From Olsenella profusa DSM 13989 (GTDB lineage Bacteria; Actinomycetota; Coriobacteriia; Coriobacteriales; Atopobiaceae), in the NCBI RefSeq assembly GCF_030811115.1, contig NZ_JAUSQK010000001.1, forward strand, positions 1,054,001 to 1,118,000: a DNA stretch of 64,000 nt, written 5' to 3'. Shown in pieces: positions 1 through 64,000 of this stretch. The translations under genes were made by a program, and so were the position numbers. Numbering within the stretch: position 1 is the first letter of the stretch; every line of letters starts with the position of its first letter. The notes beneath the pieces were generated by a model. It worked only from the letters and a program-made list of their open reading frames with translations, had not been told where the DNA came from and did no database searches.

Positions 1-263
1 ACCTGCGCAAGCGCGGTCGAGCCCGACGCCGAGAACAGCGGGTTGGCAAGCGTGATGAGCACGAGCAGGGGAAGCTGCCAGCGCAGCTTGCGCAGCGTCC
101 CCCGCACGCCCAGGGCACAGAGCGCGAACGCGAGGGCGCCTGCCAGCGAGAGGGCCACGTAGACGGGCTGCATCACGAACATGGCAAGCAGCAGCGCGCC
201 CGAGAAGTAGGCGACGGCAACGCTCGCATGCGTCGTCTCGAAGGCAAGGTGGGCGGTGTCCAT
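1..263 (-). CDS. ECF transporter transmembrane (T) component, N-terminal part
   Basis: The open frame starts with ATG at 263 and runs off the left edge of the window, so about 87 N-terminal residues are visible. They form at least two hydrophobic segments separated by a short basic stretch (RGTLRKLRWQ), the arrangement seen at the N-terminus of energy-coupling-factor T subunits (EcfT/CbiQ family), which couple the ATPases to the substrate-binding S subunit in the membrane. It begins 14 bp after the stop of the DUF4430 gene on the same strand, so it is probably the third gene of that operon. The family call rests on general resemblance of the membrane segments and on context; the diagnostic C-terminal coupling helices lie outside the window. 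Confidence 0.55.
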   Translation of the reverse strand, partial: MDTAHLAFETTHASVAVAYFSGALLLAMFVMQPVYVALSLAGALAFALCALGVRGTLRKLRWQLPLLVLITLANPLFSASGSTALAQ

Positions 264-277
264 GGCCTGCACCGGCG

Positions 278-1471
278 CTACTGGGTGACGTTGACGTAGG
301 ACCACACGATGACGTCCCCCTCGGAAAGGGTGTAGGAGGCTGCGGAACGGTCGGGCTCGATGCCATTGACGGCGTAGGTCCAGCCGCTGCCGCTGCCGTG
401 CTCCTTTTCGGCAAGCCCACCGATGCTCGACACGTAGACACCGTAGCTCGTCTGGCGTGCGTTGACGCCCACCCCGGTGGCCACCAGCGCGTCGTAGGCC
501 GTCGAGCCTGCGGGTACGGTGACTGCGACGGAGTTCGATCCCCGGCCGGCTGCACTGCCATCGACGGTGACGGTGACGGTGATCCTCGCATCCGTCGGTG
601 CGGGATCCCTCGGTTGGCTTGGGGTGGCCGTCGCACCGGAGCCCGAGGAGGAGCCGCCACCCGTGTCGGAGCCAGGCACGGAACCCGTGCCGGACGAGGA
701 GAGTGCGCTGCCTCCCGTGGTGGACGTGGTGGTCAGCACCTCGCCGCCCGACGTGACCGATGGCTCGACCGAGACCGGCGAGGCGTCCGGCAGCGTGGGA
801 ACCGCCTCCGTGGACTGTGGGCAGTCGGGGCCGATGCCCAGGCTGGCATAGGCGTCTCCCGAGAGGGCATAGGAGGACGCCCGGGAGAGCAGGAAGGGTA
901 GGTCACCGGAGGTGGGGGCGTCATCCGTGCCGTACGACACGGCCATACGCACCGCCCCCGCGCCATCCTCGGCAATCCACGTGACCTGGGGCACCTCCAC
1001 GCCCGTCGTCGCCTCCCAGGTCGCAAGCGCTGCCGCGCGCCTGGCGGTGAGCGAGGCCATCGTGGGGGCATCGTCGAGCTCGACCTGATCGACCCAGATG
1101 CCGTCCTGTGTGAGGACGACGGTGGTCTGGTCGGGAGGGACGGATACGTCGGCACCGTCAAACTGCAGCGCGCCGAGGGCGGCCACCACGTCGTCATGCG
1201 AGAGGGTCGCTGTGGTGGCAGCTGTGCTGGCGTCGCCGTTCAGGTCGAACGTGCCGCTGGGGTCGGTGTCGTTCGTCGTGGTGAGGGCGCCCGATCCCGT
1301 GAGCCAGGCGAGGGGGTCGCGTCCCTGCGTGTACTCGGACATCGACCACGCGCAGAACGCGACGACCGCTACGGCAAATGCGACGAGCAGGATGCGGAGG
1401 TGCCTCGAGACACGAGACCCGCGTGTGGCCTCGTCCCGCTCGTCATCCCCTGTGGTGCCGTGAGCTGTCAT
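278..1471 (-). CDS. DUF4430 (transcobalamin-like C-terminal domain) membrane-anchored protein
   Basis: This 397-residue protein has a short cytoplasmic N-terminus, one hydrophobic segment (about residues 30-46), an extracytoplasmic region, a Ser/Gly/Thr-rich low-complexity linker and a C-terminal DUF4430 domain of about 100 residues ending SYVNVTQ. DUF4430 resembles the C-terminal domain of cobalamin carriers such as transcobalamin and is common next to ECF transporters in Coriobacteriia. The start at 1471 is chosen because GGAAGGGGGG precedes it; the frame is open 17 codons further upstream, without a good ribosome site. It overlaps the 3' end of the upstream propeller gene by 29 bp, indicating translational coupling. 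A ligand-capture role feeding the ECF transporter is inferred; cobalamin as ligand is only a guess. Confidence 0.72.
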   Translation of the reverse strand: MTAHGTTGDDERDEATRGSRVSRHLRILLVAFAVAVVAFCAWSMSEYTQGRDPLAWLTGSGALTTTNDTDPSGTFDLNGDASTAATTATLSHDDVVAALGALQFDGADVSVPPDQTTVVLTQDGIWVDQVELDDAPTMASLTARRAAALATWEATTGVEVPQVTWIAEDGAGAVRMAVSYGTDDAPTSGDLPFLLSRASSYALSGDAYASLGIGPDCPQSTEAVPTLPDASPVSVEPSVTSGGEVLTTTSTTGGSALSSSGTGSVPGSDTGGGSSSGSGATATPSQPRDPAPTDARITVTVTVDGSAAGRGSNSVAVTVPAGSTAYDALVATGVGVNARQTSYGVYVSSIGGLAEKEHGSGSGWTYAVNGIEPDRSAASYTLSEGDVIVWSYVNVTQ

Positions 1472-4034
1472 GGCTGCCCCCCTTCCTCGTGCGCATGAGG
1501 TCTCGTACGAGTAGTACCACAAGCAGTGCCGCGCCGCACCCCATGCCCGCGACGGGCCACAGGGGCAGGTGGGCGACGGATGTCGACGATGGCTCCGCAG
1601 CGGCGCCCTGGCCCTCGGGCTGCATGGCCGTGGGACGTGTCGTCGTGACGCGCGTCAGCACGTCCGATGGCGTGCCAAAGAGGAGGGGCCGGGACGATCG
1701 GGCCCTTGCCGTGGCTCTGGCGGAGGGACGGAGCGTCCACCCGATGGCCGCGGTGCCATACATGCGGATCCCGCTCATGCCGGCAAGCATGTTGGCCAAG
1801 GAGCCGGGTCTCTCCCTGGGGCCCGTGGAGCCGTCTGCCATCACGGAGGTTGGCGTGGCGGTGCGCCCCGAGCCGCCCGCGTCGGTCGTGCTCCCCCTGC
1901 CGCCCGCGCCGTTTTTCTGAGACACGAGCTTCACCACGTGACTGGAGTCATTGAGATAGTAGAGGCTTCCCTGGGTATCGCAGATGACGGGAGAGTCGCA
2001 GAAGTTCGCGTTGGTCGTCGGCGCGTACAGCAGGTGCGCCTCGGTGTCGCCCAGCCGGTAGGCATAGAGGTTGCCACCCGACGCGTACGCTCCCGTGGCG
2101 GCATCAAAGGTGGCCGCGTTGACCGTGAAGTACGCGAACGTGCCCGTGGATGTGGTCGACACGAGCGGCGGTGCGGAGATGCCGCCAAAGCCCACTGGCA
2201 GGTCGAGGCCATCCGCCTTCGTGATCGTCTGCAGCAGCGACATGATTGAAGTGTTCACCACATAGAGTGCCGTCGGCGCATCGGGCGTCGTGTCCAGTGC
2301 GCCCCCGACGAAGGCATGACCGCCCACCACCACGGGTGCGGCCTTGCCCGTGCCGCCCAGCGCCACGGAGGAGACCTCGGCAATGCCGATGGTCCCGTTC
2401 GCGTCCGTGAGGCGCAGCCGGTGGAGGCGGCCATCCCTCGTCGCCACGAGGAAGTCCGTCTCGTCGAGCGCGACGACGTCCGCATTGACCGTCGACCCGC
2501 CCGGCACCTTCGACGTGAGCTGGTAGCTGGCGACCTCCCTGCCATCGCTCGCGCGGTAGGCGCTCACCCTACCTGCCGTGTCCGCCGCCACCAGGCAGCC
2601 GCCGACCGATGCCGCGCCGCTCCAGTACCAGCCGGAGACCTGGCTCTGGTCGAGGACTCGATAGCTGGCAAAGGAGCTCGTGGAGGGGTCGACGGTGAAC
2701 AGCATGCCCGCGGAGCCCGATCCCTGGGAGATGCCGACGACGATCTGTGGGCTGCTCCCCGACGTGAGCGAGAGCGAGCAGGACGACTGATACCCCTTGG
2801 CCATGATCGGCGTGACCCAGCGCCTCTTGAGCGTTGCGGCGTCGAGCGCTTCGACCCTGCCGTCATCGAGCGCCACGACGATCATGCCTTTCACATACAG
2901 CGGCCTGCTCGTGTAGCTGATGGGCGCATCGAGCGTGCCCCTGGTGGCATCGACCGTGCCGGTCCTCTCGTCGATGCGAACGACCCTGTCGTCCACGGCC
3001 GCGTATATGGAGCCGTTCACGGAGAGGAGCTCGCTGACCCTGTGCCATGAGCCGCCGCTCCCGTACTGCGAGAGGTCGACGTCCCAGGCCACCGTGGCCG
3101 CGTCGGTGGGTGTGGCGGCCCTCTGGTCACCCAGGATCTGCTGGAAGCCGGGCCAGTCGGACGCATAGGTGGGCAGTTGGGTCGAGCTCGGTTCGGTGTC
3201 GGGCGTCTCGGCAGGCGCGGCCGTGCCGGTGGAGTAGTACCAGACGATCTCCCTGACCGTGCTCATGTCGATCGAGCTGATGCCCTTGCCGCTGGAGGTG
3301 AGGCCGGAGCCCGTGTTCACCAGGAGCGACCAGTACTTGCGGCTCGCTGCGTCGTAGCCCAGCTCCTGTCCCGTATAGGGACTCGTGATGCTGGCGAGGT
3401 ATGCGCCGTAGGCCGTGCCCCTCACGGCATCGTAGGTAAGCCCGCCCTTCTTGAACGCGGCCTCCGTGGCATCGAGGCCGGTCGCCGTCGCGGCGACCGT
3501 CACGTTCGTCGCGGGCAGCCAGTCGACGTCATGCCCCTCGGCATCCGGCCCGACGACCCTCACGGAGACGTCGATGGTGGCGGCCTCTGCGTCCGGGGCG
3601 CGAGCAGGGGGCTCCTCCTTCGGTGGTGCCGTGGGAGCAGGTGTGCCGCCGTCCTCTGACGATCCCTGCCCTGACGGCTGCCCGGCCGTGTCCTGCGGGG
3701 GCACCGCGTCGTCTTTGGTGTCCCCGTCCTTGGTCTGCGATGCCGCTCCTGCGGCATCGCCCGTGCCGGTTCCGCCTGCGGCATCGCCCGTGCTGGCTCC
3801 GCCTGCGGCATCACTGGTCTTGCCGGATGTGGGACGTGTGCTGGGGGCCGACGCACCCTCGGCCTGCCCCTGCTCGTTCGTCGTGTCCTGGGTGGTCTCC
3901 TCGGCCATGGCCGGCAGGGGCGCCAGGTACAGGGCCAACACCAGGGCAAGCAAGGCGGCACACACACGACGCACCCCCACATGCCGCACAGCCCCTGCGT
4001 CGCTATGAACACGCCACCATGTCGTTGGGAACAT
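1443..4034 (-). CDS. Secreted DUF4430 plus PQQ-like beta-propeller protein, C-terminally membrane anchored
   Basis: The 863-residue product starts with a signal peptide (basic run, hydrophobic core, cleavage near PAMAEE). A Thr/Gly/Asp/Ala low-complexity linker with tandem GDAAGG-type repeats spans residues about 45-140. A DUF4430-like domain follows (about 150-265, ending EIVWYYSTG), then a long region of repeated beta-strand units typical of PQQ/WD-type beta-propellers (about 300-700). The C-terminus has a single membrane segment and a basic tail (RTRKGG). The overall plan is a cell-surface binding protein tethered to the membrane. The start at 4034 has a GAGGAGGAG ribosome site. It is the first gene of the operon that continues with the second DUF4430 protein and the ECF T component. 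Ligand unknown; a vitamin is plausible from the DUF4430 domains. Confidence 0.7.
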   Translation of the reverse strand: MFPTTWWRVHSDAGAVRHVGVRRVCAALLALVLALYLAPLPAMAEETTQDTTNEQGQAEGASAPSTRPTSGKTSDAAGGASTGDAAGGTGTGDAAGAASQTKDGDTKDDAVPPQDTAGQPSGQGSSEDGGTPAPTAPPKEEPPARAPDAEAATIDVSVRVVGPDAEGHDVDWLPATNVTVAATATGLDATEAAFKKGGLTYDAVRGTAYGAYLASITSPYTGQELGYDAASRKYWSLLVNTGSGLTSSGKGISSIDMSTVREIVWYYSTGTAAPAETPDTEPSSTQLPTYASDWPGFQQILGDQRAATPTDAATVAWDVDLSQYGSGGSWHRVSELLSVNGSIYAAVDDRVVRIDERTGTVDATRGTLDAPISYTSRPLYVKGMIVVALDDGRVEALDAATLKRRWVTPIMAKGYQSSCSLSLTSGSSPQIVVGISQGSGSAGMLFTVDPSTSSFASYRVLDQSQVSGWYWSGAASVGGCLVAADTAGRVSAYRASDGREVASYQLTSKVPGGSTVNADVVALDETDFLVATRDGRLHRLRLTDANGTIGIAEVSSVALGGTGKAAPVVVGGHAFVGGALDTTPDAPTALYVVNTSIMSLLQTITKADGLDLPVGFGGISAPPLVSTTSTGTFAYFTVNAATFDAATGAYASGGNLYAYRLGDTEAHLLYAPTTNANFCDSPVICDTQGSLYYLNDSSHVVKLVSQKNGAGGRGSTTDAGGSGRTATPTSVMADGSTGPRERPGSLANMLAGMSGIRMYGTAAIGWTLRPSARATARARSSRPLLFGTPSDVLTRVTTTRPTAMQPEGQGAAAEPSSTSVAHLPLWPVAGMGCGAALLVVLLVRDLMRTRKGGSHDSSRHHRG

Positions 4035-4330
4035 CCCTGCTCCTCCTCACTCGTTGAGGGTGCCTGAGAGGGTGGATCCCGCATCGGTCGTGCCGAACCT
4101 GTCGGCTGCGCTTGGTCGCAGCCATGTGGGTGCGGCTGCCATCTCTCGGAAGCGTGGCTGGTTCCCTGTGCCAGGGTGCCTGGACCACTCAGACCATGCT
4201 CCCAGAGCATCCTGAGCCAAGACCATGATATCAGGTCGAATGTTGAGATGTCGTGCACAGGAGGTAGGATATGCCAATTCTCAACACGTCGGTACCCTAG
4301 CGCATGCAGATGAGGTGAACGTGTCGCGCG
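4035..4330 (-). promoter_or_regulatory. Hairpin-rich leader of the DUF4430/ECF operon, possible riboswitch
   Basis: The 434 bp between the propeller gene and the DUF3021 gene contain no convincing ORF. Read on the minus strand, the part nearest the propeller gene has three clean hairpins in a row: CCCTG/CAGGG near 4167-4179, GCAGCC/GGCTGC near 4118-4139 and GCCGA/TCGGC near 4090-4105. An AGGGAA box lies after the first hairpin. That order is loosely reminiscent of cobalamin riboswitches, but I could not match the conserved core, so the class is open. The position, immediately upstream of a transporter operon, supports a regulatory leader. Confidence 0.3.
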
Positions 4331-4468
4331 GACGTTGGCTGGCGTGTGAGTGCCCTGATGCCTGGATCGTGCCGGCCCGTGGGATGGGCCAAGGGAGAGG
4401 GGCACACATGAGGGCCCTGGCCATCAAGGGCAGTCCGCACGAGGGCCCCAGTCGCTGAGCCTCATCCA

Positions 4469-4918
4469 CTAGCTGCGCCGGCGCGCGTGGTACGCGTCGA
4501 GCCTCTCCTTGTACTCGATGCCCCGTCTGTGCAGGAATGCTCCGATGACGAGCGTGAGCGCCACGAGGATGGCGAGGAAGATGACCGTGAACGTGACCCA
4601 CGCCCACGGGTGCTCCGCCGGCAGCCAGCGTCCGAGCGCGGCGCAGCCCACGAGGACCGCATAGTACGTGAGGCCAAAGCCAAGGAGGCGCATGCTGTAG
4701 GCGAGGCGTCTCGTCGGACGCCAGTTGAACCAGACCTGCTGCAGGATGCCACCTGCAAGGCCCGCCACGATGTAGCTCAGGCAGAAGCGTGTGTTCTCGG
4801 TGAGGCCCTCGCGTGCGGCATCGATGCCGACCGCTGCCGCAAGCATGACGACGGCGATGAGGCTCCCCGTGAGCGCCCCTCGTCCGAGTGCGCCGCCCAG
4901 CTGGTCGTTCTCGCTCAT
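4469..4918 (-). CDS. DUF3021 family membrane protein
   Basis: This 149-residue protein contains four predicted membrane segments (about residues 18-36, 45-62, 73-95 and 108-130) and a basic, charged C-terminal tail. The size, the four-helix topology and its place directly downstream of a LytTR regulator are characteristic of DUF3021 proteins, which act with LytTR partners as small membrane-coupled regulatory pairs. The ATG at 4918 is chosen because AAGGAGAG lies just upstream; the longer frame has no ribosome site and overlaps the LytTR gene. The 34-bp gap to the LytTR stop indicates one transcript. Family assignment is from topology and context. Confidence 0.68.
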   Translation of the reverse strand: MSENDQLGGALGRGALTGSLIAVVMLAAAVGIDAAREGLTENTRFCLSYIVAGLAGGILQQVWFNWRPTRRLAYSMRLLGFGLTYYAVLVGCAALGRWLPAEHPWAWVTFTVIFLAILVALTLVIGAFLHRRGIEYKERLDAYHARRRS

Positions 4919-4952
4919 GATCGTCTCTCCTTCGTCCCGTGGCGTTCCGTGC

Positions 4953-5408
4953 CTATCGTGCGATGCCGATGCGGCGCTTGATGTCCGCCGCATAGGTGCG
5001 TGTTGCGATGGCCACGTACCTGTCGTCCAGCACGAGCGCCAGCCTGCCGTTGGGCTCAGGGCGCAGCGCCGTCACGTGGTCGAGATTGACCAGCTCCTGA
5101 CGTGACACGCGCACGCACTCGCTGTCCTGGAGCAGCTCCTCCAGCTCGAAGAGCCTGAGGGGACTTTCGAGGCGCCGATGGTCGGACGTATGGATCCAGG
5201 CCCTCCGTTCGGTGGTCTCGATGTGCGTCACGGTGTCCAGCGCGATGACGCGCCGTTCCGGTGATCCGGGGGTGGGGTAGCCGGTGAGACGCCCGAACGT
5301 CGTGCGCACGCGTTCGGCTATGCGCTGACCACGCGGGTCTCCCGGGGCGATGCGGACCGTGACCTCAAGCTCCCTGCGTCCGGGCTCTTCGATGACGTTG
5401 ACGTTCAT
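4953..5408 (-). CDS. LytTR-domain DNA-binding regulator
   Basis: The 151-residue product has an N-terminal region of about 50 residues and a C-terminal LytTR DNA-binding domain. Landmarks are the strand pattern around HIETTERRAWIHT, the segment LFELEELLQDSECVRVSRQ and the terminal NLDHV...YAADIKRRIG, all typical of LytTR domains. There is no receiver domain, so this is the one-component form that pairs with DUF3021 membrane proteins, and such a gene follows directly. Targets are unknown; autoregulation is common in this type. The ATG at 5408 is preceded by AGAAGAGG. The divergent oxidoreductase gene starts 218 bp away. Confidence 0.82.
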   Translation of the reverse strand: MNVNVIEEPGRRELEVTVRIAPGDPRGQRIAERVRTTFGRLTGYPTPGSPERRVIALDTVTHIETTERRAWIHTSDHRRLESPLRLFELEELLQDSECVRVSRQELVNLDHVTALRPEPNGRLALVLDDRYVAIATRTYAADIKRRIGIAR

Positions 5409-5625
5409 GGGGCCTCTTCTCGCGGTGGTATCGTCCGCCTCGTACTCTAGCGGGCGCAGTGCCGTGCCGCAGCATCGTTGCACCGAGTTGCACAAGGAGC
5501 CCCCTCGCCTGCAGGGGCGCGTGGGTCATGGGCTCGTCAGGTGCTGGGGGCCGGTTGCGCCGTCGGCCTCCCTGACCGTCACTTCCGCTCGCATGCATGC
5601 CAGGACGGACAGGGGAGGTGGCGCC

Positions 5626-6594
5626 ATGGCTCGCCTTGGGGTGCTGGGCGCGGGGAACATCGCGCATCGCTTCGCACGAAGCCTTGCACATGTCGAGGGC
5701 GCCGAGCTCGTGGCCGCGAGCAGGCGCTCGCGCGCGGGTGCCCGTCAGTTTCTGGACGAGGTGCCCGCCGCGTCGGGCGCGCGGGCCTACGGAAGCCATG
5801 CCGAGCTGCTTGAGGACGGTGAGGTGGACGCCATCTACCTCGCCCTGCCGCATGAGTTCCACCGCGAGCGGGCGACGCGGGCCATCGAGGCGGGCAAGGC
5901 GGTGCTCTGCGAGAAGCCCGCCATGCTGACGGCGGCGGACATGGCCCGGGTGGCAGACCTCGCGCGGGAGCGCGGCGTCCTCTTCATAGAGGCGATGAAG
6001 CCGCGCTTCGTGCCGCTCTACCCCCTCATCGTCCAGGCGCTGCCGAGCTTGGGAGCGATCCGCCTCGTCGAGGCCTCGCTCTGCAACGACATGCTGTCCT
6101 CCGTCATGGAGGCGGGCACGTATCACATGACGCCCGGTCCCGGGGCGGGGGTGCTGCTCGACTGCGGTACCTACTGTGCCGCCTGGATCGAGGACCTGTG
6201 CCCTGGTGTGCCACGTCTGACGTCAGTCGACGGCAGGCAGGTGCGTGACGTCGACGTCCATGTGGATGCGTGCATGGACTACGGAGGCATCAAGGTGCGT
6301 CTGGAATGCGCCTTCGATCGGGCCAAGCCTCGCGTGTTGCGGGTGGTCGGCACCGAGGGGAGCCTGCTGGTGGAGGAGCTCCATCGGCCCCAGCATGCCG
6401 TCCTGCGGCTGGAGGGCGAGCCCCCGCGGTCCCTTGGTGGACCCTATGCGATCGATGACCTCTATGACGAGATCGCCCATTTTGTGGGACTGGCAGAGAT
6501 GGGCACCCTCGAGTCCCCCGTCATGCCCGCTAGGGACTCCGTTCACGCCGCCCTCATACTGGACGTGGTGCGCGCGGGCCTTGCGTCCCGTTGA
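5626..6594 (+). CDS. Gfo/Idh/MocA family NAD(P)-dependent oxidoreductase
   Basis: This 322-residue protein begins with a Rossmann fold (GVLGAGNIAHRFARSL, residues about 4-19) and contains the family EKP motif (LCEKPAMLT), where the lysine is catalytic. It continues with the alpha/beta C-terminal substrate domain. The length is typical for the family, which oxidises or reduces sugars, inositols and related polyols in the cytoplasm; the substrate cannot be told from sequence. The ATG at 5626 has AGGGGAGGTG upstream, which decides against the much longer open frame starting at 5350. It converges on the flavin reductase-like gene, with a strong hairpin between them. Confidence 0.85.
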   Translation: MARLGVLGAGNIAHRFARSLAHVEGAELVAASRRSRAGARQFLDEVPAASGARAYGSHAELLEDGEVDAIYLALPHEFHRERATRAIEAGKAVLCEKPAMLTAADMARVADLARERGVLFIEAMKPRFVPLYPLIVQALPSLGAIRLVEASLCNDMLSSVMEAGTYHMTPGPGAGVLLDCGTYCAAWIEDLCPGVPRLTSVDGRQVRDVDVHVDACMDYGGIKVRLECAFDRAKPRVLRVVGTEGSLLVEELHRPQHAVLRLEGEPPRSLGGPYAIDDLYDEIAHFVGLAEMGTLESPVMPARDSVHAALILDVVRAGLASR

Positions 6595-6616
6595 CGCAGA
6601 ACTCGCAGAACTATAC

Positions 6617-6641
6617 GGGGCCACGCGCAGGGCGTGACCCC
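6617..6641. terminator. Hairpin between convergent genes
   Basis: GGGGCCACGC pairs with GCGTGACCCC around a 5-nt loop, with one C-A mismatch. It sits between the converging stops at 6594 and 6674 and could serve both strands. There is no clear U-tract. Confidence 0.55.
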
Positions 6642-6673
6642 ACCGTACCGTCCTCGCGATCCGGACGTGGGCG

Positions 6674-7243
6674 CTACCCCATGAGCCCCTTGCCGGCGGC
6701 CCACGCCCCCGCGACACGCTCCCCGAGGGCGTAGTAGTCGTTGTGGAACTGGTCGAAGATGAGGGGGTTGACCTTGGTGATGTCGGGCGCGCCGTCCGCG
6801 GAGAGCACCGTCTCGTCCGCCAGCACGTTGACGATCCTGCCCACCACGCGGTAGCCGCTTACGGACTCGCCGGCCTCGAGCACCTCGCACTCCAGCGTGA
6901 GGGGGAACTCCTCGATGACGGGGGCGTCCACGTGCTCGCTCCTCGCGGCCGTCAGCCCGGAGCGCTCGAACTTGTCCGCCATCCTGTTGCCCGTCGCGAT
7001 GCCGAAGAAGTCGGCCTCCTGGACGTGCGCGACGTCCGCGACGGCGATGGTGAAGGCCCGGCGCTCCTTGATGTTGGCGACGGTCCTGTGCGTCTCGGTG
7101 ATGTTGAGCGCCACCTTGTCGGTGCCGCAGATGCCGCCCCAGGCCATGTTCATGACGTCCACCGTGCCGTCGGGGCCGTAGGTGGCGATCATCAGCACGG
7201 GCATGGGGGCGAGGAACGGGCTGGGCTTGAGGGACCTCTTCAT
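6674..7243 (-). CDS. Flavin reductase-like (FMN-binding split-barrel) protein
   Basis: The 189-residue product matches the flavin reductase-like/split-barrel flavoprotein family: an N-terminal segment with PVLMIATYGPDG, a middle section with KVALNITETHRT and NIKERRAFTI, and a C-terminal segment describing the binding barrel. Such proteins bind FMN and act as flavin reductases or electron-transfer flavoproteins. ATG at 7243 follows an AAGGAGGAGG ribosome site. It is near two large flavin-dependent enoate reductase-type genes on the same strand, so a role in supplying or sharing electrons is possible, but the 316-bp gap argues for a separate transcript. Confidence 0.8.
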   Translation of the reverse strand: MKRSLKPSPFLAPMPVLMIATYGPDGTVDVMNMAWGGICGTDKVALNITETHRTVANIKERRAFTIAVADVAHVQEADFFGIATGNRMADKFERSGLTAARSEHVDAPVIEEFPLTLECEVLEAGESVSGYRVVGRIVNVLADETVLSADGAPDITKVNPLIFDQFHNDYYALGERVAGAWAAGKGLMG

Positions 7244-7348
7244 GGCGACCTCCTCCTTGGGGATGTGGGACATGCGTACGCGAGACATATGCGTCGCTTT
7301 TCCAACGATATCGTAGCACGGTGCGCGGCGGCTGGCCACGCTTGCCTC

Positions 7349-7449
7349 GTGTGGGTGCCTTTCTCCCGAGAAGGACTGACGTATCCACAGGTTACGAAGA
7401 CCCGTTCCGGGAGAAAAGCACCCACACGCAGCGAAAGGCACCCACACGG
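7349..7449. repeat. Inverted repeat hairpin element
   Basis: GTGTGGGTGC followed by a TTTCTCCCG stretch (7349-7369) is mirrored by CCGGGAGAAAAGCACCCACAC (7407-7427). A third, partial copy of the right arm (GAAAGGCACCCACACGG) follows at 7433-7449. The 316-bp gap 7244-7559 contains no gene; this structure occupies its centre. It resembles an intergenic palindromic repeat more than a simple terminator. Confidence 0.6.
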
Positions 7450-7559
7450 ATGAAGGACCGGATCATCGCACCCACAGGGGGAACACCCGCGGATCGGCGC
7501 ACACAGGACAGGCGTGGGCTGGCCGTGAGCATGAACGCCTTCTCGCCTTAGTCGCCGCG

Positions 7560-9491
7560 CTAGATCTTGTACGCAACGGCAGTGGCCTCCTCGGTCGCCT
7601 TGTTGGCCTTTCCTACCTCTTTCGCGTCTCCGATCACATAGACCTCAGGTGCCAGCCCCTTAAGTTCGGACTCAAGCGGATTGTACGGTTGCGAGCCCAT
7701 GGCGATGATGATGTTGTCAAAGCCCTCGGCGGTCCTCTCCGTGCCTTGCTGCCTGTAGGTTACGCCGTGCTCGCCGAACGACTCGATGGTTGCGCCCAGG
7801 ATATACGTTGTGTCGTTGGAAGCGAGGCGAGCCTTGAGATGGGTCCCCACGCCGAGCACGCCGAAGTCCACCGTTTCGATCATGTCAATGAGGGTGCTCG
7901 TGCGTCCACCCCTCTCGCGCAGGAAATCGGCAGTCTCGAGTCCCACCAGGCCAGCACCGGCAATGAGGTTGTTCCTCCCCACGGTCACCTTTCCCTCTAT
8001 GACGTCATTGGCCAAGACGACATGTGTCCCGTCAATGCCGGGGATGTTGGGAATCAGCTGCTTGGCGCCGGTTGCGAGTATGACGACGTCGGGCTTCTCC
8101 CGCTCGACCATCTCCTTGGTGAGGGGTGTGGAGAGCAGGTACGTGACGCCCTCCTTGCGGCCTTCCTGTATCCAAAAGCGAAGCGGACCTGTGATGAACG
8201 ATTTTGCGGGAGGCAGCGCCGCAATGCGGAACTGTCCTCCCGGCTTATCCTCCGCTTCGTAGAGCGTCACCGCGTGACCTCTCTTGCCTGCGACGTAGGC
8301 GGCGTACAGTCCTGCAGGACCCGATCCAGCAACAAGAACCCGCTTGGTTTCTTGTGCCCTGCCGAAGGTGTACTCGGCCTCATGCCCCACTCGGGGGTTG
8401 ACGAGACAGCATGCTTGCAGGTGCTGGGGGTCGGTCATGTAGCCCATGCAGGACTGCAGGCAGTTGATGCAGGGAGCGATTTCCGAGACGTTCCCCTCTC
8501 TGACCTTGTTGGGAAACTCCGGCTCAGCAAGGGTCTGCCTGGAGATGGAGACGAAGTCCGCCTTTCCTGTTTCGAGGATGTCCTCGGCAATCTCGGGTGT
8601 GTTGATGCGGTCGATTGCGATGACGGGGATGGAGAGCCCCTGCCGTATCTCCTCGGCATTGCGGGCGTTGAAGCCCATGGGGACGTCCTCTGGGGCACTC
8701 ATCCAGTCGAGTGAGGCATAGGTGCAGATGGTGGCCTCGACGGCGTCATAACCAGCCTCCTCAAAGTACTTTGCGAAGATCTTGGTATCGGATATCGTCA
8801 TGCCACCGGGCACCTTCTCCTCGGCGGAGAGCTTGATGATGACCGGGTAGTCCGCACCGCACCGCTTCTTGATGTCCCTGACGATTTCACAGGCGAAGCG
8901 TGCGCGATTTTCCAGTGAGCCGCCGAACTCATCGAAGCGCCTGTTGGTGAACTGCGAGAGGAACTGTTGCACCAGGTAGCCATGGCCCGCGTGTATCTCC
9001 ACGCCGTCGAACCCGGCCTCCTTGGCCCTAACGGCCGCGTTCCCAAAGAGGTGGATGTTCTGCCACACCTCCTCGGTTGCGAGCTCGTGCGGGACCTCGT
9101 CAAAGATCGGGCATGCGAGTGGCGAGGGTGCCGAGACCTGATGTCCCAGGATGGCCTTCGTGTATTGCCTGCCGGGCTGATGCAGCTGCGGAAAGATCTT
9201 GCCACCGGCTGCATGTACCGCATCGGTGACCTTCTTCCAGGCGGGGATGTGCCTGTCATCGGCAAGGGACGGCTCGAAGGGCGTGCAGAACTCGTCCTCC
9301 TGGACCCTGCTGACCTCTGTGATGATGAGGCCGTACCCTCCCTTCGCACGCGCCTCGTAGTAGGCCACGGTGCGGTCGGTGGGGGTGCCGCCGAGCTCCG
9401 CGAATCCCACGCCCATAGCCCCCATGATGAACCTGTTCTTGAGCTCGAGCGAACCAATCTTCCCCGGTTCGAATAGCTTGTCGTAGCGCAT
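7560..9491 (-). CDS. NADH:flavin oxidoreductase / enoate reductase-type (old yellow enzyme + FAD/NAD domain)
   Basis: This 643-residue enzyme has an FMN-binding TIM barrel (about 1-360) with the family signatures LHQPGRQY and EIHAGHGYLVQQFLS. Iron-sulfur ligands follow (CINCLQSC, then a CC pair), then FAD/NAD(P) Rossmann domains (VLVAGSGPAGLYAA at about 385-400, and a second dinucleotide motif AGAGLVGLETADF). This is the layout of 2,4-dienoyl-CoA reductase, 2-enoate reductase and bile-acid reductases such as BaiCD. It reduces an activated C=C bond with NAD(P)H. The substrate is not determinable. The start at 9491 has GGGGGAGGAGAG upstream. It lies downstream of a paralogue with the same layout plus an extra domain; hairpins separate the two. 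Confidence 0.85.
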   Translation of the reverse strand: MRYDKLFEPGKIGSLELKNRFIMGAMGVGFAELGGTPTDRTVAYYEARAKGGYGLIITEVSRVQEDEFCTPFEPSLADDRHIPAWKKVTDAVHAAGGKIFPQLHQPGRQYTKAILGHQVSAPSPLACPIFDEVPHELATEEVWQNIHLFGNAAVRAKEAGFDGVEIHAGHGYLVQQFLSQFTNRRFDEFGGSLENRARFACEIVRDIKKRCGADYPVIIKLSAEEKVPGGMTISDTKIFAKYFEEAGYDAVEATICTYASLDWMSAPEDVPMGFNARNAEEIRQGLSIPVIAIDRINTPEIAEDILETGKADFVSISRQTLAEPEFPNKVREGNVSEIAPCINCLQSCMGYMTDPQHLQACCLVNPRVGHEAEYTFGRAQETKRVLVAGSGPAGLYAAYVAGKRGHAVTLYEAEDKPGGQFRIAALPPAKSFITGPLRFWIQEGRKEGVTYLLSTPLTKEMVEREKPDVVILATGAKQLIPNIPGIDGTHVVLANDVIEGKVTVGRNNLIAGAGLVGLETADFLRERGGRTSTLIDMIETVDFGVLGVGTHLKARLASNDTTYILGATIESFGEHGVTYRQQGTERTAEGFDNIIIAMGSQPYNPLESELKGLAPEVYVIGDAKEVGKANKATEEATAVAYKI

Positions 9492-9549
9492 GGCAGCTCT
9501 CCTCCCCCTTGATAGCATGCTCCCCTTTGCCTCAATGCATGGAGCATGC

Positions 9550-9579
9550 CCCATCCCTGCCGCCTACGGCAGGGATGGG
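9550..9579 (-). terminator. Perfect 13-bp hairpin between the two flavoenzyme genes
   Basis: CCCATCCCTGCCG and CGGCAGGGATGGG flank a 4-nt loop. It lies between the stop at 9672 and the start at 9491 on the same strand, so the two genes may be separate transcripts. No strong U-tract follows. Confidence 0.55.
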
Positions 9580-9615
9580 TGCGCCTATGCCTCGCAGTCC
9601 ACGCCCGCGACGTTC

Positions 9616-9650
9616 GGGCGCCCCCGAGCGCATGGCCCACGGGGGCGCCC
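9616..9650 (-). terminator. Perfect 11-bp GC-rich hairpin downstream of the fusion gene
   Basis: GGGCGCCCCCG (9616-9626) is the exact complement of CGGGGGCGCCC (9640-9650), with a 13-nt loop. It lies 22 bp after the stop of the fusion gene and is probably its first terminator or an mRNA-stabilising stem. Confidence 0.5.
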
Positions 9651-9671
9651 ATGGGGCCGCCGGCCGCCCGC

Positions 9672-12497
9672 CTAGATGCGACCCGTCTCCCGCAGGGTCG
9701 TGCGGTCGTACCACGAGGAGAGCAGGTAGGGCATGGTCGCCTTCGCGTCGACGTCGGCAAGCCTGCGCATGCCCCTCACCGTGAGGTCGAGTGTCGCGAG
9801 GCCGGCACCGATGACGGTGACCACGGGCAGCTCGCCCCAGGGGTCGTCGGGCGTGGAGCACACGTCGAGCCTGGTGACGTACGCAGGTTCCCAGCTCTTG
9901 TAGTCGTACTGCACGAGCGCGCTGAGCAGGGCGCCCGCGGTGAAGTCCGCCCCACCCTCGGCCCGTACGACGCGGTCGAAGTGATAGTAGAAGCCGCAGC
10001 CCTGGGTGGTCTTGCCCGCCGCGGGGGCCTGGAACACCCGGGACGTGAGCGGGCTGTTGTACTCGCCCAGGTCCATCTCGGCGTTGACGACCTGCCTGCC
10101 GCGCCTGCTCAGGCATGCGGTGACCCTGTCGCCGTCGCGGCGCATGACGAACTCGCCGCCCAGCTTCTTGGGCATCGAGCCGTTGTCGCGGCCCAGCTGC
10201 GTGGCCATCTCCGCGCCGTCGCCTCCCAGCAGCAGGGACAGCGAGTACTGGCCCAGCTGCTCGCCCGCGTAGCAGTATACGCCCAGGATCGCCTCGTAGT
10301 AGTCGTCGGTGAAGCTCGGGTTGTTGACGTGGTTGAGGGAGAGGGCCACCACGGGCATCGGGAAGGGGCTGAGCCCCGGTGGCAGGACGCGGGCGATGGC
10401 CTCGGGCGTCGTGGTGTAGGCGATGTAGACGCCCCGCTGGTTGCCCATGACGGAGGGGGAGCCGAAGCGCTCCACCTCGCTGTCCGCCAGATGGAAGCTC
10501 GCCTGGGGCCTCCTGTCCACAAAGAGCGAGCGTGCGGCGAGGTAGCCGCCGTGCGTGGCCGGCGAGATGTTGCCGTCCTGCATGGCGGAGCCCACCACCT
10601 GCACGTCCATGCCCCTCTCGCGCAGCTCGTCCGCGAGGCCGCGGTTGGGCCTGTTGCCCAACGAGAGCACCACGAGGTCTGCGGCGAGCTCGCTCGCCTC
10701 GCCGGTGTCGCTGCCCTCCAGGCTCACGCCGCGAGGGCTGACGGCGACGAGCTTCTGGCTCAGCTCGAAGGTGACGCCCTGCTTCCTGAGCCGGCCCATC
10801 ACGTCCGCCACGTTGGTGGCGTTGGCGCCCGGTGCCACGGTGTCCACCATGTCCACCACGGTCGTGCTCGCGGCGCCCTGGTCCGCCACGTACTCGGCGG
10901 TCTCGAGGCCGGTGAGGCCCGCCCCCACCACGACCACCCTCCTGCCCGCGACCCTCACCTGGTCGTTCAGGACCTCCGGCACGGTGGCGACGCCGTCGCC
11001 CCCGATCCCGGGTAGGTCGGGGACGATGGGGCGGCCGCCCGTCGCGCAGATGACGGCATCGGGGGAGAGCGCCATCACGGAGTCTGCCGTGGCGCGTTCG
11101 CCCAGGTGGATGTCCACGCCCAGTTCGGGCAGCACGGCGCCATAGTAGTCGGCGACGAAGCCCATCTTCTCCTTGTGGGGAGGGCGTCCCGCCAGGTTGA
11201 CGTCGCCTCCGATCCTGTCGTCTGCCTCCAGCAGGGTCACGCGCATGCCGCGCCGGGCGCCCACCTCGGCGGCCGCCAACCCCCCGGGGCCTGCGCCGAC
11301 GACGACCAGGTGATGGTGGCCGGTGCCCGGCACCAGGGGGCCATAGCGCCGCTCGTTGGCGCACTCCGCGTTGACGGCGCACTCGAGCGGCATGCACCGC
11401 TCGGCGTTCTCCTCGAGCGACTCGAAGCAGCGCAGGCAGCTGATGCACTTGCGGATCTCGGACACACGCCCCTCCTGGACCTTGCGGCCCCAGTCGGAGT
11501 CGGCGAGCCAGGCACGGCCGAGCCCCGCGAAGTCGATGATGCCCTCCTCCAGGAACCTCTCGGGCACCTCGGGCCCACGATAGGCCGAGACGGCGATGAT
11601 GGGCAGCGAGCAGCCCGCGCGCACGGCGGCGATGAGGTCGTGGCGCCAGCCCTCGGCGTAGCTCACCGGCTCGACGGAGGTTGCGCCCGTCTCGTAGATG
11701 CCGCAGGAGACGTCGATGAAGTCGATGCCCGCGCGCTCGAGCTCCTGCACGATGCGCACGCCCATCCTGATGTCGATGTACTCGCCCTCGGGGACGCCCA
11801 TGGCCCCCAGGAACTCCTCCACCGAGAGGCGGCAGCCCACGGGGAGGTCCGTGCCGCAGCGCTCGCGGATGCCCGCGATGATCTCCAGCACCAGGCGCAT
11901 GCGGTTCTCGAAGGAGCCGCCGTACTCGTCCTCGCGCTTGTTGGTGTAGGGCGAGAGGAACTGCTCGAGCAGGTAGCCATGGGCGCAGTGCAGCTCGATG
12001 CCATCGACGCCGGCCCTCTGGGCGCGCACGGCCCCCTCGATGAACTCGTCGCGGATGTGCTGCACCTCGTCATGTTCGAGGGCGCGCGTCCTCTGCTGGG
12101 TGTGCTTGCAGGGGATGGCCGAGGGGGCCACCACGGGCTGGCCGCCGATGAGGCTGGAGTAGGTCTCGCGGCCGGGGTGATGCAGCTGGAGGAACAGCTT
12201 GGCCCCATGGCGATGGACGGCGCCTACGAGCCGTGCGATGGCCGGGACGTTGCGATCGCGCGTCACGGAGATCTGGCGCATGAGCCCCACGCCGGTGACG
12301 TCGTCCACGCGGCAGATCTCGGGCATGATGAGCCCGGCGCCGCCGGCCGCGCGGGCCTCGTAGTAGGCGATCATCTCGTCGCCCGGCGTGCCGTCCAGGT
12401 TGGCGAGTCCCACGCCCATGGGGGTCATCACCAGACGGTTCTTGATATGCACCCCTGCGATCCTGCCGGGTTCGAAGAGCCTCTCGTAGCTTGCCAT
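9672..12497 (-). CDS. Old yellow enzyme-type oxidoreductase fused to an acetoacetate decarboxylase-like domain
   Basis: The 941-residue product joins two enzymes. Residues about 1-660 repeat the layout of the neighbouring enoate reductase-type protein: FMN barrel with LHHPGRET and HCAHGYLLEQFLSPYTNKR, iron-sulfur cysteines (CISCLRC and ECAVN), and two dinucleotide folds (VVVGAGPGGLAAAEVG and VVVVGAGLTGLETAEYV). Residues about 664-941 look like an acetoacetate decarboxylase (ADC) domain: start GNQRGVYIAYTTTPE, proline-rich LPPGLSPFPMP, and a paired lysine in MPKKLGGEF (about 773-774) where ADC carries its Schiff-base lysine. A single continuous frame with no break supports a real fusion. The likely logic is reduction of an unsaturated acid or ketone coupled to handling of a beta-keto acid, which is inference. 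ATG at 12497 has AGAGAGGA upstream; an in-frame ATG lies 5 codons before it. Confidence 0.8.
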   Translation of the reverse strand: MASYERLFEPGRIAGVHIKNRLVMTPMGVGLANLDGTPGDEMIAYYEARAAGGAGLIMPEICRVDDVTGVGLMRQISVTRDRNVPAIARLVGAVHRHGAKLFLQLHHPGRETYSSLIGGQPVVAPSAIPCKHTQQRTRALEHDEVQHIRDEFIEGAVRAQRAGVDGIELHCAHGYLLEQFLSPYTNKREDEYGGSFENRMRLVLEIIAGIRERCGTDLPVGCRLSVEEFLGAMGVPEGEYIDIRMGVRIVQELERAGIDFIDVSCGIYETGATSVEPVSYAEGWRHDLIAAVRAGCSLPIIAVSAYRGPEVPERFLEEGIIDFAGLGRAWLADSDWGRKVQEGRVSEIRKCISCLRCFESLEENAERCMPLECAVNAECANERRYGPLVPGTGHHHLVVVGAGPGGLAAAEVGARRGMRVTLLEADDRIGGDVNLAGRPPHKEKMGFVADYYGAVLPELGVDIHLGERATADSVMALSPDAVICATGGRPIVPDLPGIGGDGVATVPEVLNDQVRVAGRRVVVVGAGLTGLETAEYVADQGAASTTVVDMVDTVAPGANATNVADVMGRLRKQGVTFELSQKLVAVSPRGVSLEGSDTGEASELAADLVVLSLGNRPNRGLADELRERGMDVQVVGSAMQDGNISPATHGGYLAARSLFVDRRPQASFHLADSEVERFGSPSVMGNQRGVYIAYTTTPEAIARVLPPGLSPFPMPVVALSLNHVNNPSFTDDYYEAILGVYCYAGEQLGQYSLSLLLGGDGAEMATQLGRDNGSMPKKLGGEFVMRRDGDRVTACLSRRGRQVVNAEMDLGEYNSPLTSRVFQAPAAGKTTQGCGFYYHFDRVVRAEGGADFTAGALLSALVQYDYKSWEPAYVTRLDVCSTPDDPWGELPVVTVIGAGLATLDLTVRGMRRLADVDAKATMPYLLSSWYDRTTLRETGRI

Positions 12498-12885
12498 AGC
12501 GTCCTCTCTCATGTGACACGCCGCGGCTTCGCCCCTGTGGCATCCATCGGTTGTATCGGGCCCGCGGCCGTGCGACGGGAGCGCCATCCCCCGATGGGCG
12601 CCCGTCGGCTCCATTGTGCGGCCGTCCTCCCGGCCGTGGGACGGGATGTCGGTGGGATGACGCCTGGGGCCCAGCGATGGTCTGGGACGCGATGACCCCC
12701 TGGACGCACAGAGGCACCGGTGCCCGGAGGGCGGTGGCGACAAGGCCGATGGGGCGGAACAGTCGTACACTGGCAGGGATTGCCCGGAGGGGCAGGGGCT
12801 CCCTCCCGTCCGATGCGTGGGATCGTCCCTGACCTTGGCCGCCACAGCATACGTGCTTCCAGAGGGGCGCGAGAGGGGAGACGGT
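12498..12885. promoter_or_regulatory. Divergent intergenic region with promoter-like TACACT
   Basis: The 388 bp between the fusion gene (minus) and the phosphomutase gene (plus) contain no supported ORF. A TACACT -10-like box at 12766-12771 reads towards the phosphomutase; the same box recurs upstream of other genes in the window (36611, 47080). No good -35 is visible. Confidence 0.35.
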
Positions 12886-14577
12886 ATGGACGCGCACGCG
12901 ACGTTTGAGGCATGGCTCGGGAGGCTCGACGCGCAGGACCCGCTCCATGCGGAGCTCGAGGCCATAGCTGGCGACGAGGCCGACATCACCGACCGCTTCT
13001 ACCAGGAGATCGTCTTTGGTACGGCCGGCCTGCGCGGCATCTATGGCGCCGGCACCAACCGCATGAACCGCCTCACGGTGGGTCGCGCCACCCAGGGCAT
13101 AGCCCACTACATCCTCAGGTCGGGGGAGGACGCCAGCCGCGGCGTGGTGATCGCCTATGACTGCCGCCATCACTCCCGCGAGTTCGCCGAGCTTGCTGCC
13201 CGCATCCTGGCGGCCAACGGCATCCGCGCGCACCTCTTTGACGCCATGCGCGCCACGCCCGAGCTCTCCTTTGCCATCCGCAGGCTAGGCGCGCTCTCGG
13301 GCATCAACATGACGGCCAGCCACAACCCCAAGGAGTACAACGGCTACAAGGTCTACTGGGAGGACGGCGCCCAGATCTCCGGCGAGGTGTCGGACGGCAT
13401 GCTGGGGGAGATCCAGGCGCTCGACCTCCTGGACGAGCCCAAGGCCCTTCCCCTGAGCGATGCGCACGAGCAGGACCTCGTGAGCATGCTCGGCGCGGCC
13501 ATGGACGATGCCTACCTCGCCTACGTGCTCTCGATGGCACAGCGTCCCGACGAACAGCTCGACCGCACGTTTCCCATCGTCTACACGCCGCTCAACGGCG
13601 CGGGTAGCATCCCCATGGCTCGCATCGCCCACGAGCGCGGCTTCAAGAACTTCGCCGTGGTGGCCGAACAGCGCGAGCCCGACCCCGACTTCACGACGGT
13701 CCCCTATCCCAATCCCGAGGACCCGCAGGCATTCGAGCTCGCGGAGAGGCTGGGCCGGGAGCGGCAGGCAGACATCCTGATCGCCACCGACCCCGACTCC
13801 GACCGCCTGGCCATGGAGGTGCGTGAGGCGGACGGGAGCTACCGTTGGCTCGACGGCAACCAGACCGGGGCCCTCCTCATCGCCTACCTGGCCGAGAGCC
13901 AGCGCGAGCGGGGCACCCTGCCCACGAACGCCGCCATGGTGAAGTCCATCGTGACCGGCGACTTTGGCCGGACCATCTGTGACGCGTACGGCATCCGCGT
14001 CTATGAGGCCCTGACCGGCTTCAAGAACATCTGCGGCCGCATCCCCGACCTCGAGCGCGACGGCTGCCGCTACTTCTTTGGCTACGAGGAGAGCATCGGC
14101 TGCGCGCCCAGCGACGTGGTGCGCGACAAGGACGGCATCTGTGCCGGCATGCTCATCATGGAGATGGCGGCCTACTACCGGCGCCAGGGCATGGGCATGG
14201 CCCAGGCGCTCGAGGCGCTCTACGAGCGCTATGGCCACTTCGCCGAGGACCAGGTCTCGCTGGTGCTGAAGGGGCAGGAGGGGGCGGCGCGCATCGGGCG
14301 CATCATGGACGCGTTCCGGCAGGATCCGCCCCAAAGCTTCGGGAGCCTGAGGGTGCGTGAGGTCATCGACTACATCGACGGCTGGCAGGATGTTCCCGCC
14401 TCGAACGTGCTGCGCTTCTCGATGGAGGATGGCTCGTGGTTCGCCATGCGGCCCTCGGGCACCGAACCCAAGATCAAGTTCTACTACTACTCGGTTGCGG
14501 ACGACGCGCGACGCTCGCAGGCCGCCGTCGCCGAGATGCGCGAGGCCGTGTCGCAGCTGGTGGAGGGCATAGCGTAG
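12886..14577 (+). CDS. Phospho-sugar mutase (alpha-D-phosphohexomutase family)
   Basis: This 563-residue protein interconverts sugar 1- and 6-phosphates (glucose most likely; phosphopentomutase activity is also known in this subfamily). Visible motifs in order are FGTAGLRG near residue 45, the phosphoserine loop TASHNPKEYNGYK, the metal loop TDPDSDRLA, the sugar-binding loop GYEESIGC and the phosphate-binding RPSGTEPKIKFYY. The TASHNPKEYNGYKVY form is typical of the PGM2-like bacterial branch of about 560-580 residues. ATG at 12886 follows GAGAGGGGAG; the longer frame from 12817 has no ribosome site. It is separate from glmM at 34902, which belongs to the shorter branch of the same family. 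Confidence 0.92.
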   Translation: MDAHATFEAWLGRLDAQDPLHAELEAIAGDEADITDRFYQEIVFGTAGLRGIYGAGTNRMNRLTVGRATQGIAHYILRSGEDASRGVVIAYDCRHHSREFAELAARILAANGIRAHLFDAMRATPELSFAIRRLGALSGINMTASHNPKEYNGYKVYWEDGAQISGEVSDGMLGEIQALDLLDEPKALPLSDAHEQDLVSMLGAAMDDAYLAYVLSMAQRPDEQLDRTFPIVYTPLNGAGSIPMARIAHERGFKNFAVVAEQREPDPDFTTVPYPNPEDPQAFELAERLGRERQADILIATDPDSDRLAMEVREADGSYRWLDGNQTGALLIAYLAESQRERGTLPTNAAMVKSIVTGDFGRTICDAYGIRVYEALTGFKNICGRIPDLERDGCRYFFGYEESIGCAPSDVVRDKDGICAGMLIMEMAAYYRRQGMGMAQALEALYERYGHFAEDQVSLVLKGQEGAARIGRIMDAFRQDPPQSFGSLRVREVIDYIDGWQDVPASNVLRFSMEDGSWFAMRPSGTEPKIKFYYYSVADDARRSQAAVAEMREAVSQLVEGIA

Positions 14578-14612
14578 GCACTTGGTGTGCCATCTTCACG
14601 TGTGTATAAAGC

Positions 14613-14643
14613 GGACGACCGTCTATATAGAAGACGGCCGTCC
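14613..14643. terminator. Hairpin downstream of the phosphomutase
   Basis: GGACGACCGTC and GACGGCCGTCC pair around a 9-nt AT-rich loop with one mismatch. It lies between the stop at 14577 and the oppositely oriented microprotein gene ending at 14664, so it can act in both directions. Confidence 0.6.
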
Positions 14644-14663
14644 GTCTCATGTGACAGCCTAGA

Positions 14664-14765
14664 TCAGTTCCATGACAGCATCATATTGTTTACTAAGAAG
14701 AAGATGATGAGCGCCAGAAGGAGGATGCCAATACCGATGAGCACCTTAATGAACGCATTAGCCAT
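14664..14765 (-). CDS. 33-residue single-helix membrane microprotein
   Basis: A short frame starts with the ATG at 14765-14763 and ends at TGA 14664. Its start overlaps the stop of the DUF4230 gene in a TGATG junction, with GGAGGGAC upstream, so translation is probably coupled. The product is almost entirely one hydrophobic helix (KVLIGIGILLLALIIFFLV, residues about 7-25) with a short polar C-terminus (SWN). No known family was recognised. The tight junction and clean membrane-protein composition support a real gene; a partner or stabilising role for the adjacent membrane-anchored DUF4230 protein is inferred. Confidence 0.6.
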   Translation of the reverse strand: MANAFIKVLIGIGILLLALIIFFLVNNMMLSWN

Positions 14766-15460
14766 CACTGGTCCCTCCATTCGAAAGTAATTGCCTGGTC
14801 TGCACCGAGGGCACTTTGGAACATACCTCGTATATTTGCCTCAACGTTTGCCTTGGCCTCGTCGTACAACCCGTTATCGACTGTCTCGGATTCGCTTTTC
14901 TCCATGCACTGCTGTTGGAATGCATCGACATCCTTCACATGGATGGGGTTGAGAATGTTATTGTGCTCTTCCAGTACGCCGGAGGCATCCATGTCTGGTG
15001 TATTGGAAATGATGTAGGGCTGTGAGAGTGAGACCACGATGGTGCCGTCATCCTGTTGTGTGATAGACGCATCGGATAGGTTCACACCAGCCTTGATTGT
15101 TCCCACATAGCGATACCAGAAGCTGTTCTCGGTGAAGGGAATATCAATCGTGCCCAGAAGCGTGTCAATGTGATTCTTGTCCGTCTCTTTTTCTGTGATG
15201 TTATAACGCTGTGATGCACCAACCATCTCATTCTCAGCCTTGATACGCTCGAGGACGGTGGATGCCTGAAGTATTTCCGGTTGGTTCTCAGGAGTGTCCG
15301 GTGGGTTGTAGTTGATAAAAGCGATATGTCCAATAACGCCCAGTACCAAGCCGATGACTAGGCATAGAAGGCCTATGCCCAATCTGCTGTGCGGTCGTCT
15401 CGTGCCCTTACGTCTCTTCTTTGCGTACGTGTCCCTTTCGTCCCCTTCGTTATCCGCCAC
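14765..15460 (-). CDS. DUF4230 family membrane-anchored protein
   Basis: The 231-residue product has a very basic N-terminus (KKRRKGTRRPHSR), one membrane helix (about residues 28-48) and an extracytoplasmic domain. The features VLERIKAENEMV, ENSFWYRYVGTIKAGVNLSD and the strand GTIVVSLSQPYI match the DUF4230 pattern. Function is unknown; these proteins are usually single-pass surface proteins. The start is GTG at 15460, supported by AAGGAGGAG six bases upstream. Its DNA is clearly AT-richer than both neighbours, suggesting acquisition. It is coupled to the 33-residue microprotein, and the region upstream contains two palindromes that may be operators. Confidence 0.7.
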   Translation of the reverse strand: MADNEGDERDTYAKKRRKGTRRPHSRLGIGLLCLVIGLVLGVIGHIAFINYNPPDTPENQPEILQASTVLERIKAENEMVGASQRYNITEKETDKNHIDTLLGTIDIPFTENSFWYRYVGTIKAGVNLSDASITQQDDGTIVVSLSQPYIISNTPDMDASGVLEEHNNILNPIHVKDVDAFQQQCMEKSESETVDNGLYDEAKANVEANIRGMFQSALGADQAITFEWRDQ

Positions 15461-15478
15461 AGCTCCTCCTTCTTTTGC

Positions 15479-15514
15479 TGATTAAAAGCTTAATCATTTT
15501 GACAAATTGTCAAA
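15479..15514. promoter_or_regulatory. Two adjacent palindromes upstream of the DUF4230 gene
   Basis: TGATTAA-AAGC-TTAATCA (15479-15496) is followed directly by TTTGACAA-A-TTGTCAAA (15498-15514). The second contains a TTGACA box on both strands. A third small palindrome, ATCGAC-T-GTCGAT, lies near 15574-15586. They look like repressor operators in the 159-bp divergent region between the DUF4230 gene and the hydrolase. Confidence 0.45.
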
Positions 15515-15619
15515 GGGAAGAAGCCGAGAAATCGACAATTGTTGCTTTTTTCGAATGCCATGACAGCGTCAAATCGACTGTCGATAACCGTGCGGGACAT
15601 GTGAGCGGGGAGGTACCAC

Positions 15620-16396
15620 ATGGATAGGGACACCAAGCGTTTTGTGACGCGTGAGCTGTGGGTCGAGCACGGCGTGAGCCGCATCTACGGCGTGCTCCAT
15701 CTCCCCAAGGGGGCGGAGCACGGCACACCGCTACCCGCGGTGATCTGTTCCCACTTCTTTGGTGGTACGCATCGCACCAGCTCGAAGTACGCGCGCGCCC
15801 TGGCGACACAAGGCTTCGTGATCTATGCGTTCGACTTCTGCGGAGGCTCTCCGGAGTCGCGTTCGACCGGTGTGACGACCGAGTGCTCCATCAGGACCGA
15901 GGAGGAGGACCTCTCCGCCATCCTCGACGCCATTCGCGACCTCCCCGGCGTGGACGCCTCGCGCGTGTTCCTGCTGGGTCAGAGCCAGGGTGGTGCGGTC
16001 TCGGCGATGCTGGCCGCCGCCCGTCCCCAGGACGTGGCCGGTCTTGTCCTGTGCTATCCCGCCTTCGTCATCCACGACGATGCCGTGCGCCGCTTCGGCA
16101 CGACGGATAAGGTGCCCGAGACCTACCACATGTGGCTTGACCTGGGACGCGCGTACGCCGTGGATGCCATCGAGTACGACTTCTTCGAGCGCATCGGGGC
16201 TTATGCGGGCCCCGTGCTCCTGTTCCAGGGGGACGAGGACGACATGGAGCCGCCGGCCTATACCGAGCGCGCGGCACGGCTCTACGCCCATGCTTGCCTC
16301 GAGGTCATCCAAGGTGCCGGCCATGGCTTCCATGGCGCCGACTTTGCCCATGTCATCGATCGTACGGCCGAGCTCGTGAGGATGGGTGAGCTCTGA
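15620..16396 (+). CDS. Alpha/beta hydrolase (serine esterase/peptidase-like)
   Basis: This 258-residue protein has an alpha/beta-hydrolase fold with an early oxyanion region (VICSHFFGGTHR), the nucleophile elbow GQSQGG (Ser at about residue 120), an acid in the FQGDEDDMEPP segment and the catalytic His in GAGHGFHG near the C-terminus. The closest general type is the dienelactone-hydrolase/cinnamoyl-esterase group of cytoplasmic hydrolases; the substrate cannot be fixed. The ATG at 15620 has GGGGAGG upstream. It appears to be a single-gene unit ending about 90 bp before hslO. Confidence 0.85.
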   Translation: MDRDTKRFVTRELWVEHGVSRIYGVLHLPKGAEHGTPLPAVICSHFFGGTHRTSSKYARALATQGFVIYAFDFCGGSPESRSTGVTTECSIRTEEEDLSAILDAIRDLPGVDASRVFLLGQSQGGAVSAMLAAARPQDVAGLVLCYPAFVIHDDAVRRFGTTDKVPETYHMWLDLGRAYAVDAIEYDFFERIGAYAGPVLLFQGDEDDMEPPAYTERAARLYAHACLEVIQGAGHGFHGADFAHVIDRTAELVRMGEL

Positions 16397-16488
16397 GCTC
16401 GGCCGGTAGCAGTTCCACGCGTCTTGTGCTGCGCACCCGCGCCGCTGGGTACAATCTGCAGTCATTGACGACAGCGAAGGAGCCTAGG

Positions 16489-17400
16489 GTGCAGAGTGAT
16501 GTCATAGACTTTCAGGATGCCAGGATGCGCCAGGGCGACCACATCGTGCGTGGTACCGCGGCCGCAGGCATGGTGCGTGCCTTTGCCATCGATGGTCGCC
16601 GGACGGTCCAGGCGGCGCGCGACAGGCACGACACGAGCCCCGTGGTGACGGCCGCCCTGGGTCGCCTGATGATGGCGGGTCAGATGATGGGCGCCATGTC
16701 CAAGAGCGACGACGAGCTCATCACTCTGATCGTGCGGGGAGATGGCCCTGTGGGCGGACTCACGGTGACGGCAAACAGCCAGGGCCAGGTGAAGGGATTC
16801 CCCAGCCATCACGAGGTGTGGCTGCCCCTCAACGGGAGGGGCAAGCTGGACGTGGGCGGCGCCGTGGGCGCGGGCACGCTGCGGGTCATCCACGACCTTC
16901 CCGGGATGGAGCCCTACTCGAGCGAGATCGAGCTGGTCTCCGGCGAGATCGGCGACGACCTCACGCGCTACTTCGCCGAGAGCGACCAGGTTCCCACCTC
17001 CCTGGGCGTGGGCGTCCTGCTGGACACGGACACCAACGTCCGCCAGGCGGGCGGCTTCATCGTGCAGCTGATGCCCGGCCACAGCGAGGAGGTCGTCGAC
17101 CAGCTCGAGGACAACCTCCGCGGCGTGGACTCCGTCACCAACCTCCTCGAGCGCGGCATGTCGCCCAGCGACATCCTGGACTTCGTGCTGCGTGGCATGG
17201 GCTTTGAGGAGCTGGACGTGATGGGTGCGGAGTTCCACTGTGGCTGCGACGAGGAGCGGGCGGGCCGTGCGGTGCTCGCCCTGGGCGCCGCCGAGCTTGC
17301 GGACATGGTCGAGAGGCGCGAGCCCGCCGAGGTGTACTGCCACTTCTGCGGGAGACGATTCGAGTTCTCGCCCGACGAGCTCTCGGCCCTGCTGGGATAG
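16489..17400 (+). CDS. hslO: Redox-regulated chaperone Hsp33
   Basis: The 303-residue product is Hsp33, a cytoplasmic holdase activated by disulfide formation under oxidative stress. The N-terminal domain contains RGDGPVGG and TANSQGQVKG. The C-terminal zinc redox switch is present as HCGC followed by CHFC, the expected four cysteines. The start is taken as GTG at 16489, preceded by GAAGGAG at good spacing; the frame extends 21 codons further but without a ribosome site. It lies directly upstream of msrA in the same direction (78 bp apart), giving a small protein-oxidation repair cluster. Confidence 0.93.
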   Translation: MQSDVIDFQDARMRQGDHIVRGTAAAGMVRAFAIDGRRTVQAARDRHDTSPVVTAALGRLMMAGQMMGAMSKSDDELITLIVRGDGPVGGLTVTANSQGQVKGFPSHHEVWLPLNGRGKLDVGGAVGAGTLRVIHDLPGMEPYSSEIELVSGEIGDDLTRYFAESDQVPTSLGVGVLLDTDTNVRQAGGFIVQLMPGHSEEVVDQLEDNLRGVDSVTNLLERGMSPSDILDFVLRGMGFEELDVMGAEFHCGCDEERAGRAVLALGAAELADMVERREPAEVYCHFCGRRFEFSPDELSALLG

Positions 17401-17478
17401 GCGAGTGGGGCTGGCCCTGCGGGCGCACGACAGACACGGACACACGAAGCCACCCCATGTGGTGGGCAAGGAGGGACC

Positions 17479-17976
17479 ATGGCACAGCGCAAGGAGATCT
17501 ACCTGGCAGGAGGCTGCTTCTGGGGCATCGACGAGTACTTCTCGCGCATCCCCGGCGTGGTGGCCACGGAGAGCGGCTATGCCAACGGCAGCACGGCCAA
17601 CCCCAGTTACGAGGAGGTCTGTCACGGCTCAGGCCATGCGGAGACCGTGCGGGTGCGCTATGACCCCGAGCGTGTGGCCCTGGAGGTCATCGTCCGCCAG
17701 CTCTTCAAGGTCATCGATCCCACGTTGCGCAACCGGCAGGGCAACGACCGCGGTGTGCAGTACCGCACCGGCGTGTACTACACCGACGAGGCGGACCTGC
17801 CCGTGCTGCGCCAGGTCTTCGCAGACGAGCAGGCCGCCTACGACAAACCCATCGTCACCGAACTCATGCCCCTCGAGAACTTCTACATCGCCGAGGAGTA
17901 TCACCAGGACTACCTCAAGAAGAACCCTGGCGGCTACTGCCACGTGGACTTCTCCTCGCTCAAGGGCCTGGGCTAG
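17479..17976 (+). CDS. msrA: Peptide-methionine (S)-S-oxide reductase
   Basis: This 165-residue protein reduces methionine S-sulfoxide in proteins. The active-site motif GGCFWG is at residues 11-16 with the catalytic cysteine at 13, and [12 protein letters not shown] lies near the C-terminus, as in canonical MsrA. Length is that of a stand-alone MsrA without an MsrB domain. AAGGAGGGACC precedes the ATG. It converges on the Xaa-Pro peptidase gene with only 12 bp between stops. Confidence 0.95.
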
Positions 17977-17988
17977 GGACTCGCTCGC

Positions 17989-19089
17989 CTACGCCTCGAT
18001 GACCGTGGGCTCCTTGGGGTAGTGGTTCATGACCTCGCAGCCGTCCTCGGTGACGATGAGCAGGTCCTCGATGCGCACGCCGATCTCGCCGGGGATGTAG
18101 ATGCCCGGCTCGATGGAGAAGCACTGGCCAACCTGCACGGGCTCGTCATGTGTGGACGAGACGTCGCCGGGCTCGTGGGCCGTGAGGCCGATCTGATGAC
18201 CCAGGCGATGCGTGAAGTACGGACCGTACCCCGCATCCTCTATGATGCGCCGCGCCGTGAGGTCTATCTCGGCAAACGTGACGCCGGGCCGCACGATGGC
18301 CTCGGCGGCCTCGTTGGCACGGCGCACGGTGTCATACACCTCCAGCTGTCGTGCGGTGGGCTGGGCCGTGAAGAACGTGCGTGTCATGTCCGAGCAGTAC
18401 CAGTCCCTCCTGCAACCCACGTCAAAGAGCACCATGTCGTCCCTGTGCAGCACGGTGTCATCCGGCTCGTGATGCGGGTCGGCGGCATTGGCACCAAAGC
18501 TCACGATGGGCGTGAAGCTGTGATCCTCGGCGCCCAGGCGGCGATACTCGCCAAGCAGCCCCTCGGCGATGGCCCGCTCGGTCACGCCCTCGTGCACCTG
18601 TGCCCTGAGCCAGTCCATGGCCTGGTCGTTCACGCTGCTGGCGGCACGCATGAGATCCTGCTCGTCAGGGGACTTGATGGAGCGGGCCCTATCCACGGCC
18701 TCGGACGCAAGCACGAATCCGCTTGCTGCGCCGACATCCATGAGGGGCAGGAGCCAGCGCGCGACAAGGCCCTTGTCCACGCCCAGCGGTGCGGCATGGT
18801 TGGTGCGGGCGGCAACCAGGGGTACGGGATCATCGGTGTCATCAAAGGTCACCACATCGTCCGCCCTGCCGCTGGCATCGGGGAACAGGCGATTGGCAAA
18901 CAGCGTCGTGCGCACGCGGCCGTCTGCATCCATGCGGAGACAGAGTGCCAGAAAGCGCTCATAGGGCTCCGTGAAGTATCCTGTGAGGTACCAGATGGAG
19001 AGTGGCTCGCATACCAGCATCTGCGTAAGTCCCTGCTTCCTAAGGTTCTGCAGCACACGCATGGTGCGCCTGTCCGTTTCTTGGGCCAT
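17989..19089 (-). CDS. M24 family Xaa-Pro aminopeptidase/dipeptidase
   Basis: The 366-residue cytoplasmic metallopeptidase has an N-terminal creatinase-like domain (about 1-130) and a C-terminal pita-bread M24 domain. Metal ligands are visible in order: the Asp pair around VLFDVGCRRDWYCSDMTR, the His in THRLGHQIG, and the glutamates in SIEPGIYIPG and GVRIEDLLIVT. It removes residues next to proline from small peptides. The ATG at 19089 is chosen because AGGAGGTATGAC precedes it; the longer frame to 19197 enters the divergent promoter region with veg. Confidence 0.9.
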   Translation of the reverse strand: MAQETDRRTMRVLQNLRKQGLTQMLVCEPLSIWYLTGYFTEPYERFLALCLRMDADGRVRTTLFANRLFPDASGRADDVVTFDDTDDPVPLVAARTNHAAPLGVDKGLVARWLLPLMDVGAASGFVLASEAVDRARSIKSPDEQDLMRAASSVNDQAMDWLRAQVHEGVTERAIAEGLLGEYRRLGAEDHSFTPIVSFGANAADPHHEPDDTVLHRDDMVLFDVGCRRDWYCSDMTRTFFTAQPTARQLEVYDTVRRANEAAEAIVRPGVTFAEIDLTARRIIEDAGYGPYFTHRLGHQIGLTAHEPGDVSSTHDEPVQVGQCFSIEPGIYIPGEIGVRIEDLLIVTEDGCEVMNHYPKEPTVIEA

Positions 19090-19217
19090 GTCATACCTCC
19101 TGGTAACTTTGTGTGAACAAATGTACCCTAGCGCGTTTGTGCCATAAAATGAACATTTAGAGCAAAGGACATCGCTGTCGCGTCTGCGGCTTGGCACTAC
19201 GTACGTGGAGGTTCTTG

Positions 19218-19508
19218 ATGGAGGTCACGGTTCCGTCCGTTAACAGGGTCGATCAGATTCACGAGGAACTGAGCAAGCTCAAGGGCACGCGCCTCAGGGT
19301 GCGTGCGAACCTTGGTCGCTCCCGTATCGTCGAGCGTAGCGGCGTGCTGGTAGGCATCCACCCCTCCCTCTTTGTGGTCGAGGTCGAGGAACGTCGTGGA
19401 CGCAAGGCACGTCAGTCCTACCAGTACGTGGACGTGCTCACCTCCACCGTGGAGATCTACGATCCCGACACCGGGGAGCGCCTGCTGGACTTCTCCGAGG
19501 TGGAGTAG
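19218..19508 (+). CDS. veg: Veg family protein
   Basis: This 96-residue protein matches the Veg family (formerly DUF1021): HEELSKLKGTRLRVRANLGRSR near the N-terminus and a C-terminal half with ERRGRKARQSY. In Bacillus, Veg stimulates biofilm formation; it is a small, abundant SH3-like protein. Placement immediately upstream of ispE is the same as in many Gram-positive bacteria. ATG at 19218 follows a GTGGAGG site; the stop is 3 bp before the ispE start, so the two are co-translated. Confidence 0.88.
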   Translation: MEVTVPSVNRVDQIHEELSKLKGTRLRVRANLGRSRIVERSGVLVGIHPSLFVVEVEERRGRKARQSYQYVDVLTSTVEIYDPDTGERLLDFSEVE

Positions 19509-19511
19509 GGC

Positions 19512-20405
19512 ATGAGCATGGAGGTGCTCCTCAAGGCACCGGCAAAGCTCAACTTGCACCTGGGCATCCATCCCAGGCGCGACGTGCGAGGCTATCATCG
19601 GGCGGATTCCCTGATGGTGGCTGTGGGCCTCTTTGATGAGGTCAGGATATGGGAGCGTGCGTCGGGGAGCGGCCTTTCCCTCTCCCTGAGCGAGGACGTG
19701 GGCGTGCCCGCGGAGCGGAATACCGTCTGGGTTGCCGCCCAACGCCTGTGCGAGGCATGCGACAGACCCAAGGATTATGCGATTGACGTGCGCAAGGCCA
19801 TTCCCGTCCAAAGCGGGCTGGGTGGCTCGTCCTCGGATGCGGCCGGCGTGATTCTGGGGCTCTGCCGGCTGTGGGGTGTCGATGTGGGCGATCGGCGCGT
19901 GATGGACGTCGCCCGCTCCGTGGGTGCGGATGTCCCCTTCTTCCTGCGGCCACGGCCTTCGCTGTTCGCGGGGGTAGGGGATGTGCTGGAGCAAACGTTG
20001 CCCGAGATCAAGGGGCTGCCCATCGTGTTGGTGCGGCCGCGTGATGGGGTGTCGACACCTGCCGCCTACCGTGCCTTCGATGAGGCGCCCATCAAGCCAC
20101 GCTCGCCCGAGGCGATGTGGCGGGCCGTCGGGCAGCGCGATGCCGCTGCCATTGCCGCGGCGCTCTACAACAACCTGGCTCTAGCTGCCGTGCGGCTGGT
20201 GCCTGCCTGTGCCGATGTCGTCTCGTGGCTCAAGATGCAGCCAGGTGTGCTTGGTGCCCAGGTGACCGGCTCGGGAAGCTGCACCTTTGGCATCTGTGAG
20301 CGCGCAGATGTTGCGGCGGAGGTGGCCGCTCGTGCGTATGGGCTGCGCGAGGGCTGGTGGACGTTCGCGTGCGAGACGGTTGGTTTGGGCGCACAGTTCT
20401 GTTAG
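19512..20405 (+). CDS. ispE: 4-diphosphocytidyl-2-C-methyl-D-erythritol kinase
   Basis: The 297-residue enzyme phosphorylates CDP-methylerythritol in the MEP isoprenoid pathway. GHMP-kinase features are the N-terminal KAPAKLNLHLGI, the ATP loop VQSGLGGSSSDAAGV (about 97-111) and the C-terminal VTGSGSCTFG. Length is typical. It overlaps the veg transcription unit and is followed after 13 bp by tRNA-Pro. An alternative ATG two codons downstream is possible. Confidence 0.94.
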   Translation: MSMEVLLKAPAKLNLHLGIHPRRDVRGYHRADSLMVAVGLFDEVRIWERASGSGLSLSLSEDVGVPAERNTVWVAAQRLCEACDRPKDYAIDVRKAIPVQSGLGGSSSDAAGVILGLCRLWGVDVGDRRVMDVARSVGADVPFFLRPRPSLFAGVGDVLEQTLPEIKGLPIVLVRPRDGVSTPAAYRAFDEAPIKPRSPEAMWRAVGQRDAAAIAAALYNNLALAAVRLVPACADVVSWLKMQPGVLGAQVTGSGSCTFGICERADVAAEVAARAYGLREGWWTFACETVGLGAQFC

Positions 20406-20418
20406 AGTGACTCCGCTA

Positions 20419-20495
20419 CGGGACGTAGCGCAGTTTGGTAGCGCGCACGGTTCGGGACCGTGAGGTCGCTGGTTCGAATCCAGTCGTCCCGACCA
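20419..20495 (+). tRNA. tRNA-Pro (anticodon CGG)
   Basis: A complete cloverleaf can be drawn: acceptor arms CGGGACG and CGTCCCG, D stem GCGC/GCGC, anticodon stem CACGG/CCGTG with loop TTCGGGA (anticodon CGG), T stem GCTGG/CCAGT with TTCGAAT, discriminator A and an encoded CCA end. An open frame on the opposite strand through this region is an artefact of the tRNA. Confidence 0.96.
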
Positions 20496-20504
20496 CGGAA
20501 GTGC

Positions 20505-20534
20505 AGTTCAGGGGCTACTTTTAGCCCCTGAACT
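20505..20534 (+). terminator. Terminator after tRNA-Pro
   Basis: AGTTCAGGGGCTA pairs perfectly with TAGCCCCTGAACT around a CTTT loop, 9 bp after the tRNA. The following 236 bp (20535-20770) contain no supported gene. Confidence 0.8.
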
Positions 20535-20770
20535 CCTTGTGTGACATGAAGCTGAAAAAGCCAAGCCCTTGCGCCGAAAAAGTCGATCCTCTGCGGTTCG
20601 GCCTTTCGGACGCAGATGAATACATGCGCCATTTGATTCGTGCGCCAGCGCCATGGCGTCCATAAGGCTTGCACACACGTGGCGCGGCCTTGCCATGGAG
20701 TCAACAAAAATGGAGAGTCGACCCTCTCAAACAAGGGGAAATGGTCTTGTCTTGCGCGGCGGCGCAGCTC

Positions 20771-21004
20771 TCATTTGCGATGCCGGTACGGCTCGCGGCG
20801 GTGGGAAACATCGATGACGAGGACGATCAGCAGCTTGTCTTCGATGTCGCGTACGATTCGGTAGTCGTCGGCCCGATAGCGCCACAGGCCAGCCATGTTA
20901 CCGACAAGCGCCTTACCCATACTTCTCGGGTCTTCAAGCTGTGAAATCTCCCTGAGCTTCGTTGTGATCTGCTTGGCTACCTGCTTGTCCAGCATCCTCA
21001 TCAA
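20771..21004 (-). CDS. RelE/ParE-family toxin, N-terminally truncated remnant
   Basis: The 77 residues match the body of RelE-type mRNA interferase toxins: LDKQVAKQITTKLREI, the segment LEDPRSMGKAL, LWRYRADDYRIV and the terminal VIDVSHRREPYRHR. About 16 N-terminal residues are missing from the usable frame. The same frame continues upstream as RVEIDKDVQRL but is cut by a TGA at 21035-21037, and the only starts are a TTG at 21004 or the ATG after it. The adjacent antitoxin frame survives only as a stub, so this toxin is probably inactive; an active toxin without antitoxin would be expected to be harmful. Confidence 0.7.
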   Translation of the reverse strand: MMRMLDKQVAKQITTKLREISQLEDPRSMGKALVGNMAGLWRYRADDYRIVRDIEDKLLIVLVIDVSHRREPYRHRK

Positions 21005-21026
21005 GCGCTGGACGTCCTTGTCAATC

Positions 21027-21084
21027 TCAACCCGTCAAGCCAAGGCTTTTCTCCAGCCCATCAAGCGTCACAGCTGTAGATGAG
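21027..21084 (-). pseudogene. Antitoxin gene fragment cut by an inverted-repeat element
   Basis: A frame of about 19 codons ending SLGLTG and a TGA at 21027 runs directly into the edge of the repeat element at 21085. It overlaps the toxin frame, as is usual for antitoxin-toxin pairs, and reads like the C-terminal end of a short antitoxin. The rest of the gene is gone. Confidence 0.45.
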
Positions 21085-21269
21085 GGAGCGAATTGGCCCC
21101 AAGTGCGTGCTGGCTCGTTCCTCCAGGCGCCTCAGGTGGCCCCCAAAGGCCCCTCTCACACGGCTTTGCTCCCTCATTCTGTCGTAAAAGCAACACAAGT
21201 GGCCCTTCTCTCCCCTATATCATGGCTCCTTGTTGGGGAGAGGGCACGCACTTGGGGCCGATTCGCTCC
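21085..21269. repeat. 185-bp element with 26-bp terminal inverted repeats (copy A)
   Basis: The left end (GGAGCGAATTGGCCCCAAGT...) at 21085-21110 and the right end at 21244-21269 are inverted repeats matching at 25 of 26 positions. The total length is exactly that of the copy at 63737-63921, which has nearly the same ends but a different interior. No ORF lies inside. This looks like a MITE-type or palindromic intergenic repeat. Confidence 0.75.
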
Positions 21270-21437
21270 ATGAGCATAGCACCAGCAACTATGGCGCTTG
21301 CCACATGCGTCCCTGTGCCTAGCGCCGCGGCACACACGACGGTCTATGTTGGATATCAAACGCAATTGTGTTTGGGAAGCCCTACCCTTGATGCTGAGCG
21401 AGCCGATATGAAGGTAACTCTCGCGGGAGGAGACGGC

Positions 21438-22094
21438 ATGGGTCTGTTGGCAGGTAGCGTGTTTTCCCTGGGTGCACGGAACGCCCCCATCGCGGGCTGT
21501 ACCACGTCGGAGTCGCTTTATCGTGCCGACGCGTTTGTCGTGTCGACGTTCTCGCTCGCCCCTCGCACGGACATCAGTGCCGAGAGCTACGCCTATCACA
21601 AGCTCCTCATGGGCCTGGCCGGGCAGGTGCAGGTGTACCTGCAGGCAGGATGCGGCTGGCAGCTGGATGAGGGGGCGACGCTCGTCACGCCCAAGGACGC
21701 CCCCGTGGGGGTGCGTAGCTCCAATGGTGGTGTTTACCTGGAGATTTCCATGACGGAGGAGGCATCTATGAACGAGGCACTCGCAGCAGGTGAGGTAGTG
21801 AGGCTGGCAGACCTGCTGCCCTATCGGGAGGGCAGGGTCGTCAACATGGACCTGGCCCACAACGAGGGCTTCAAGCTCGCGCTCATGAGCTTTGATGCCG
21901 GCACGGGGCTTGATGAGCATGCCGCTCCCGGCGAGGCGCTGGTCTTTGCGCTCGACGGCGAGGGCATCATCGGCTATGAGGGCAGCGAGCACGTGATTCA
22001 CGTGGGGGAGAACTTCAAGTTCGATCGTGGCGGCAGGCACTATGTCCGTGCCGACAGGCCCTTCAAGATGGCGCTGCTTCTTACCCTGCACTAG
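21438..22094 (+). CDS. Cupin-domain protein (two cupin folds)
   Basis: This 218-residue protein appears to contain two cupin barrels. The C-terminal one (about 120-218) is clearer: LMSFDAGTGLDEHAAPGEALVFALDGEG, then a short strand set ending in RADRPFKMALLLTLH. The N-terminal half has a similar strand pattern with SYAYHKLLMGLAGQV. Enzymatic or sensory function cannot be assigned. GGGAGGAG lies seven bases before the ATG at 21438; the frame is open further upstream but crosses the repeat element and lacks a start signal. It is 14 bp upstream of fprA, so the two probably form an operon linked to oxygen/redox defence. Confidence 0.78.
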   Translation: MGLLAGSVFSLGARNAPIAGCTTSESLYRADAFVVSTFSLAPRTDISAESYAYHKLLMGLAGQVQVYLQAGCGWQLDEGATLVTPKDAPVGVRSSNGGVYLEISMTEEASMNEALAAGEVVRLADLLPYREGRVVNMDLAHNEGFKLALMSFDAGTGLDEHAAPGEALVFALDGEGIIGYEGSEHVIHVGENFKFDRGGRHYVRADRPFKMALLLTLH

Positions 22095-22108
22095 GAGAGG
22101 AGACGACC

Positions 22109-23299
22109 ATGCGCAAGCAGGTAACGGGAAACGTCAGCTGGGTGGGCTACGTCGACTGGGAGCTCGAGAGCTTTCATGGCGATGACTACTCCATCAAGCA
22201 CGGCTCGAGCCAGAACTCCTACCTCATCGAGGAGGAGAAGACCGTCCTCATGGACACCGTCTGGGCACCCCACCGCCTTGACTTCGTGAGCAACCTCAAG
22301 AGCGAGATCGACCTCACCAAGATCGACTGCATCGTGGCCAACCACGGCGAGTGCGACCATGCCGGCTCACTGACCACGCTCATGGGCGAGATTCCCGACA
22401 CGCCCATCTACTGCACGGCCAATGCGGTGAAGTCGATCGAGGGACAGTTCGGCAAGCGTGCCTGGGACTTTCACGTGGTCAAGACCGGTGACGCCCTGGA
22501 CATCGGCAACGGCAAGAAGCTCGTCTTCGTCGAGATGACCATGCTGCACTGGCCCGACTCCATGGCCACGTACCTTACCGGTGACAACGTGCTCTTCTCC
22601 ATGGACGCGTTCGGCCAGCACCTCTCCGTCGAGGAGCTCTTCGCCGACAAGGCCGACCAGTGCGACCTCTGGCATGAGGCGCAGAAGTACTATGCCAACA
22701 TCCTGAACCCGTTCTCGCGCTTCGTCGGCCCCAAGCTTGAGCAGATCGCCAGCCTCAACCTGCCCATCGACTACATAGCGCCCGCGCACGGCGGCATCTG
22801 GCGCGGAGACGACTGCGCCAGGATCATGGACGCGTATGCCCAGTGGGCCGATGCGTACCAGGAGGATCAGGTCACCATCGCCTACGACACCATGTGGCAG
22901 GGCACGGGGCGCATCGCCCATGCCATGGCGGCCGAGGTCCACCGCCAGAGCCCAGACACCGTGGTCAAGGTCTTCAACATCTCCAAGAGCGACAAGAACG
23001 AGGTCATGACGGAGGTGCTCAAGTCCAAGGCCCTCTGTGTGGGCTCGCCAACCGAGGGACAGGACATGCTCAGTAGTGTCGCCGGGTGGATGGCCTTCCT
23101 GAGATCCCTCAAGTTCCAGGGAAAGAAGGCGGCGGCATTCGGCTGCTACGGCTGGAGCGGCGAGTCGGTCAAGAGGCTCCAGGAGGCGCTCGCGGATGCG
23201 GGCTTCGACGTCATAGATGAGAGCGTCCGTGCGCTCTGGGTGCCTGGCGAGGATGACTTCGCCCAGGTGCCGGCCCTTGTTCAGTCCCTGCTGGCATAG
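22109..23299 (+). CDS. fprA: A-type flavoprotein (flavodiiron O2/NO reductase)
   Basis: The 396-residue cytoplasmic enzyme reduces oxygen and/or nitric oxide to protect anaerobes. An N-terminal metallo-beta-lactamase-like diiron domain (about 1-250) carries the ligand motif HGECDHAG, and a C-terminal flavodoxin domain (about 255-396) binds FMN (SKSDKNEV region). No extra rubredoxin domain is fused. AGGAGAGGAG precedes the ATG. It is preceded by the cupin gene and converges on the DUF438/hemerythrin gene, both of which fit an oxygen-response neighbourhood. Confidence 0.93.
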   Translation: MRKQVTGNVSWVGYVDWELESFHGDDYSIKHGSSQNSYLIEEEKTVLMDTVWAPHRLDFVSNLKSEIDLTKIDCIVANHGECDHAGSLTTLMGEIPDTPIYCTANAVKSIEGQFGKRAWDFHVVKTGDALDIGNGKKLVFVEMTMLHWPDSMATYLTGDNVLFSMDAFGQHLSVEELFADKADQCDLWHEAQKYYANILNPFSRFVGPKLEQIASLNLPIDYIAPAHGGIWRGDDCARIMDAYAQWADAYQEDQVTIAYDTMWQGTGRIAHAMAAEVHRQSPDTVVKVFNISKSDKNEVMTEVLKSKALCVGSPTEGQDMLSSVAGWMAFLRSLKFQGKKAAAFGCYGWSGESVKRLQEALADAGFDVIDESVRALWVPGEDDFAQVPALVQSLLA

Positions 23300-23405
23300 G
23301 GTGGCCGCCGCGCCGGGCGACCATGTTCCCCTCCGTCCCCTCCGATGGTGCGGGGCCTTCTCCAACGATGAGAAGACCCTCGCACGACCAGGGGCCATGG
23401 GACGG

Positions 23406-23432
23406 TAGGGCCAGGGGCATCCCCTGGCCCTA
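23406..23432. terminator. Bidirectional terminator between fprA and the DUF438 gene
   Basis: TAGGGCCAGGGG and CCCCTGGCCCTA form a perfect 12-bp stem with a CAT loop. The stem overlaps the DUF438 stop codon (23430-23432) and lies 107 bp after the fprA stop. Confidence 0.75.
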
Positions 23433-24962
23433 TCCCTGTCGCACGATGGGCGCCAGGCCCTCGAGCACCTCGCCAAACTGCTGCACGACTTCCAGCGTGC
23501 CGATGTACTCGTCATGCTCGTCATAGACGGCGTGATACACCACGCGCACGGGGTTCTGTGGGTTGGGGATCCAGCGTTCCACGTGGTCGGTCTCGTGCGC
23601 GCGAAAGCTGGCGAGCATCTCCTCGATCATGGGCTTGACCAGGGGAGGATGGCAGCTCCACACCTCGCGGTCGATGCAGGCGAGCGGCCGGTCGAACACG
23701 TGGCCCTCGTTGGAGAAGAAGCGCGTGCGCTCGTCGGCATCGATGAACGTGAGGTCAACAGGCAGCAGCTTGAGGACGGCCACCAGCTCCCCCACGGAGA
23801 CGCTGCCGGTGGGGAGTCTCACGCGCCCATCCTGCACCTCGAGCCCCGGGTTCTCGGGCTTGGGCTGCAGGCCCATCCAGACCTCCGCGTCGAGCCACGT
23901 GGGCGCACCGTCGCAGAAGGCCCAGCCAAAGCCGGCAAGGTCACGATAGCAGGCGTACCAATCCTCGCGCGAGAAGTGTTCGAGGGCCAGCGGCAGGAGG
24001 ATGTTCTCCTCCTTGTACCGCATCTCGCGGATGCGGGTGAGAAGCGCCGTCACGCGCATTGCGTCCGCGGCGGAGAGGGTCTCGTGCCCTGGCGAACCCA
24101 GCTCATGGGCGAGGGCACTGCGTTCGCGTAGGATCTCGTCATCCACGCCCCACATCACGTTGGAGGGGCCGTCGAAGCCGTAGCTGTCGAGCAGGGGCAT
24201 GAGCAGCTGCTCCTTCTTGCCATAGTGCCTCTTGAGGGAGCGGATCCGCTCCAGCCCCACGAGTACGGGGGAGGTATCCGCACCCTCGCTCACCTGGGAT
24301 CCCAGGGCATCGAGCTCCTTCGTGAGCCCCTCGTTCTCCAGCCTCAGGACCGATGCGGGATGCCCCGCGGGCAGGCCGTCCTCCGCATGGGTGGTGAGCA
24401 CGGTGCAGCTTGCCTCGTCCTCCACCTCGGCCGCGGTCATGCCGTGGAAGAGCGCGGAGTGCACGTCGCACAGGCGCTGGACCTCGCGTACGGGCATGCC
24501 GTCGCGCATGAGCCTCTGCTCCGCCTCGGCAATCTCCGCCGCCGAGACGCTGGAGAAGTCGCGCACGAAGTCGCGGCGCACCTCCTCGAGGGGCTCGCCG
24601 TCCGAGAGGCGGCGCACCATGGCGGCAAGCTCGGCCTGACGCGCCTCCTGGGGCGAGGTCGGCGCCTTGGCTGCGATGCGCTGGCTGGCGCCCGTGGGCT
24701 CGCGGTCGGGTGTCCCGCCGGCGTCCTCGCCCGCTCCCACGACGGTGAGACCCGCCTCGCGGAAGGCCCTGACCATGTCGGCCACGTCCACGCCCTTGAC
24801 GTCCGCACCCTTGCGTGGGGTCATGACGCGCCCGGCCGTCTGCATCATGGCGGGGTTCGTGATCTCTCCAAAGCCCAGCGTTACCATGACGTTGACGAAG
24901 CGGGGACAGGCGTTTGCGTTCTCCAGGACCGTGCGGTCGAGGTCGACGGTGCTCTCGTCCAT
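23430..24962 (-). CDS. DUF438 protein with DUF1858, hemerythrin-like and PAS regions
   Basis: The 510-residue protein reads as an N-terminal DUF1858 segment (about 1-65, ANACPRFVNVMVTLGFGEI), a DUF438 section (about 105-175), a hemerythrin-like helical bundle with several histidines (about 180-345, HSALFHG, LKRHYGKKEQLLMPLL and YKEENILLPLALEHF) and a C-terminal PAS-like domain (about 400-505). Such proteins are proposed to sense oxygen, nitric oxide or heme in anaerobes; the exact role is unknown. ATG at 24962 has GAAGGGAAGG upstream. An IS1634-type element sits 175 bp upstream and has duplicated this gene's start region. Confidence 0.82.
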   Translation of the reverse strand: MDESTVDLDRTVLENANACPRFVNVMVTLGFGEITNPAMMQTAGRVMTPRKGADVKGVDVADMVRAFREAGLTVVGAGEDAGGTPDREPTGASQRIAAKAPTSPQEARQAELAAMVRRLSDGEPLEEVRRDFVRDFSSVSAAEIAEAEQRLMRDGMPVREVQRLCDVHSALFHGMTAAEVEDEASCTVLTTHAEDGLPAGHPASVLRLENEGLTKELDALGSQVSEGADTSPVLVGLERIRSLKRHYGKKEQLLMPLLDSYGFDGPSNVMWGVDDEILRERSALAHELGSPGHETLSAADAMRVTALLTRIREMRYKEENILLPLALEHFSREDWYACYRDLAGFGWAFCDGAPTWLDAEVWMGLQPKPENPGLEVQDGRVRLPTGSVSVGELVAVLKLLPVDLTFIDADERTRFFSNEGHVFDRPLACIDREVWSCHPPLVKPMIEEMLASFRAHETDHVERWIPNPQNPVRVVYHAVYDEHDEYIGTLEVVQQFGEVLEGLAPIVRQG

Positions 24963-25137
24963 GGCGGCCTTCCCTTCAAGTGTTAGTTTTCTTTTACTTG
25001 AAGCAAGGGTAGCGGCTTTCTGAAGGCTCATATGTCGCAATTCCAACGCGCGTGCCATCAGTGACGAGTCGCTCTTCAACATGCAGACTTCGCGAAGGAG
25101 GCAAATGCCTCCGCCTCGCGCAGGTCCTGTTGTATCC
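24813..25137. repeat. 325-bp direct repeat, copy 1 (IS target duplication)
   Basis: This stretch covers the first 50 codons of the DUF438 gene and 175 bp upstream. It reappears at 27165-27489 at a constant offset of 2352 bp with no difference that I could see. The two copies bracket the IS element exactly, as a long target-site duplication. Confidence 0.85.
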
Positions 25138-27164
25138 CCGTCTTTGACACTTAACCCTACATAACTCGCACATAAGGGCTGGTAGAGATAGCTATCTGCT
25201 GTCTCTGCCGGCCCTCTTCCTTGTGGTAATGGACGCCTTCTGGTGGGTCTTCTTCAAGATCCTCCTCATCTGGCTCTGCGGCACGATCTCGAAGTCGGTG
25301 CGGAATCCGAAGGCCTCATGCAGGGCATCGGTTATCTCTGTGCGCACGTAGAGGGGGCGGTATCCCTCGCCCTTGACCTCTTCCATGCGCATGTTCCTCA
25401 GGGTGTCTGCGATCTCAGGACAGGTCCAGAGGCACCCGAGCCTCTTCTCGAGGATCCGGTAGATGAGAAGCGCCAGGAAGCAGGTGAGGAAGTGGGCCTC
25501 GATGCGGTCCCTGCGCGAGAGGAAGACGGGACGGGCCCTGAACTCGCCCTTCATGATGCGAAAGCACTCCTCGACCTGCCAGCGTCCGGCGGCAACCTTT
25601 ACGATGCCCAGGACATCCTCGTCGTCGAGCGAGGTAGCCAGGCCGTAGAGGCCGTCCCAGGAGGCTTCCTCCTCGACCTTCCCGTCGTCGACGGAGAGGA
25701 TGCGCTCCTCGGCGACCTCGCCCTCCTCGGTCACGGGGGTGGAGGAGACGAAGCGCATGGGGTCCTTGGGCCCCTTGCGGTGCCTCTTGGCCGTCCCGTC
25801 CTCGCAGGCCCTGCGCGCCCGCTCCACCTGCGCCTTCCTGATGGAGCTCTGGTAGGCGCGGTACCTGAGGGAGAAGGTGACGATCAGGTTCTGCCCCAGC
25901 TCCTCGCCGGTCGCAGGGTCCTTCAGGGACGTCCACATCGTCTTGTAGAAGGTCCTGGCGAAGAGGGCCCGGCGCGTCTTCTCGGGCGTGAGGGGGTCGT
26001 CTGCCGCCTTCCGGACCTGGTCGAGGTCGAACGTGCCCGCCTCGCCTGCGCACGACCAGCCCTTGGGGCCGCGCACCCAGTCCCTGACCTCCTTCCTCTG
26101 GCCCCTGAGGGAGACCGTGGTGACGAACTGGAGGCTGCCCCTGCTGTTGTGGGCGCGGTTGGCGGCGCTCGAGAGACCGGCGTCCGTGCAGACGACGAGC
26201 TTCGAGAGGCCGAACTCGCCTTCGAGCCTCTCTTCCAGAGGGATGAGGGTGGGCTGCTCGGACTCGTTGCCTGGGTAGAGGTCGAAGGCCACGGGAAGCC
26301 CGTCTTTGTCCATCATGAGCCCCATGCCCACGATCGGGTTGGGCCGGTGCTCCTTGGAGGGGCCGTACCTTCTGAAGCCGTCTTCCTCTGTGATCTCGAA
26401 GTAGTAGTTCGTGCAGTCGTAGAAGAGCGTCTGGCAGCGCCTTCTCGCCAGGGCCTTGCTCCGCTCGAAGGCTCTCCTCTGTATGAGCCCAGAGTTCTCG
26501 GCGAGTACGGAGAGCGCCCGGTAGATGTGGTGGCTATCGAAGGCGGGCCCCTCCATCAGCTCCTGGGAGAACTCATGGGTCGCCCGCTTGGACGAGGGCT
26601 CGAGGATGCGTCCGTACACGAGCCTGGACAGGACCGAGTCGAGGTCGTAGTCCGCCTTGCTGCGTGAGGCGATGTCTCGGCAGATCTCGGGCAGGCCGAG
26701 TGCGGAGTAGATGTCCTGCAGGAAGAGGTAGCCGCAGTTGAACGTATGCCGCGCGCCTGCCCCTATCTGCCTTGTGGGGTCATACGACACCGTGACCTTG
26801 CGGGTGAGCTCGCGCTCCTCGAGGGTCATCCTCTTGGCCTCTTCTTTGGCCCAGCTCATCACATCTGTGCCTGGAGGAAGCATCTCCTCGAGCTCGGACC
26901 TGGTCCCCAGCCTTCTCGCGATCTTGGAGGTGGGCTTGCCCGTCTCCCTGTCACGGTAGGTCTTGGCTATGTAGAAGGTCTCGGCTGTCTTGGTCCTCGT
27001 CACCTGGACTTTCATGACCATCACCTATCTACATGCAACTGCTACCAGATACCACAATATATAGTACCACAACCTGAGCATAGGAAAGCCGGGAATCCCC
27101 AGGCAGAACTGGAAATTCCCGGCATATGTGAGCTCTGAATCTAGTGGCTAAGTGTTAAAGTCCC
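25138..27164 (-). mobile_element. IS1634-type insertion sequence, about 2.03 kb
   Basis: The element between the two 325-bp direct repeats carries one transposase gene. Its ends are imperfect inverted repeats: GTCTTTGACACTTAACCCTA on the left and GACTTTAACACTTAGCCACTA on the complemented right end. IS1634 elements are known to generate long, variable target duplications, which fits the 325-bp repeats seen here. Confidence 0.85.
25192..27015 (-). CDS. IS1634 family transposase
   Basis: The 607-residue DDE transposase has a basic N-terminus (VQVTRTKTAETFYIAKTYRD), and catalytic acids are visible in YDCTNYYFEI, in VCTDAGLSSAANR and in WQVEECFRIMKGEF, the order expected for IS4-superfamily/IS1634 enzymes. 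The frame is intact and of full length, so the element may be active. The start is taken as the ATG at 27015, which has AGGTGA upstream; two further in-frame starts lie within 9 bases. It is transcribed towards the DUF438 gene. Confidence 0.92.
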   Translation of the reverse strand: MKVQVTRTKTAETFYIAKTYRDRETGKPTSKIARRLGTRSELEEMLPPGTDVMSWAKEEAKRMTLEERELTRKVTVSYDPTRQIGAGARHTFNCGYLFLQDIYSALGLPEICRDIASRSKADYDLDSVLSRLVYGRILEPSSKRATHEFSQELMEGPAFDSHHIYRALSVLAENSGLIQRRAFERSKALARRRCQTLFYDCTNYYFEITEEDGFRRYGPSKEHRPNPIVGMGLMMDKDGLPVAFDLYPGNESEQPTLIPLEERLEGEFGLSKLVVCTDAGLSSAANRAHNSRGSLQFVTTVSLRGQRKEVRDWVRGPKGWSCAGEAGTFDLDQVRKAADDPLTPEKTRRALFARTFYKTMWTSLKDPATGEELGQNLIVTFSLRYRAYQSSIRKAQVERARRACEDGTAKRHRKGPKDPMRFVSSTPVTEEGEVAEERILSVDDGKVEEEASWDGLYGLATSLDDEDVLGIVKVAAGRWQVEECFRIMKGEFRARPVFLSRRDRIEAHFLTCFLALLIYRILEKRLGCLWTCPEIADTLRNMRMEEVKGEGYRPLYVRTEITDALHEAFGFRTDFEIVPQSQMRRILKKTHQKASITTRKRAGRDSR

Positions 27165-27314
27165 GCGTGGGGTCATGACGCGCCCGGCCGTCTGCATCAT
27201 GGCGGGGTTCGTGATCTCTCCAAAGCCCAGCGTTACCATGACGTTGACGAAGCGGGGACAGGCGTTTGCGTTCTCCAGGACCGTGCGGTCGAGGTCGACG
27301 GTGCTCTCGTCCAT
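27165..27314 (-). pseudogene. Duplicated 5' fragment of the DUF438 gene
   Basis: This is an identical copy of the first 50 codons of the DUF438 gene (start codon at 27314), truncated by the IS end at 27165. The frame continues a few codons into the IS before stopping, so at most a short non-functional peptide is made. It represents the pre-insertion location of the gene's promoter side. Confidence 0.8.
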
Positions 27315-27489
27315 GGCGGCCTTCCCTTCAAGTGTTAGTTTTCTTTTACTTGAAGCAAGGGTAGCGGCTTTCTGAAGGCTCATATGTCGCAATTCCAACG
27401 CGCGTGCCATCAGTGACGAGTCGCTCTTCAACATGCAGACTTCGCGAAGGAGGCAAATGCCTCCGCCTCGCGCAGGTCCTGTTGTATCC
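27165..27489. repeat. 325-bp direct repeat, copy 2 (IS target duplication)
   Basis: This is the second copy of the sequence at 24813-25137. Its right end (GTTGTATCC) is followed by another TGTTGTAT, so the original locus had a short tandem repeat beside the insertion point. Confidence 0.85.
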
Positions 27490-27500
27490 TGTTGTATACT
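27482..27500 (+). promoter_or_regulatory. Candidate promoter of rplM-rpsI
   Basis: A TATACT -10 box at 27495-27500 lies about 100 bp before the L13 start, at the edge of the duplicated region. No good -35 is present at the usual distance. The leader 27501-27598 has no ORF. Confidence 0.35.
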
Positions 27501-27598
27501 GCTAAGGCTTTTCCACTGAGCCCCGTACCCTCATCGGAAAAGGCAACGGTGGCTCGTCCAGGGGCCATCGCATCGGAAGTGTTCGTAGGAGGAGTCAC

Positions 27599-28042
27599 GT
27601 GACTACTAAGTCGACTCAGTACGCCAAGAAGGGCGAGGTCGAGCGCAACTGGGTGCTCATCGACGCCGACGGTGCCACCCTCGGTCGCCTCGCAACCCAG
27701 GCCGCCATGATCCTTCGTGGCAAGAACAAGCCCCAGTACACCCCCAACGCCGACACGGGCGACTTCGTGGTCGTCATCAATGCCGACAAGGTGCAGCTTA
27801 CGGGTACCAAGGCCGAGCACAAGAGCTACTGGCGCTACTCCGGCTGGCTCGGTGGCCTCAAGACCGAGTCCTTCAAGGAGGCCATGGCCAAGCATCCCGA
27901 GCGCGTCATCGAGCACGCCGTCAAGGGCATGCTCCCCAAGACCACGCTGGGCCGCAAGCAGGGCATGAAGCTTAAGGTCTATGCCGGCCCCGAGCATCCC
28001 CACACCGCTCAGAACCCCACCAAGATCGATCTGGAGGCGTAA
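27599..28042 (+). CDS. rplM: 50S ribosomal protein L13
   Basis: The 147-residue protein is L13 of the large ribosomal subunit: [16 protein letters not shown] near the N-terminus, a central [16 protein letters not shown] and [13 protein letters not shown] near residue 115. The start is GTG at 27599 with TAGGAGGAG upstream. It is followed after 3 bp by rpsI, the usual order. The IS element and duplication end about 100 bp upstream but leave the gene and its presumed promoter intact. Confidence 0.97.
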
Positions 28043-28045
28043 CCG

Positions 28046-28441
<396 letters not shown>

Positions 28442-28465
28442 GGCGTGCGACAGAGTGCACCTGTG

Positions 28466-28492
28466 GGGGAGTCGCTTCGGCGGCTCCCCTTT
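28466..28492 (+). terminator. Terminator of rplM-rpsI
   Basis: GGGGAGTCGC pairs with GCGGCTCCCC around a TTCG tetraloop and is followed by TTT. A classic rho-independent layout. Confidence 0.8.
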
Positions 28493-28525
28493 CATCGCAT
28501 GATAAGAGTATCGTTAATCAGATAA

Positions 28526-29188
28526 TTAGCAAAGCAGAGCCACTTGCCTAAGCTGGTCAATCGCATCTGCACGATTGTCGGCCCCCATGACCGAACGTCC
28601 CGCAACCAGTATGTCGGCTCCAGCCTCTACACAAGCGCGGGCGTTTGAGGTATCAATTCCCCCATCGACCTCTAGAAGCGGACTGACATTATTCCTTTTG
28701 CATAGGTCGGATAATTCCTGAAGCTTGTAGAAAGTATGAGGAATGAATCGTTGATTGGGCTTTCCGGGATTGACGGCGAGCACGAGTATGAGGTCAATCT
28801 CTTGGATGATGGACTCAAGCCAAGAGACTGGCGTACCCGGATTGAGTGCGACACCCGCTTTCTTTCCACAGGAATGTATGTTGTCCACTATGCTTTGCCA
28901 ATGTCGTGTTGCCTCTAAGTGAAACGTGACCGAGTTCGCGCCGGCCTCGATGACGCTGCGACACATGCGTTCTGGCTGTTCGACCATGAGGTGCACATCA
29001 ATGGGAAGAGTGGTGCTGGATGCTACGGAGCGAAGGATGGGCTGTCCAAATGAGATGCTATCAACGAAGTGGCCATCCATAATATCAAGGTGTATCAGAT
29101 CAGCACTTCCTAAACTTTCGAGTTCCTGTTTCAGGACAGAAAAGTCCGCGGACAGTATGGATGGAGCTATAGAGCAGGGATTCTTCAT
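28526..29188 (-). CDS. Ribulose-phosphate 3-epimerase family protein
   Basis: The 220-residue TIM-barrel protein has the family landmarks APSILSADF, IHLDIMDGHFV, DVHLMVEQP, a central NPGTPVSWL and the C-terminal EVDGGID, with the expected metal-binding His and Asp residues. It interconverts D-ribulose 5-phosphate and D-xylulose 5-phosphate, or a related ketose phosphate such as allulose 6-phosphate. It is the last gene of the PTS operon. The coding DNA is AT-richer than the chromosome average here, so it is probably an accessory copy dedicated to the imported sugar. Confidence 0.88.
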   Translation of the reverse strand: MKNPCSIAPSILSADFSVLKQELESLGSADLIHLDIMDGHFVDSISFGQPILRSVASSTTLPIDVHLMVEQPERMCRSVIEAGANSVTFHLEATRHWQSIVDNIHSCGKKAGVALNPGTPVSWLESIIQEIDLILVLAVNPGKPNQRFIPHTFYKLQELSDLCKRNNVSPLLEVDGGIDTSNARACVEAGADILVAGRSVMGADNRADAIDQLRQVALLC

Positions 29189-29218
29189 GATTGCTTTCGC
29201 ATTCCTTATCAGGTGAAA

Positions 29219-29262
29219 CGCAAGCTTGGGACCGATTATGGGCCGAAGTCTCCAAGCTTGCG
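29219..29262. promoter_or_regulatory. Perfect 11-bp inverted repeat between the epimerase and SIS genes
   Basis: CGCAAGCTTGG (29219-29229) and CCAAGCTTGCG (29252-29262) flank a 22-nt loop. It could be an mRNA-processing stem, an attenuator or an operator within the operon. Confidence 0.4.
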
Positions 29263-29303
29263 CATACTTTGAGTCCGTTTTGTCTAACGCATGCTATTGA
29301 TAG

Positions 29304-29900
29304 CTATGCATGCCCAGCCGCTAGTCGCGCACCCACATCCCCACTGGGGTGGTTTATGAGGAACTGTTCACGCGAATAGTGATTTTCTTGCATGATATTG
29401 ATAGCTATCGCATCGAAGACGGACATGGTGGCAAGGGTGCTGGCCGTTGCCAGCATGTTGTACGTATCTGGCTCTCGATCTATTTGTACCTCAAGGAACA
29501 AATCCGCAGCTTCACTGATTGGAGAGTGTGCGGCTTCTCCAACGCTAACGATAGTAGTCTGCTTTTTCTGGAGGTTGGGAATGAAACTTAGGAGCTCCTG
29601 GGTGACCCCTCCTTTCGAGAGGAAAATGACGATGTCTCCCTTATGAACAGCGCCCAAACCACCATGAACGGCATCACTTGGCTCTAAAAAGAAGGCCCGC
29701 ACGCCAATTACCTGTAAGGTGTGGATAGCCTTTCGCGCGGCTACGGCAGAGGTACCACAGCCAGTGAAAAACACATTGCCCCTACAGGAGCTAATCATGT
29801 CGGACAGCTTCACTAGCTCATCTAGGTGGACCTTCTCTGAGAGCTTGATGAGCTCTTCCCCCTCGGCACGAATGACGGACCGTAGCGTATCGGCACTCAT
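29304..29900 (-). CDS. SIS-domain sugar-phosphate isomerase (KpsF/GutQ-like)
   Basis: The 198-residue protein is a single SIS domain resembling the catalytic half of D-arabinose-5-phosphate isomerases: FFTGCGTSAVAARK, FFLEPSDAVHGGLGAV, FLSKGGVTQEL and the C-terminal HPSGDVGARL. The CBS pair present in KpsF is absent. The likely reaction is an aldose-ketose phosphate isomerisation giving ribulose 5-phosphate for the neighbouring epimerase; this coupling is inferred. The ATG at 29900 lies 5 bp after the YjbQ stop, with GGAGG upstream at long spacing. Confidence 0.82.
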   Translation of the reverse strand: MSADTLRSVIRAEGEELIKLSEKVHLDELVKLSDMISSCRGNVFFTGCGTSAVAARKAIHTLQVIGVRAFFLEPSDAVHGGLGAVHKGDIVIFLSKGGVTQELLSFIPNLQKKQTTIVSVGEAAHSPISEAADLFLEVQIDREPDTYNMLATASTLATMSVFDAIAINIMQENHYSREQFLINHPSGDVGARLAAGHA

Positions 29901-29905
29901 CAGAA

Positions 29906-30424
29906 TCAGTCCTCCGTTCCTATGATGACGATATTGCAATGACGATTGCGCTCTCGCGTTTGGTCGAAGTCTACGAAGTAAATCGATCCCACTGCTCCAA
30001 TCAGAAGCTCCTTGTCCTTAATGGGAAAGGTCTCACTTGCTCCGAACAGGTCACTGCGCAGGTGCCCATCAGTGTTCAGCATGGTCCATGCCTGTGCGGG
30101 GTAGTCGGGATCCTTTTTTGTCATCCCATAGGCTATGTGTTTGGGGCCCGGACTATGGTATTGGTTCTCGGTCGTCTGTCGTGGGGCAATTCTGTCCAGC
30201 ATCTGATCGAGATCAACATGAAGGTATTCGTCACCATAGTAGTTGCGATCATGCATGAACTCATCAAAGTAGACTGAGCAGGTCGTATGGGCAGACGCAA
30301 TAGTACATATACCGTTTCGAACAGCGCTCTCAGCTACAATGCCCCTGACGTTCTCGGTGATGTTGTGGTATGAGGGACGTCCACTGACGGTATGCAAATC
30401 TATCCTTGCATGATGGACAATCAT
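29906..30424 (-). CDS. YjbQ/UPF0047 family protein
   Basis: The 172-residue protein belongs to the YjbQ (UPF0047) family: conserved HTTCSV near residue 45 followed by a DE pair, EYLHVDLDQML, then GPKHIAYGMT and a C-terminal section with DQTRERN. E. coli YjbQ shows weak thiamine-phosphate synthase activity, but the physiological role is not known. Its place between PTS EIIB and a sugar-phosphate isomerase suggests a role in metabolism of the imported compound. It follows the EIIB stop by 8 bp. Confidence 0.85.
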   Translation of the reverse strand: MIVHHARIDLHTVSGRPSYHNITENVRGIVAESAVRNGICTIASAHTTCSVYFDEFMHDRNYYGDEYLHVDLDQMLDRIAPRQTTENQYHSPGPKHIAYGMTKKDPDYPAQAWTMLNTDGHLRSDLFGASETFPIKDKELLIGAVGSIYFVDFDQTRERNRHCNIVIIGTED

Positions 30425-30432
30425 CTCGTCAC

Positions 30433-30723
30433 CTACAAGTTAAGTTGTTCTTTAATCTGATCAAAGACGACGTTGGCTCCAACGCCTGTAAGGATGGCGA
30501 GACCATTTATGACCTTGTCCTGGATGTAGCTCGGAACCTGTGTCGTCGTAAGGACGGCGTCGTAGTGACCATCTTGGATGTTGTCGATTTCTGAGGCTAC
30601 GGCGGACTGTCTGATTTCTACAGTATTGCGTAGTCCTTCGCTATCTAACCACTGCTCCACTTTGTTTCTGACAATTGTCGAGGTCGCATGGCCAGCACCA
30701 CACATAATCAAAAGCTTTTTCAT
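30433..30723 (-). CDS. PTS EIIB component, galactitol type
   Basis: The 96-residue protein is a stand-alone EIIB of the Gat type. The P-loop-like CGAGHATST at residues 8-16 contains the phosphorylated cysteine (Cys8). It receives phosphate from EIIA and passes it to the sugar bound to EIIC. It is encoded between EIIC (upstream) and YjbQ in the same operon. Confidence 0.9.
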   Translation of the reverse strand: MKKLLIMCGAGHATSTIVRNKVEQWLDSEGLRNTVEIRQSAVASEIDNIQDGHYDAVLTTTQVPSYIQDKVINGLAILTGVGANVVFDQIKEQLNL

Positions 30724-30773
30724 GTTCTTATGCCCCTTGAGTTATGCTGCACGATGGGTATGGATGTGATCTT

Positions 30774-32102
30774 CTAAGCTTGGTTCCATTTCTTGATGCG
30801 GTTCATGTAGAACAGGATTCCGAGTAAGATTACGGTGAGTATGCCAACGCCTGCGTACCCAAAGAACTGCGCTGACCCCAGAGTTATAACGTTGGGCCAA
30901 AGGCCTGCGGTTACAAATGAAACGATGCTTCCTCCTGCATCGTAACCGGCAATCTGGTAGGCACTGGTGAAGGCGGGAGCAATCCATGTGGAGAGATAGA
31001 GCATGGTAACAACGTAGACCGCACTGCCAAGCACGGAACGAATGATGTCTCCCCGATATGCGGCAACGGTAAGACAGAGTGCATAGACAAGCATGGGAAG
31101 ATCGCCGAGAGGCAAGACCTTGTTTCCAGGGAGAATAACTGCAAGGAGCAAGGTAACAGGAATCATGAGGAGAGAGACGGCAAGGACGGCAGGATTACCA
31201 ACAGTAAGAGCCGCATCCATGCCAATGTTGAGCGTCTTACCATGTAGATGCTTTGAGGTGAATTCTTGGGTTGCGCCTGCAATTGGAGTGAGGCCTTCCA
31301 TGAACATCGCGATCATCTTGGGAAGCAATGCCAAGACCGCTGCCGTCTCCATGCCTAGCTGACAGATGTGACCGAACTCGAAACCGGCGAGAACGCCCAT
31401 GACAATGCCAATGATGAACCCAATGATGATGGGATTGCCAAAGAAACCAAACTTCTTCTGAATAGTTTCTGGATCGATTTCAGTCCTCTTGAAGAAGGGA
31501 ATATGATCGAAGAGCCAGTTGATAGGAGTTGCAAGGACGAGACCGGAGAGGGCCATCACATGCGTGATGGATATACCTGGTAGGTTGAAAAATTCACTAA
31601 CCTTGGGTTGGAACGCATCGGCAAGAATGAGCTCAATGAGGAAGAATGGAACCATAACGAGAATGGCGAGCAAGTAATCACCCGTCACGCCCCAAGTCAT
31701 GATACCGACGAATGCCGATTGCCAGAGGTTCCAGATATCAACGTTAAGGGTTTTGGTGAGCCCCGTGAAAATAAGTACGAGGTTGATGAAGATGGCGATA
31801 GGAATGATGATGATTCCCAAGGTAGTCGAGAAGGCGAGTGGACCACCTATACCGTTCCCCACATCCAGAATGCTTAGGGAGAGGCCAAAGTTGGAGACCA
31901 TGGCCTGAACGGCGGGCTCCAAGGCGGTGGATAGGATACTGATGATGGCATTGGTGCCAATCATACCGATGCCTACGGTCAGTCCCGCGAGAATGGCCTT
32001 GGTAGGCCTAAGCTGGACTATCAAACCAAGTATGATAATGACGATGGGAATAAGGACGATGCCGCCCAGGCTGGTAACGAAATTAAGTGCCAATTGAAGC
32101 AT
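30774..32102 (-). CDS. PTS EIIC component, galactitol (GatC) type
   Basis: The 442-residue integral membrane permease has about ten or more hydrophobic segments and the GatC-type features: LRPTKAILAGLTVGIGMIG, GDYLLAILVMVPFF, the central FEFGHICQLGMETA and the C-terminal YMNRIKKWNQA. It translocates and, with EIIB, phosphorylates the substrate, probably a pentitol or related sugar. The ATG at 32102 is preferred over the upstream TTG; GGAAGG lies about 10 bases before it. The EIIB gene follows after 50 bp. Confidence 0.9.
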   Translation of the reverse strand: MLQLALNFVTSLGGIVLIPIVIIILGLIVQLRPTKAILAGLTVGIGMIGTNAIISILSTALEPAVQAMVSNFGLSLSILDVGNGIGGPLAFSTTLGIIIIPIAIFINLVLIFTGLTKTLNVDIWNLWQSAFVGIMTWGVTGDYLLAILVMVPFFLIELILADAFQPKVSEFFNLPGISITHVMALSGLVLATPINWLFDHIPFFKRTEIDPETIQKKFGFFGNPIIIGFIIGIVMGVLAGFEFGHICQLGMETAAVLALLPKMIAMFMEGLTPIAGATQEFTSKHLHGKTLNIGMDAALTVGNPAVLAVSLLMIPVTLLLAVILPGNKVLPLGDLPMLVYALCLTVAAYRGDIIRSVLGSAVYVVTMLYLSTWIAPAFTSAYQIAGYDAGGSIVSFVTAGLWPNVITLGSAQFFGYAGVGILTVILLGILFYMNRIKKWNQA

Positions 32103-32183
32103 TCCTGGACTTCCTTCCAAGCGTGTAAAGTGAATTTAGAATCGTGCACGTACGACGAAGTCTCTGGTGAATAAGCCTCCGAT

Positions 32184-32639
32184 TCAGCAAATATGGTTCT
32201 CCGTAAGAATTGCCTCTAGCATTTCCATGCTTGTGCAGGCCTGCAGACATTTCACAGCTTTCTGGTTGGAGAGCATGCCCACAAGGTCACCCAGTGCATC
32301 TGCTTGCTCATGCGGTTGGCTCATAGCGATAATGAAGACCAGGATCGCTTGCACAGCCTTATCTCTGTCGATCATGTATCGAAAGACAACAGGTTTCTTA
32401 AGCGAGACGAATGCAATCTGCGACTTGTTGACAAAACGAGAATCGGTATGCGGAATTGCCACGCCTGTATAACCGATTTCTAGCCCCGTAGGGTAGTCCT
32501 GTTCACGCTTCAGGATGTTTTCTTCGAAATCTGGCTTTACGTCACCTGCATCAAGCAACAATTGAGAGCCGATGTGTATGACATCCTGAGCATTACGAGC
32601 GGATGCATGAAAAGCTGCCAATTTATCATCGAAAAACAT
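32184..32639 (-). CDS. PTS EIIA component, fructose/mannitol (EIIA-2) type
   Basis: The 151-residue EIIA has the active-site histidine in GVAIPHTDS, which accepts phosphate from HPr. The fold pattern is that of EIIA-fructose/mannitol domains, as usual in GatA proteins. A strong AAGGAGGTG site precedes the ATG at 32639, which decides against the longer frame to 32879. It is the first gene of the six-gene minus-strand operon and diverges from the PRD regulator gene. Confidence 0.88.
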   Translation of the reverse strand: MFFDDKLAAFHASARNAQDVIHIGSQLLLDAGDVKPDFEENILKREQDYPTGLEIGYTGVAIPHTDSRFVNKSQIAFVSLKKPVVFRYMIDRDKAVQAILVFIIAMSQPHEQADALGDLVGMLSNQKAVKCLQACTSMEMLEAILTENHIC

Positions 32640-32814
32640 TGCGTACACCTCCTTCCAGAAGGACGTCTGCCCCTTATTTTTCTCATGAATTTCGTTAAAG
32701 AAAAAACGACGAGCCTTCCGCTGCGGAGGAAGTTCTTGATTTGAACTAGATGAATGGCTTTGAGTAAAGTACTCAAAAGAATGCCTGTGAATCATCTGAT
32801 ACGAGGTGTTGAAA

Positions 32815-34743
32815 ATGAAGATGGGCCCCAGCGCACTCATATCCCAACTCATGGAACAAAGTGGCTGGGTGGATGCCAAGACCTTGGCGACTATACTGCA
32901 TGTGACTCCGAGGACGATCAGAAGCTATGTTCGCCGTCTTAATGAGGAGAGCAATGAGATCATTATAGAATCATCGTCGCGGGGCTATCGACTCGTGAAT
33001 AATGAGTTTGGCATACAAACAAGACCAAAATCCTCGACGAGCACTTCGGCGGATAGTCGGGCAGAAAGGCTTATCAGAATCCTCTTGGCCACCGATCGAC
33101 CTCAAAGTATTTACGATATGGCTGACGAGCTACATGTATCTGAGTCAACAATGCAACTTGTCCTTCGAAAGGCACGTAAGATTGTTCAGCCATACAAGTT
33201 GGTCATATCTCGTGCCCATGATTCCCTTGTACTTATGGGCAGCGAGTCAGATAAGAGGCGCTTCATCAATCGTATACTCATCGGTAGTAGGAACATGGAT
33301 TTTTCTGCGCTCACGAATAGCACCGTCCTGAAAAACGGCTATGACGTGCACAAACTCAAGTATGCAATTACGGACGCACTTGCTGAGCACGGACTGACCT
33401 GTGATGACTATGGCCTCAACAATATGGTGATGCATCTGGCCATTATGCTGAGTAGGATTGAAGCACAGCAAAGAATGACTGCCGAAGAAGCACCGACTAC
33501 TGGCAACGCATCCCCAGAGGTCATGTGTGCCACCGAGGTATGCATGGCGCTGGGAGAGTCCCTTGGCATCAGCATCGATGATCCAGACAGGTTCTATTTT
33601 GCTTTGGTGATAGAAGCAAACACCCGACGAGCAACGGCAGCTGGAATCATGACAAGTGGAAATGCGCCAGTATTCGAGGAACGGGACCTCTCGATTGCCG
33701 AACATGCCGCAGAAAGGGTGTCCACGACCTATTGCCTAGAGCGATTCTCCACCGAGTTCATTCAGCAGCTTGCTGTACACATACATGCGCTTATCAGTCG
33801 TGCCGCTACTAACACCTTTGTATATAACCCGCTGGTTAACGAGGTAAGATCAGAGTACCCCCTGATTCATGATATGGCAGTCGTTATGGCAGATGCCATC
33901 TCCCGTGAGGCGAGCATCAGGCTGACAGAGGATGAGATCGCATTTTTTACCTTTCACATCGGTGGGTACCTGCAGAATAGGTGCATGATAGATCGGGACT
34001 GTGTTACTTGCGTTGTCCTCTATATCAATTATCACAATATGCAGGACTATTTTATCCAGCGACTCCGAAGTCTTTTTAAGACTCAGTTGCAAATCATTTC
34101 GGTGCAGAGTGTCTTTGATTACGATTCGACTCGACTAGACTGTGAATTGATATTGTCACCATTGGAGGTGGATGTTCCGGAGGGCTGTAGGAGGGTAGTC
34201 ATAAGTCCACTCTTTGGGAGAGAAGATGAAGAGGCGGTACGCAAGGCTGTCAACGAGATATCCCAAAAGAAGAGAGGAAGGCAGCTAGAATCCACTATTG
34301 CGCAGTTCTTGAGGCCTGACTTCTTTAAGCTTAACTTTTATCCTGGAAACTATGACGAGTTGATTGCAGCTATGGTTTTGGATTGTCTTGATAAGGGGCT
34401 GGTTGGCGAGGGTTATCTTGAGAAGGTTCTTGAGCGTGAAGCGTTGTCACCAACAGTCTTTGACAATCTCGTGGCTGTGCCACATACAGTGGAACCTGCG
34501 GCTCTGAGGTCGTTTCTATACCTCGTCATCAACGATCGGCCGGTTGCATGGGGACAATCAAGTGCCAATATCATACTTCTACTGGGGATTTCCGAGAATG
34601 ATAGGGAATCTTTTACAAATTTCTACAGCGATTTTCTCTCTATACTCAGTAATGCAAAAAATGCGAGTGAGCTTATCGGTAGCGTCTCATACGAGGACTT
34701 CATGAGACGTCTTACAGCACTTCTCAAGGTCCGGCACAACTAA
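32815..34743 (+). CDS. PRD-domain transcriptional regulator with EIIB and EIIA domains
   Basis: The 642-residue regulator has two N-terminal HTH segments (about 10-60, SGWVDAKTLATILHVTPRTIRSYVRR, and 75-130), two PRD domains (about 180-400), an EIIB-like segment (about 405-500) and a C-terminal EIIA domain with LVAVPHTVE. This is the MtlR/LicR-type activator layout, controlled by PTS phosphorylation of PRD histidines. It is divergent from the Gat-type PTS operon and is its probable regulator. ATG at 32815 has ACGAGG upstream; GTG and TTG starts a few bases before are alternatives. AT-rich codon use matches the operon. Confidence 0.88.
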   Translation: MKMGPSALISQLMEQSGWVDAKTLATILHVTPRTIRSYVRRLNEESNEIIIESSSRGYRLVNNEFGIQTRPKSSTSTSADSRAERLIRILLATDRPQSIYDMADELHVSESTMQLVLRKARKIVQPYKLVISRAHDSLVLMGSESDKRRFINRILIGSRNMDFSALTNSTVLKNGYDVHKLKYAITDALAEHGLTCDDYGLNNMVMHLAIMLSRIEAQQRMTAEEAPTTGNASPEVMCATEVCMALGESLGISIDDPDRFYFALVIEANTRRATAAGIMTSGNAPVFEERDLSIAEHAAERVSTTYCLERFSTEFIQQLAVHIHALISRAATNTFVYNPLVNEVRSEYPLIHDMAVVMADAISREASIRLTEDEIAFFTFHIGGYLQNRCMIDRDCVTCVVLYINYHNMQDYFIQRLRSLFKTQLQIISVQSVFDYDSTRLDCELILSPLEVDVPEGCRRVVISPLFGREDEEAVRKAVNEISQKKRGRQLESTIAQFLRPDFFKLNFYPGNYDELIAAMVLDCLDKGLVGEGYLEKVLEREALSPTVFDNLVAVPHTVEPAALRSFLYLVINDRPVAWGQSSANIILLLGISENDRESFTNFYSDFLSILSNAKNASELIGSVSYEDFMRRLTALLKVRHN

Positions 34744-34901
34744 CACCCATGGTCTCTGTAAGACATGTATGTCTTTCTAGCGTGGTACAGGCTCTCGCAT
34801 ATTGTTTTTGACGCATCCTCTCACATGGATGGCCCATGTCCGGCTGGTAGAATTCATCCATGCGTTTAAGATAGCAATGCTACGCTGCGAGGAGGGCTTG
34901 G

Positions 34902-36239
34902 ATGAAGTACTTCGGCACCGACGGCTTTCGAGGGAGGGCCAACGAGGGGCTCAACGTCGAGCATGCCTTCAAGATCGGCCGCTTCGTGGGGTGGTACTAC
35001 GGTGCGCGCCAAGAGCGCAAGGCCCGCATCATCATCGGCAAGGACACACGCCGCTCCAGCTACATGTTTGAGTCTGCCCTGGTGAGCGGGCTGGTTGCCA
35101 GTGGTGCGGATGCCTACATGCTGCACGTGATCCCCACGCCCGGCGTCTCGTACGAGACGGTGGACGGCCGCTTCGACTGTGGCATCATGATCACCGCCTC
35201 CCACAACCCCTACTCTGACAACGGCATCAAGTTGGTCAACGACGAGGGCTACAAGATGGACGAGGACGTCCTCGAGAAGATCGAGGACTATATCGACGGC
35301 AGGGTGGACGTGCCGCTCGCGACGGGCGACGCCATCGGCTGCACCGTGGACTACATGCAGGGCCGCAACCGCTACATCGCGCACCTCATCGCCAGTGCCA
35401 ACTTCTCGCTGCAGGGCGTCAAGGTGGGCCTGGACTGTGCCAACGGTGCGGCCTCCAGCGTTGCCAAGCCGGTGTTCGACGCCCTGGGCGCCGACGTACG
35501 CGTGATCAACAACGCTCCCAACGGCTACAACATCAACGTGGACTGCGGCAGCACCCACATGGAGCGCCTCCAGCGCCACGTGCTCGAGCAGGGCCTGGAC
35601 GTGGGCTTTGCCTATGACGGTGACGCCGACCGCTGCCTGGCCGTGGACGAGCGCGGCCACGTGATCGACGGCGACCTCATCCTCTACATCTGTGGCAAGT
35701 ACCTGCACAAGCACGGCCGCCTCGCCGCGGGCACCGTCGTTCCCACGGTCATGAGCAACTTCGGCCTGTTCAAGGCGTTCGACGAGGCGAGCCTCTCCTA
35801 CGTGAAGACCGACGTGGGCGACAAGAACGTCTACGCCTGCATGCGCAAGAACGGCTACTCGCTCGGTGGCGAGCAGTCGGGCCACATCATCTTTGGCGAC
35901 ATCGAGTGCACGGGCGACGGCATCATGACGTCGCTGCGCATCATGGAGGTCATGCGCGCCGAGCGCGAGACCCTCTCGCAGTTGGCGGCTCCCGTCAAGC
36001 TCTATCCCCAGCGGCTCGACAACGTGCGCGTGACCGACAAGCATGCGGCCATGGAGGCGCCCGCCGTGCGCGAGGCCATCGGGCGGGCGGAGCAGTTCCT
36101 GAGGGGCAATGGCCGCGTGCTCGTGCGTGCCTCGGGAACCGAGCCCCTCGTGCGCGTGTTGGCCGAAGCGCCCGACAACGACCTCTGCAGGCAGACCAAC
36201 GGCATCGTGCTCAAGGCCCTGGAGCCCTTCAGGGCGTGA
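34902..36239 (+). CDS. glmM: Phosphoglucosamine mutase
   Basis: The 445-residue enzyme converts glucosamine 6-phosphate to glucosamine 1-phosphate for peptidoglycan synthesis. Motifs in order are YFGTDGFRG at the start, the phosphoserine loop TASHNPYSDNGIKL, the metal loop YDGDADRCLAVD, GGEQSGHI and the phosphate loop VRASGTEPLVRV. This order and length match GlmM rather than the PGM2-like mutase at 12886. GAGGAGGG precedes the ATG. It is a single-gene unit between the two sugar-uptake regions; the GC content returns to the high chromosomal level. Confidence 0.94.
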   Translation: MKYFGTDGFRGRANEGLNVEHAFKIGRFVGWYYGARQERKARIIIGKDTRRSSYMFESALVSGLVASGADAYMLHVIPTPGVSYETVDGRFDCGIMITASHNPYSDNGIKLVNDEGYKMDEDVLEKIEDYIDGRVDVPLATGDAIGCTVDYMQGRNRYIAHLIASANFSLQGVKVGLDCANGAASSVAKPVFDALGADVRVINNAPNGYNINVDCGSTHMERLQRHVLEQGLDVGFAYDGDADRCLAVDERGHVIDGDLILYICGKYLHKHGRLAAGTVVPTVMSNFGLFKAFDEASLSYVKTDVGDKNVYACMRKNGYSLGGEQSGHIIFGDIECTGDGIMTSLRIMEVMRAERETLSQLAAPVKLYPQRLDNVRVTDKHAAMEAPAVREAIGRAEQFLRGNGRVLVRASGTEPLVRVLAEAPDNDLCRQTNGIVLKALEPFRA

Positions 36240-36663
36240 TGCGACGGGATCGCGTGGCCCTCACAGTGTCATAGCGTAGAGGCTCAATGGGAGGGACTGC
36301 CTTGTCGGCTTGGGCGATGGGCCGCATGCTGCCATTCTCCCGGCGGCCAAGCCCGGGAGCCAGATAGCTCCTGCCATTTGGCAGGTCGAGTCGACCAATG
36401 GTCCCAAGGTGCTTCATCGGGCGCCACGATACCCTTGCCACCCCCGACCGAGCTGTCTTGGCCCTGGTCCCGAGGTCATGATGGCCGATACCCCATTTTT
36501 CTCACACCTCTCGATCCAGGCTCCCGAGTGTCCATAGCACTGTTCGTCCAGCCTTTTGCAGGCGGCCTGCAAAAGGTGAGACTTTTTCACCATAAAGGCG
36601 TACCTACACTCGACTCAAGGAGGTCCTCAAAAGGATGGACTCTCAGCGTGAGGGGAGCGTTCT
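36240..36663 (+). promoter_or_regulatory. Control region of the glucitol operon with a perfect palindrome
   Basis: The 424 bp contain no supported gene. The key feature is CCTTTTGCAGG-CGG-CCTGCAAAAGG (36552-36576), a perfect 11-bp palindrome about 90 bp before the dehydrogenase start. It is followed by a TACACT -10-like box near 36611. The palindrome is a good candidate binding site for the PRD activator encoded in the operon. Earlier in the gap there are smaller hairpins such as CCTGCC/GGCAGG near 36372-36387. Confidence 0.5.
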
Positions 36664-37464
36664 ATGGACAAGCAGTGGTTGGGGCTTGAGGACAAGGTCG
36701 CTATCGTCACCGGTGCGGCATCGGGCATTGGAAGGCACGTGGCGGAGGTTCTGAAGTCGGTTGGTGCCAAGGTGGTCGTGGCCGACCTCACGGTGGAGAC
36801 CGGCGACGAGTTGGAGGGCATGTACTGCGTCAAGTGCAACGTCTCCGACCCCGACGGCGTCACCGCAATGACCCGAGCCGTCATGGACAGGTACGGGTCC
36901 ATAGATGTTCTCGTCAACAACGCTGGCCTCAACAGGCCACGTCTGCTCGTGGACGTCAAGGGCGAGAAGCCCCAGTATGAGCTCGATGTCAAGGACTTTG
37001 GCCTCATGTTTGACGTGAACGTCAAGGGGCTCTTCCTCGTCGCGCAGGCCTGCGCGCGCCAGATGATCAAGCAGGGCAAGGGCGTCATCGTCAACATGTC
37101 GTCCGCGTCTGGCAAGGAGGGCTCGGTGGGCCAGTCAGCCTATTCCGCCACCAAGGGCGCCGTCGATTCCTTCACGCGCTCGTGGGGCAAGGAGATCAGC
37201 CCATATGGCGTGCGCGTCGTCGCCGTGGCTCCGGACATCATGGAGGCCACCGGCCTCCGCACCCCTGCCTATGAGGAGGCCCTCGCCTATACGCGCGGCA
37301 CCACGCCCGACAAGCTGAACACGGACTACAAGAAGTCCATCCCCCTGGGTCGCCCTGGCAAGCTTGACGAGGTTGCCTGGACCGTGGCGTTCCTCGCTTC
37401 GGATCGTGGTGGCTACATCACGGGCACCACGATTAACGTCTCTGGTGGCAAGTCACGCGGCTAG
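36664..37464 (+). CDS. Sorbitol-6-phosphate 2-dehydrogenase (SDR family, SorD-like)
   Basis: The 266-residue short-chain dehydrogenase has the cofactor motif TGAASGIG (about residues 17-24), NNAGLN, and the catalytic YSATK with its upstream serine in VNMSSASGK. Family-specific stretches such as RPRLLVD, GLRTPAYEEALA and the C-terminal INVSGGKSRG match SorD-type enzymes that oxidise D-glucitol 6-phosphate to fructose 6-phosphate with NAD+. Being first in a glucitol PTS operon supports this strongly. GAGGGGAG precedes the ATG. Confidence 0.92.
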   Translation: MDKQWLGLEDKVAIVTGAASGIGRHVAEVLKSVGAKVVVADLTVETGDELEGMYCVKCNVSDPDGVTAMTRAVMDRYGSIDVLVNNAGLNRPRLLVDVKGEKPQYELDVKDFGLMFDVNVKGLFLVAQACARQMIKQGKGVIVNMSSASGKEGSVGQSAYSATKGAVDSFTRSWGKEISPYGVRVVAVAPDIMEATGLRTPAYEEALAYTRGTTPDKLNTDYKKSIPLGRPGKLDEVAWTVAFLASDRGGYITGTTINVSGGKSRG

Positions 37465-37582
37465 CCTGCTGACGGGTCGCTGGGACGCATCTCCTAGGAA
37501 TGCGTCCCGTCGCGACCGCATGTCCTCTCTGCCATCCACCTCCATTCTTCGGCTTGAGCCGTGCCCTCGAAAGGATGCTTTG

Positions 37583-39490
37583 ATGCCACTGGCTGTCAAC
37601 AACAGGATCTTGGCAATCATCAGCTACTTCTCGAAGTATGCCTCGTCGAGCTTTGGAGAGTTGGCTGCGCGCCTGGGGGTCAGCGTGAGGACGGTGCGCA
37701 ATGACATCAAGCAGCTGAATGACCTGTTGCAGGGATCTGCCTCGATTGAGGCTGATCGGGGCACGCTCAGGCTCTACGTGTACCAGGAGAGGGACTACGA
37801 GGAGATCCTGGATGGGCTGGCCAGAAGCTCCCTTGGCGCAGACACTCCCGGGCGGCGTCAGGCACGCCTGTTTGGATTGTTGGCGCGTGCGACCAAGCCC
37901 ATGACCATGGCCGACCTGGCGGGCATGCTCTTCGTGAGCCGTGCGACGCTGGCAGGCGATGTGACCCAGCTGAGGAAGGACATCGCTGGGTACGGTCTGA
38001 CCATCCTCGGCAAGGAGAACTCCGGCCTCACGCTCGACGGCGATGAGATCGAGATTCGCCTCTACCTGCTCGAGCGGGCGTATGACGCCGTCTATGGCAA
38101 CGAGTCGCTACCCGAGGACATCGTGCGGGCCGTTTCCGAGGGCGCCCATCGCATTTCGGCCGAGGAGAGCGTCTGTCAGTCGCTCATGCGCTACGTGACC
38201 GTCATGTGCGATCGCTTTGGGCATGGGCATGCCATCGGCGCGCTGAGCGACCAGGTGAGCGAGCTGGCTCGGACGCCCGAATACACCCTTGTTGACACCC
38301 TCGTCAATGCCATGGAGAAGATGTCCGGCAACTCGTATCCCCAGAAGGAGCGCCTCTTTGTCTCTCTGGCGATCATGGGCACGCGTGTTCCTGGCGATGC
38401 CGGCGAGGAGGTTGCGCCCATCGAGCTCGATTCCGAAGTGGTTTCCCTCATGCGTGAGATCATACGGGCCGTCTCGGATGAGCTCAACGTCTCCGTGTCC
38501 TTCGGGGACCTTACCAACGAGCTGCTGTATCACATCAAGTACATGCTCAATCGCCTGCGTTATTCCATCCTGCTCGAGAATCCGCTTCTGGATGACATCC
38601 GGAGACGCTATCCCCTCGAATACGCCATTGCGGGCGTGGCCTCGAAGGTCATAGAAGAGTACTGCAACGTAAAGGTGCCAGATGGCGAGCGCGGCTACCT
38701 CGCGGCGTATTTCGGCGTTCTCATGGAGCGTCTGCGCAGCCAGCATCCACGTACGGTGCGTGTTGCCATAGTAGCTGGGTCAGAGCGTATCACGGCGTGT
38801 CTCATAGAGGCTCAGCTGCACAAGGTGCTCGATGAGGCCATGCAGACGTCACTGTTTACGCGTTCGGAGGTCAACGAAGGGATCCTCAGGAACTTCGACA
38901 TCGTCCTGAGCACGGCAGCGCTTCCCTTTGACACGGACGTGCCCGTCATCATCGTTCGCGAGGTCTTCGACGCCACCGAGCTTGTCGAGCGCATGCAACG
39001 AGCCCTCTCGTGGGCCTCGCCCCTTTCGTCAGCCACGGCTGCGGTGCGCACGGCAATCACTGGGCACCTGGATGATGACCACTTCTTCGTCCTTGACGCC
39101 AGCAGGGGCTATAGGGATGGCATAGAGAGCATGGTGGGCAACCTTGAGGGGATGGGCGAGCTTGACGAAGGCTTTCTGGATCGCCTGCGCGAACGCGAGC
39201 ATCAGCATCGCATGGCGTTCGGTAACGGTGTGGCGCTTCCTCACTGCCTTCAGCTGGCAACGGGAAATGTCGCCCTTGCGCTTGGTGTCTACCCGCATCC
39301 CGTTCTCTATGGAGAGGAGGTCGTAAAGGTGGTCTTCCTGTTGGGTGTGCCTGCGGCGGATGGGGCCAAGGGGGCGAGCATCGTCAGGTACTACGACGAG
39401 ATCGTCTCCGTGTCCCAGGATGAGGAGCTGGTGGACAGGCTTTCGGAGACACGGGACTTTCGGGCGGCAATCAGGGTGCTGCAAGGCTGA
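37583..39490 (+). CDS. PRD-domain activator of the glucitol operon
   Basis: The 635-residue regulator has an N-terminal HTH (FGELAARLGVSVRTVRNDIKQL), a second HTH (about 95-150, MTMADLAGMLFVSRATL), two PRD domains (about 190-410), an EIIB-like region and a C-terminal EIIA domain with GNGVALPHC. It is a PTS-controlled transcriptional activator, located between the dehydrogenase gene and gutM, and probably binds the palindrome at 36552. The ATG at 37583 has AAGGAT upstream; the long open frame to 37364 overlaps the dehydrogenase and is not used. Phosphorylation by PTS proteins is inferred from the domains. Confidence 0.88.
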   Translation: MPLAVNNRILAIISYFSKYASSSFGELAARLGVSVRTVRNDIKQLNDLLQGSASIEADRGTLRLYVYQERDYEEILDGLARSSLGADTPGRRQARLFGLLARATKPMTMADLAGMLFVSRATLAGDVTQLRKDIAGYGLTILGKENSGLTLDGDEIEIRLYLLERAYDAVYGNESLPEDIVRAVSEGAHRISAEESVCQSLMRYVTVMCDRFGHGHAIGALSDQVSELARTPEYTLVDTLVNAMEKMSGNSYPQKERLFVSLAIMGTRVPGDAGEEVAPIELDSEVVSLMREIIRAVSDELNVSVSFGDLTNELLYHIKYMLNRLRYSILLENPLLDDIRRRYPLEYAIAGVASKVIEEYCNVKVPDGERGYLAAYFGVLMERLRSQHPRTVRVAIVAGSERITACLIEAQLHKVLDEAMQTSLFTRSEVNEGILRNFDIVLSTAALPFDTDVPVIIVREVFDATELVERMQRALSWASPLSSATAAVRTAITGHLDDDHFFVLDASRGYRDGIESMVGNLEGMGELDEGFLDRLREREHQHRMAFGNGVALPHCLQLATGNVALALGVYPHPVLYGEEVVKVVFLLGVPAADGAKGASIVRYYDEIVSVSQDEELVDRLSETRDFRAAIRVLQG

Positions 39491-39563
39491 CCATGCACCT
39501 CTGAGTTCCGTGGTTGGGAGATGGCGCTCATCCGTGGCGCCTAGGGGGAGGAAGGGGACTGAC

Positions 39564-40028
39564 ATGACAGGGGTCATCGTCGTGGGACTCGTGGCGGTAG
39601 CGCTGCAGCTGTTCCTGACATACCGACAGATGCTCCACTTTTCGAGCGAGTTCGCAGCGCTTAGGAGGAGGGGCAAGGTCGCCGTTGGGCGTAAGAGCGG
39701 GGGCTTCCATGCGGGGGCAATCGTCATGTTCCTAGTGGATGACCAGGGCATTATCCAGGAAGGGAGGTATATGGAGGGCGTCACGTCCCTTGCGCGCGTC
39801 AGGCCTCTTCCTGGTTTTGAGGGCAGGGATGTCGCGGAGCTCACCCGAGGGGACGGTCCCCGCAGGGGTCATCGTAACCTTGGCAGGGCCCTGGAGGATG
39901 CGGCCAACACCTACAGGCTCTACACATCGGGTGAGACCGTCTCGCAACCACCCTCTCCACTCATGCACATGACCGGTGCCGTCAAAAGGCTTGTGGGACG
40001 CCCCCAAGTTCGTGACGGGAGGCAGTAG
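39564..40028 (+). CDS. gutM: Glucitol operon activator protein GutM
   Basis: The 154-residue protein has an N-terminal membrane helix (TGVIVVGLVAVALQLFLTY) and a soluble remainder with GRKSGGFHAGAIVMFLVDDQG, typical of GutM. In enteric bacteria GutM enhances expression of the glucitol operon. GGGGGAGGAAGG precedes the ATG. Its position between the regulator and EIIC is typical of gut operons outside Enterobacteria; the precise molecular action is not established. Confidence 0.85.
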   Translation: MTGVIVVGLVAVALQLFLTYRQMLHFSSEFAALRRRGKVAVGRKSGGFHAGAIVMFLVDDQGIIQEGRYMEGVTSLARVRPLPGFEGRDVAELTRGDGPRRGHRNLGRALEDAANTYRLYTSGETVSQPPSPLMHMTGAVKRLVGRPQVRDGRQ

Positions 40029-40094
40029 GGAGCTCCTTGCGTGTGGCCCAAGGGGCATATGCGATCGTATTGGAGTCTGGAAAGGAGCACTGGC

Positions 40095-40673
40095 ATGGAA
40101 ATCATCTCATCGGCAGCATCAGCGTTCATGAACCTGTTCCAGCAGGGTGGCATTCAGTTCGTTGCATGGGTCTCGAGCATCATCCCCCTGATCGTGATGC
40201 TGCTCGTCTTCATGAATTCGCTTGTCGCCTTCATCGGCCAGGAACGCGTCAACAAGTTTGCCGCGCATGCTGCGGGCAATCCTGTCCTGCGCTACTTTGT
40301 CCTGCCCTTCCTCAGTGCACTGATGCTCGGCAACCCCATGGCGCTCTCCATGGGAAAGTTTCTGCCCGAATTCTACAAGCCCGCCTACTATGCGTCGGCA
40401 TCCTATCACTGCCATACCAACAGCGGCATCTTTGCCCACATCAATCCCGGGGAGATCTTCATCTACATGGGCATTGCCAGCGGCATCACCACGCTTGGTC
40501 TCGACGTATCCCAACTTGCCGTTCGTTACATGCTCGTAGGATTCGTGGCCAACCTCATCTCTGGGTGGTCGACCGAGTTCACCACCAAGTTGGTCGAACG
40601 GCAGATGCACGTCCGTCTGGCGCGCACGCTTGACGAGGGTAACGTACACACCGACGCAAGCGAAGCGGCATAG
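40095..40673 (+). CDS. srlA: PTS glucitol/sorbitol EIIC component
   Basis: The 192-residue membrane protein forms part of the glucitol permease. Recognisable stretches are [32 protein letters not shown] and [18 protein letters not shown], all typical of SrlA. Four or five membrane segments are visible. The ATG at 40095 has AAAGGAG upstream. The EIIBC gene follows after 23 bp. Confidence 0.93.
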
Positions 40674-40696
40674 CAGGTCCAGGAAGGAGACTCATC

Positions 40697-41719
40697 ATGG
40701 CAGAGCTACATGCCATCAAGGTCGTGGCCGGTGATGGCGGGTGGGGTGGTCCGCTTGTCATCACACCCACACCGAAGCGCGACAAGGTCATGTACATCGT
40801 TGGGGGCGGCGCTGAGCCCGAGTGCCTGGACAGGGTCGTCGAGCTCTCTGGCATGGAGCCTGTCAATGGCTTCAAGACATCCTGTCCCGAGGAAGAGGTC
40901 GCCTGCGTCATCATCGACTGCGGTGGGACCTTGCGCTGCGGCATCTACCCCCAGAAGGGCATTCCCACGATGAACGTGATGCCCACCGGCAAGTCGGGCC
41001 CACTTGCGCAGTACATACACGAGGACATCTATGTCTCGGCTGTCAAGTCCAATTGCGTGTCCCTGGCAGATGGGGCCGGAGCGGTACGTCCCGCCGACGA
41101 GGCCGCACCCCCTGCCGCTGCGACGACGACCGATACGGTCAAGGCAAGCCAGGCGGACAAGGACTATATGGCCGACACTCCGCAGAGGAAGAACAGCGTT
41201 CTCTCTGCCATCGGTATGGGTGTCGGCACGTTCGTCAACACGCTTTACCAGGCTGGTCGTGATGCCATCCAAACCTGCATCACGACCTTGCTGCCCTTCA
41301 TGGCGTTCGTCGCCATGCTCATCGGCATCATCAATGGCACGGGGCTTGGCAACATCATTGCCAACTTCCTGGCACCACTTGCGGGAAATCCCATCGGCTT
41401 GCTCATCCTGGGCATCGTCGTCTCCATCCCCGGCCTCTCCGCCCTGCTTGGTCCTGGCGCCGTCATCGCGCAGATTGTCGGAACCCTGATCGGCTCAGAG
41501 ATCGGCAAGGGTACCATCGCCCCACAGATGGCGCTCCCTGCGCTCTTTGCCATCAACAACCAATGCGCGTGCGACTTCATCCCTGTTGGCCTGGGCCTTG
41601 CCGAGGCGGAGACGGAGACTATCGAGGTTGGCGTCCTGTCCGTCATGTATTCACGCTTCATGACCGGTTGGATCCGCGTGCTGCTCGCATTCGCCGCGTC
41701 TATCGGCCTCTATGTGTAG
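40697..41719 (+). CDS. srlE: PTS glucitol/sorbitol EIIBC component
   Basis: The 340-residue protein contains an N-terminal EIIB domain with [18 protein letters not shown] (phosphorylated cysteine in the CGGTLRC motif), an Ala/Thr-rich linker (about 125-155) and a C-terminal membrane part with [27 protein letters not shown] and [18 protein letters not shown]. It is about 20 residues longer than the E. coli protein, mainly in the linker. It works with SrlA and EIIA to import and phosphorylate glucitol. GGAAGGAG precedes the ATG. Confidence 0.93.
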
Positions 41720-41791
41720 GGGCTGCAGAGGGTTCGTGGAACCGACGATCTCCTTCATAATGATGAAAACTCACGTTTATGGAGACAGACG

Positions 41792-42160
41792 ATGAAAGTG
41801 ATTTATGAAAACAAGGTTCTTGGTGCGGGAGCGCACGCAGAGGACTTTCGTGCCACCAACATGATCATCCTCTTTGGTGCCACTGCTCCTCCGGAGCTCA
41901 AGGACTACTGCTATCTCGTGAACGTCAATCCCATAGACGGCCAGATCGCCGCGGGGGACATCCTTCGCATTGGCAGCAACTTCTACAAGATCACCTGTGT
42001 CGGTGCCGAGGCACCCGTGACCCTACAGGGGCTTGGCCACTGTACCATCAGCTTCACGGGTCAGACCGAGCCCGAGATGGCCGGCACGCTCTATGTGGAG
42101 CAGGCTGAGGTGCCCGTGCTTGGGAAGGGCACAGAGATTCAGATCATAAAGTACGGGTAG
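41792..42160 (+). CDS. srlB: PTS glucitol/sorbitol EIIA component, active-site His replaced
   Basis: The 122-residue protein aligns without gaps over its N-terminal half to E. coli SrlB as I remember it: APPELKDYCYL against APADLEEYCFI, and GLGHCTISFTG against ELGHVTLRFDG. At position 43, where the E. coli protein has its phosphorylated histidine, this sequence has valine (codons read YCYLVNV), and the nearby H45 is also valine. The only histidines are at 15 and about 88. Unless another residue is used, this EIIA cannot carry phosphate in the usual way. The frame is otherwise intact and the gene closes the operon before a terminator. Confidence 0.88.
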   Translation: MKVIYENKVLGAGAHAEDFRATNMIILFGATAPPELKDYCYLVNVNPIDGQIAAGDILRIGSNFYKITCVGAEAPVTLQGLGHCTISFTGQTEPEMAGTLYVEQAEVPVLGKGTEIQIIKYG

Positions 42161-42207
42161 GGAGACCTCCTGGCAGGCTCCTGATGATCGGACATGAGAC
42201 ATGCCGT

Positions 42208-42238
42208 AGGGGCGCCCTCCAGGTGGATGGGCGTCCTT
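42208..42238 (+). terminator. Terminator of the glucitol operon
   Basis: AGGGGCGCCC pairs with GGGCGTCCTT (two wobble pairs) around an 11-nt loop and is followed by a CT-rich stretch. It lies 48 bp after the EIIA stop. Confidence 0.6.
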
Positions 42239-42352
42239 CTGCTGTTTCCGTACGCATCCGGCACATGACCGCATTGCGGTGGGCGCGACAGCGACACGCG
42301 CTGGTACTATCATGAGGAAGGTCTCAGGGACACGGGCGAGAAGGGTGCGTGA

Positions 42353-42919
42353 ATGGTCCAGGCAGGCGTCGGGGTGGACATGCTCGAGATAGCGCGTATG
42401 GAGTCGGTCATGCGCCGCCGCCCTCACTTCCTTGACGCCGTGTTCACAAAGGACGAGCGAGCCTATTGCGACGCGACGGCGCATCCTGCCGAGCACTATG
42501 CCGCACGCTTTGCCGCGCGAGAGGCGGTGCTCAAGTCGCTGGGAACGGGCTTCTCGGGCGGCATCGGCCTCAAGGACGTCTCGGTGGGCAGAGGCGAGCT
42601 GGGTCGTCCCCTCTGCATCCTGGCGGGCAGGGCCGCCGAGGTCGCCCGCGGCCAGGGCGTGCAGGAGATCGCCCTCTCGCTCTCCACCACACGCGAGGTT
42701 GCCGTGGCCAACGCCGTCGCCATGACGGAGGGATTGCGTCCGCATCAGGAGGAGGCCCCCGACCCCGCCAAGGAGCTGCGGGCGTCCTTCAAGCGGGCGC
42801 GTACCCTCATTGACGAGCTTGAGCGACTGCAGGGCGCGCTGAGCGATACCCTAGAGACCACTGTGGAGGACGAGGCGTCCGAGCACGCGGCCGAGACGCC
42901 CATACGTACGGGAGCGTGA
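42353..42919 (+). CDS. acpS: Holo-[acyl-carrier-protein] synthase with C-terminal extension
   Basis: The first 125 residues are a normal AcpS, which transfers phosphopantetheine to acyl carrier protein: GVGVDMLEIARM with the metal-binding Asp, FTKDERAYC, and AARFAAREAVLKSLGTG with the second acidic ligand. About 60 further residues form a charged, helix-prone tail (KELRASFKRARTLIDELERLQ) not found in standard AcpS. No frameshift is seen, so the tail is part of the protein. It is the first gene of the acpS-nnr-alr-udg-tsaE operon; nnr starts 4 bp downstream. Confidence 0.9.
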   Translation: MVQAGVGVDMLEIARMESVMRRRPHFLDAVFTKDERAYCDATAHPAEHYAARFAAREAVLKSLGTGFSGGIGLKDVSVGRGELGRPLCILAGRAAEVARGQGVQEIALSLSTTREVAVANAVAMTEGLRPHQEEAPDPAKELRASFKRARTLIDELERLQGALSDTLETTVEDEASEHAAETPIRTGA

Positions 42920-42923
42920 CACC

Positions 42924-44540
42924 ATGCAGCCAGTCCTGAACGTCGAGGACATCCGGAGCGTCGAGGCGGACCTCACCGAGGAGGGCGTCAGCGTCTCGGA
43001 GCTCATGCACCGCGCGGGCGTCTCGACGGCGCGCGAGGTCATGGAGATGGGTGACATCCGGGACGTCGTGGTCCTGTCCGGCTTTGGTAACAACGGTGGT
43101 GATGGCTGGGTTGCCGCCGAGGAGCTGCTGCGCCACGGCGTGCACGTGAGCGTGGTGTCGCCCGTGGTGCCCGATGACATCCATGGCGACATCGCCCGCG
43201 TGGTGGCAACCAGCGCCCGTGGCGCCGGTGTGCACGTGGTGGTGGCACCGCCCCGTCAGGAGCTGGAGGAGCTGCTCTCGGGAGTGGACGTCATCATCGA
43301 CGCCATCCTGGGCACGGGCTTCCACGGTGAGCCGCGCACGCCCTTTGACATCTGGATCGACTGCGTCAACGAGTCCGGCATGCGCATCGTGTCCGTGGAC
43401 GTGCCCAGCGGCCTTTCCGCACAGACGGGGCTTGCCGCGGGGCCCTGCGTCTCGGCCGACCTCACGATCACCATGCTGGCGCTCAAGCCGGGCCTCATCT
43501 CGGACCATGGGCGCGACTGCTGCGGCACCATCGTGGTGGCCCCCCTGGCGGAGCAGACGGAGCGCCTGGTGATGGAGGCGGACCCCGTTGCCTGGCGCGC
43601 GGACCTCGAGGACTATGCGGGGCTGCTCCAGCCCCTCTCCAACGGGGACGACAAGTTCACCCGTGGCTCCGTGCTCGTGGTGGGCGGCTCCCTGCGCTTC
43701 CCGGGTGCGCCCGTGATGGCCGCCATGGCAGCCGCGCGCGCCGGTGCGGGCTATGTGACGCTGGCCGTGCCCGATCCCATCGTGCGCATCGTGCAGTCAC
43801 AGCTGCTGGAGATTCCCGTGTTGGGATTGCCTGCCAACGGCAACGGGACCTTTGCCATCGGTGCCGCCGAGAAGATCGCCGAGTTGGCGCAGAAGCGCTC
43901 CGCCACGCTCGTCGGGCCGGGCATGCGCGTGACCTCCGGCACCGTCGGGGTGGTCTCGGGGCTGCTGGGAGTCGATGTCCCGCTCGTCATCGATGCCGAT
44001 GGCATCAACTGCATCAGCCGGCTCACGTCCAACGCCGTGGACGAGTATCCCGAGATGCTCCGCCGTGACAAGCCCCTCATCCTCACGCCGCATCGTGGCG
44101 AGCTGGGACGGCTGGTGGGCCTGCAGGACAATCCACCCACCTCGCTCACCGCCGCCATGGATGCCGCGCGTCGGGTGGTGTGGGCCGATGGCGGCAGCGA
44201 GCTCTGCGTGGTGGCCAAGGGGTCGGCGACGGCCTGCGTGAGCGCGGACGTCGCCTTCCTGCCCAAGCCCGGTCCCGCCTCGCTGGCGACGGCAGGTTCG
44301 GGCGACGTGCTGGGCGGCATCATGGCAACGCTGCTGGCGCGCACGCCCGTGGACAACGAGGACCTTCCCTCCCTGGCCGCGCTCGCCTGCGAGATCCACA
44401 GCTACGCCGGCTCCATCGCCGTCAGCAGCCGCGGATCGCGCGGCGTCATGGCACGCGACATCATCGATGCCCTGGGGCTTGCCGAGGATGCGCTTGAGGA
44501 GGACATTGCCTTCCCCGAGGGGGAGGACGAGGAGGAGTGA
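42924..44540 (+). CDS. nnr: Bifunctional NAD(P)H-hydrate epimerase / ADP-dependent dehydratase
   Basis: The 538-residue fusion repairs hydrated NAD(P)H. The N-terminal epimerase (about 1-215) has GFGNNGGDGWVAAEELL and VDVPSGLSA; the C-terminal ribokinase-like dehydratase (about 230-530) has VVGGSLRFPGAPVMA, IDADGINCI, LTPHRGELGRL and AGSGDVLGGIMATLLA. This is the common bacterial Nnr layout. It overlaps the beginning of the alr frame, indicating coupling. The N-terminus NVEDIRSVEADL is normal for the family. Confidence 0.93.
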   Translation: MQPVLNVEDIRSVEADLTEEGVSVSELMHRAGVSTAREVMEMGDIRDVVVLSGFGNNGGDGWVAAEELLRHGVHVSVVSPVVPDDIHGDIARVVATSARGAGVHVVVAPPRQELEELLSGVDVIIDAILGTGFHGEPRTPFDIWIDCVNESGMRIVSVDVPSGLSAQTGLAAGPCVSADLTITMLALKPGLISDHGRDCCGTIVVAPLAEQTERLVMEADPVAWRADLEDYAGLLQPLSNGDDKFTRGSVLVVGGSLRFPGAPVMAAMAAARAGAGYVTLAVPDPIVRIVQSQLLEIPVLGLPANGNGTFAIGAAEKIAELAQKRSATLVGPGMRVTSGTVGVVSGLLGVDVPLVIDADGINCISRLTSNAVDEYPEMLRRDKPLILTPHRGELGRLVGLQDNPPTSLTAAMDAARRVVWADGGSELCVVAKGSATACVSADVAFLPKPGPASLATAGSGDVLGGIMATLLARTPVDNEDLPSLAALACEIHSYAGSIAVSSRGSRGVMARDIIDALGLAEDALEEDIAFPEGEDEEE

Positions 44541-44542
44541 CG

Positions 44543-45787
44543 ATGGCATACCGTGCCTCCCACGACTATGGGTTCGCAAGCGCTGGCCGCCGCACCGACG
44601 AGGGATGGGCGCACCCCCTGGCCCAGGAGTCCGTACGTCACTGCCCGGACGACCGCTGGGCGTGGGTGGAGATCGACCTCGACGCCCTGCGCGACAACGT
44701 GCGCGCCCTCAGGCAGTTCATGGACTCCCGCACCAAGATGATGTGCGCCGTCAAGGCGGATGCCTATGGCCACGGTGCCGTGCGCTGCGCCAAGGCGATG
44801 CACGCCGCGGGAGCCGACCAGTTTGCCGTCGCCACGGTGGCCGAGGGCGTCGAGCTTCGCAAGGCCGGCATCGGGTGGCCCATCCTCATCCTGGCGGAGC
44901 CCCCCATCGAGAGCGTACGGACGCTCGTGGAGTACGACCTCATGCCGACGGTCCACACCACCGACTTCGCCCTGGCCCTGGGCGAGGCGGCCGTTGCCGT
45001 GGACGTGGTGGCCAAGTACCACCTGGCGGTTGATACGGGCATGACGCGCATCGGCGTGCTGCCCGATGACGTGGTCGAGTTCCGCCGCATGATAGACTTC
45101 CACCGTGGGATCGAGTGCGCGGGCATCTTCACGCACTTCGCCACGGCGGACGTCATCGGCGACTGGGACTTCAAGCAGCAGGTGTCACGCTTCGACCATG
45201 CCGTGGCGGCGCTTGAGGCCGCGGGCCTCGACCATGGCCTCGTGCACTGCAACAACACCCCCGCCACGATCCTCCATCCCGAGCTGCAGCACGACATGTG
45301 CCGCGTGGGCATTGGCCTCTACGGCCTGCACCCTGCCGACACGACGGTGCCGCGTGTGAGCCTGCGGCCCGTCATGAGCGTGCGCGCCCGCATCACGCGC
45401 GTCATCAATCCCGCGGTGGGCGAGGGCGTCGGCTATGGGCTCACGTATCGCGTGCCCACGCCCAACATCCAGATCGCCACGGTGCCCCTGGGCTATGCGG
45501 ACGGCCTTGCGCGCTCGCTCTCCAATCGCATGGACGTGCTGGTTGCCGGCCGCCGCGCCCGTCAGGTGGGGCGCATCTGCATGGATCAGTTCATGGTCGC
45601 CAACGACGTGAGCGGCATCCGCGCCTATCGCGCCGCGGCGCCGGTCGAACGGGGCGACGTAGTCACCATCATGGGCGCCGATGGCAACGAGGAGATCACC
45701 GCGGACGAGCTCGCGTCCCTGCGCGGCACCATCAACTACGAGGTCACCTGCAACTTCTCACAGCGCCTCGAGAGAGTCTACGTATAG
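44543..45787 (+). CDS. alr: Alanine racemase
   Basis: The 414-residue PLP enzyme makes D-alanine for peptidoglycan. The PLP lysine lies in MCAVKADAYGHGA (about residue 76), and the C-terminal domain has RVGIGLYGL, GEGVGYGLTYR and the catalytic tyrosine region GRICMDQFMV. The N-terminus is about 30 residues longer than most Alr proteins, before WAWVEIDLDAL. The ATG at 44543 has GAGGAGGAG upstream and follows the nnr stop by 2 bp. Confidence 0.94.
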   Translation: MAYRASHDYGFASAGRRTDEGWAHPLAQESVRHCPDDRWAWVEIDLDALRDNVRALRQFMDSRTKMMCAVKADAYGHGAVRCAKAMHAAGADQFAVATVAEGVELRKAGIGWPILILAEPPIESVRTLVEYDLMPTVHTTDFALALGEAAVAVDVVAKYHLAVDTGMTRIGVLPDDVVEFRRMIDFHRGIECAGIFTHFATADVIGDWDFKQQVSRFDHAVAALEAAGLDHGLVHCNNTPATILHPELQHDMCRVGIGLYGLHPADTTVPRVSLRPVMSVRARITRVINPAVGEGVGYGLTYRVPTPNIQIATVPLGYADGLARSLSNRMDVLVAGRRARQVGRICMDQFMVANDVSGIRAYRAAAPVERGDVVTIMGADGNEEITADELASLRGTINYEVTCNFSQRLERVYV

Positions 45788-45796
45788 GGGGAGCAC

Positions 45797-46411
45797 ATGT
45801 CCGTCATGCACATACCTGGCCATGAGCACCAGAGGCCCGGGGAGGTGACGCTTGAGGAGATCAGGTCCGTCATGGGCAACTGCCAGCTCTGCGAACTGGG
45901 GCAGACCCGTACCAACCTGGTGTTTGGCGTGGGCTACCCGCATGCCCGCGTGATGTTCATCGGCGAGGGACCCGGCAAGAACGAGGACCTCCAGGGCGAG
46001 CCGTTCGTGGGCGCGGCAGGCAAGAAGCTGGACTCCCTCCTCTCCATCGCGGGCCTCACGCGTGACCAGATCTACATCGCCAACGTGGTCAAGTGCCGTC
46101 CCCCCGGCAACCGCAACCCCCGCCCGGAGGAGATCGAGGCCTGCTCCCCCTTCCTGCGCGAGCAGGTGCGCTCCATATGGCCCGACGTCATCGTGTGCCT
46201 GGGCAACTTTGCCTCGCAGTGGCTGCTCAAGACCGAGATGGGCGTCACCAAGCTGCGCGGCAAGCTGTATCAGACCGGGCACTTCGTGGTGTGTCCCACC
46301 TTCCACCCGGCGGCGTGCATCTACCATGCCGACTGGCAGCCCCTGCTGGAGCAGGACCTCGCCCTGGTGGGCGCCTGGCTCAGGGAGCATCCCACGGAGG
46401 GTGCACGGTGA
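45797..46411 (+). CDS. Type-4/5 uracil-DNA glycosylase (Fe-S family)
   Basis: The 204-residue enzyme removes uracil from DNA. The active-site motif GEGPGKNEDLQGEPFVG (about 55-71) and the distal motif FHPAA are present, together with four iron-sulfur ligand candidates: CQLC near residue 31, KCRPPGNR near 98 and CSPF near 117. This is the family-4 pattern. It overlaps tsaE by one base (TGATG), confirming operon membership. Confidence 0.92.
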   Translation: MSVMHIPGHEHQRPGEVTLEEIRSVMGNCQLCELGQTRTNLVFGVGYPHARVMFIGEGPGKNEDLQGEPFVGAAGKKLDSLLSIAGLTRDQIYIANVVKCRPPGNRNPRPEEIEACSPFLREQVRSIWPDVIVCLGNFASQWLLKTEMGVTKLRGKLYQTGHFVVCPTFHPAACIYHADWQPLLEQDLALVGAWLREHPTEGAR

Positions 46412-46917
46412 TGGCAGCGTCGTTCGAGACGATGTCGCACTCCCCGGACGAGACCATCGCGCTGGGGCGGGCGCTGGGCGCCCTTCTGCATGCCGGTGAC
46501 GTGCTGGTGCTCACGGGGGACCTCGGTGCGGGAAAGACACAGCTCGCCAAGGGCGCTGCCGCGGGCATGGGTGTGAGGGACGACGTCACCAGTCCCACCT
46601 TCACCATCGAGATGGTCCACGATGGTGCCGACATGCCGCTGTACCACTTTGACCTCTATCGCCTGGACGACCCCGGACAGCTGGAGGACGTCGGCCTCTA
46701 CGATGCCCTGGGATCCGATGGCCCCTGCCTCATCGAGTGGGGCGAGCGGTTTGTGGACGAGATTGGCCCCGAGCGTGTGGACGTGGTGCTCACACGCCTG
46801 GATGAGCAGGTGGGGGAGGGTGTCGAGCCACCGCGCCGCATCCGTGTGGAGGCGCATGACGCCCGCGGCGAAGAGCTCGTCCGCGCCCTGGGCGCCCGCT
46901 GGGACAACGTCTCGTAA
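46411..46917 (+). CDS. tsaE: tRNA threonylcarbamoyladenosine biosynthesis ATPase TsaE
   Basis: The 168-residue P-loop ATPase has the Walker A motif GDLGAGKTQLAKG (about 35-47), the switch-like SPTFTIEMVH, YHFDLYRLDDP and the C-terminal IEWGERF. TsaE supports the TsaB-TsaD complex in making t6A37 in ANN-decoding tRNAs. The ATG overlaps the stop of the glycosylase gene. The gene for the TsaB-RimI-TsaD fusion begins about 230 bp downstream. Confidence 0.93.
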   Translation: MAASFETMSHSPDETIALGRALGALLHAGDVLVLTGDLGAGKTQLAKGAAAGMGVRDDVTSPTFTIEMVHDGADMPLYHFDLYRLDDPGQLEDVGLYDALGSDGPCLIEWGERFVDEIGPERVDVVLTRLDEQVGEGVEPPRRIRVEAHDARGEELVRALGARWDNVS

Positions 46918-47079
46918 CGTGACCTTGCCTCGCCGTCCCTGAGGTGGCACGGCCGGGCACGATGGCGGCGCGCGCCGCGTCCTTGCCCAGGACGTCCGTA
47001 GGGCCTGCGCGCGGCCTTGTCCACGGGCATCCCGACAGGTCGGCGCATGCGTTTTCGTTCCGGCTGGCGATGGGAGCGC

Positions 47080-47085
47080 TACACT
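47080..47085 (+). promoter_or_regulatory. Candidate -10 box for the tsaB-rimI-tsaD gene
   Basis: A TACACT box lies 10 bp before an in-frame GTG and 64 bp before the chosen start. A weak TTCCGG sits 16 bp upstream. The 231-bp gap 46918-47148 has no other gene. Confidence 0.35.
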
Positions 47086-47148
47086 GGCTAGGCTGTGACG
47101 TTTGATGCCGACCGCGGCGTGCGCGGCCGACGAGGGATGGGTGTTGTG

Positions 47149-49578
47149 ATGTCCGCCGTGCTTGCGCTTGATACCTCTACCGACATGCTGGCCTGCGCCG
47201 CTGCGCGCGTGGAGGCGGGCGAGGTCGAGCCTTTGGCCTCGGGAGACCACCTCTGTCGCCGTAAGGCGAACGTGGAGCTTGCCACCACGGCCCTCGACGT
47301 GCTGAGGCGGGCGGGACTTTCCATGGCGGACGTCGACCAGGTGCTGGTTGGTCGTGGCCCAGGCTCGTTCACGGGCGTGCGCATCGGCATTGCGACGGCA
47401 AAGGGCCTAGCCTGCGGTCTGGGCGTGCCCCTGCACGGCGCCTCCACGCTGGACGCCGTCGCCTGGACGGCCTGGGGGGCCGGTCGGCGCGGCAGGCTCG
47501 CCGTGGTGGGCGACGCCATGCGTGGCGAGGTGTATCCGGGTCTCTACCTGCTGGACGACGAGGGCGCACATCGCCGCTTCGAGGCGGAGCGCGTGCTCAA
47601 GGCCGATGCGGCAGTGGCGGAGCTTGCCGACCTCCCGGATGTTGGGGAGCTGACCCTCACGGGCGACGGCCTCAAGAGGTATCGCACCCGCTTCGAGGGC
47701 GCAGGCCTTACGGACGTCCTGGAGGAGGGCCTCTGGCATCCCACGGGCGAGGGCCTGGTGCGTGCCGCCACCGCGCCCGACTTCGTGCCCGCCCTCGGTG
47801 ACGGCGACCCCGCGCTGGTGCTGCCCATCTACACGCGCCTCTCCGACGCCGAGGAGAACGAGCGCACGCGCCTGGGGCTCAAGGAGCCCGTCTCGGTGGA
47901 GACCACCGGCGTGGCGGACCTCCTGGCCGGCCGTCACCTGCAGCTGCGTCCCATGCTGCCGGCCGACCTCGACGCCGTCGCCGCCCTCGATGGCGCAGCC
48001 TTCGAGGGGGCGGTGCACACCCCCTGGACGCGCGCCCAGTTCGCCCAGGAGCTCGGCCAGCCCCAGCGCAGCTGGTGGGTCGCACACGACCAGGGCACCA
48101 TCATCGGGTATGCGGGCGGCCAGCTTGCCGGCGCGGACTTCGAGGTCACGGACGTGGCCGTCGCGGCGGGCCATCGTCGTCGGGGCATCGCGTCGCGCCT
48201 GGTGGCGCGCATCGCCTACGACGGGCACACCTATGGCGCCTCCACGATCTCGCTCGAGGTGGAGGCGGAGAACGTCGCGGGCCGTACGCTCTATGAGGGC
48301 ATGGGCTTCAGGCAGGTGGGCCGGCGTCCCAACTACTATGGCCAGGGCAAGGATGCCCTGATCCTGCGGGCCGACCTGCCCCTCAGGGCGGATGCCGCAC
48401 TCGTGGCGGAGGCGCCCGGGCCCAGCGCCTCCATCCGCCCCTGGTCCATCGTCCCCGCGCCGCGCAGCGAGGAGGCCCAGGCTGCCCTTGCCACCGCTGG
48501 CGACCTCGTGCTCGCCATCGAGTCCTCCTGCGACGAGACGGCCATGGCCATCATCGATGCGCAGGGAACCATCTGCGCGAACGTGGTGGCGACCTCCGTG
48601 GACTTCCATGCCCGCTTCGGCGGCGTCGTGCCCGAGATCGCAAGCCGCAAGCACGTGGAGGCCATCGTCGGCGTCTTCGAGGAGACGCTCGCCCAGGCCG
48701 GCCGACACTTTGGCTGCGACACGCTCGCCCCCTCCGACCTCGCCTGCGTGGGTGTGACCACAGGGCCCGGCCTCGTTGGCGCCCTGGTGGTGGGCCTCGC
48801 CTTCGCCAAGGGGCTCTGCGCCGCCACGGGCCTGCCCCTCACCTCGGTCAACCACCTCGAGGGGCACCTCATGGCCAACCTCTTCGAGGCGCCCGACCTC
48901 ACGCCGCCCTTCGTGGCCAGCCTCGTCTCGGGTGGCAATACCATGCTCGTGCACGTGCAGGCATGGGGAGACTACGAGGTCCTGGGCACGACCATCGACG
49001 ATGCGGTGGGGGAGGCCTTCGACAAGGTGGCCAAGGCCCTGGGACTGGGCTATCCCGGTGGGCCCGTCATCAGCAGGCTGGCTGCCACGGGCAACAGGAA
49101 GGCCATCCACTTCCCGCGCGCCATGATGCACAGCCACGACTACCGCTTCTCGCTCAGTGGGCTCAAGACCGCGGTCATCACCTACATCGAGGGGGAGGGC
49201 AGGGCGGGGCGTGCCATCAACCTGCCCGACCTTGCGGCGTCCTTCGAGGCCGCGGTCATCGACGTGCAGGTGTCCAAGGCCATCACGGCGATGGAGGAGA
49301 CGGGCGTCTCGGACTTCTGCCTGGGCGGCGGCGTGGCGGCAAACCCCGAGCTCCGCGCCGCGTACAAGAGGAGGCTTGGCCGGCGTGGCGTGCGCGTGAC
49401 AGTGCCGCCCCTGGCGGTGTGTGGCGACAACGGGGCCATGATCGCCCTCGTGGCCCTGCGCAACTGGCGATCGGGCGTCACGGTACCGCTCACGCAGGAC
49501 GCCGATCCCAACGCCCGGCTGGGCAGCTGGTCGTCACCCGAGCCGCCTGTGGTGGGACAGGGCTGGCCTCGGCGCTAG
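47149..49578 (+). CDS. tsaD: TsaB-RimI-TsaD three-domain fusion protein
   Basis: One uninterrupted frame of 809 codons encodes three enzymes usually made separately. Residues 1 to about 240 are TsaB (LALDTSTDMLACA, GRGPGSFTGVRIG). About 263-410 are a GNAT acetyltransferase like RimI (VTDVAVAAGHRRRGIASRLV, EVEAENVAGRTLYEGMGF), which acetylates ribosomal protein S18. About 452-805 are TsaD (AIESSCDETAMAI, metal motif NHLEGHLMAN, GGGVAANPELR). TsaB and TsaD together transfer threonylcarbamoyl to A37 of tRNA. Start choice is uncertain: 47149 (MSAVLAL) fits the TsaB N-terminus; GTG 47095 and ATG 47137 are in frame upstream. Confidence 0.9.
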   Translation: MSAVLALDTSTDMLACAAARVEAGEVEPLASGDHLCRRKANVELATTALDVLRRAGLSMADVDQVLVGRGPGSFTGVRIGIATAKGLACGLGVPLHGASTLDAVAWTAWGAGRRGRLAVVGDAMRGEVYPGLYLLDDEGAHRRFEAERVLKADAAVAELADLPDVGELTLTGDGLKRYRTRFEGAGLTDVLEEGLWHPTGEGLVRAATAPDFVPALGDGDPALVLPIYTRLSDAEENERTRLGLKEPVSVETTGVADLLAGRHLQLRPMLPADLDAVAALDGAAFEGAVHTPWTRAQFAQELGQPQRSWWVAHDQGTIIGYAGGQLAGADFEVTDVAVAAGHRRRGIASRLVARIAYDGHTYGASTISLEVEAENVAGRTLYEGMGFRQVGRRPNYYGQGKDALILRADLPLRADAALVAEAPGPSASIRPWSIVPAPRSEEAQAALATAGDLVLAIESSCDETAMAIIDAQGTICANVVATSVDFHARFGGVVPEIASRKHVEAIVGVFEETLAQAGRHFGCDTLAPSDLACVGVTTGPGLVGALVVGLAFAKGLCAATGLPLTSVNHLEGHLMANLFEAPDLTPPFVASLVSGGNTMLVHVQAWGDYEVLGTTIDDAVGEAFDKVAKALGLGYPGGPVISRLAATGNRKAIHFPRAMMHSHDYRFSLSGLKTAVITYIEGEGRAGRAINLPDLAASFEAAVIDVQVSKAITAMEETGVSDFCLGGGVAANPELRAAYKRRLGRRGVRVTVPPLAVCGDNGAMIALVALRNWRSGVTVPLTQDADPNARLGSWSSPEPPVVGQGWPRR

Positions 49579-49740
49579 CGGTGCGGTAGGCGGTGCGCCC
49601 CCGAGCGTTTCCTTCGTGTTTCCCCAACGTATCCAGGCCGCGCACCGTTTTGTCCCGGGGCGACGCGGCGGCCTACCGTTGACCTACACTGGTACCGTAG
49701 TGCCACGCCTTTCACGTATGTAGTTGCAAGGGGGACTGCC

Positions 49741-50673
49741 ATGAATACTGATTCCACAGACATGCATGCCACGGCGGGCGGCGCGGGGGCTGGCCTGTCC
49801 CGCCGCACGTTCCTCAGGCTCTCGGGCATGGCGGCCCTGGGCACGGCGGGCGCCGGCATCCTTGCGGGGTGCGGGCCCTCCACCGAGACGGACGACAAGG
49901 GCGCCAGCCAGTCCTCCTCGGCCGCAGGCTTTGGTGACAACGGGACGATGCGCGTGGGCATGGAGGTCGCCTACCCGCCGTACAACTTCCAGGTCTCCGA
50001 GGAGTCCGACAACACCATTCCCGTCGAGGGCCAGGATGGCGCCTATGCCGACGGCTACGACATCGTCTTCGCCAAGAAGATCGGCGAGGCGCTCGGCCTG
50101 ACGCCCGTCGCCGTGAAGATGGAGTTCTCCGGCCTGGTCGAAGGGCTCACCAACGGCACCATCGACATCATCTGCGGCGGCATGACGGCCACCGACGAGC
50201 GCCGCCAGTCCATCGACTTCTCCGACCCCTACTGGGACGGTCACTATGGCCTGCTGGTGAAGAAGGGCTCCCCCTACGAGCACGCCACGAGCTTCGCCGA
50301 CTTCAAGGGCGCCTCGGTGCTCGGGCAGCGCGACACGCTGTTGGATGACGTGATCGACGAGATCGACGGCGTCAACCACCTCACCCCCGTCGACTCGGTG
50401 CCCGCGCAGCTCTCCAACCTCAACCAGGGGACCTGCGACGCCATCACGTACGACGTGGAGAACGCCAAGGGCCTGCTGGCCGCCAACCCCGATCTCGCCC
50501 AGGTGGAGTTCGATGGCAACCCCATCCTCTTCTCCGAGGATGCGCCCATCAACGCCGGCATCGCCAAGGGGCACGACGACGTGCTCGCCAAGATCGACGA
50601 TGCCATCAACGCCGTCCCGCAGGACGAGCGCCAGGCCTACTGGGATGCCGTGCAGGAGCGTCTGCCCGAGTAG
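49741..50673 (+). CDS. Polar amino acid ABC transporter substrate-binding lipoprotein
   Basis: The 310-residue protein has a twin-arginine-like signal (SRRTFLRLSGMAALG) followed by a lipobox (ILAGC, Cys at about residue 44), so it is probably exported by Tat and lipidated. The mature part is a type-2 periplasmic binding fold: MRVGMEVAYPPYNF, DGYDIVFAKKIGEALGL, NGTIDIICGGMTATDERR and DFSDPYWDG. These are standard for polar amino acid binding proteins. The permease and ATPase follow in order, 74 bp and an overlap away. The specific amino acid cannot be told. Confidence 0.93.
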   Translation: MNTDSTDMHATAGGAGAGLSRRTFLRLSGMAALGTAGAGILAGCGPSTETDDKGASQSSSAAGFGDNGTMRVGMEVAYPPYNFQVSEESDNTIPVEGQDGAYADGYDIVFAKKIGEALGLTPVAVKMEFSGLVEGLTNGTIDIICGGMTATDERRQSIDFSDPYWDGHYGLLVKKGSPYEHATSFADFKGASVLGQRDTLLDDVIDEIDGVNHLTPVDSVPAQLSNLNQGTCDAITYDVENAKGLLAANPDLAQVEFDGNPILFSEDAPINAGIAKGHDDVLAKIDDAINAVPQDERQAYWDAVQERLPE

Positions 50674-50747
50674 GGCGCAGCCCCCGCGCCACGGCGCCTC
50701 CCGTGCCGCCACGGGGCCCTCCGACCGATCCAAAGGAGCCTTTCCCC

Positions 50748-51965
50748 ATGCAGGATTCCAACAGTGCGGCCAAGGGACGCCTCGCGCGCGTCCGGGCGTT
50801 CCTTCTGGAGGAGCACCGCTACGTGTTTCTGGGCACGAGCATCCTCGCCCTCTGCGGCCTCTGGCTCGCCAACCAGGCGCACTCGCCCCTGAGCCTCCTC
50901 AACCATGCCCGTGGCCTCGAGACGGCGCTGTACTACGTGCTCGTGGCATGGCTTGCGGTGTCCGCCCTGGCGCTCGTCAGCAAGCTCACACATTGGAAGG
51001 GTGACGCCTACGTGCGCACCTCGCCGTTCGCCCGTCCCGCCGCCCGGCGGGCCGAGCGCTACCTGTCGTATGTCATCTGGGCCGTCACGCTGGCGTTCAT
51101 CGTCGACCGCGTGGTTCTGGGGTGCGTCTACACGGTGCAGTGGGGCAGGGCGCAGGCCACCAACCCCAGCGACTTCCTGGGGTCGACGGTCTACATGCTC
51201 CACCATATGGGGTCGACGTTCGTGCAGGGCATCATCAACACCGTGATCATCGCGCTCGTGGGCACCATCGTGGCGTTCTTCCTAGCGTTGGCTCTGGTGT
51301 TCCTACGCCTGCAGGAGCCCGACCGCTCCGACAACGACTGCGTGCGCCTCCTCAAGGTGGTGGGCTCGGGCTTTGCCAGGGTCTACTCGCAGGTCGTGCG
51401 TGGCACGCCCATGATGATCCAGGGCCTCATCATCTACTATGCCGGCACCGGCATCCTCACGGGACAGGGCATGACGCCCACGCAGGTGCTGAACGTGTGG
51501 TCGCCGTTCAACGCCGCCCTGGTCACGGTCTCGCTCAACTCGACCGCCTACATGATGGAGGTGCTGCGCTCGGGCATCGGTGCCGTCGACCCCGGGCAGA
51601 CCGAGGCCGCGCGTTCCCTGGGCCTCTCGCAGTGGCAGGCCATGCGCAAGGTCGTCTTCCCGCAGGGCATCAAGAACTCGATTCCCGCCCTCTCCAACGA
51701 GCTGGTCATCAACATCAAGGACTCGTCGGTGCTCATGGCCATCGGCGTACTCGAGCTGACGTTTGCCACGCGCACCATCGCAGGCGTCTACTACAAGCAG
51801 ATGGAGATGTACGTCGCCTCCGCGATCGTGTACCTCATCCTCACGCTGGTGGCATCGTGGGCGCTGTCAAGGTTCGAGCGGGCGTTCGACACCGACGCCC
51901 GGCCCGTGGTGATGGGGACGTCCGACCACCTGCCCGTCGCAGGGGAGAAGGGGGGCGAGGCGTGA
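50748..51965 (+). CDS. Polar amino acid ABC transporter permease
   Basis: The 405-residue permease has an unusually long N-terminal part (about 160 residues with three or four hydrophobic segments) before the standard permease domain, which shows [37 protein letters not shown] and the coupling region [18 protein letters not shown]. The EAA-type motif lies in that last stretch. AAAGGAG precedes the ATG. The stop overlaps the ATPase start (TGATG). Confidence 0.92.
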
Positions 51966-52735
51966 TGGCAGAGCAGCCCGTCGAACCCGTCGTGCGCATC
52001 GAGGGGCTCCGCAAGAGCTTCGGCAGCCACGAGGTGCTCAGGGACATCAACTTCTCGGTCATGCCCGGCGAGGTGGTCACCATCATCGGCGCCTCGGGCT
52101 CCGGCAAGTCCACGCTGCTGCGCTGCATCAACCTACTGGAGACGCCCAACGCCGGGCACGTGTGGTTCCACGGCGAGGACCTTGCCGCCGAGCACGTGAA
52201 CGTCAACAAGCTGCGCGAGAAGATCGGCATGTGCTTCCAGACGTTCAACCTGTTCAACAACATGGACGTGCTCGACAACTGCACGCTCGCACCCGTGACG
52301 CTGGGGAAGCTTCCCAAGGCCGACGCCGAGAGGCTGGCGCTCGAGCGCCTGGATGACGTGGGACTCTCGGACTTCGTCCACGCCATGCCCGCAACGCTCT
52401 CGGGCGGTCAGAAGCAGCGCGTCGCCATCGCCCGCGCGCTCTGCATGAATCCCGACCTCATGCTCTTCGACGAGCCCACGAGCGCCCTCGACCCCGAGAT
52501 CGTGGGGGAGGTGCTCGAGGTCATGCGCGACCTCGCCGCCCATGGCATGACCATGGTGGTGGTGACGCACGAGATGGAGTTCGCAAGGAACGTCTCGGAC
52601 AAGGTGGTGTTCATGGACCAGGGCGTCATCGCCGAGCAGGGCGACCCCAAGGACATGTTCACGCACCCCCAGCTGCCGCGCACGCGCGAGTTCCTGGCGC
52701 GCTACCTGGATGATGCATCCCAGGCCGACGGGTAG
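51965..52735 (+). CDS. Polar amino acid ABC transporter ATP-binding protein
   Basis: The 256-residue ATPase has Walker [11 protein letters not shown]-loop in MCFQTFNLF, the signature [15 protein letters not shown], Walker [15 protein letters not shown] and the switch His in VTHEME. It is a complete GlnQ-type subunit powering the transporter. It is the last gene of the operon; after it the composition changes sharply towards the AT-richer effector-like locus. Confidence 0.94.
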
Positions 52736-52853
52736 CGCCTCGGGCCATCGCGGGGGGGACGGCCGGGCCGCCACGGGCGGGCTCGTGCCTCGCGGACGAG
52801 CTGCCCACGGCGCGATGCGACGATGCCGCCGCACACGCTTGCAAGGCATGCAG

Positions 52854-52882
52854 TTGACAAATTAGTATTGCTTTATTTAAAT
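52854..52882 (+). promoter_or_regulatory. Strong sigma-70-type promoter of the effector-like locus
   Basis: A consensus TTGACA (52854-52859) is separated by 17 bp from TTAAAT (52877-52882) in a very AT-rich stretch, 42-50 bp before the first gene. Such a consensus promoter is rare in this window. The preceding 118 bp hold nothing else. Confidence 0.6.
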
Positions 52883-52923
52883 TTAGATACCTCTTAGAAG
52901 ATGGCGCGAAACGATATGGATGC

Positions 52924-53211
52924 GTGATCCCCATGACCATGATTGAGAGCGGAGAAGCGTCATCAGCCAGCAATGCCTCGGCTCTTAAGCAGGGTCTTGG
53001 TAGCTACTGTGACTTTAAGCTTGACACGTTGCAATTGACCATACCGGTGAGCGGCAGCTCCACGCATGACTCGACAATAGGGGATGGCATAGGTGAGGCC
53101 CTTGATGCCTGGAGGGACCTCATCGAGGCCGACGCCGATTCGATCGTCCTGATTTACGATGCCCTGTCGGCGGCAGATGACGCGATAGCCGCCCAAATGA
53201 GCGAGAGGTAG
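52924..53211 (+). CDS. Small helical protein resembling type VII secretion DUF3130/TIGR04197 partners
   Basis: The 95-residue product is helical and acidic at the C-terminus. The pattern of a Ser/Ala-rich start, TIPVSGSSTHDSTIGDG and a final long helix (LIEADADSIVLIYDALSAADDAIA) resembles the short ESX-like proteins encoded beside LXG effectors (DUF3130, TIGR04197 family), which act as targeting partners for type VII secretion. No WXG motif is present. The start could be GTG 52924 or ATG 52933; neither has a good ribosome site. Family call is from pattern and context and needs a profile search. Confidence 0.5.
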   Translation: MIPMTMIESGEASSASNASALKQGLGSYCDFKLDTLQLTIPVSGSSTHDSTIGDGIGEALDAWRDLIEADADSIVLIYDALSAADDAIAAQMSER

Positions 53212-53219
53212 CTTTGGCC

Positions 53220-53714
53220 ATGGACATCCGTATTGTAAAGAGCAGTGCGGAGCAAGCGCTCAGTGATGAGAACGCGAAGCTTGAGAATCAGATGGATGCC
53301 TGCCAGGCCCAGGTCGAAGCCGTGGGAGACATCTCGCTTGAGAGCATGGAAGGGGCTGCGGCAGAGGCGGCAACCCAGACCATTCACATGCACAAGGCGG
53401 TGGTGGAGTCACACTATTCGCTCTATGAGTCGCTGCGCAGCGCCAACGAAAAGAACAAACGCGCCGTGTCGGGTCTCTACCCGACCGAAGGGGACGTGGT
53501 GGACACGAAGGTCGCCGAACAGCGTCTTCAGGAGGCACAAAGCGAAATCGCTCGTCTACGGCAGGAAGAGCGGAGAGACGTGTCTTTTGCGCGGCAGCAG
53601 AACCAGCAGGCACAGAGAGATGGCGGCAGCGCGGAATCATTGATAGACGTGCAGTCCATCTCAGATGGCTACTCATCACTCATCGCGTCGCAACAGGAGA
53701 CGGCGCAGTATTAG
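53220..53714 (+). pseudogene. LXG-like effector gene, 5' part (broken by tandem duplication)
   Basis: This frame encodes 164 residues of an alpha-helical, coiled-coil-prone region (KVAEQRLQEAQSEIARLRQEE) that would be the N-terminal part of a large protein. It ends in TAG at 53712-53714, precisely at the joint of a 114-bp tandem duplication: copy 1 runs into the start of copy 2 and the joint creates the stop. After copy 2 the frame would continue, but a one-base frameshift follows (CCAAAAGTC, near 53828), where the downstream frame is needed. Two lesions therefore separate this from the 3' part. Helical N-terminus plus adjacent small helical genes suggest an LXG-type secretion domain. ATG 53220 is chosen; TTG 53214 is better spaced from GAGAGG. 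Confidence 0.62.
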
Positions 53715-53827
53715 AACCAGCAGGCACAGAGAGATGGCGGCAGCGCGGAATCATTGATAGACGTGCAGTCCATCTCAGATGGCTACTCATCACTCATCGC
53801 GTCGCAACAGGAGACGGCGCAGTATTA
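53599..53827 (+). repeat. Exact 114-bp tandem duplication inside the effector gene
   Basis: The stretch from 53599 is repeated at 53713 with an offset of exactly 114 bp (38 codons), covering AACCAGCAGGCACAGAG... to ...GACGGCGCAGTATTA. I saw no mismatch between copies, so the event is recent. Its length keeps the frame, but the joint generates TAG. Confidence 0.9.
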
Positions 53828-53842
53828 CCAAAAGTCATCGAC

Positions 53843-55516
53843 TTGGCCAACCAGTATGACTCCGACTCGGCAGGCTTTTATGGGGAGGTTGACTTCAGCC
53901 AACTGCGTGCCGCCACGGCGTCCGTCGTCAGTTATACGACCACAGGCTCATGGGGCGATACCAGTTGGGCAGATACTGCCGACGGTGACTATAACCACTC
54001 GATTGCCGAGTATAAGTGCGAAATGGCACGTCCGTATTTGACGGATGAGGAGCTTGAGGCATACCGACAGGCCTATGAGAACGACGGCCGTCTTACTGCA
54101 GACGAGATCTATAGTGTCGACGAAGATGGGACGGGGCACTTCACGGAGAACCTCTATGCGGCGCTTGCAAAGATTCCTTCCGTCATGGTCTCAGATGCTG
54201 AGGTGGGCGAAGTTGCCAAGGCCTATGAAACAATGTGGGATCAGATGGACACCGATAGCATCGAGAGGTTTCTCGAGCTTTCCTATGTGGCTACAGGTAA
54301 GGAGCAGGATGCCTCCGGCGTCGGCCCCATGCCGGATCCAAATGATCCCACCAAGACCATAAACTCCAACCACATCTATGAGTACGTACCGTCTCCCCTG
54401 CTCTCTCGTGTCGCCGCCGCGGAAAAGGCTGACGCACGGGATTGGAACAACCGGTCGGATACGTATTGGCCGCGTATCGCCGGGTTGAACCTGATCGACT
54501 CTATGAGCCAGAAGAACGAGACGATTCGGGTCCCGGCAGATGACTGTGGGCTCGATAGTGATGGAAATGCATGGTACTCCACGGATGGCGTTGACTTTGC
54601 CCTGACGGTCATCAGAGGAAAGAACTCAGACGGCAGTGATGACAGCGCATTCATGTGCATGCTGGAGTCGAATCCTTCCTTGCACATCGATGACTCATCC
54701 TCCACAGGATCGGTTGGCATAGGGCTTGATGACCCAAGTGGGAGTGCCATGTATGAGACGGACATATACGTGTCTGGCAGTACTCCCGATGTATTGGTAC
54801 TGCTGTCCCATTTGAATAATCCAAAAGCTCACCTGCAGCAGGTCACTGACCCTGCTGAGAGAGTTATGTATGGCGGAGATGGCTTTAGCGTCATGGGATC
54901 TGCAGCCAAGTCTCTGGTAGACAAGGGTGTCGACGTAGCGATTGAAAACCTGCCTGGTGGTGGGACATTGCTGACAATCATGGGTTTCGCCAAACAACTG
55001 TCAGAGAGCTACCAAAATAACCTGTCAGAAGAGCAGAAGCAGACGCTGAGTGAAGAGACGGCAGAGTCAATTCGCACGTCCGGAGCTTCGCCGCTTGAAT
55101 ACATAGGCATTGGCACCTCATACGATGACGTGAATTTCCCTGACTTCAACAGCCCCGATGGGACACGCAGCTATACGCTGGACAGCAATATAAATGTGTA
55201 TGTCACTGACTCGGAGCAGGAGGCTATCCAATCAACGATAGATGCCTATAACCAGTCACATGGTACTTCCTATACCTACGACGACTTCATGAGCGATATG
55301 ACCAACAACTCCATAGACGCACTTGTTGGCCGGGGAGAGGGACAGGATACTACTGCCTTTATTGAGTGGTCAAAGGATGTTGCTGATCTATCATATATAT
55401 CGGATAGCGATGTGTCGAAAAGTGCCAACCCCAGCCAAGTAACCAATTACCAGTATATTTTAGATAAACAGCAAGGTGGGCCCTTGTCTAATAGCGTTAC
55501 GTTCAGCTGGGAATAG
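53843..55516 (+). pseudogene. LXG-like effector gene, 3' part
   Basis: This frame of 558 codons has no start signal of its own (only a TTG) and continues the broken gene: the residues just before (VIDLANQYDSDSAGFYGEVD) join smoothly to the upstream frame if one base is restored. The 557-residue piece contains an early region with a calcium-like acidic stretch (YSVDEDGTGHF), many Asp/Ser-rich segments and no membrane helix. No catalytic family was recognised. The C-terminus ends VTFSWE. AT-richer codon use differs from the flanking transporter and nadE genes. Intact, the full protein would be about 730 residues, a usual size for LXG-type effectors. Confidence 0.55.
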
Positions 55517-55518
55517 CG

Positions 55519-56079
55519 ATGCAACACCATACACATACTCATAGGTTTGTAGCCTTTGCGCTCCTTGTGGCTGCCGTAATAGCTGCTGCATCCGCATATG
55601 GGTTTTACGCATACCATAAGACGCAGGACCAAGGGCGCATAGATGCTGCACGACAGAGAATGGGGGCATTCTCTGAATTCGATGTTGTTACAGTGCGGGT
55701 TAATGCTTGGGGCAACGATGTGCCGGGCATACAGATGACCGATGAGACCCGTGTCTTATTGGGGGAGTTGGCTGCCGCATATAATGCCGACCCATCCACT
55801 TCGCCAAAGGTTGACCCTTCTAAGTTGGAGCGTGCATATTATGAGGACGCGCTAGAGACGTTCGGCGGCGACCCCTCCCGGGACGCCGCCCTCGCCCTGT
55901 GGCTCTGGATGGCGCGGCCGGCCGACCTGGTGTACGCGGGGGACGACCCCGTGGCGGGCGCCCGCGCGGGCGCCGACGCAAACGTGAGTGGGGGCATGAC
56001 GAACTTGCAGTTTTGTAACTCCAGAATGTATGGTAGCAGCCTGGTGGCTAATATGCGCTTCAGGTGGGAGGATCAGTAG
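55519..56079 (+). CDS. Single-pass membrane protein, possible immunity or partner protein
   Basis: The 186-residue protein starts with a His-rich stretch (HHTHTHR), a membrane helix (about 10-30) and an extracytoplasmic domain. No family was recognised. It begins 2 bp after the effector gene stop, a usual position for an immunity protein; that role is inferred. Codons for about residues 113-155 lie in a very GC-rich patch (55857-55990) unlike the rest of the gene, although the frame stays open. The C-terminus ends RWEDQ. Confidence 0.6.
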   Translation: MQHHTHTHRFVAFALLVAAVIAAASAYGFYAYHKTQDQGRIDAARQRMGAFSEFDVVTVRVNAWGNDVPGIQMTDETRVLLGELAAAYNADPSTSPKVDPSKLERAYYEDALETFGGDPSRDAALALWLWMARPADLVYAGDDPVAGARAGADANVSGGMTNLQFCNSRMYGSSLVANMRFRWEDQ

Positions 56080-56080
56080 C

Positions 56081-56503
56081 ATGGAACCTGCGGATGAAGG
56101 CTCCCGCGTCTATGATGCGTTCGCCGCGGAAGCCCGCAGGAGGATCATCCAATCGGAGGATCGTGAGCAGGAGCTGGTCCGCCGTCGCGGTGTGGTGGAG
56201 GACTTCCTGGTCAAGCTCGAATACGAGCAGCGTCGCTCGGCGATGCTGCGTGAGCAGATGATGGCTGAGCTCGGCCCGTACTGTCCCCGCTCCATCTATG
56301 CCCTGGAAGACGAGGCGCGGGTGCATGCGATGCGGGCGCTGGACTCGGCCGCCAACGCATCCTCTGCCCTCGAGGCTGCCCGCAAGAGGGAGGCTGCCCA
56401 CCGCGACGACCTCTACGAGGAGCTTTATCGACGGCAGCGCATCGAGTGGGCGCGGAGGGAGGACGAGAGGCGTTCCTCGCGGGGGACTAGTGCTGGGTTG
56501 TAG
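56081..56503 (+). CDS. Coiled-coil protein, possible DUF3958-like secretion partner
   Basis: The 140-residue product is almost entirely charged helix with many Arg and Glu (RRRIIQSEDREQELVRRR, KREAAHRDDLYEELYRRQR) and no membrane segment. It starts right after the stop of the membrane-protein gene, with GGGAGGATCAG upstream. In LXG-type loci a second small helical partner (DUF3958) accompanies the DUF3130 protein; size and helicity fit, but I saw no diagnostic motif. It closes the four-gene locus. Confidence 0.55.
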   Translation: MEPADEGSRVYDAFAAEARRRIIQSEDREQELVRRRGVVEDFLVKLEYEQRRSAMLREQMMAELGPYCPRSIYALEDEARVHAMRALDSAANASSALEAARKREAAHRDDLYEELYRRQRIEWARREDERRSSRGTSAGL

Positions 56504-56532
56504 CGGAGGAGTTTGTCGTTTGCGCACACAAG

Positions 56533-56708
56533 AGGAACGTTTGGGCCTGAAGTGCGTGGCCATATCGCGCCAAACGCGGCCCGAGTGTATCGTCACGCAC
56601 GATTTTCAAGCAAAAGAAGGGTCACCCCACGGCTGCGGACAGGCCATCGTGGTCCCGTGGGTCCTACGTTGTCGACCAGCATCGCGCACTTCAGGGCCAA
56701 ACGTTCCT
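56533..56708. repeat. 176-bp element with 24-bp terminal inverted repeats (copy C)
   Basis: AGGAACGTTTGGGCCTGAAG... (56533-56556) and its complement at 56685-56708 match at 23 of 24 positions. The inner part of the arm (AAGTGCG) is shared with copies A and B, and the length is similar. It occupies most of the 377-bp gap 56504-56880, which otherwise has no gene. Confidence 0.7.
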
Positions 56709-56880
56709 CCCGTCCCACATTCTGGCTGAGAATCCGCCACGTCGCCGTATGCGCCCTTCGGCAGGAGCCTCCGAACGCCCCCGGCCGTCTCGCGGCGACG
56801 GCTGGGAAATCGCGATACCATGGGTGGGACATGATGGACGGCGTGGCCATGGCCATGTGCGATACCGGCGGGAGAGCCCC

Positions 56881-58821
56881 ATGCAGGACGGATTCATCAA
56901 GGTCGCGGCCCGCTCGCCGCAGGTGCGGGTCGCCGACGTGGATGCCAACGTCGATGCCTGTGTCAGCGAGATCACCGATGCCGTGCGATCCGATGGTGCC
57001 AGGCTCGTGGTCCTGCCCGAGCTCTGTGTGACGGGCTACACCTGCGAGGACCTCTTCTGGCAGGATACGCTGCTCGACGCCGCCGAGCGCGGCCTTGCGG
57101 CAGTGGCCAGGCGCACGGCGTCATGTGATGCGCTGGTGCTGGCGGGCGTCCCCGTGCGCGCGAACGACAAGCTCTACAACTGTGCCGCCGTCCTCGCCCA
57201 CGGTGAGCTCTTGGGGCTGGTCCCCAAGCGCCACATCCCCAACTACAACGAGTTCTATGAGGTGCGCCACTTTGCCGCTGGACCCTGGGATGTGTCGCAC
57301 GTCCGCTTCGCAGGCTGGGAGAACGTGCCCCTTGGCACGGCGCAGCTGTTTGCCTGTGACATCCTTCCCCAGCTCAAGGTAGCCGTCGAGGTCTGTGAGG
57401 ACCTCTGGGTCGCCAGTCCGCCCTCCATCGCCCATGCCCAGGCGGGCGCCACGGTCATCTGCAACCTCTCTGCCTCCAACGCCGTGGTGGGCAAGGCCGA
57501 CTACCGTCGCGACCTCGTGGTGGGCCAGAGCGCCCGCCTGGTCGCCGCCTATGTGTATGCCAGCGCCGGGTGGGGCGAGTCCACGCAGGACCTCGTGTTC
57601 TCCGCGCACGACCTCATCGCCGAGAACGGCGTGCTCCTCGCACAGGCCGACCCCTTCGGTGACGGCCGCGCCACCACCGAGGTGGACGTGACCGCCCTGG
57701 CCGCGGAGCGCCGCCGCCTCTCGACGTTTGGGTGCGCACCCACGGCTCAGGACGCGGACTACGAGGTCACGACCTTCACGCTCGACACGGCGGAGACGCG
57801 CCTCACGCGCCGTGTCGACCCGCATCCCTTCGTGCCTGCCAATCCTGCCCGCCGCGCCGAACGCTGCGAGGACGTGTTCTCCATCCAGGCGTACGGACTG
57901 GCCAAGCGCCTCTCGCACACGCGCTCCGAGTGCGCCGTGGTGGGCGTCTCGGGTGGGCTCGACTCCACGCTGGCGCTGCTTGTGATAGCGCGGGCCTTTG
58001 ACATCCTCGAGCTTGACCGCTCCGGCATCCTGGCCATCACCATGCCGGGCTTTGGCACCACGCGACGCACGCACGCCAACGCGCTTGAGCTCACGGAGGT
58101 GCTGGGGGCCACCCTGCGCGAGGTGCCCATCGCCGACGCCGTGCGCCAGCACTTCGCCGACATCGGCCATGACGAGGACGACCATTCGGTGACCTATGAG
58201 AACGCCCAGGCGCGCGAGCGCACGCAGATCCTCATGGACGTCGCCAACCAGGAGGGCGGGCTCGTGGTGGGCACCGGCGACCTCTCCGAACTGGCGCTGG
58301 GCTGGGCGACCTACAACGCCGACCACATGAGCATGTACGGCGTGAACGCAGGGGTCCCCAAGACGCTCGTGCGCCACCTCGTGCGCTACGTGGCGGACAC
58401 CACCGACTCCGGCGACCTCTCGCGCGTGCTGATGGACGTGCTGGACACGCCCGTCTCGCCGGAGCTGTTGCCCGCCACGGCCAGGGGCGCCATCGCGCAG
58501 CGCACGGAGGACCTCGTGGGTCCCTACGAGCTGCATGACTTCTTCCTCTACCAGGTGCTGCGCCGTGGCTTTGCCCCACGCAAGGTGTACCGTCTTGCCC
58601 GCCATGCGCTGGGGGAGGGGACGGCTGCCGGCTATGCCAATGCCACGATCCTCAAGTGGCTGCGCACGTTCTACCGGCGCCTCTTCTCGCAGCAGTTCAA
58701 GCGCAGCTGCCTGCCGGACGGTCCCAAGGTGGGCTCTGTGGCGGTGAGCCCGCGCGGGGACCTGCGCATGCCGAGCGACGCCTGTGCCAACGCCTGGCTG
58801 CGTGAGCTTGCCGAGCTGTAG
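56881..58821 (+). CDS. nadE: Glutamine-dependent NAD+ synthetase
   Basis: The 646-residue enzyme completes NAD synthesis. The N-terminal nitrilase-like glutaminase (about 1-280) shows its triad: Glu in LPELCVTGY, Lys in VPKRHIPNYNEFYE and Cys in VEVCEDLW. The C-terminal ATP-pyrophosphatase (about 330-640) has SGGLDSTLAL, GFGTTRRTHANA and GTGDLSELALGW. Length is that of the two-domain type. The ATG at 56881 has GGGAGAG upstream; the longer open frame would enter the repeat element. Confidence 0.95.
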   Translation: MQDGFIKVAARSPQVRVADVDANVDACVSEITDAVRSDGARLVVLPELCVTGYTCEDLFWQDTLLDAAERGLAAVARRTASCDALVLAGVPVRANDKLYNCAAVLAHGELLGLVPKRHIPNYNEFYEVRHFAAGPWDVSHVRFAGWENVPLGTAQLFACDILPQLKVAVEVCEDLWVASPPSIAHAQAGATVICNLSASNAVVGKADYRRDLVVGQSARLVAAYVYASAGWGESTQDLVFSAHDLIAENGVLLAQADPFGDGRATTEVDVTALAAERRRLSTFGCAPTAQDADYEVTTFTLDTAETRLTRRVDPHPFVPANPARRAERCEDVFSIQAYGLAKRLSHTRSECAVVGVSGGLDSTLALLVIARAFDILELDRSGILAITMPGFGTTRRTHANALELTEVLGATLREVPIADAVRQHFADIGHDEDDHSVTYENAQARERTQILMDVANQEGGLVVGTGDLSELALGWATYNADHMSMYGVNAGVPKTLVRHLVRYVADTTDSGDLSRVLMDVLDTPVSPELLPATARGAIAQRTEDLVGPYELHDFFLYQVLRRGFAPRKVYRLARHALGEGTAAGYANATILKWLRTFYRRLFSQQFKRSCLPDGPKVGSVAVSPRGDLRMPSDACANAWLRELAEL

Positions 58822-58842
58822 GGCCGCCGCGCCTCCGGCATT

Positions 58843-58881
58843 CTTAATCGAGCTTAACCCAACGCCAATGGTCGCTTAATC
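58843..58881 (+). promoter_or_regulatory. Three CTTAAYC direct repeats upstream of the DUF4342/two-component operon
   Basis: CTTAATC (58843), CTTAACC (58853) and CTTAATC (58875) are spaced 10 and 22 bp apart, that is about one and two helical turns. Such direct repeats are typical OmpR-family binding sites; the operon encodes an OmpR-family regulator. Confidence 0.45.
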
Positions 58882-58946
58882 TACGCCTGCGACTATGGTC
58901 CTAGGCGAAGCGAGAGGCGCTTCCATACCAGGCGAGAGGTACGACC

Positions 58947-59519
58947 ATGAGCAACGCAGATGACACGAGCCTCGAGAAGGTCGAGCTTGTCCGCTCCAAG
59001 ACGGGAGTCAGCTACGAGGATGCCAAGAGGGCCCTCGAGGCGTCGGGCGGCAACGTGCTCGACGCCATCATATGGCTCGAGCACGAGGGGAAGGCACACA
59101 CCGCAACGGCGAGCTACAGCACGGGTGCCACGGATGGTGGCCAGGAGCAGGGCGCCAACTCGCCCGAGATGATCCGTGCACAGCAGGAATACCAAGAGTC
59201 CAGCAGGAAGTCCGACCTATGGGAGACGATCAAGCGCGTTCTGCAGAACGGCATCGACTACAAGTTCGTCGCCATCAGGCACGATGACGACCAGCTCATG
59301 AGGCTGCCGGTGCTCGTGCCCATCGTGGGGATCTTCGTGTGGGGGGCCACCATCTGGCTGCTGATCATTGGGCTCTTCTTTGGCGTGCGCTACCGTATCG
59401 ACAAGCCGGGCGATGCGTCGCACTCGGCAAGCAAGGTGACTGAGGACGTGAACGATGCCATGAGTGGTGCCGCTGACTTTGCTGATACCATCAGGCGGGA
59501 TGTGACCGACAGAAGGTAG
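58947..59519 (+). CDS. DUF4342 domain-containing membrane protein
   Basis: The 190-residue protein has an N-terminal UBA-like helical segment (VELVRSKTGVSYEDAKRALEASGGNVLDAI, typical of DUF4342 proteins), a hydrophilic linker (about 55-90), one membrane helix (about 115-140, VLVPIVGIFVWGATIWLLIIG) and a short polar tail. Function is unknown. It is directly followed by a two-component system on the same transcript, so a role as sensor partner or output is plausible. GAGAGG precedes the ATG. Confidence 0.8.
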   Translation: MSNADDTSLEKVELVRSKTGVSYEDAKRALEASGGNVLDAIIWLEHEGKAHTATASYSTGATDGGQEQGANSPEMIRAQQEYQESSRKSDLWETIKRVLQNGIDYKFVAIRHDDDQLMRLPVLVPIVGIFVWGATIWLLIIGLFFGVRYRIDKPGDASHSASKVTEDVNDAMSGAADFADTIRRDVTDRR

Positions 59520-59542
59520 GCATGTGCGGAGGGAGGCTGCCC

Positions 59543-60244
59543 GTGACGAGGGTTCTCATCGTCGAGGACGAGGAGAGGATCGCGCGCTTCCTCGAGCTCG
59601 AGCTCTCGCATGAGGGCTACGAGGTGACCAAGCTTGCCGACGGTCGCGCGGCGGTCGAGGCGGCGCTTGCCCAGGACTTCGACCTCATCCTGCTCGACGT
59701 GATGCTCCCCGGCCTCAACGGCCTGGAGGTCCTGCGGCGCATCCGCAGGACGCGAGACACGCCGACCATCATGCTCACGGCCCGCGATGCCGTGATGGAC
59801 AAGGTGGCGGGCCTCGATGCGGGGGCTGACGACTACGTGACCAAGCCCTTTGCCATCGAGGAGCTGATGGCCCGCATCCGCGTCGCCCTCAAGCGACACG
59901 AGCCCACGGGGCCTGCGGCCGGCACGACGGGTGCCGAGGCGGGCGCGCATCTCGCGAGCGGGGGCGTGTGCCTTGACCTGGAGGCCCATGAGCTCACGGT
60001 CCGGGGCCGGGAGGTCGAGCTCACCAACAGCGAGTTCGAGGTGCTGCGTGTGCTGCTCGAGCATGCGGGCGTGGTCATGGCGCGCGAGCGCATCGCGTCC
60101 GAGGCCCTGGGCTACGAGCTCATGGGCGAGACGAACAACGTGGATGTGCATGTGGCGCATCTGCGCAGGAAGATAGATGGCATGCTCGGACGGCAGCTCA
60201 TCTCGACCGTCAGAGGGGTCGGCTATGTCATCCGCGAGGGATAG
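59543..60244 (+). CDS. OmpR-family response regulator
   Basis: The 233-residue regulator has a receiver domain (VEDEERIARFLEL acidic pocket, phosphoacceptor Asp in LILLDVMLPG at about residue 51, switch Thr in IMLTARD and Lys in DYVTKPF) and a winged-helix DNA-binding domain (about 135-230, LTNSEFEVLRVLLEH, NNVDVHVAHLRRKID). The start is GTG 59543, supported by GGAGGGAGG; an upstream ATG at 59522 is less likely. It overlaps the kinase gene by 20 bp. Confidence 0.93.
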   Translation: MTRVLIVEDEERIARFLELELSHEGYEVTKLADGRAAVEAALAQDFDLILLDVMLPGLNGLEVLRRIRRTRDTPTIMLTARDAVMDKVAGLDAGADDYVTKPFAIEELMARIRVALKRHEPTGPAAGTTGAEAGAHLASGGVCLDLEAHELTVRGREVELTNSEFEVLRVLLEHAGVVMARERIASEALGYELMGETNNVDVHVAHLRRKIDGMLGRQLISTVRGVGYVIREG

Positions 60245-61505
60245 GCGTCCCCTGCAGGGGGGAGCCGGCACGGGCGATGGGGGCCGCAGGCCCTCCCTTG
60301 CGCCCTCCATCGCCCGCAGCATCAGCTGGGGCTTCTGGTGGCGCCGGCTGGTCGGTTGCCTCTCGTTCGACCTGGTGGCCCTTGGCCTGTACCTGGCACA
60401 CGCCCTTGCTGGGGGGCTTGCCCCCACAGGTGTCGGGGAGTTCGTCGCAACGTCGTGGGCGGAGCTGTGGCCCTGGGTCGTGCCGCTCCTCGTGGTGCAG
60501 CTCCTGTGGCCCCTTCATGCCCTCTCCGACACGCGTCGCGTGCGTCGGCAGCTCAAGCCGCTCAACGACCTCGCGCTCAGGATGGATGCGCTCGTGGGAG
60601 GCGCGTTGCCTGGCCAGGGGGCTGACCAGGGGGTGGGCGACCGCGGGAAGATGGCAAGTCTCGAGCAGGCCATCGAGCGCGCCAGCGTGGACTCGCCCCA
60701 CGTGAGCACGGGCGACAGGGATCTTGCGAGCATAGAGGTGGCGCTCAACCGACTGCTCCGCCAGATGCAGGATGCCAAGCTCCAGCAGATGCGCTTCGTC
60801 AACGATGCGAGTCATGAGCTGCGCACGCCCCTTGCCGTCATCCGGGGCTACGTGGACATGCTGGATCGCTGGGGCAAGGATGACCCCACGGTGCTGGAGG
60901 AGTCGATAGCCGCTCTCAAGTCGGAGGGCGCCCACATGCAGGAGCTTGTCGAGCAGCTGCTCTTTCTTGCACGGGGCGATGCCGGCAGGAACGAGCTGCA
61001 CAGGTCCCGGATGGATCTGGCCGCGCTCGTGCGGGAGGTCTGCGAAGAGTCCCAGATGATAGACGACGCCCACCAGTACCGGTTCGTTCCTGGCGCCGTC
61101 GACCCGGGGCAGCTCGCGGGCGGCCACCTTGAGGTCGAGGCCGACGAGGCCCTCGTCAAGCAGGCGCTGCGCATCATCGTGCAGAACGCGGCCAAGTATT
61201 CTCCTGAGGGCACGACGATCTCCCTGTCTGCGAGCGCCGAGGGGCCGCACGCGTGCGCGAGCGTGCAGGACGAGGGCACGGGCATGTCAGAGGAGACCGT
61301 CCGCCACGCCTTCGAGCGCTTCTATCGCGGCGAGGAGGCGCGCCAGCATGTCGAGGGCACGGGGCTGGGGCTCTCCATAGCCAAGTGGATCGTGGATCGG
61401 CATGGCGGCACCCTGTCCGTGGTGTCGAGTGCGGGCGTGGGCAGCCGCCTCACCATAGCACTGCCCCCATCGGCGGCATGTCGGTCCCATGAGCATGCCA
61501 TGTGA
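60225..61505 (+). CDS. Sensor histidine kinase
   Basis: The 426-residue kinase has two membrane segments (about 48-66 and 80-99) with only a short loop between, so it has no extracellular sensor domain and probably senses within the membrane or through a partner. The phosphoacceptor box is ASHELRTPLAVIRGY, followed by HATPase motifs: an N box at IVQNAAKYSP, the G1-type DEGTGMSEE and GTGLGLSIAKWIV. It overlaps the response regulator gene. The adjacent DUF4342 membrane protein is a candidate signal partner. Confidence 0.9.
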   Translation: MSSARDRRPLQGGAGTGDGGRRPSLAPSIARSISWGFWWRRLVGCLSFDLVALGLYLAHALAGGLAPTGVGEFVATSWAELWPWVVPLLVVQLLWPLHALSDTRRVRRQLKPLNDLALRMDALVGGALPGQGADQGVGDRGKMASLEQAIERASVDSPHVSTGDRDLASIEVALNRLLRQMQDAKLQQMRFVNDASHELRTPLAVIRGYVDMLDRWGKDDPTVLEESIAALKSEGAHMQELVEQLLFLARGDAGRNELHRSRMDLAALVREVCEESQMIDDAHQYRFVPGAVDPGQLAGGHLEVEADEALVKQALRIIVQNAAKYSPEGTTISLSASAEGPHACASVQDEGTGMSEETVRHAFERFYRGEEARQHVEGTGLGLSIAKWIVDRHGGTLSVVSSAGVGSRLTIALPPSAACRSHEHAM

Positions 61506-61689
61506 TGGCCGTGGTCCATGCATGCGATAGGACGAGTCAGAAAATCTAAGCGCGCTGTGTAAGATTTTGTATCTCGCGTGTATGAGACCATGTGTTTGGG
61601 TAGTATTCCTAACGTTGGAAAAGGCGGCTACGGTCTGGCCGTCTTGGGGTTTTGCGCCATCAGGCGCACGCAGAAGGAGGTACTTGGAT

Positions 61690-61980
61690 ATGACTCTTAA
61701 GCCGTTGGGCGATCGCGTTCTCGTCAAGCCCGCTCCCAAGGAGGAGAAGACTTCCACCGGTCTCTACATCTCCTCGGGTGCCCAGGAGAAGCCGCAGCGC
61801 GGAGAGGTCATCGCCGTTGGCGCCGGCAAGCTCAATGACAAGGGCGAGCGGGTCGTGCCCGACGTCAAGGTGGGCGACCAGGTGTACTACGGCAAGTTCG
61901 GCGGTAACGAGGTCAAGGTCGACGGTGTCGATTACCTACTGCTTCGTGCTGACGACATCTACGCCATCATTTCCGAGTAA
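61690..61980 (+). CDS. groES: Co-chaperonin GroES
   Basis: The 96-residue GroES ring subunit caps GroEL. It shows LKPLGDRVLVKPAP at the start, the mobile-loop region EEKTSTGLYISSGAQ and the C-terminal YLLLRADDIYAII. GAAGGAGG precedes the ATG at 61690. The 184-bp leader (61506-61689) contains neither a CIRCE (TTAGCACTC inverted repeat) nor a HAIR element (CTTGAGT type) that I can see. Confidence 0.96.
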   Translation: MTLKPLGDRVLVKPAPKEEKTSTGLYISSGAQEKPQRGEVIAVGAGKLNDKGERVVPDVKVGDQVYYGKFGGNEVKVDGVDYLLLRADDIYAIISE

Positions 61981-61989
61981 CAGGCATAA

Positions 61990-63648
<1,659 letters not shown>

Positions 63649-63675
63649 GCCGTACGGCACACGCCTTGCGACGCT

Positions 63676-63706
63676 GGGATCCCGCACACAGGTGCGGGAT
63701 CCCTTT
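63676..63706 (+). terminator. Terminator of groES-groEL
   Basis: GGGATCCCGCAC pairs perfectly with GTGCGGGATCCC around ACAG and is followed by TTT. Confidence 0.85.
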
Positions 63707-63736
63707 GCATTATTGTGGCGGTCCTTGGCGCCTGAT

Positions 63737-63921
63737 GGAGCGAAATGGCCCCAAGTGCGTGCTCAGATGGGCCTGTGCGGCACGGTCACAGGGTGGTCGG
63801 CTGGCAAAAGCCCAGGATTGCCTTGGATACGCGTTCGAGGGGCTCCCCAGCCGACTCCTCGACACCCCTTGAGGGGTCCTTTCATGGGGAGCCCAGCGCG
63901 CACTTGGGGCCATTTCGCTCC
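63737..63921. repeat. 185-bp element with 26-bp terminal inverted repeats (copy B)
   Basis: The ends at 63737-63762 and 63896-63921 (GGAGCGAAATGGCCCCAAGT...) match at 25 of 26 positions and are nearly identical to copy A at 21085. The interior contains a further hairpin (GGGCTCCCC/GGGGAGCCC). No gene is seen in the rest of 63649-64000. Confidence 0.75.
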
Positions 63922-64000
63922 CTTCCGCAGCCTTCTCGCACTGCCTCCCGGTCCCATTCCTCTTGGGGCGGCACATGGACTGGCCGGCCAGGCATATCAG

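Follow-up and report, generated by a model that had tools for sequence, protein, structure and literature searches.

The window, that is, the entire stretch of 64,000 nucleotides of Olsenella profusa DSM 13989 DNA that was analysed, contains on the minus strand, at 9672-12497, one uninterrupted frame of 941 aa that starts with the ATG at 12497, which is preceded by the purine-rich AGAGGA, and ends with the stop at 9672. Translation, which yields no internal stop, confirms the intact single frame reported in the preliminary description of this locus. A frameshift or assembly artefact was rejected, as at least 23 genomes have this frame uninterrupted. The junction of an old yellow enzyme (OYE)-type module with an acetoacetate decarboxylase (ADC) domain, also proposed there, is upheld by both Pfam profile and structure matches. 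Thus, the union of the two domains is real and conserved. The G+C content of the fusion gene is 70%, compared with 61% for the neighbouring paralogue and 63% for the window. The features of the two genes are as follows:

9672-12497, minus strand: coding sequence of the fusion protein (ene-reductase plus ADC-like domain), from translation and Pfam, kept at full length in homologues
11463-12479, minus strand: FMN TIM-barrel Oxidored_FMN, residues 7-345 (Pfam E 9.5e-63)
11973-11990, minus strand: HCAHGY, residues 170-175, from the sequence; H170, H173 and Y175 are invariant in 8 aligned fused proteins
11379-11447, minus strand: 4Fe-4S cysteines C351-x2-C354-x2-C357-x15-C373, invariant in the aligned fused proteins
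10626-11312, minus strand: FAD/NAD(P)H domain Pyr_redox_2, residues 396-624 (Pfam E 2.2e-29)
9753-10448, minus strand: ADC-like domain PF06314, residues 684-915 (Pfam E 6.5e-34; AlphaFold pLDDT 92.3; Z 25.7 to 3bh2)
10164-10169, minus strand: K777 and K778, the Schiff-base lysine pair (ADC Lys115/Lys116), from an alignment of 38 ADC-fold sequences
10293-10295, minus strand: E735 (ADC Glu76), invariant in the 38 sequences
10437-10439, minus strand: Q687 at the position of ADC Arg29; Gln in 14/14 fused rows, Arg in 8/8 true ADCs (register to 3bh2)
10338-10340, minus strand: S720 at the position of ADC Glu61; Ser in 14/14 fused rows, Glu in 8/8 true ADCs (register to 3bh2)
7560-9554, minus strand: BaiCD-like ene-reductase paralogue without an ADC domain, outside the fusion, from Pfam; a distant branch of the OYE tree

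The N-terminal module contains the FMN barrel, the four Fe-S cysteines and the FAD/NAD(P)H domain in the order expected of a long OYE, and residues 3-657 align with 1ps9 and 6qkg over about 650 residues. The HxxHGY signature is present in every fused protein compared, and its HCAHGY version in the O. profusa fusion comprises the carbonyl-binding His pair and the catalytic, proton-donating Tyr of OYEs. The fusion protein scores far below every equivalog cut-off of the models for BaiCD-type long OYEs, in particular 417.8 bits against the BaiCD equivalog (NF041087; cut-off 825), and it reaches 392 bits with the long bilirubin reductase model (cut-off 750).

The C-terminal domain, which is the single ADC match in the genome (one contig, 2.62 Mb), scores 117.9 bits against a PF06314 gathering score of 29.8. 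An AlphaFold model of this domain alone, built with 38 diverse sequences, has a pLDDT of 92.3 (a full-length model with 8 close sequences had a pLDDT of 49 and was left unused). Foldseek matches the domain model to the ADC fold with E 5e-17, and structure alignment (Foldseek, VIA-align) yields Z 25.1-25.7 for ADCs (3bh2 25.7, 3bgt 25.3; 3cmb 22.6), 22.6-22.9 for an aldolase-dehydratase (6eej 22.9), 22.1 for Swit_4259 and 21.4-21.7 for MppR; no comparable match was found among structures outside the ADC fold, where the next unrelated one has Z 7.2. The domain accordingly matches ADC in both the profile search against the family, as had been suggested, and the structure search, the two comparisons on which the preliminary assignment was made to depend. 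The paired-lysine motif MPKKLGG that led to this assignment is indeed present, as residues 775-781, and includes K777, which is presumably enclosed in the pocket judging from its homologous position in the ADC fold.

In the 38 diverse ADC-fold sequences, K777 and E735 are invariant and K778 nearly so, and Tyr733 along with the segment GRDN..xPKK is kept across Coriobacteriia and Clostridia. Thus, among the residues of acetoacetate decarboxylase (EC 4.1.1.4), the fusion keeps Lys115, Lys116 and Glu76 but not Arg29 and Glu61, two active-site residues expected of a decarboxylase. With the residue register to 3bh2 and 4zbo taken from the alignment, positions 29/61 are Q/S in all 14 fused rows, R/E in all 8 true ADCs and Q/Y in the 5 rows from split clusters (unfused ADC and OYE genes in one cluster, see below). 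Four stand-alone rows have I/Y, and 5 ADC-like rows from actinobacteria have G/D; the aldolase-dehydratase 4zbo also aligns with Gly/Asp. The presence of Ser at position 61 in the fusion, in contrast to Tyr in the split relatives, implies that their chemistry may differ. In the ADC tree, which was built without the aldolase-dehydratase and MppR proteins from the PDB, the true ADCs form a branch apart from the fused ones and the Gly/Asp rows from Actinomycetota fall on a separate long branch.

The paralogue at 7560 has an open frame of 664 aa in the window, with the true start likely near 9491 (MRYDKLFEPG after GGAGGAG). Pfam finds no ADC domain in it, in agreement with the earlier observation that this gene has the first module only, but the suggestion that one of two neighbouring duplicates gained the second module does not hold: the paralogue is a distant branch of the OYE tree, so that a recent local duplication with domain gain in one copy was rejected. 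The difference in Fe-S spacing between the two proteins (Cx2Cx2C in the fusion vs Cx2Cx3C in the paralogue) is real, but any special meaning for the fusion is not supported. All fused proteins and all 5 split-cluster OYEs have the CxxCxxC spacing, as do many relatives without the fusion, among them another gene of O. profusa (L002); it is therefore a mark of a wider, mostly unfused subfamily, whereas CxxCxxxC predominates in the remaining OYE branches; accordingly, the spacing was rejected as a feature of the fusion. In O. profusa F0195, the frame of the paralogue (L022 8367-9893) is open for 508 aa with similarity to separated parts, so this gene looks disrupted, while the fusion there is still intact. 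Between the fusion gene and the downstream paralogue, at 9550-9579, there is a perfect 12-bp hairpin (CCCATCCCTGCC, 6-base loop, GGCAGGGATGGG, minus strand) without a T run that may mark the end or attenuation of transcription between the two genes. The same strand also encodes, downstream of the paralogue (6674-7243), a Flavin_Reduct (PF01613) protein, a possible FMN-handling partner.

A survey of genomes for the same fusion, proposed in the preliminary description, detected it in both Coriobacteriia and Clostridia. Family-wide, 10 of 140 genomes have an ADC match and 9 of these 10 contain the fused frame; in total, fused genes were found in 9 Coriobacteriia (Olsenella profusa and its kin) and 14 Clostridia genomes, so that at least 22 genomes besides its own share the whole two-module frame. 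The fusion protein of O. profusa F0195 is 98% identical to that of the window. Within the family, the neighbourhoods contain single frames of 952-1105 aa, the longest of which have over-extended starts. When the ADC domain alone was used as the query against named genomes, all 18 loci retrieved were fused (Olsenella, Tractidigestivibacter, Clostridium sp., Lachnotalea glycerini, Cuneatibacter, two Acetobacterium species, Mogibacterium and other MAGs), with lengths of 936-985 aa except for the over-extended O. profusa frame, and order-wide searches added four further fused genes. Among 396 sampled Actinomycetota genomes, there are many ADC-family matches, but no other listed match lies in a frame of fusion size, and searches of plasmid and phage collections returned no match to the fusion. 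A tree of 66 long OYEs places the 19 fused proteins on one side of a branch with SH-aLRT support of 100 and the paralogue in a distant part; it is a quick tree with long branches, so exact positions are uncertain, but a deep split separates the fused proteins from the paralogue. The fused proteins also come out as a single clade (100/99) in the ADC-domain tree, where their nearest relative is the stand-alone ADC of genome G566 (98/94, on a long branch). Thus, within the sampled sequences, the fused proteins form one clade in the trees of both domains, and their patchy occurrence in Coriobacteriia and Clostridia suggests spread by horizontal transfer.

In Clostridia, a divergent PucR-type regulator adjoins the fusion in 7 loci and 4 further ones, and in most of these 11 loci an SDR is encoded directly downstream of the fusion. 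Neither gene is adjacent to the fusion in Olsenella, where the best match to the SDR is 33% identical and there is no clear counterpart of PucR. None of the genes neighbouring the fusion names a substrate. The contexts of three loci (L045-L047; serine dehydratase, cobalt transport) and of the Olsenella relatives (thrS, DUF2252, helicase) show no conservation and were disregarded.

In 5 genomes, an unfused ADC and an unfused OYE of the same CxxCxxC subfamily are encoded in one cluster, and the respective ADCs are among the unfused ones nearest to the fusion in the tree. SDRs are present in 4 of the 5 clusters and a glycyl-radical diol-dehydratase-like enzyme in one. In particular, the gene order in G583 is membrane protein, OYE, ADC and double SDR with gaps of 13, 2 and 12 bases, that in G581 is similar, and in G567 and G564 the order is membrane protein, OYE, SDR and ADC. 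In G566 (L087 5109-11762), a glycyl-radical enzyme, its activase, ADC and OYE are encoded in one row; the glycyl-radical enzyme contains GCVEP and RVAGY and reaches 987 bits with the (2S)-3-sulfopropanediol dehydratase model, just short of its cut-off of 1000, and the row probably represents an uncharacterised pathway. The clustering of OYE and ADC as separate genes indicates that the two activities are linked, fused or not. A hydrophobic protein of 320-343 aa that gave no match in a Pfam search, possibly a transporter, is conserved directly upstream of the split-cluster OYE (L092 301-1332, L093 11371-12339, L094 4335-5345, L095 4461-5489). A second group of stand-alone ADC-like proteins, with Ile at 29 and Tyr at 61, occurs in Lachnospirales (L088-L091), where a gene for about 500 aa follows immediately downstream; the one that was checked (L088) is DUF362-type.

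A reductase for activated C=C bonds joined to a domain that has the Schiff-base lysine and lacks two decarboxylase residues is most simply explained by sequential action on one ketone. We propose, with a probability of roughly 0.45, that this is a bifunctional enzyme in which the ADC-fold domain makes or repositions a conjugated C=C bond without decarboxylation and the reductase saturates the enone. Under this scheme, K777 would form an iminium (Schiff base) with a ketone, and dehydration of a beta-hydroxy ketone, double-bond isomerisation or aldol-dehydration in the ADC-fold domain would produce a conjugated C=C bond; the resulting enone would be reduced by the NAD(P)H-driven FMN/Fe-S/FAD module. 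In Clostridia, ketone and alcohol would probably be interconverted by the SDR encoded next to the fusion, and the PucR-type regulator would sense the substrate or a related compound. We infer the iminium chemistry, the order of the steps and the coupling of the two sites. The formation and reduction of an enone is favoured by the intact ene-reductase core in every fused protein, the clear structure matches to ADC-fold enzymes (6eej, MppR), the retention of the Schiff-base lysine and Glu76 along with the loss of R29 and E61, the fusion of all loci retrieved with the ADC query combined with the clustering of the split genes, and the recurrence of PucR and SDR beside the fusion in Clostridia. The aldolase-dehydratase and MppR share the ADC fold and neither is a decarboxylase.

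Membership in PF06314, the ADC fold, the equivalents of K115/K116 and E76 and the fact that the top structure matches (3bh2, 3bgt) are decarboxylases would all fit a true decarboxylase that acts on a beta-keto (or vinylogous) acid, with the OYE module reducing the C=C bond before or after. We consider this unlikely because R29 and E61 are replaced in every fused row and kept in every true ADC, and the true ADCs belong to a separate branch. Thus, of the beta-keto acid decarboxylation or handling envisaged previously, decarboxylation is weakened by Gln687 and Ser720, whereas ketone handling through iminium chemistry remains likely from the residues retained. The loss of R29 and E61 removes support for decarboxylation and by itself does not demonstrate dehydration or isomerisation. 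The good matches to the aldolase-dehydratase and MppR are also consistent with an ADC-like domain that is primarily an iminium-based aldolase or retro-aldolase joining or cleaving carbon skeletons, with the reductase taking the enone, and the closest unfused ADC (L087) is clustered with the glycyl-radical enzyme, a possible aldehyde source. This role also seems improbable to us given that positions 29/61 differ from those of the aldolase-dehydratase as well and that no aldehyde donor was seen near the fused genes. ADC-fold proteins are oligomeric and, with two active-site residues of the founding enzyme lost, the domain could be non-catalytic and serve in substrate binding, oligomerisation or channelling; this is very unlikely because retention of the lysine pair, Glu735, Tyr733 and GRDN..xPKK in both Coriobacteriia and Clostridia would hardly be expected without catalysis.

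Gene fusions tend to unite consecutive steps. The predicted bifunctional enzyme draws on two known enzyme families; it couples iminium chemistry to ene-reduction in acetogens and in anaerobes living in the mouth, gut and rumen, and outside the fusion the same coupling is seen in the split clusters. If an enone is indeed formed and then reduced, the fusion would provide anaerobes with a new route for stripping hydroxyls from, or rebuilding, ketone substrates and would be a ready-made two-step biocatalyst. A more specific possibility, which we regard as doubtful, is a new class of bifunctional enzymes consisting of a lysine (iminium) dehydratase and a flavin ene-reductase on one polypeptide that perform reductive dehydroxylation of beta-hydroxy ketones independently of CoA thioesters, fed and drained by the adjacent SDR and controlled by PucR. 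The OYE-ADC union is apparently undescribed, as no description of such a fusion was found in the literature library searched.

Several known systems resemble parts of the fusion. The BaiCD and 2,4-dienoyl-CoA reductase-type long OYEs (NF041087; 1ps9, 6qkg) have the same order of FMN barrel, 4Fe-4S and FAD/NAD(P)H domains, from which the fusion differs by the CxxCxxC spacing and the additional C-terminal ADC domain. The ADC of C. acetobutylicum (3bh2) shares the fold (Z 25.7) and the equivalents of Lys115/Lys116 and Glu76, whereas in the fusion Arg29 is replaced by Gln and Glu61 by Ser, the identity is about 19% and a reductase is attached. The aldolase-dehydratase of S. bingchenggensis (4zbo/6eej), the PDB title of 6eej being 'in covalent complex with dienone product', and MppR (4jm3) share the fold with the fusion domain at Z 21-23 but are only 17-19% identical to it, and both are stand-alone enzymes; like the fusion, the aldolase-dehydratase 4zbo is without the R29/E61 pair of ADC, but its own residues at these positions differ from those of the fusion. 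In its logic, the fusion is most closely matched by an OYE-type steroid 5beta-reductase from the gut with a C-terminal 3beta-HSDH/delta5-4 isomerase domain, which its authors showed to make and then reduce an enone (PMC12238238). This protein likewise combines an OYE-type reductase with a C-terminal enone-preparing domain, but the partner is a Rossmann-fold dehydrogenase/isomerase rather than an ADC-fold lysine domain.
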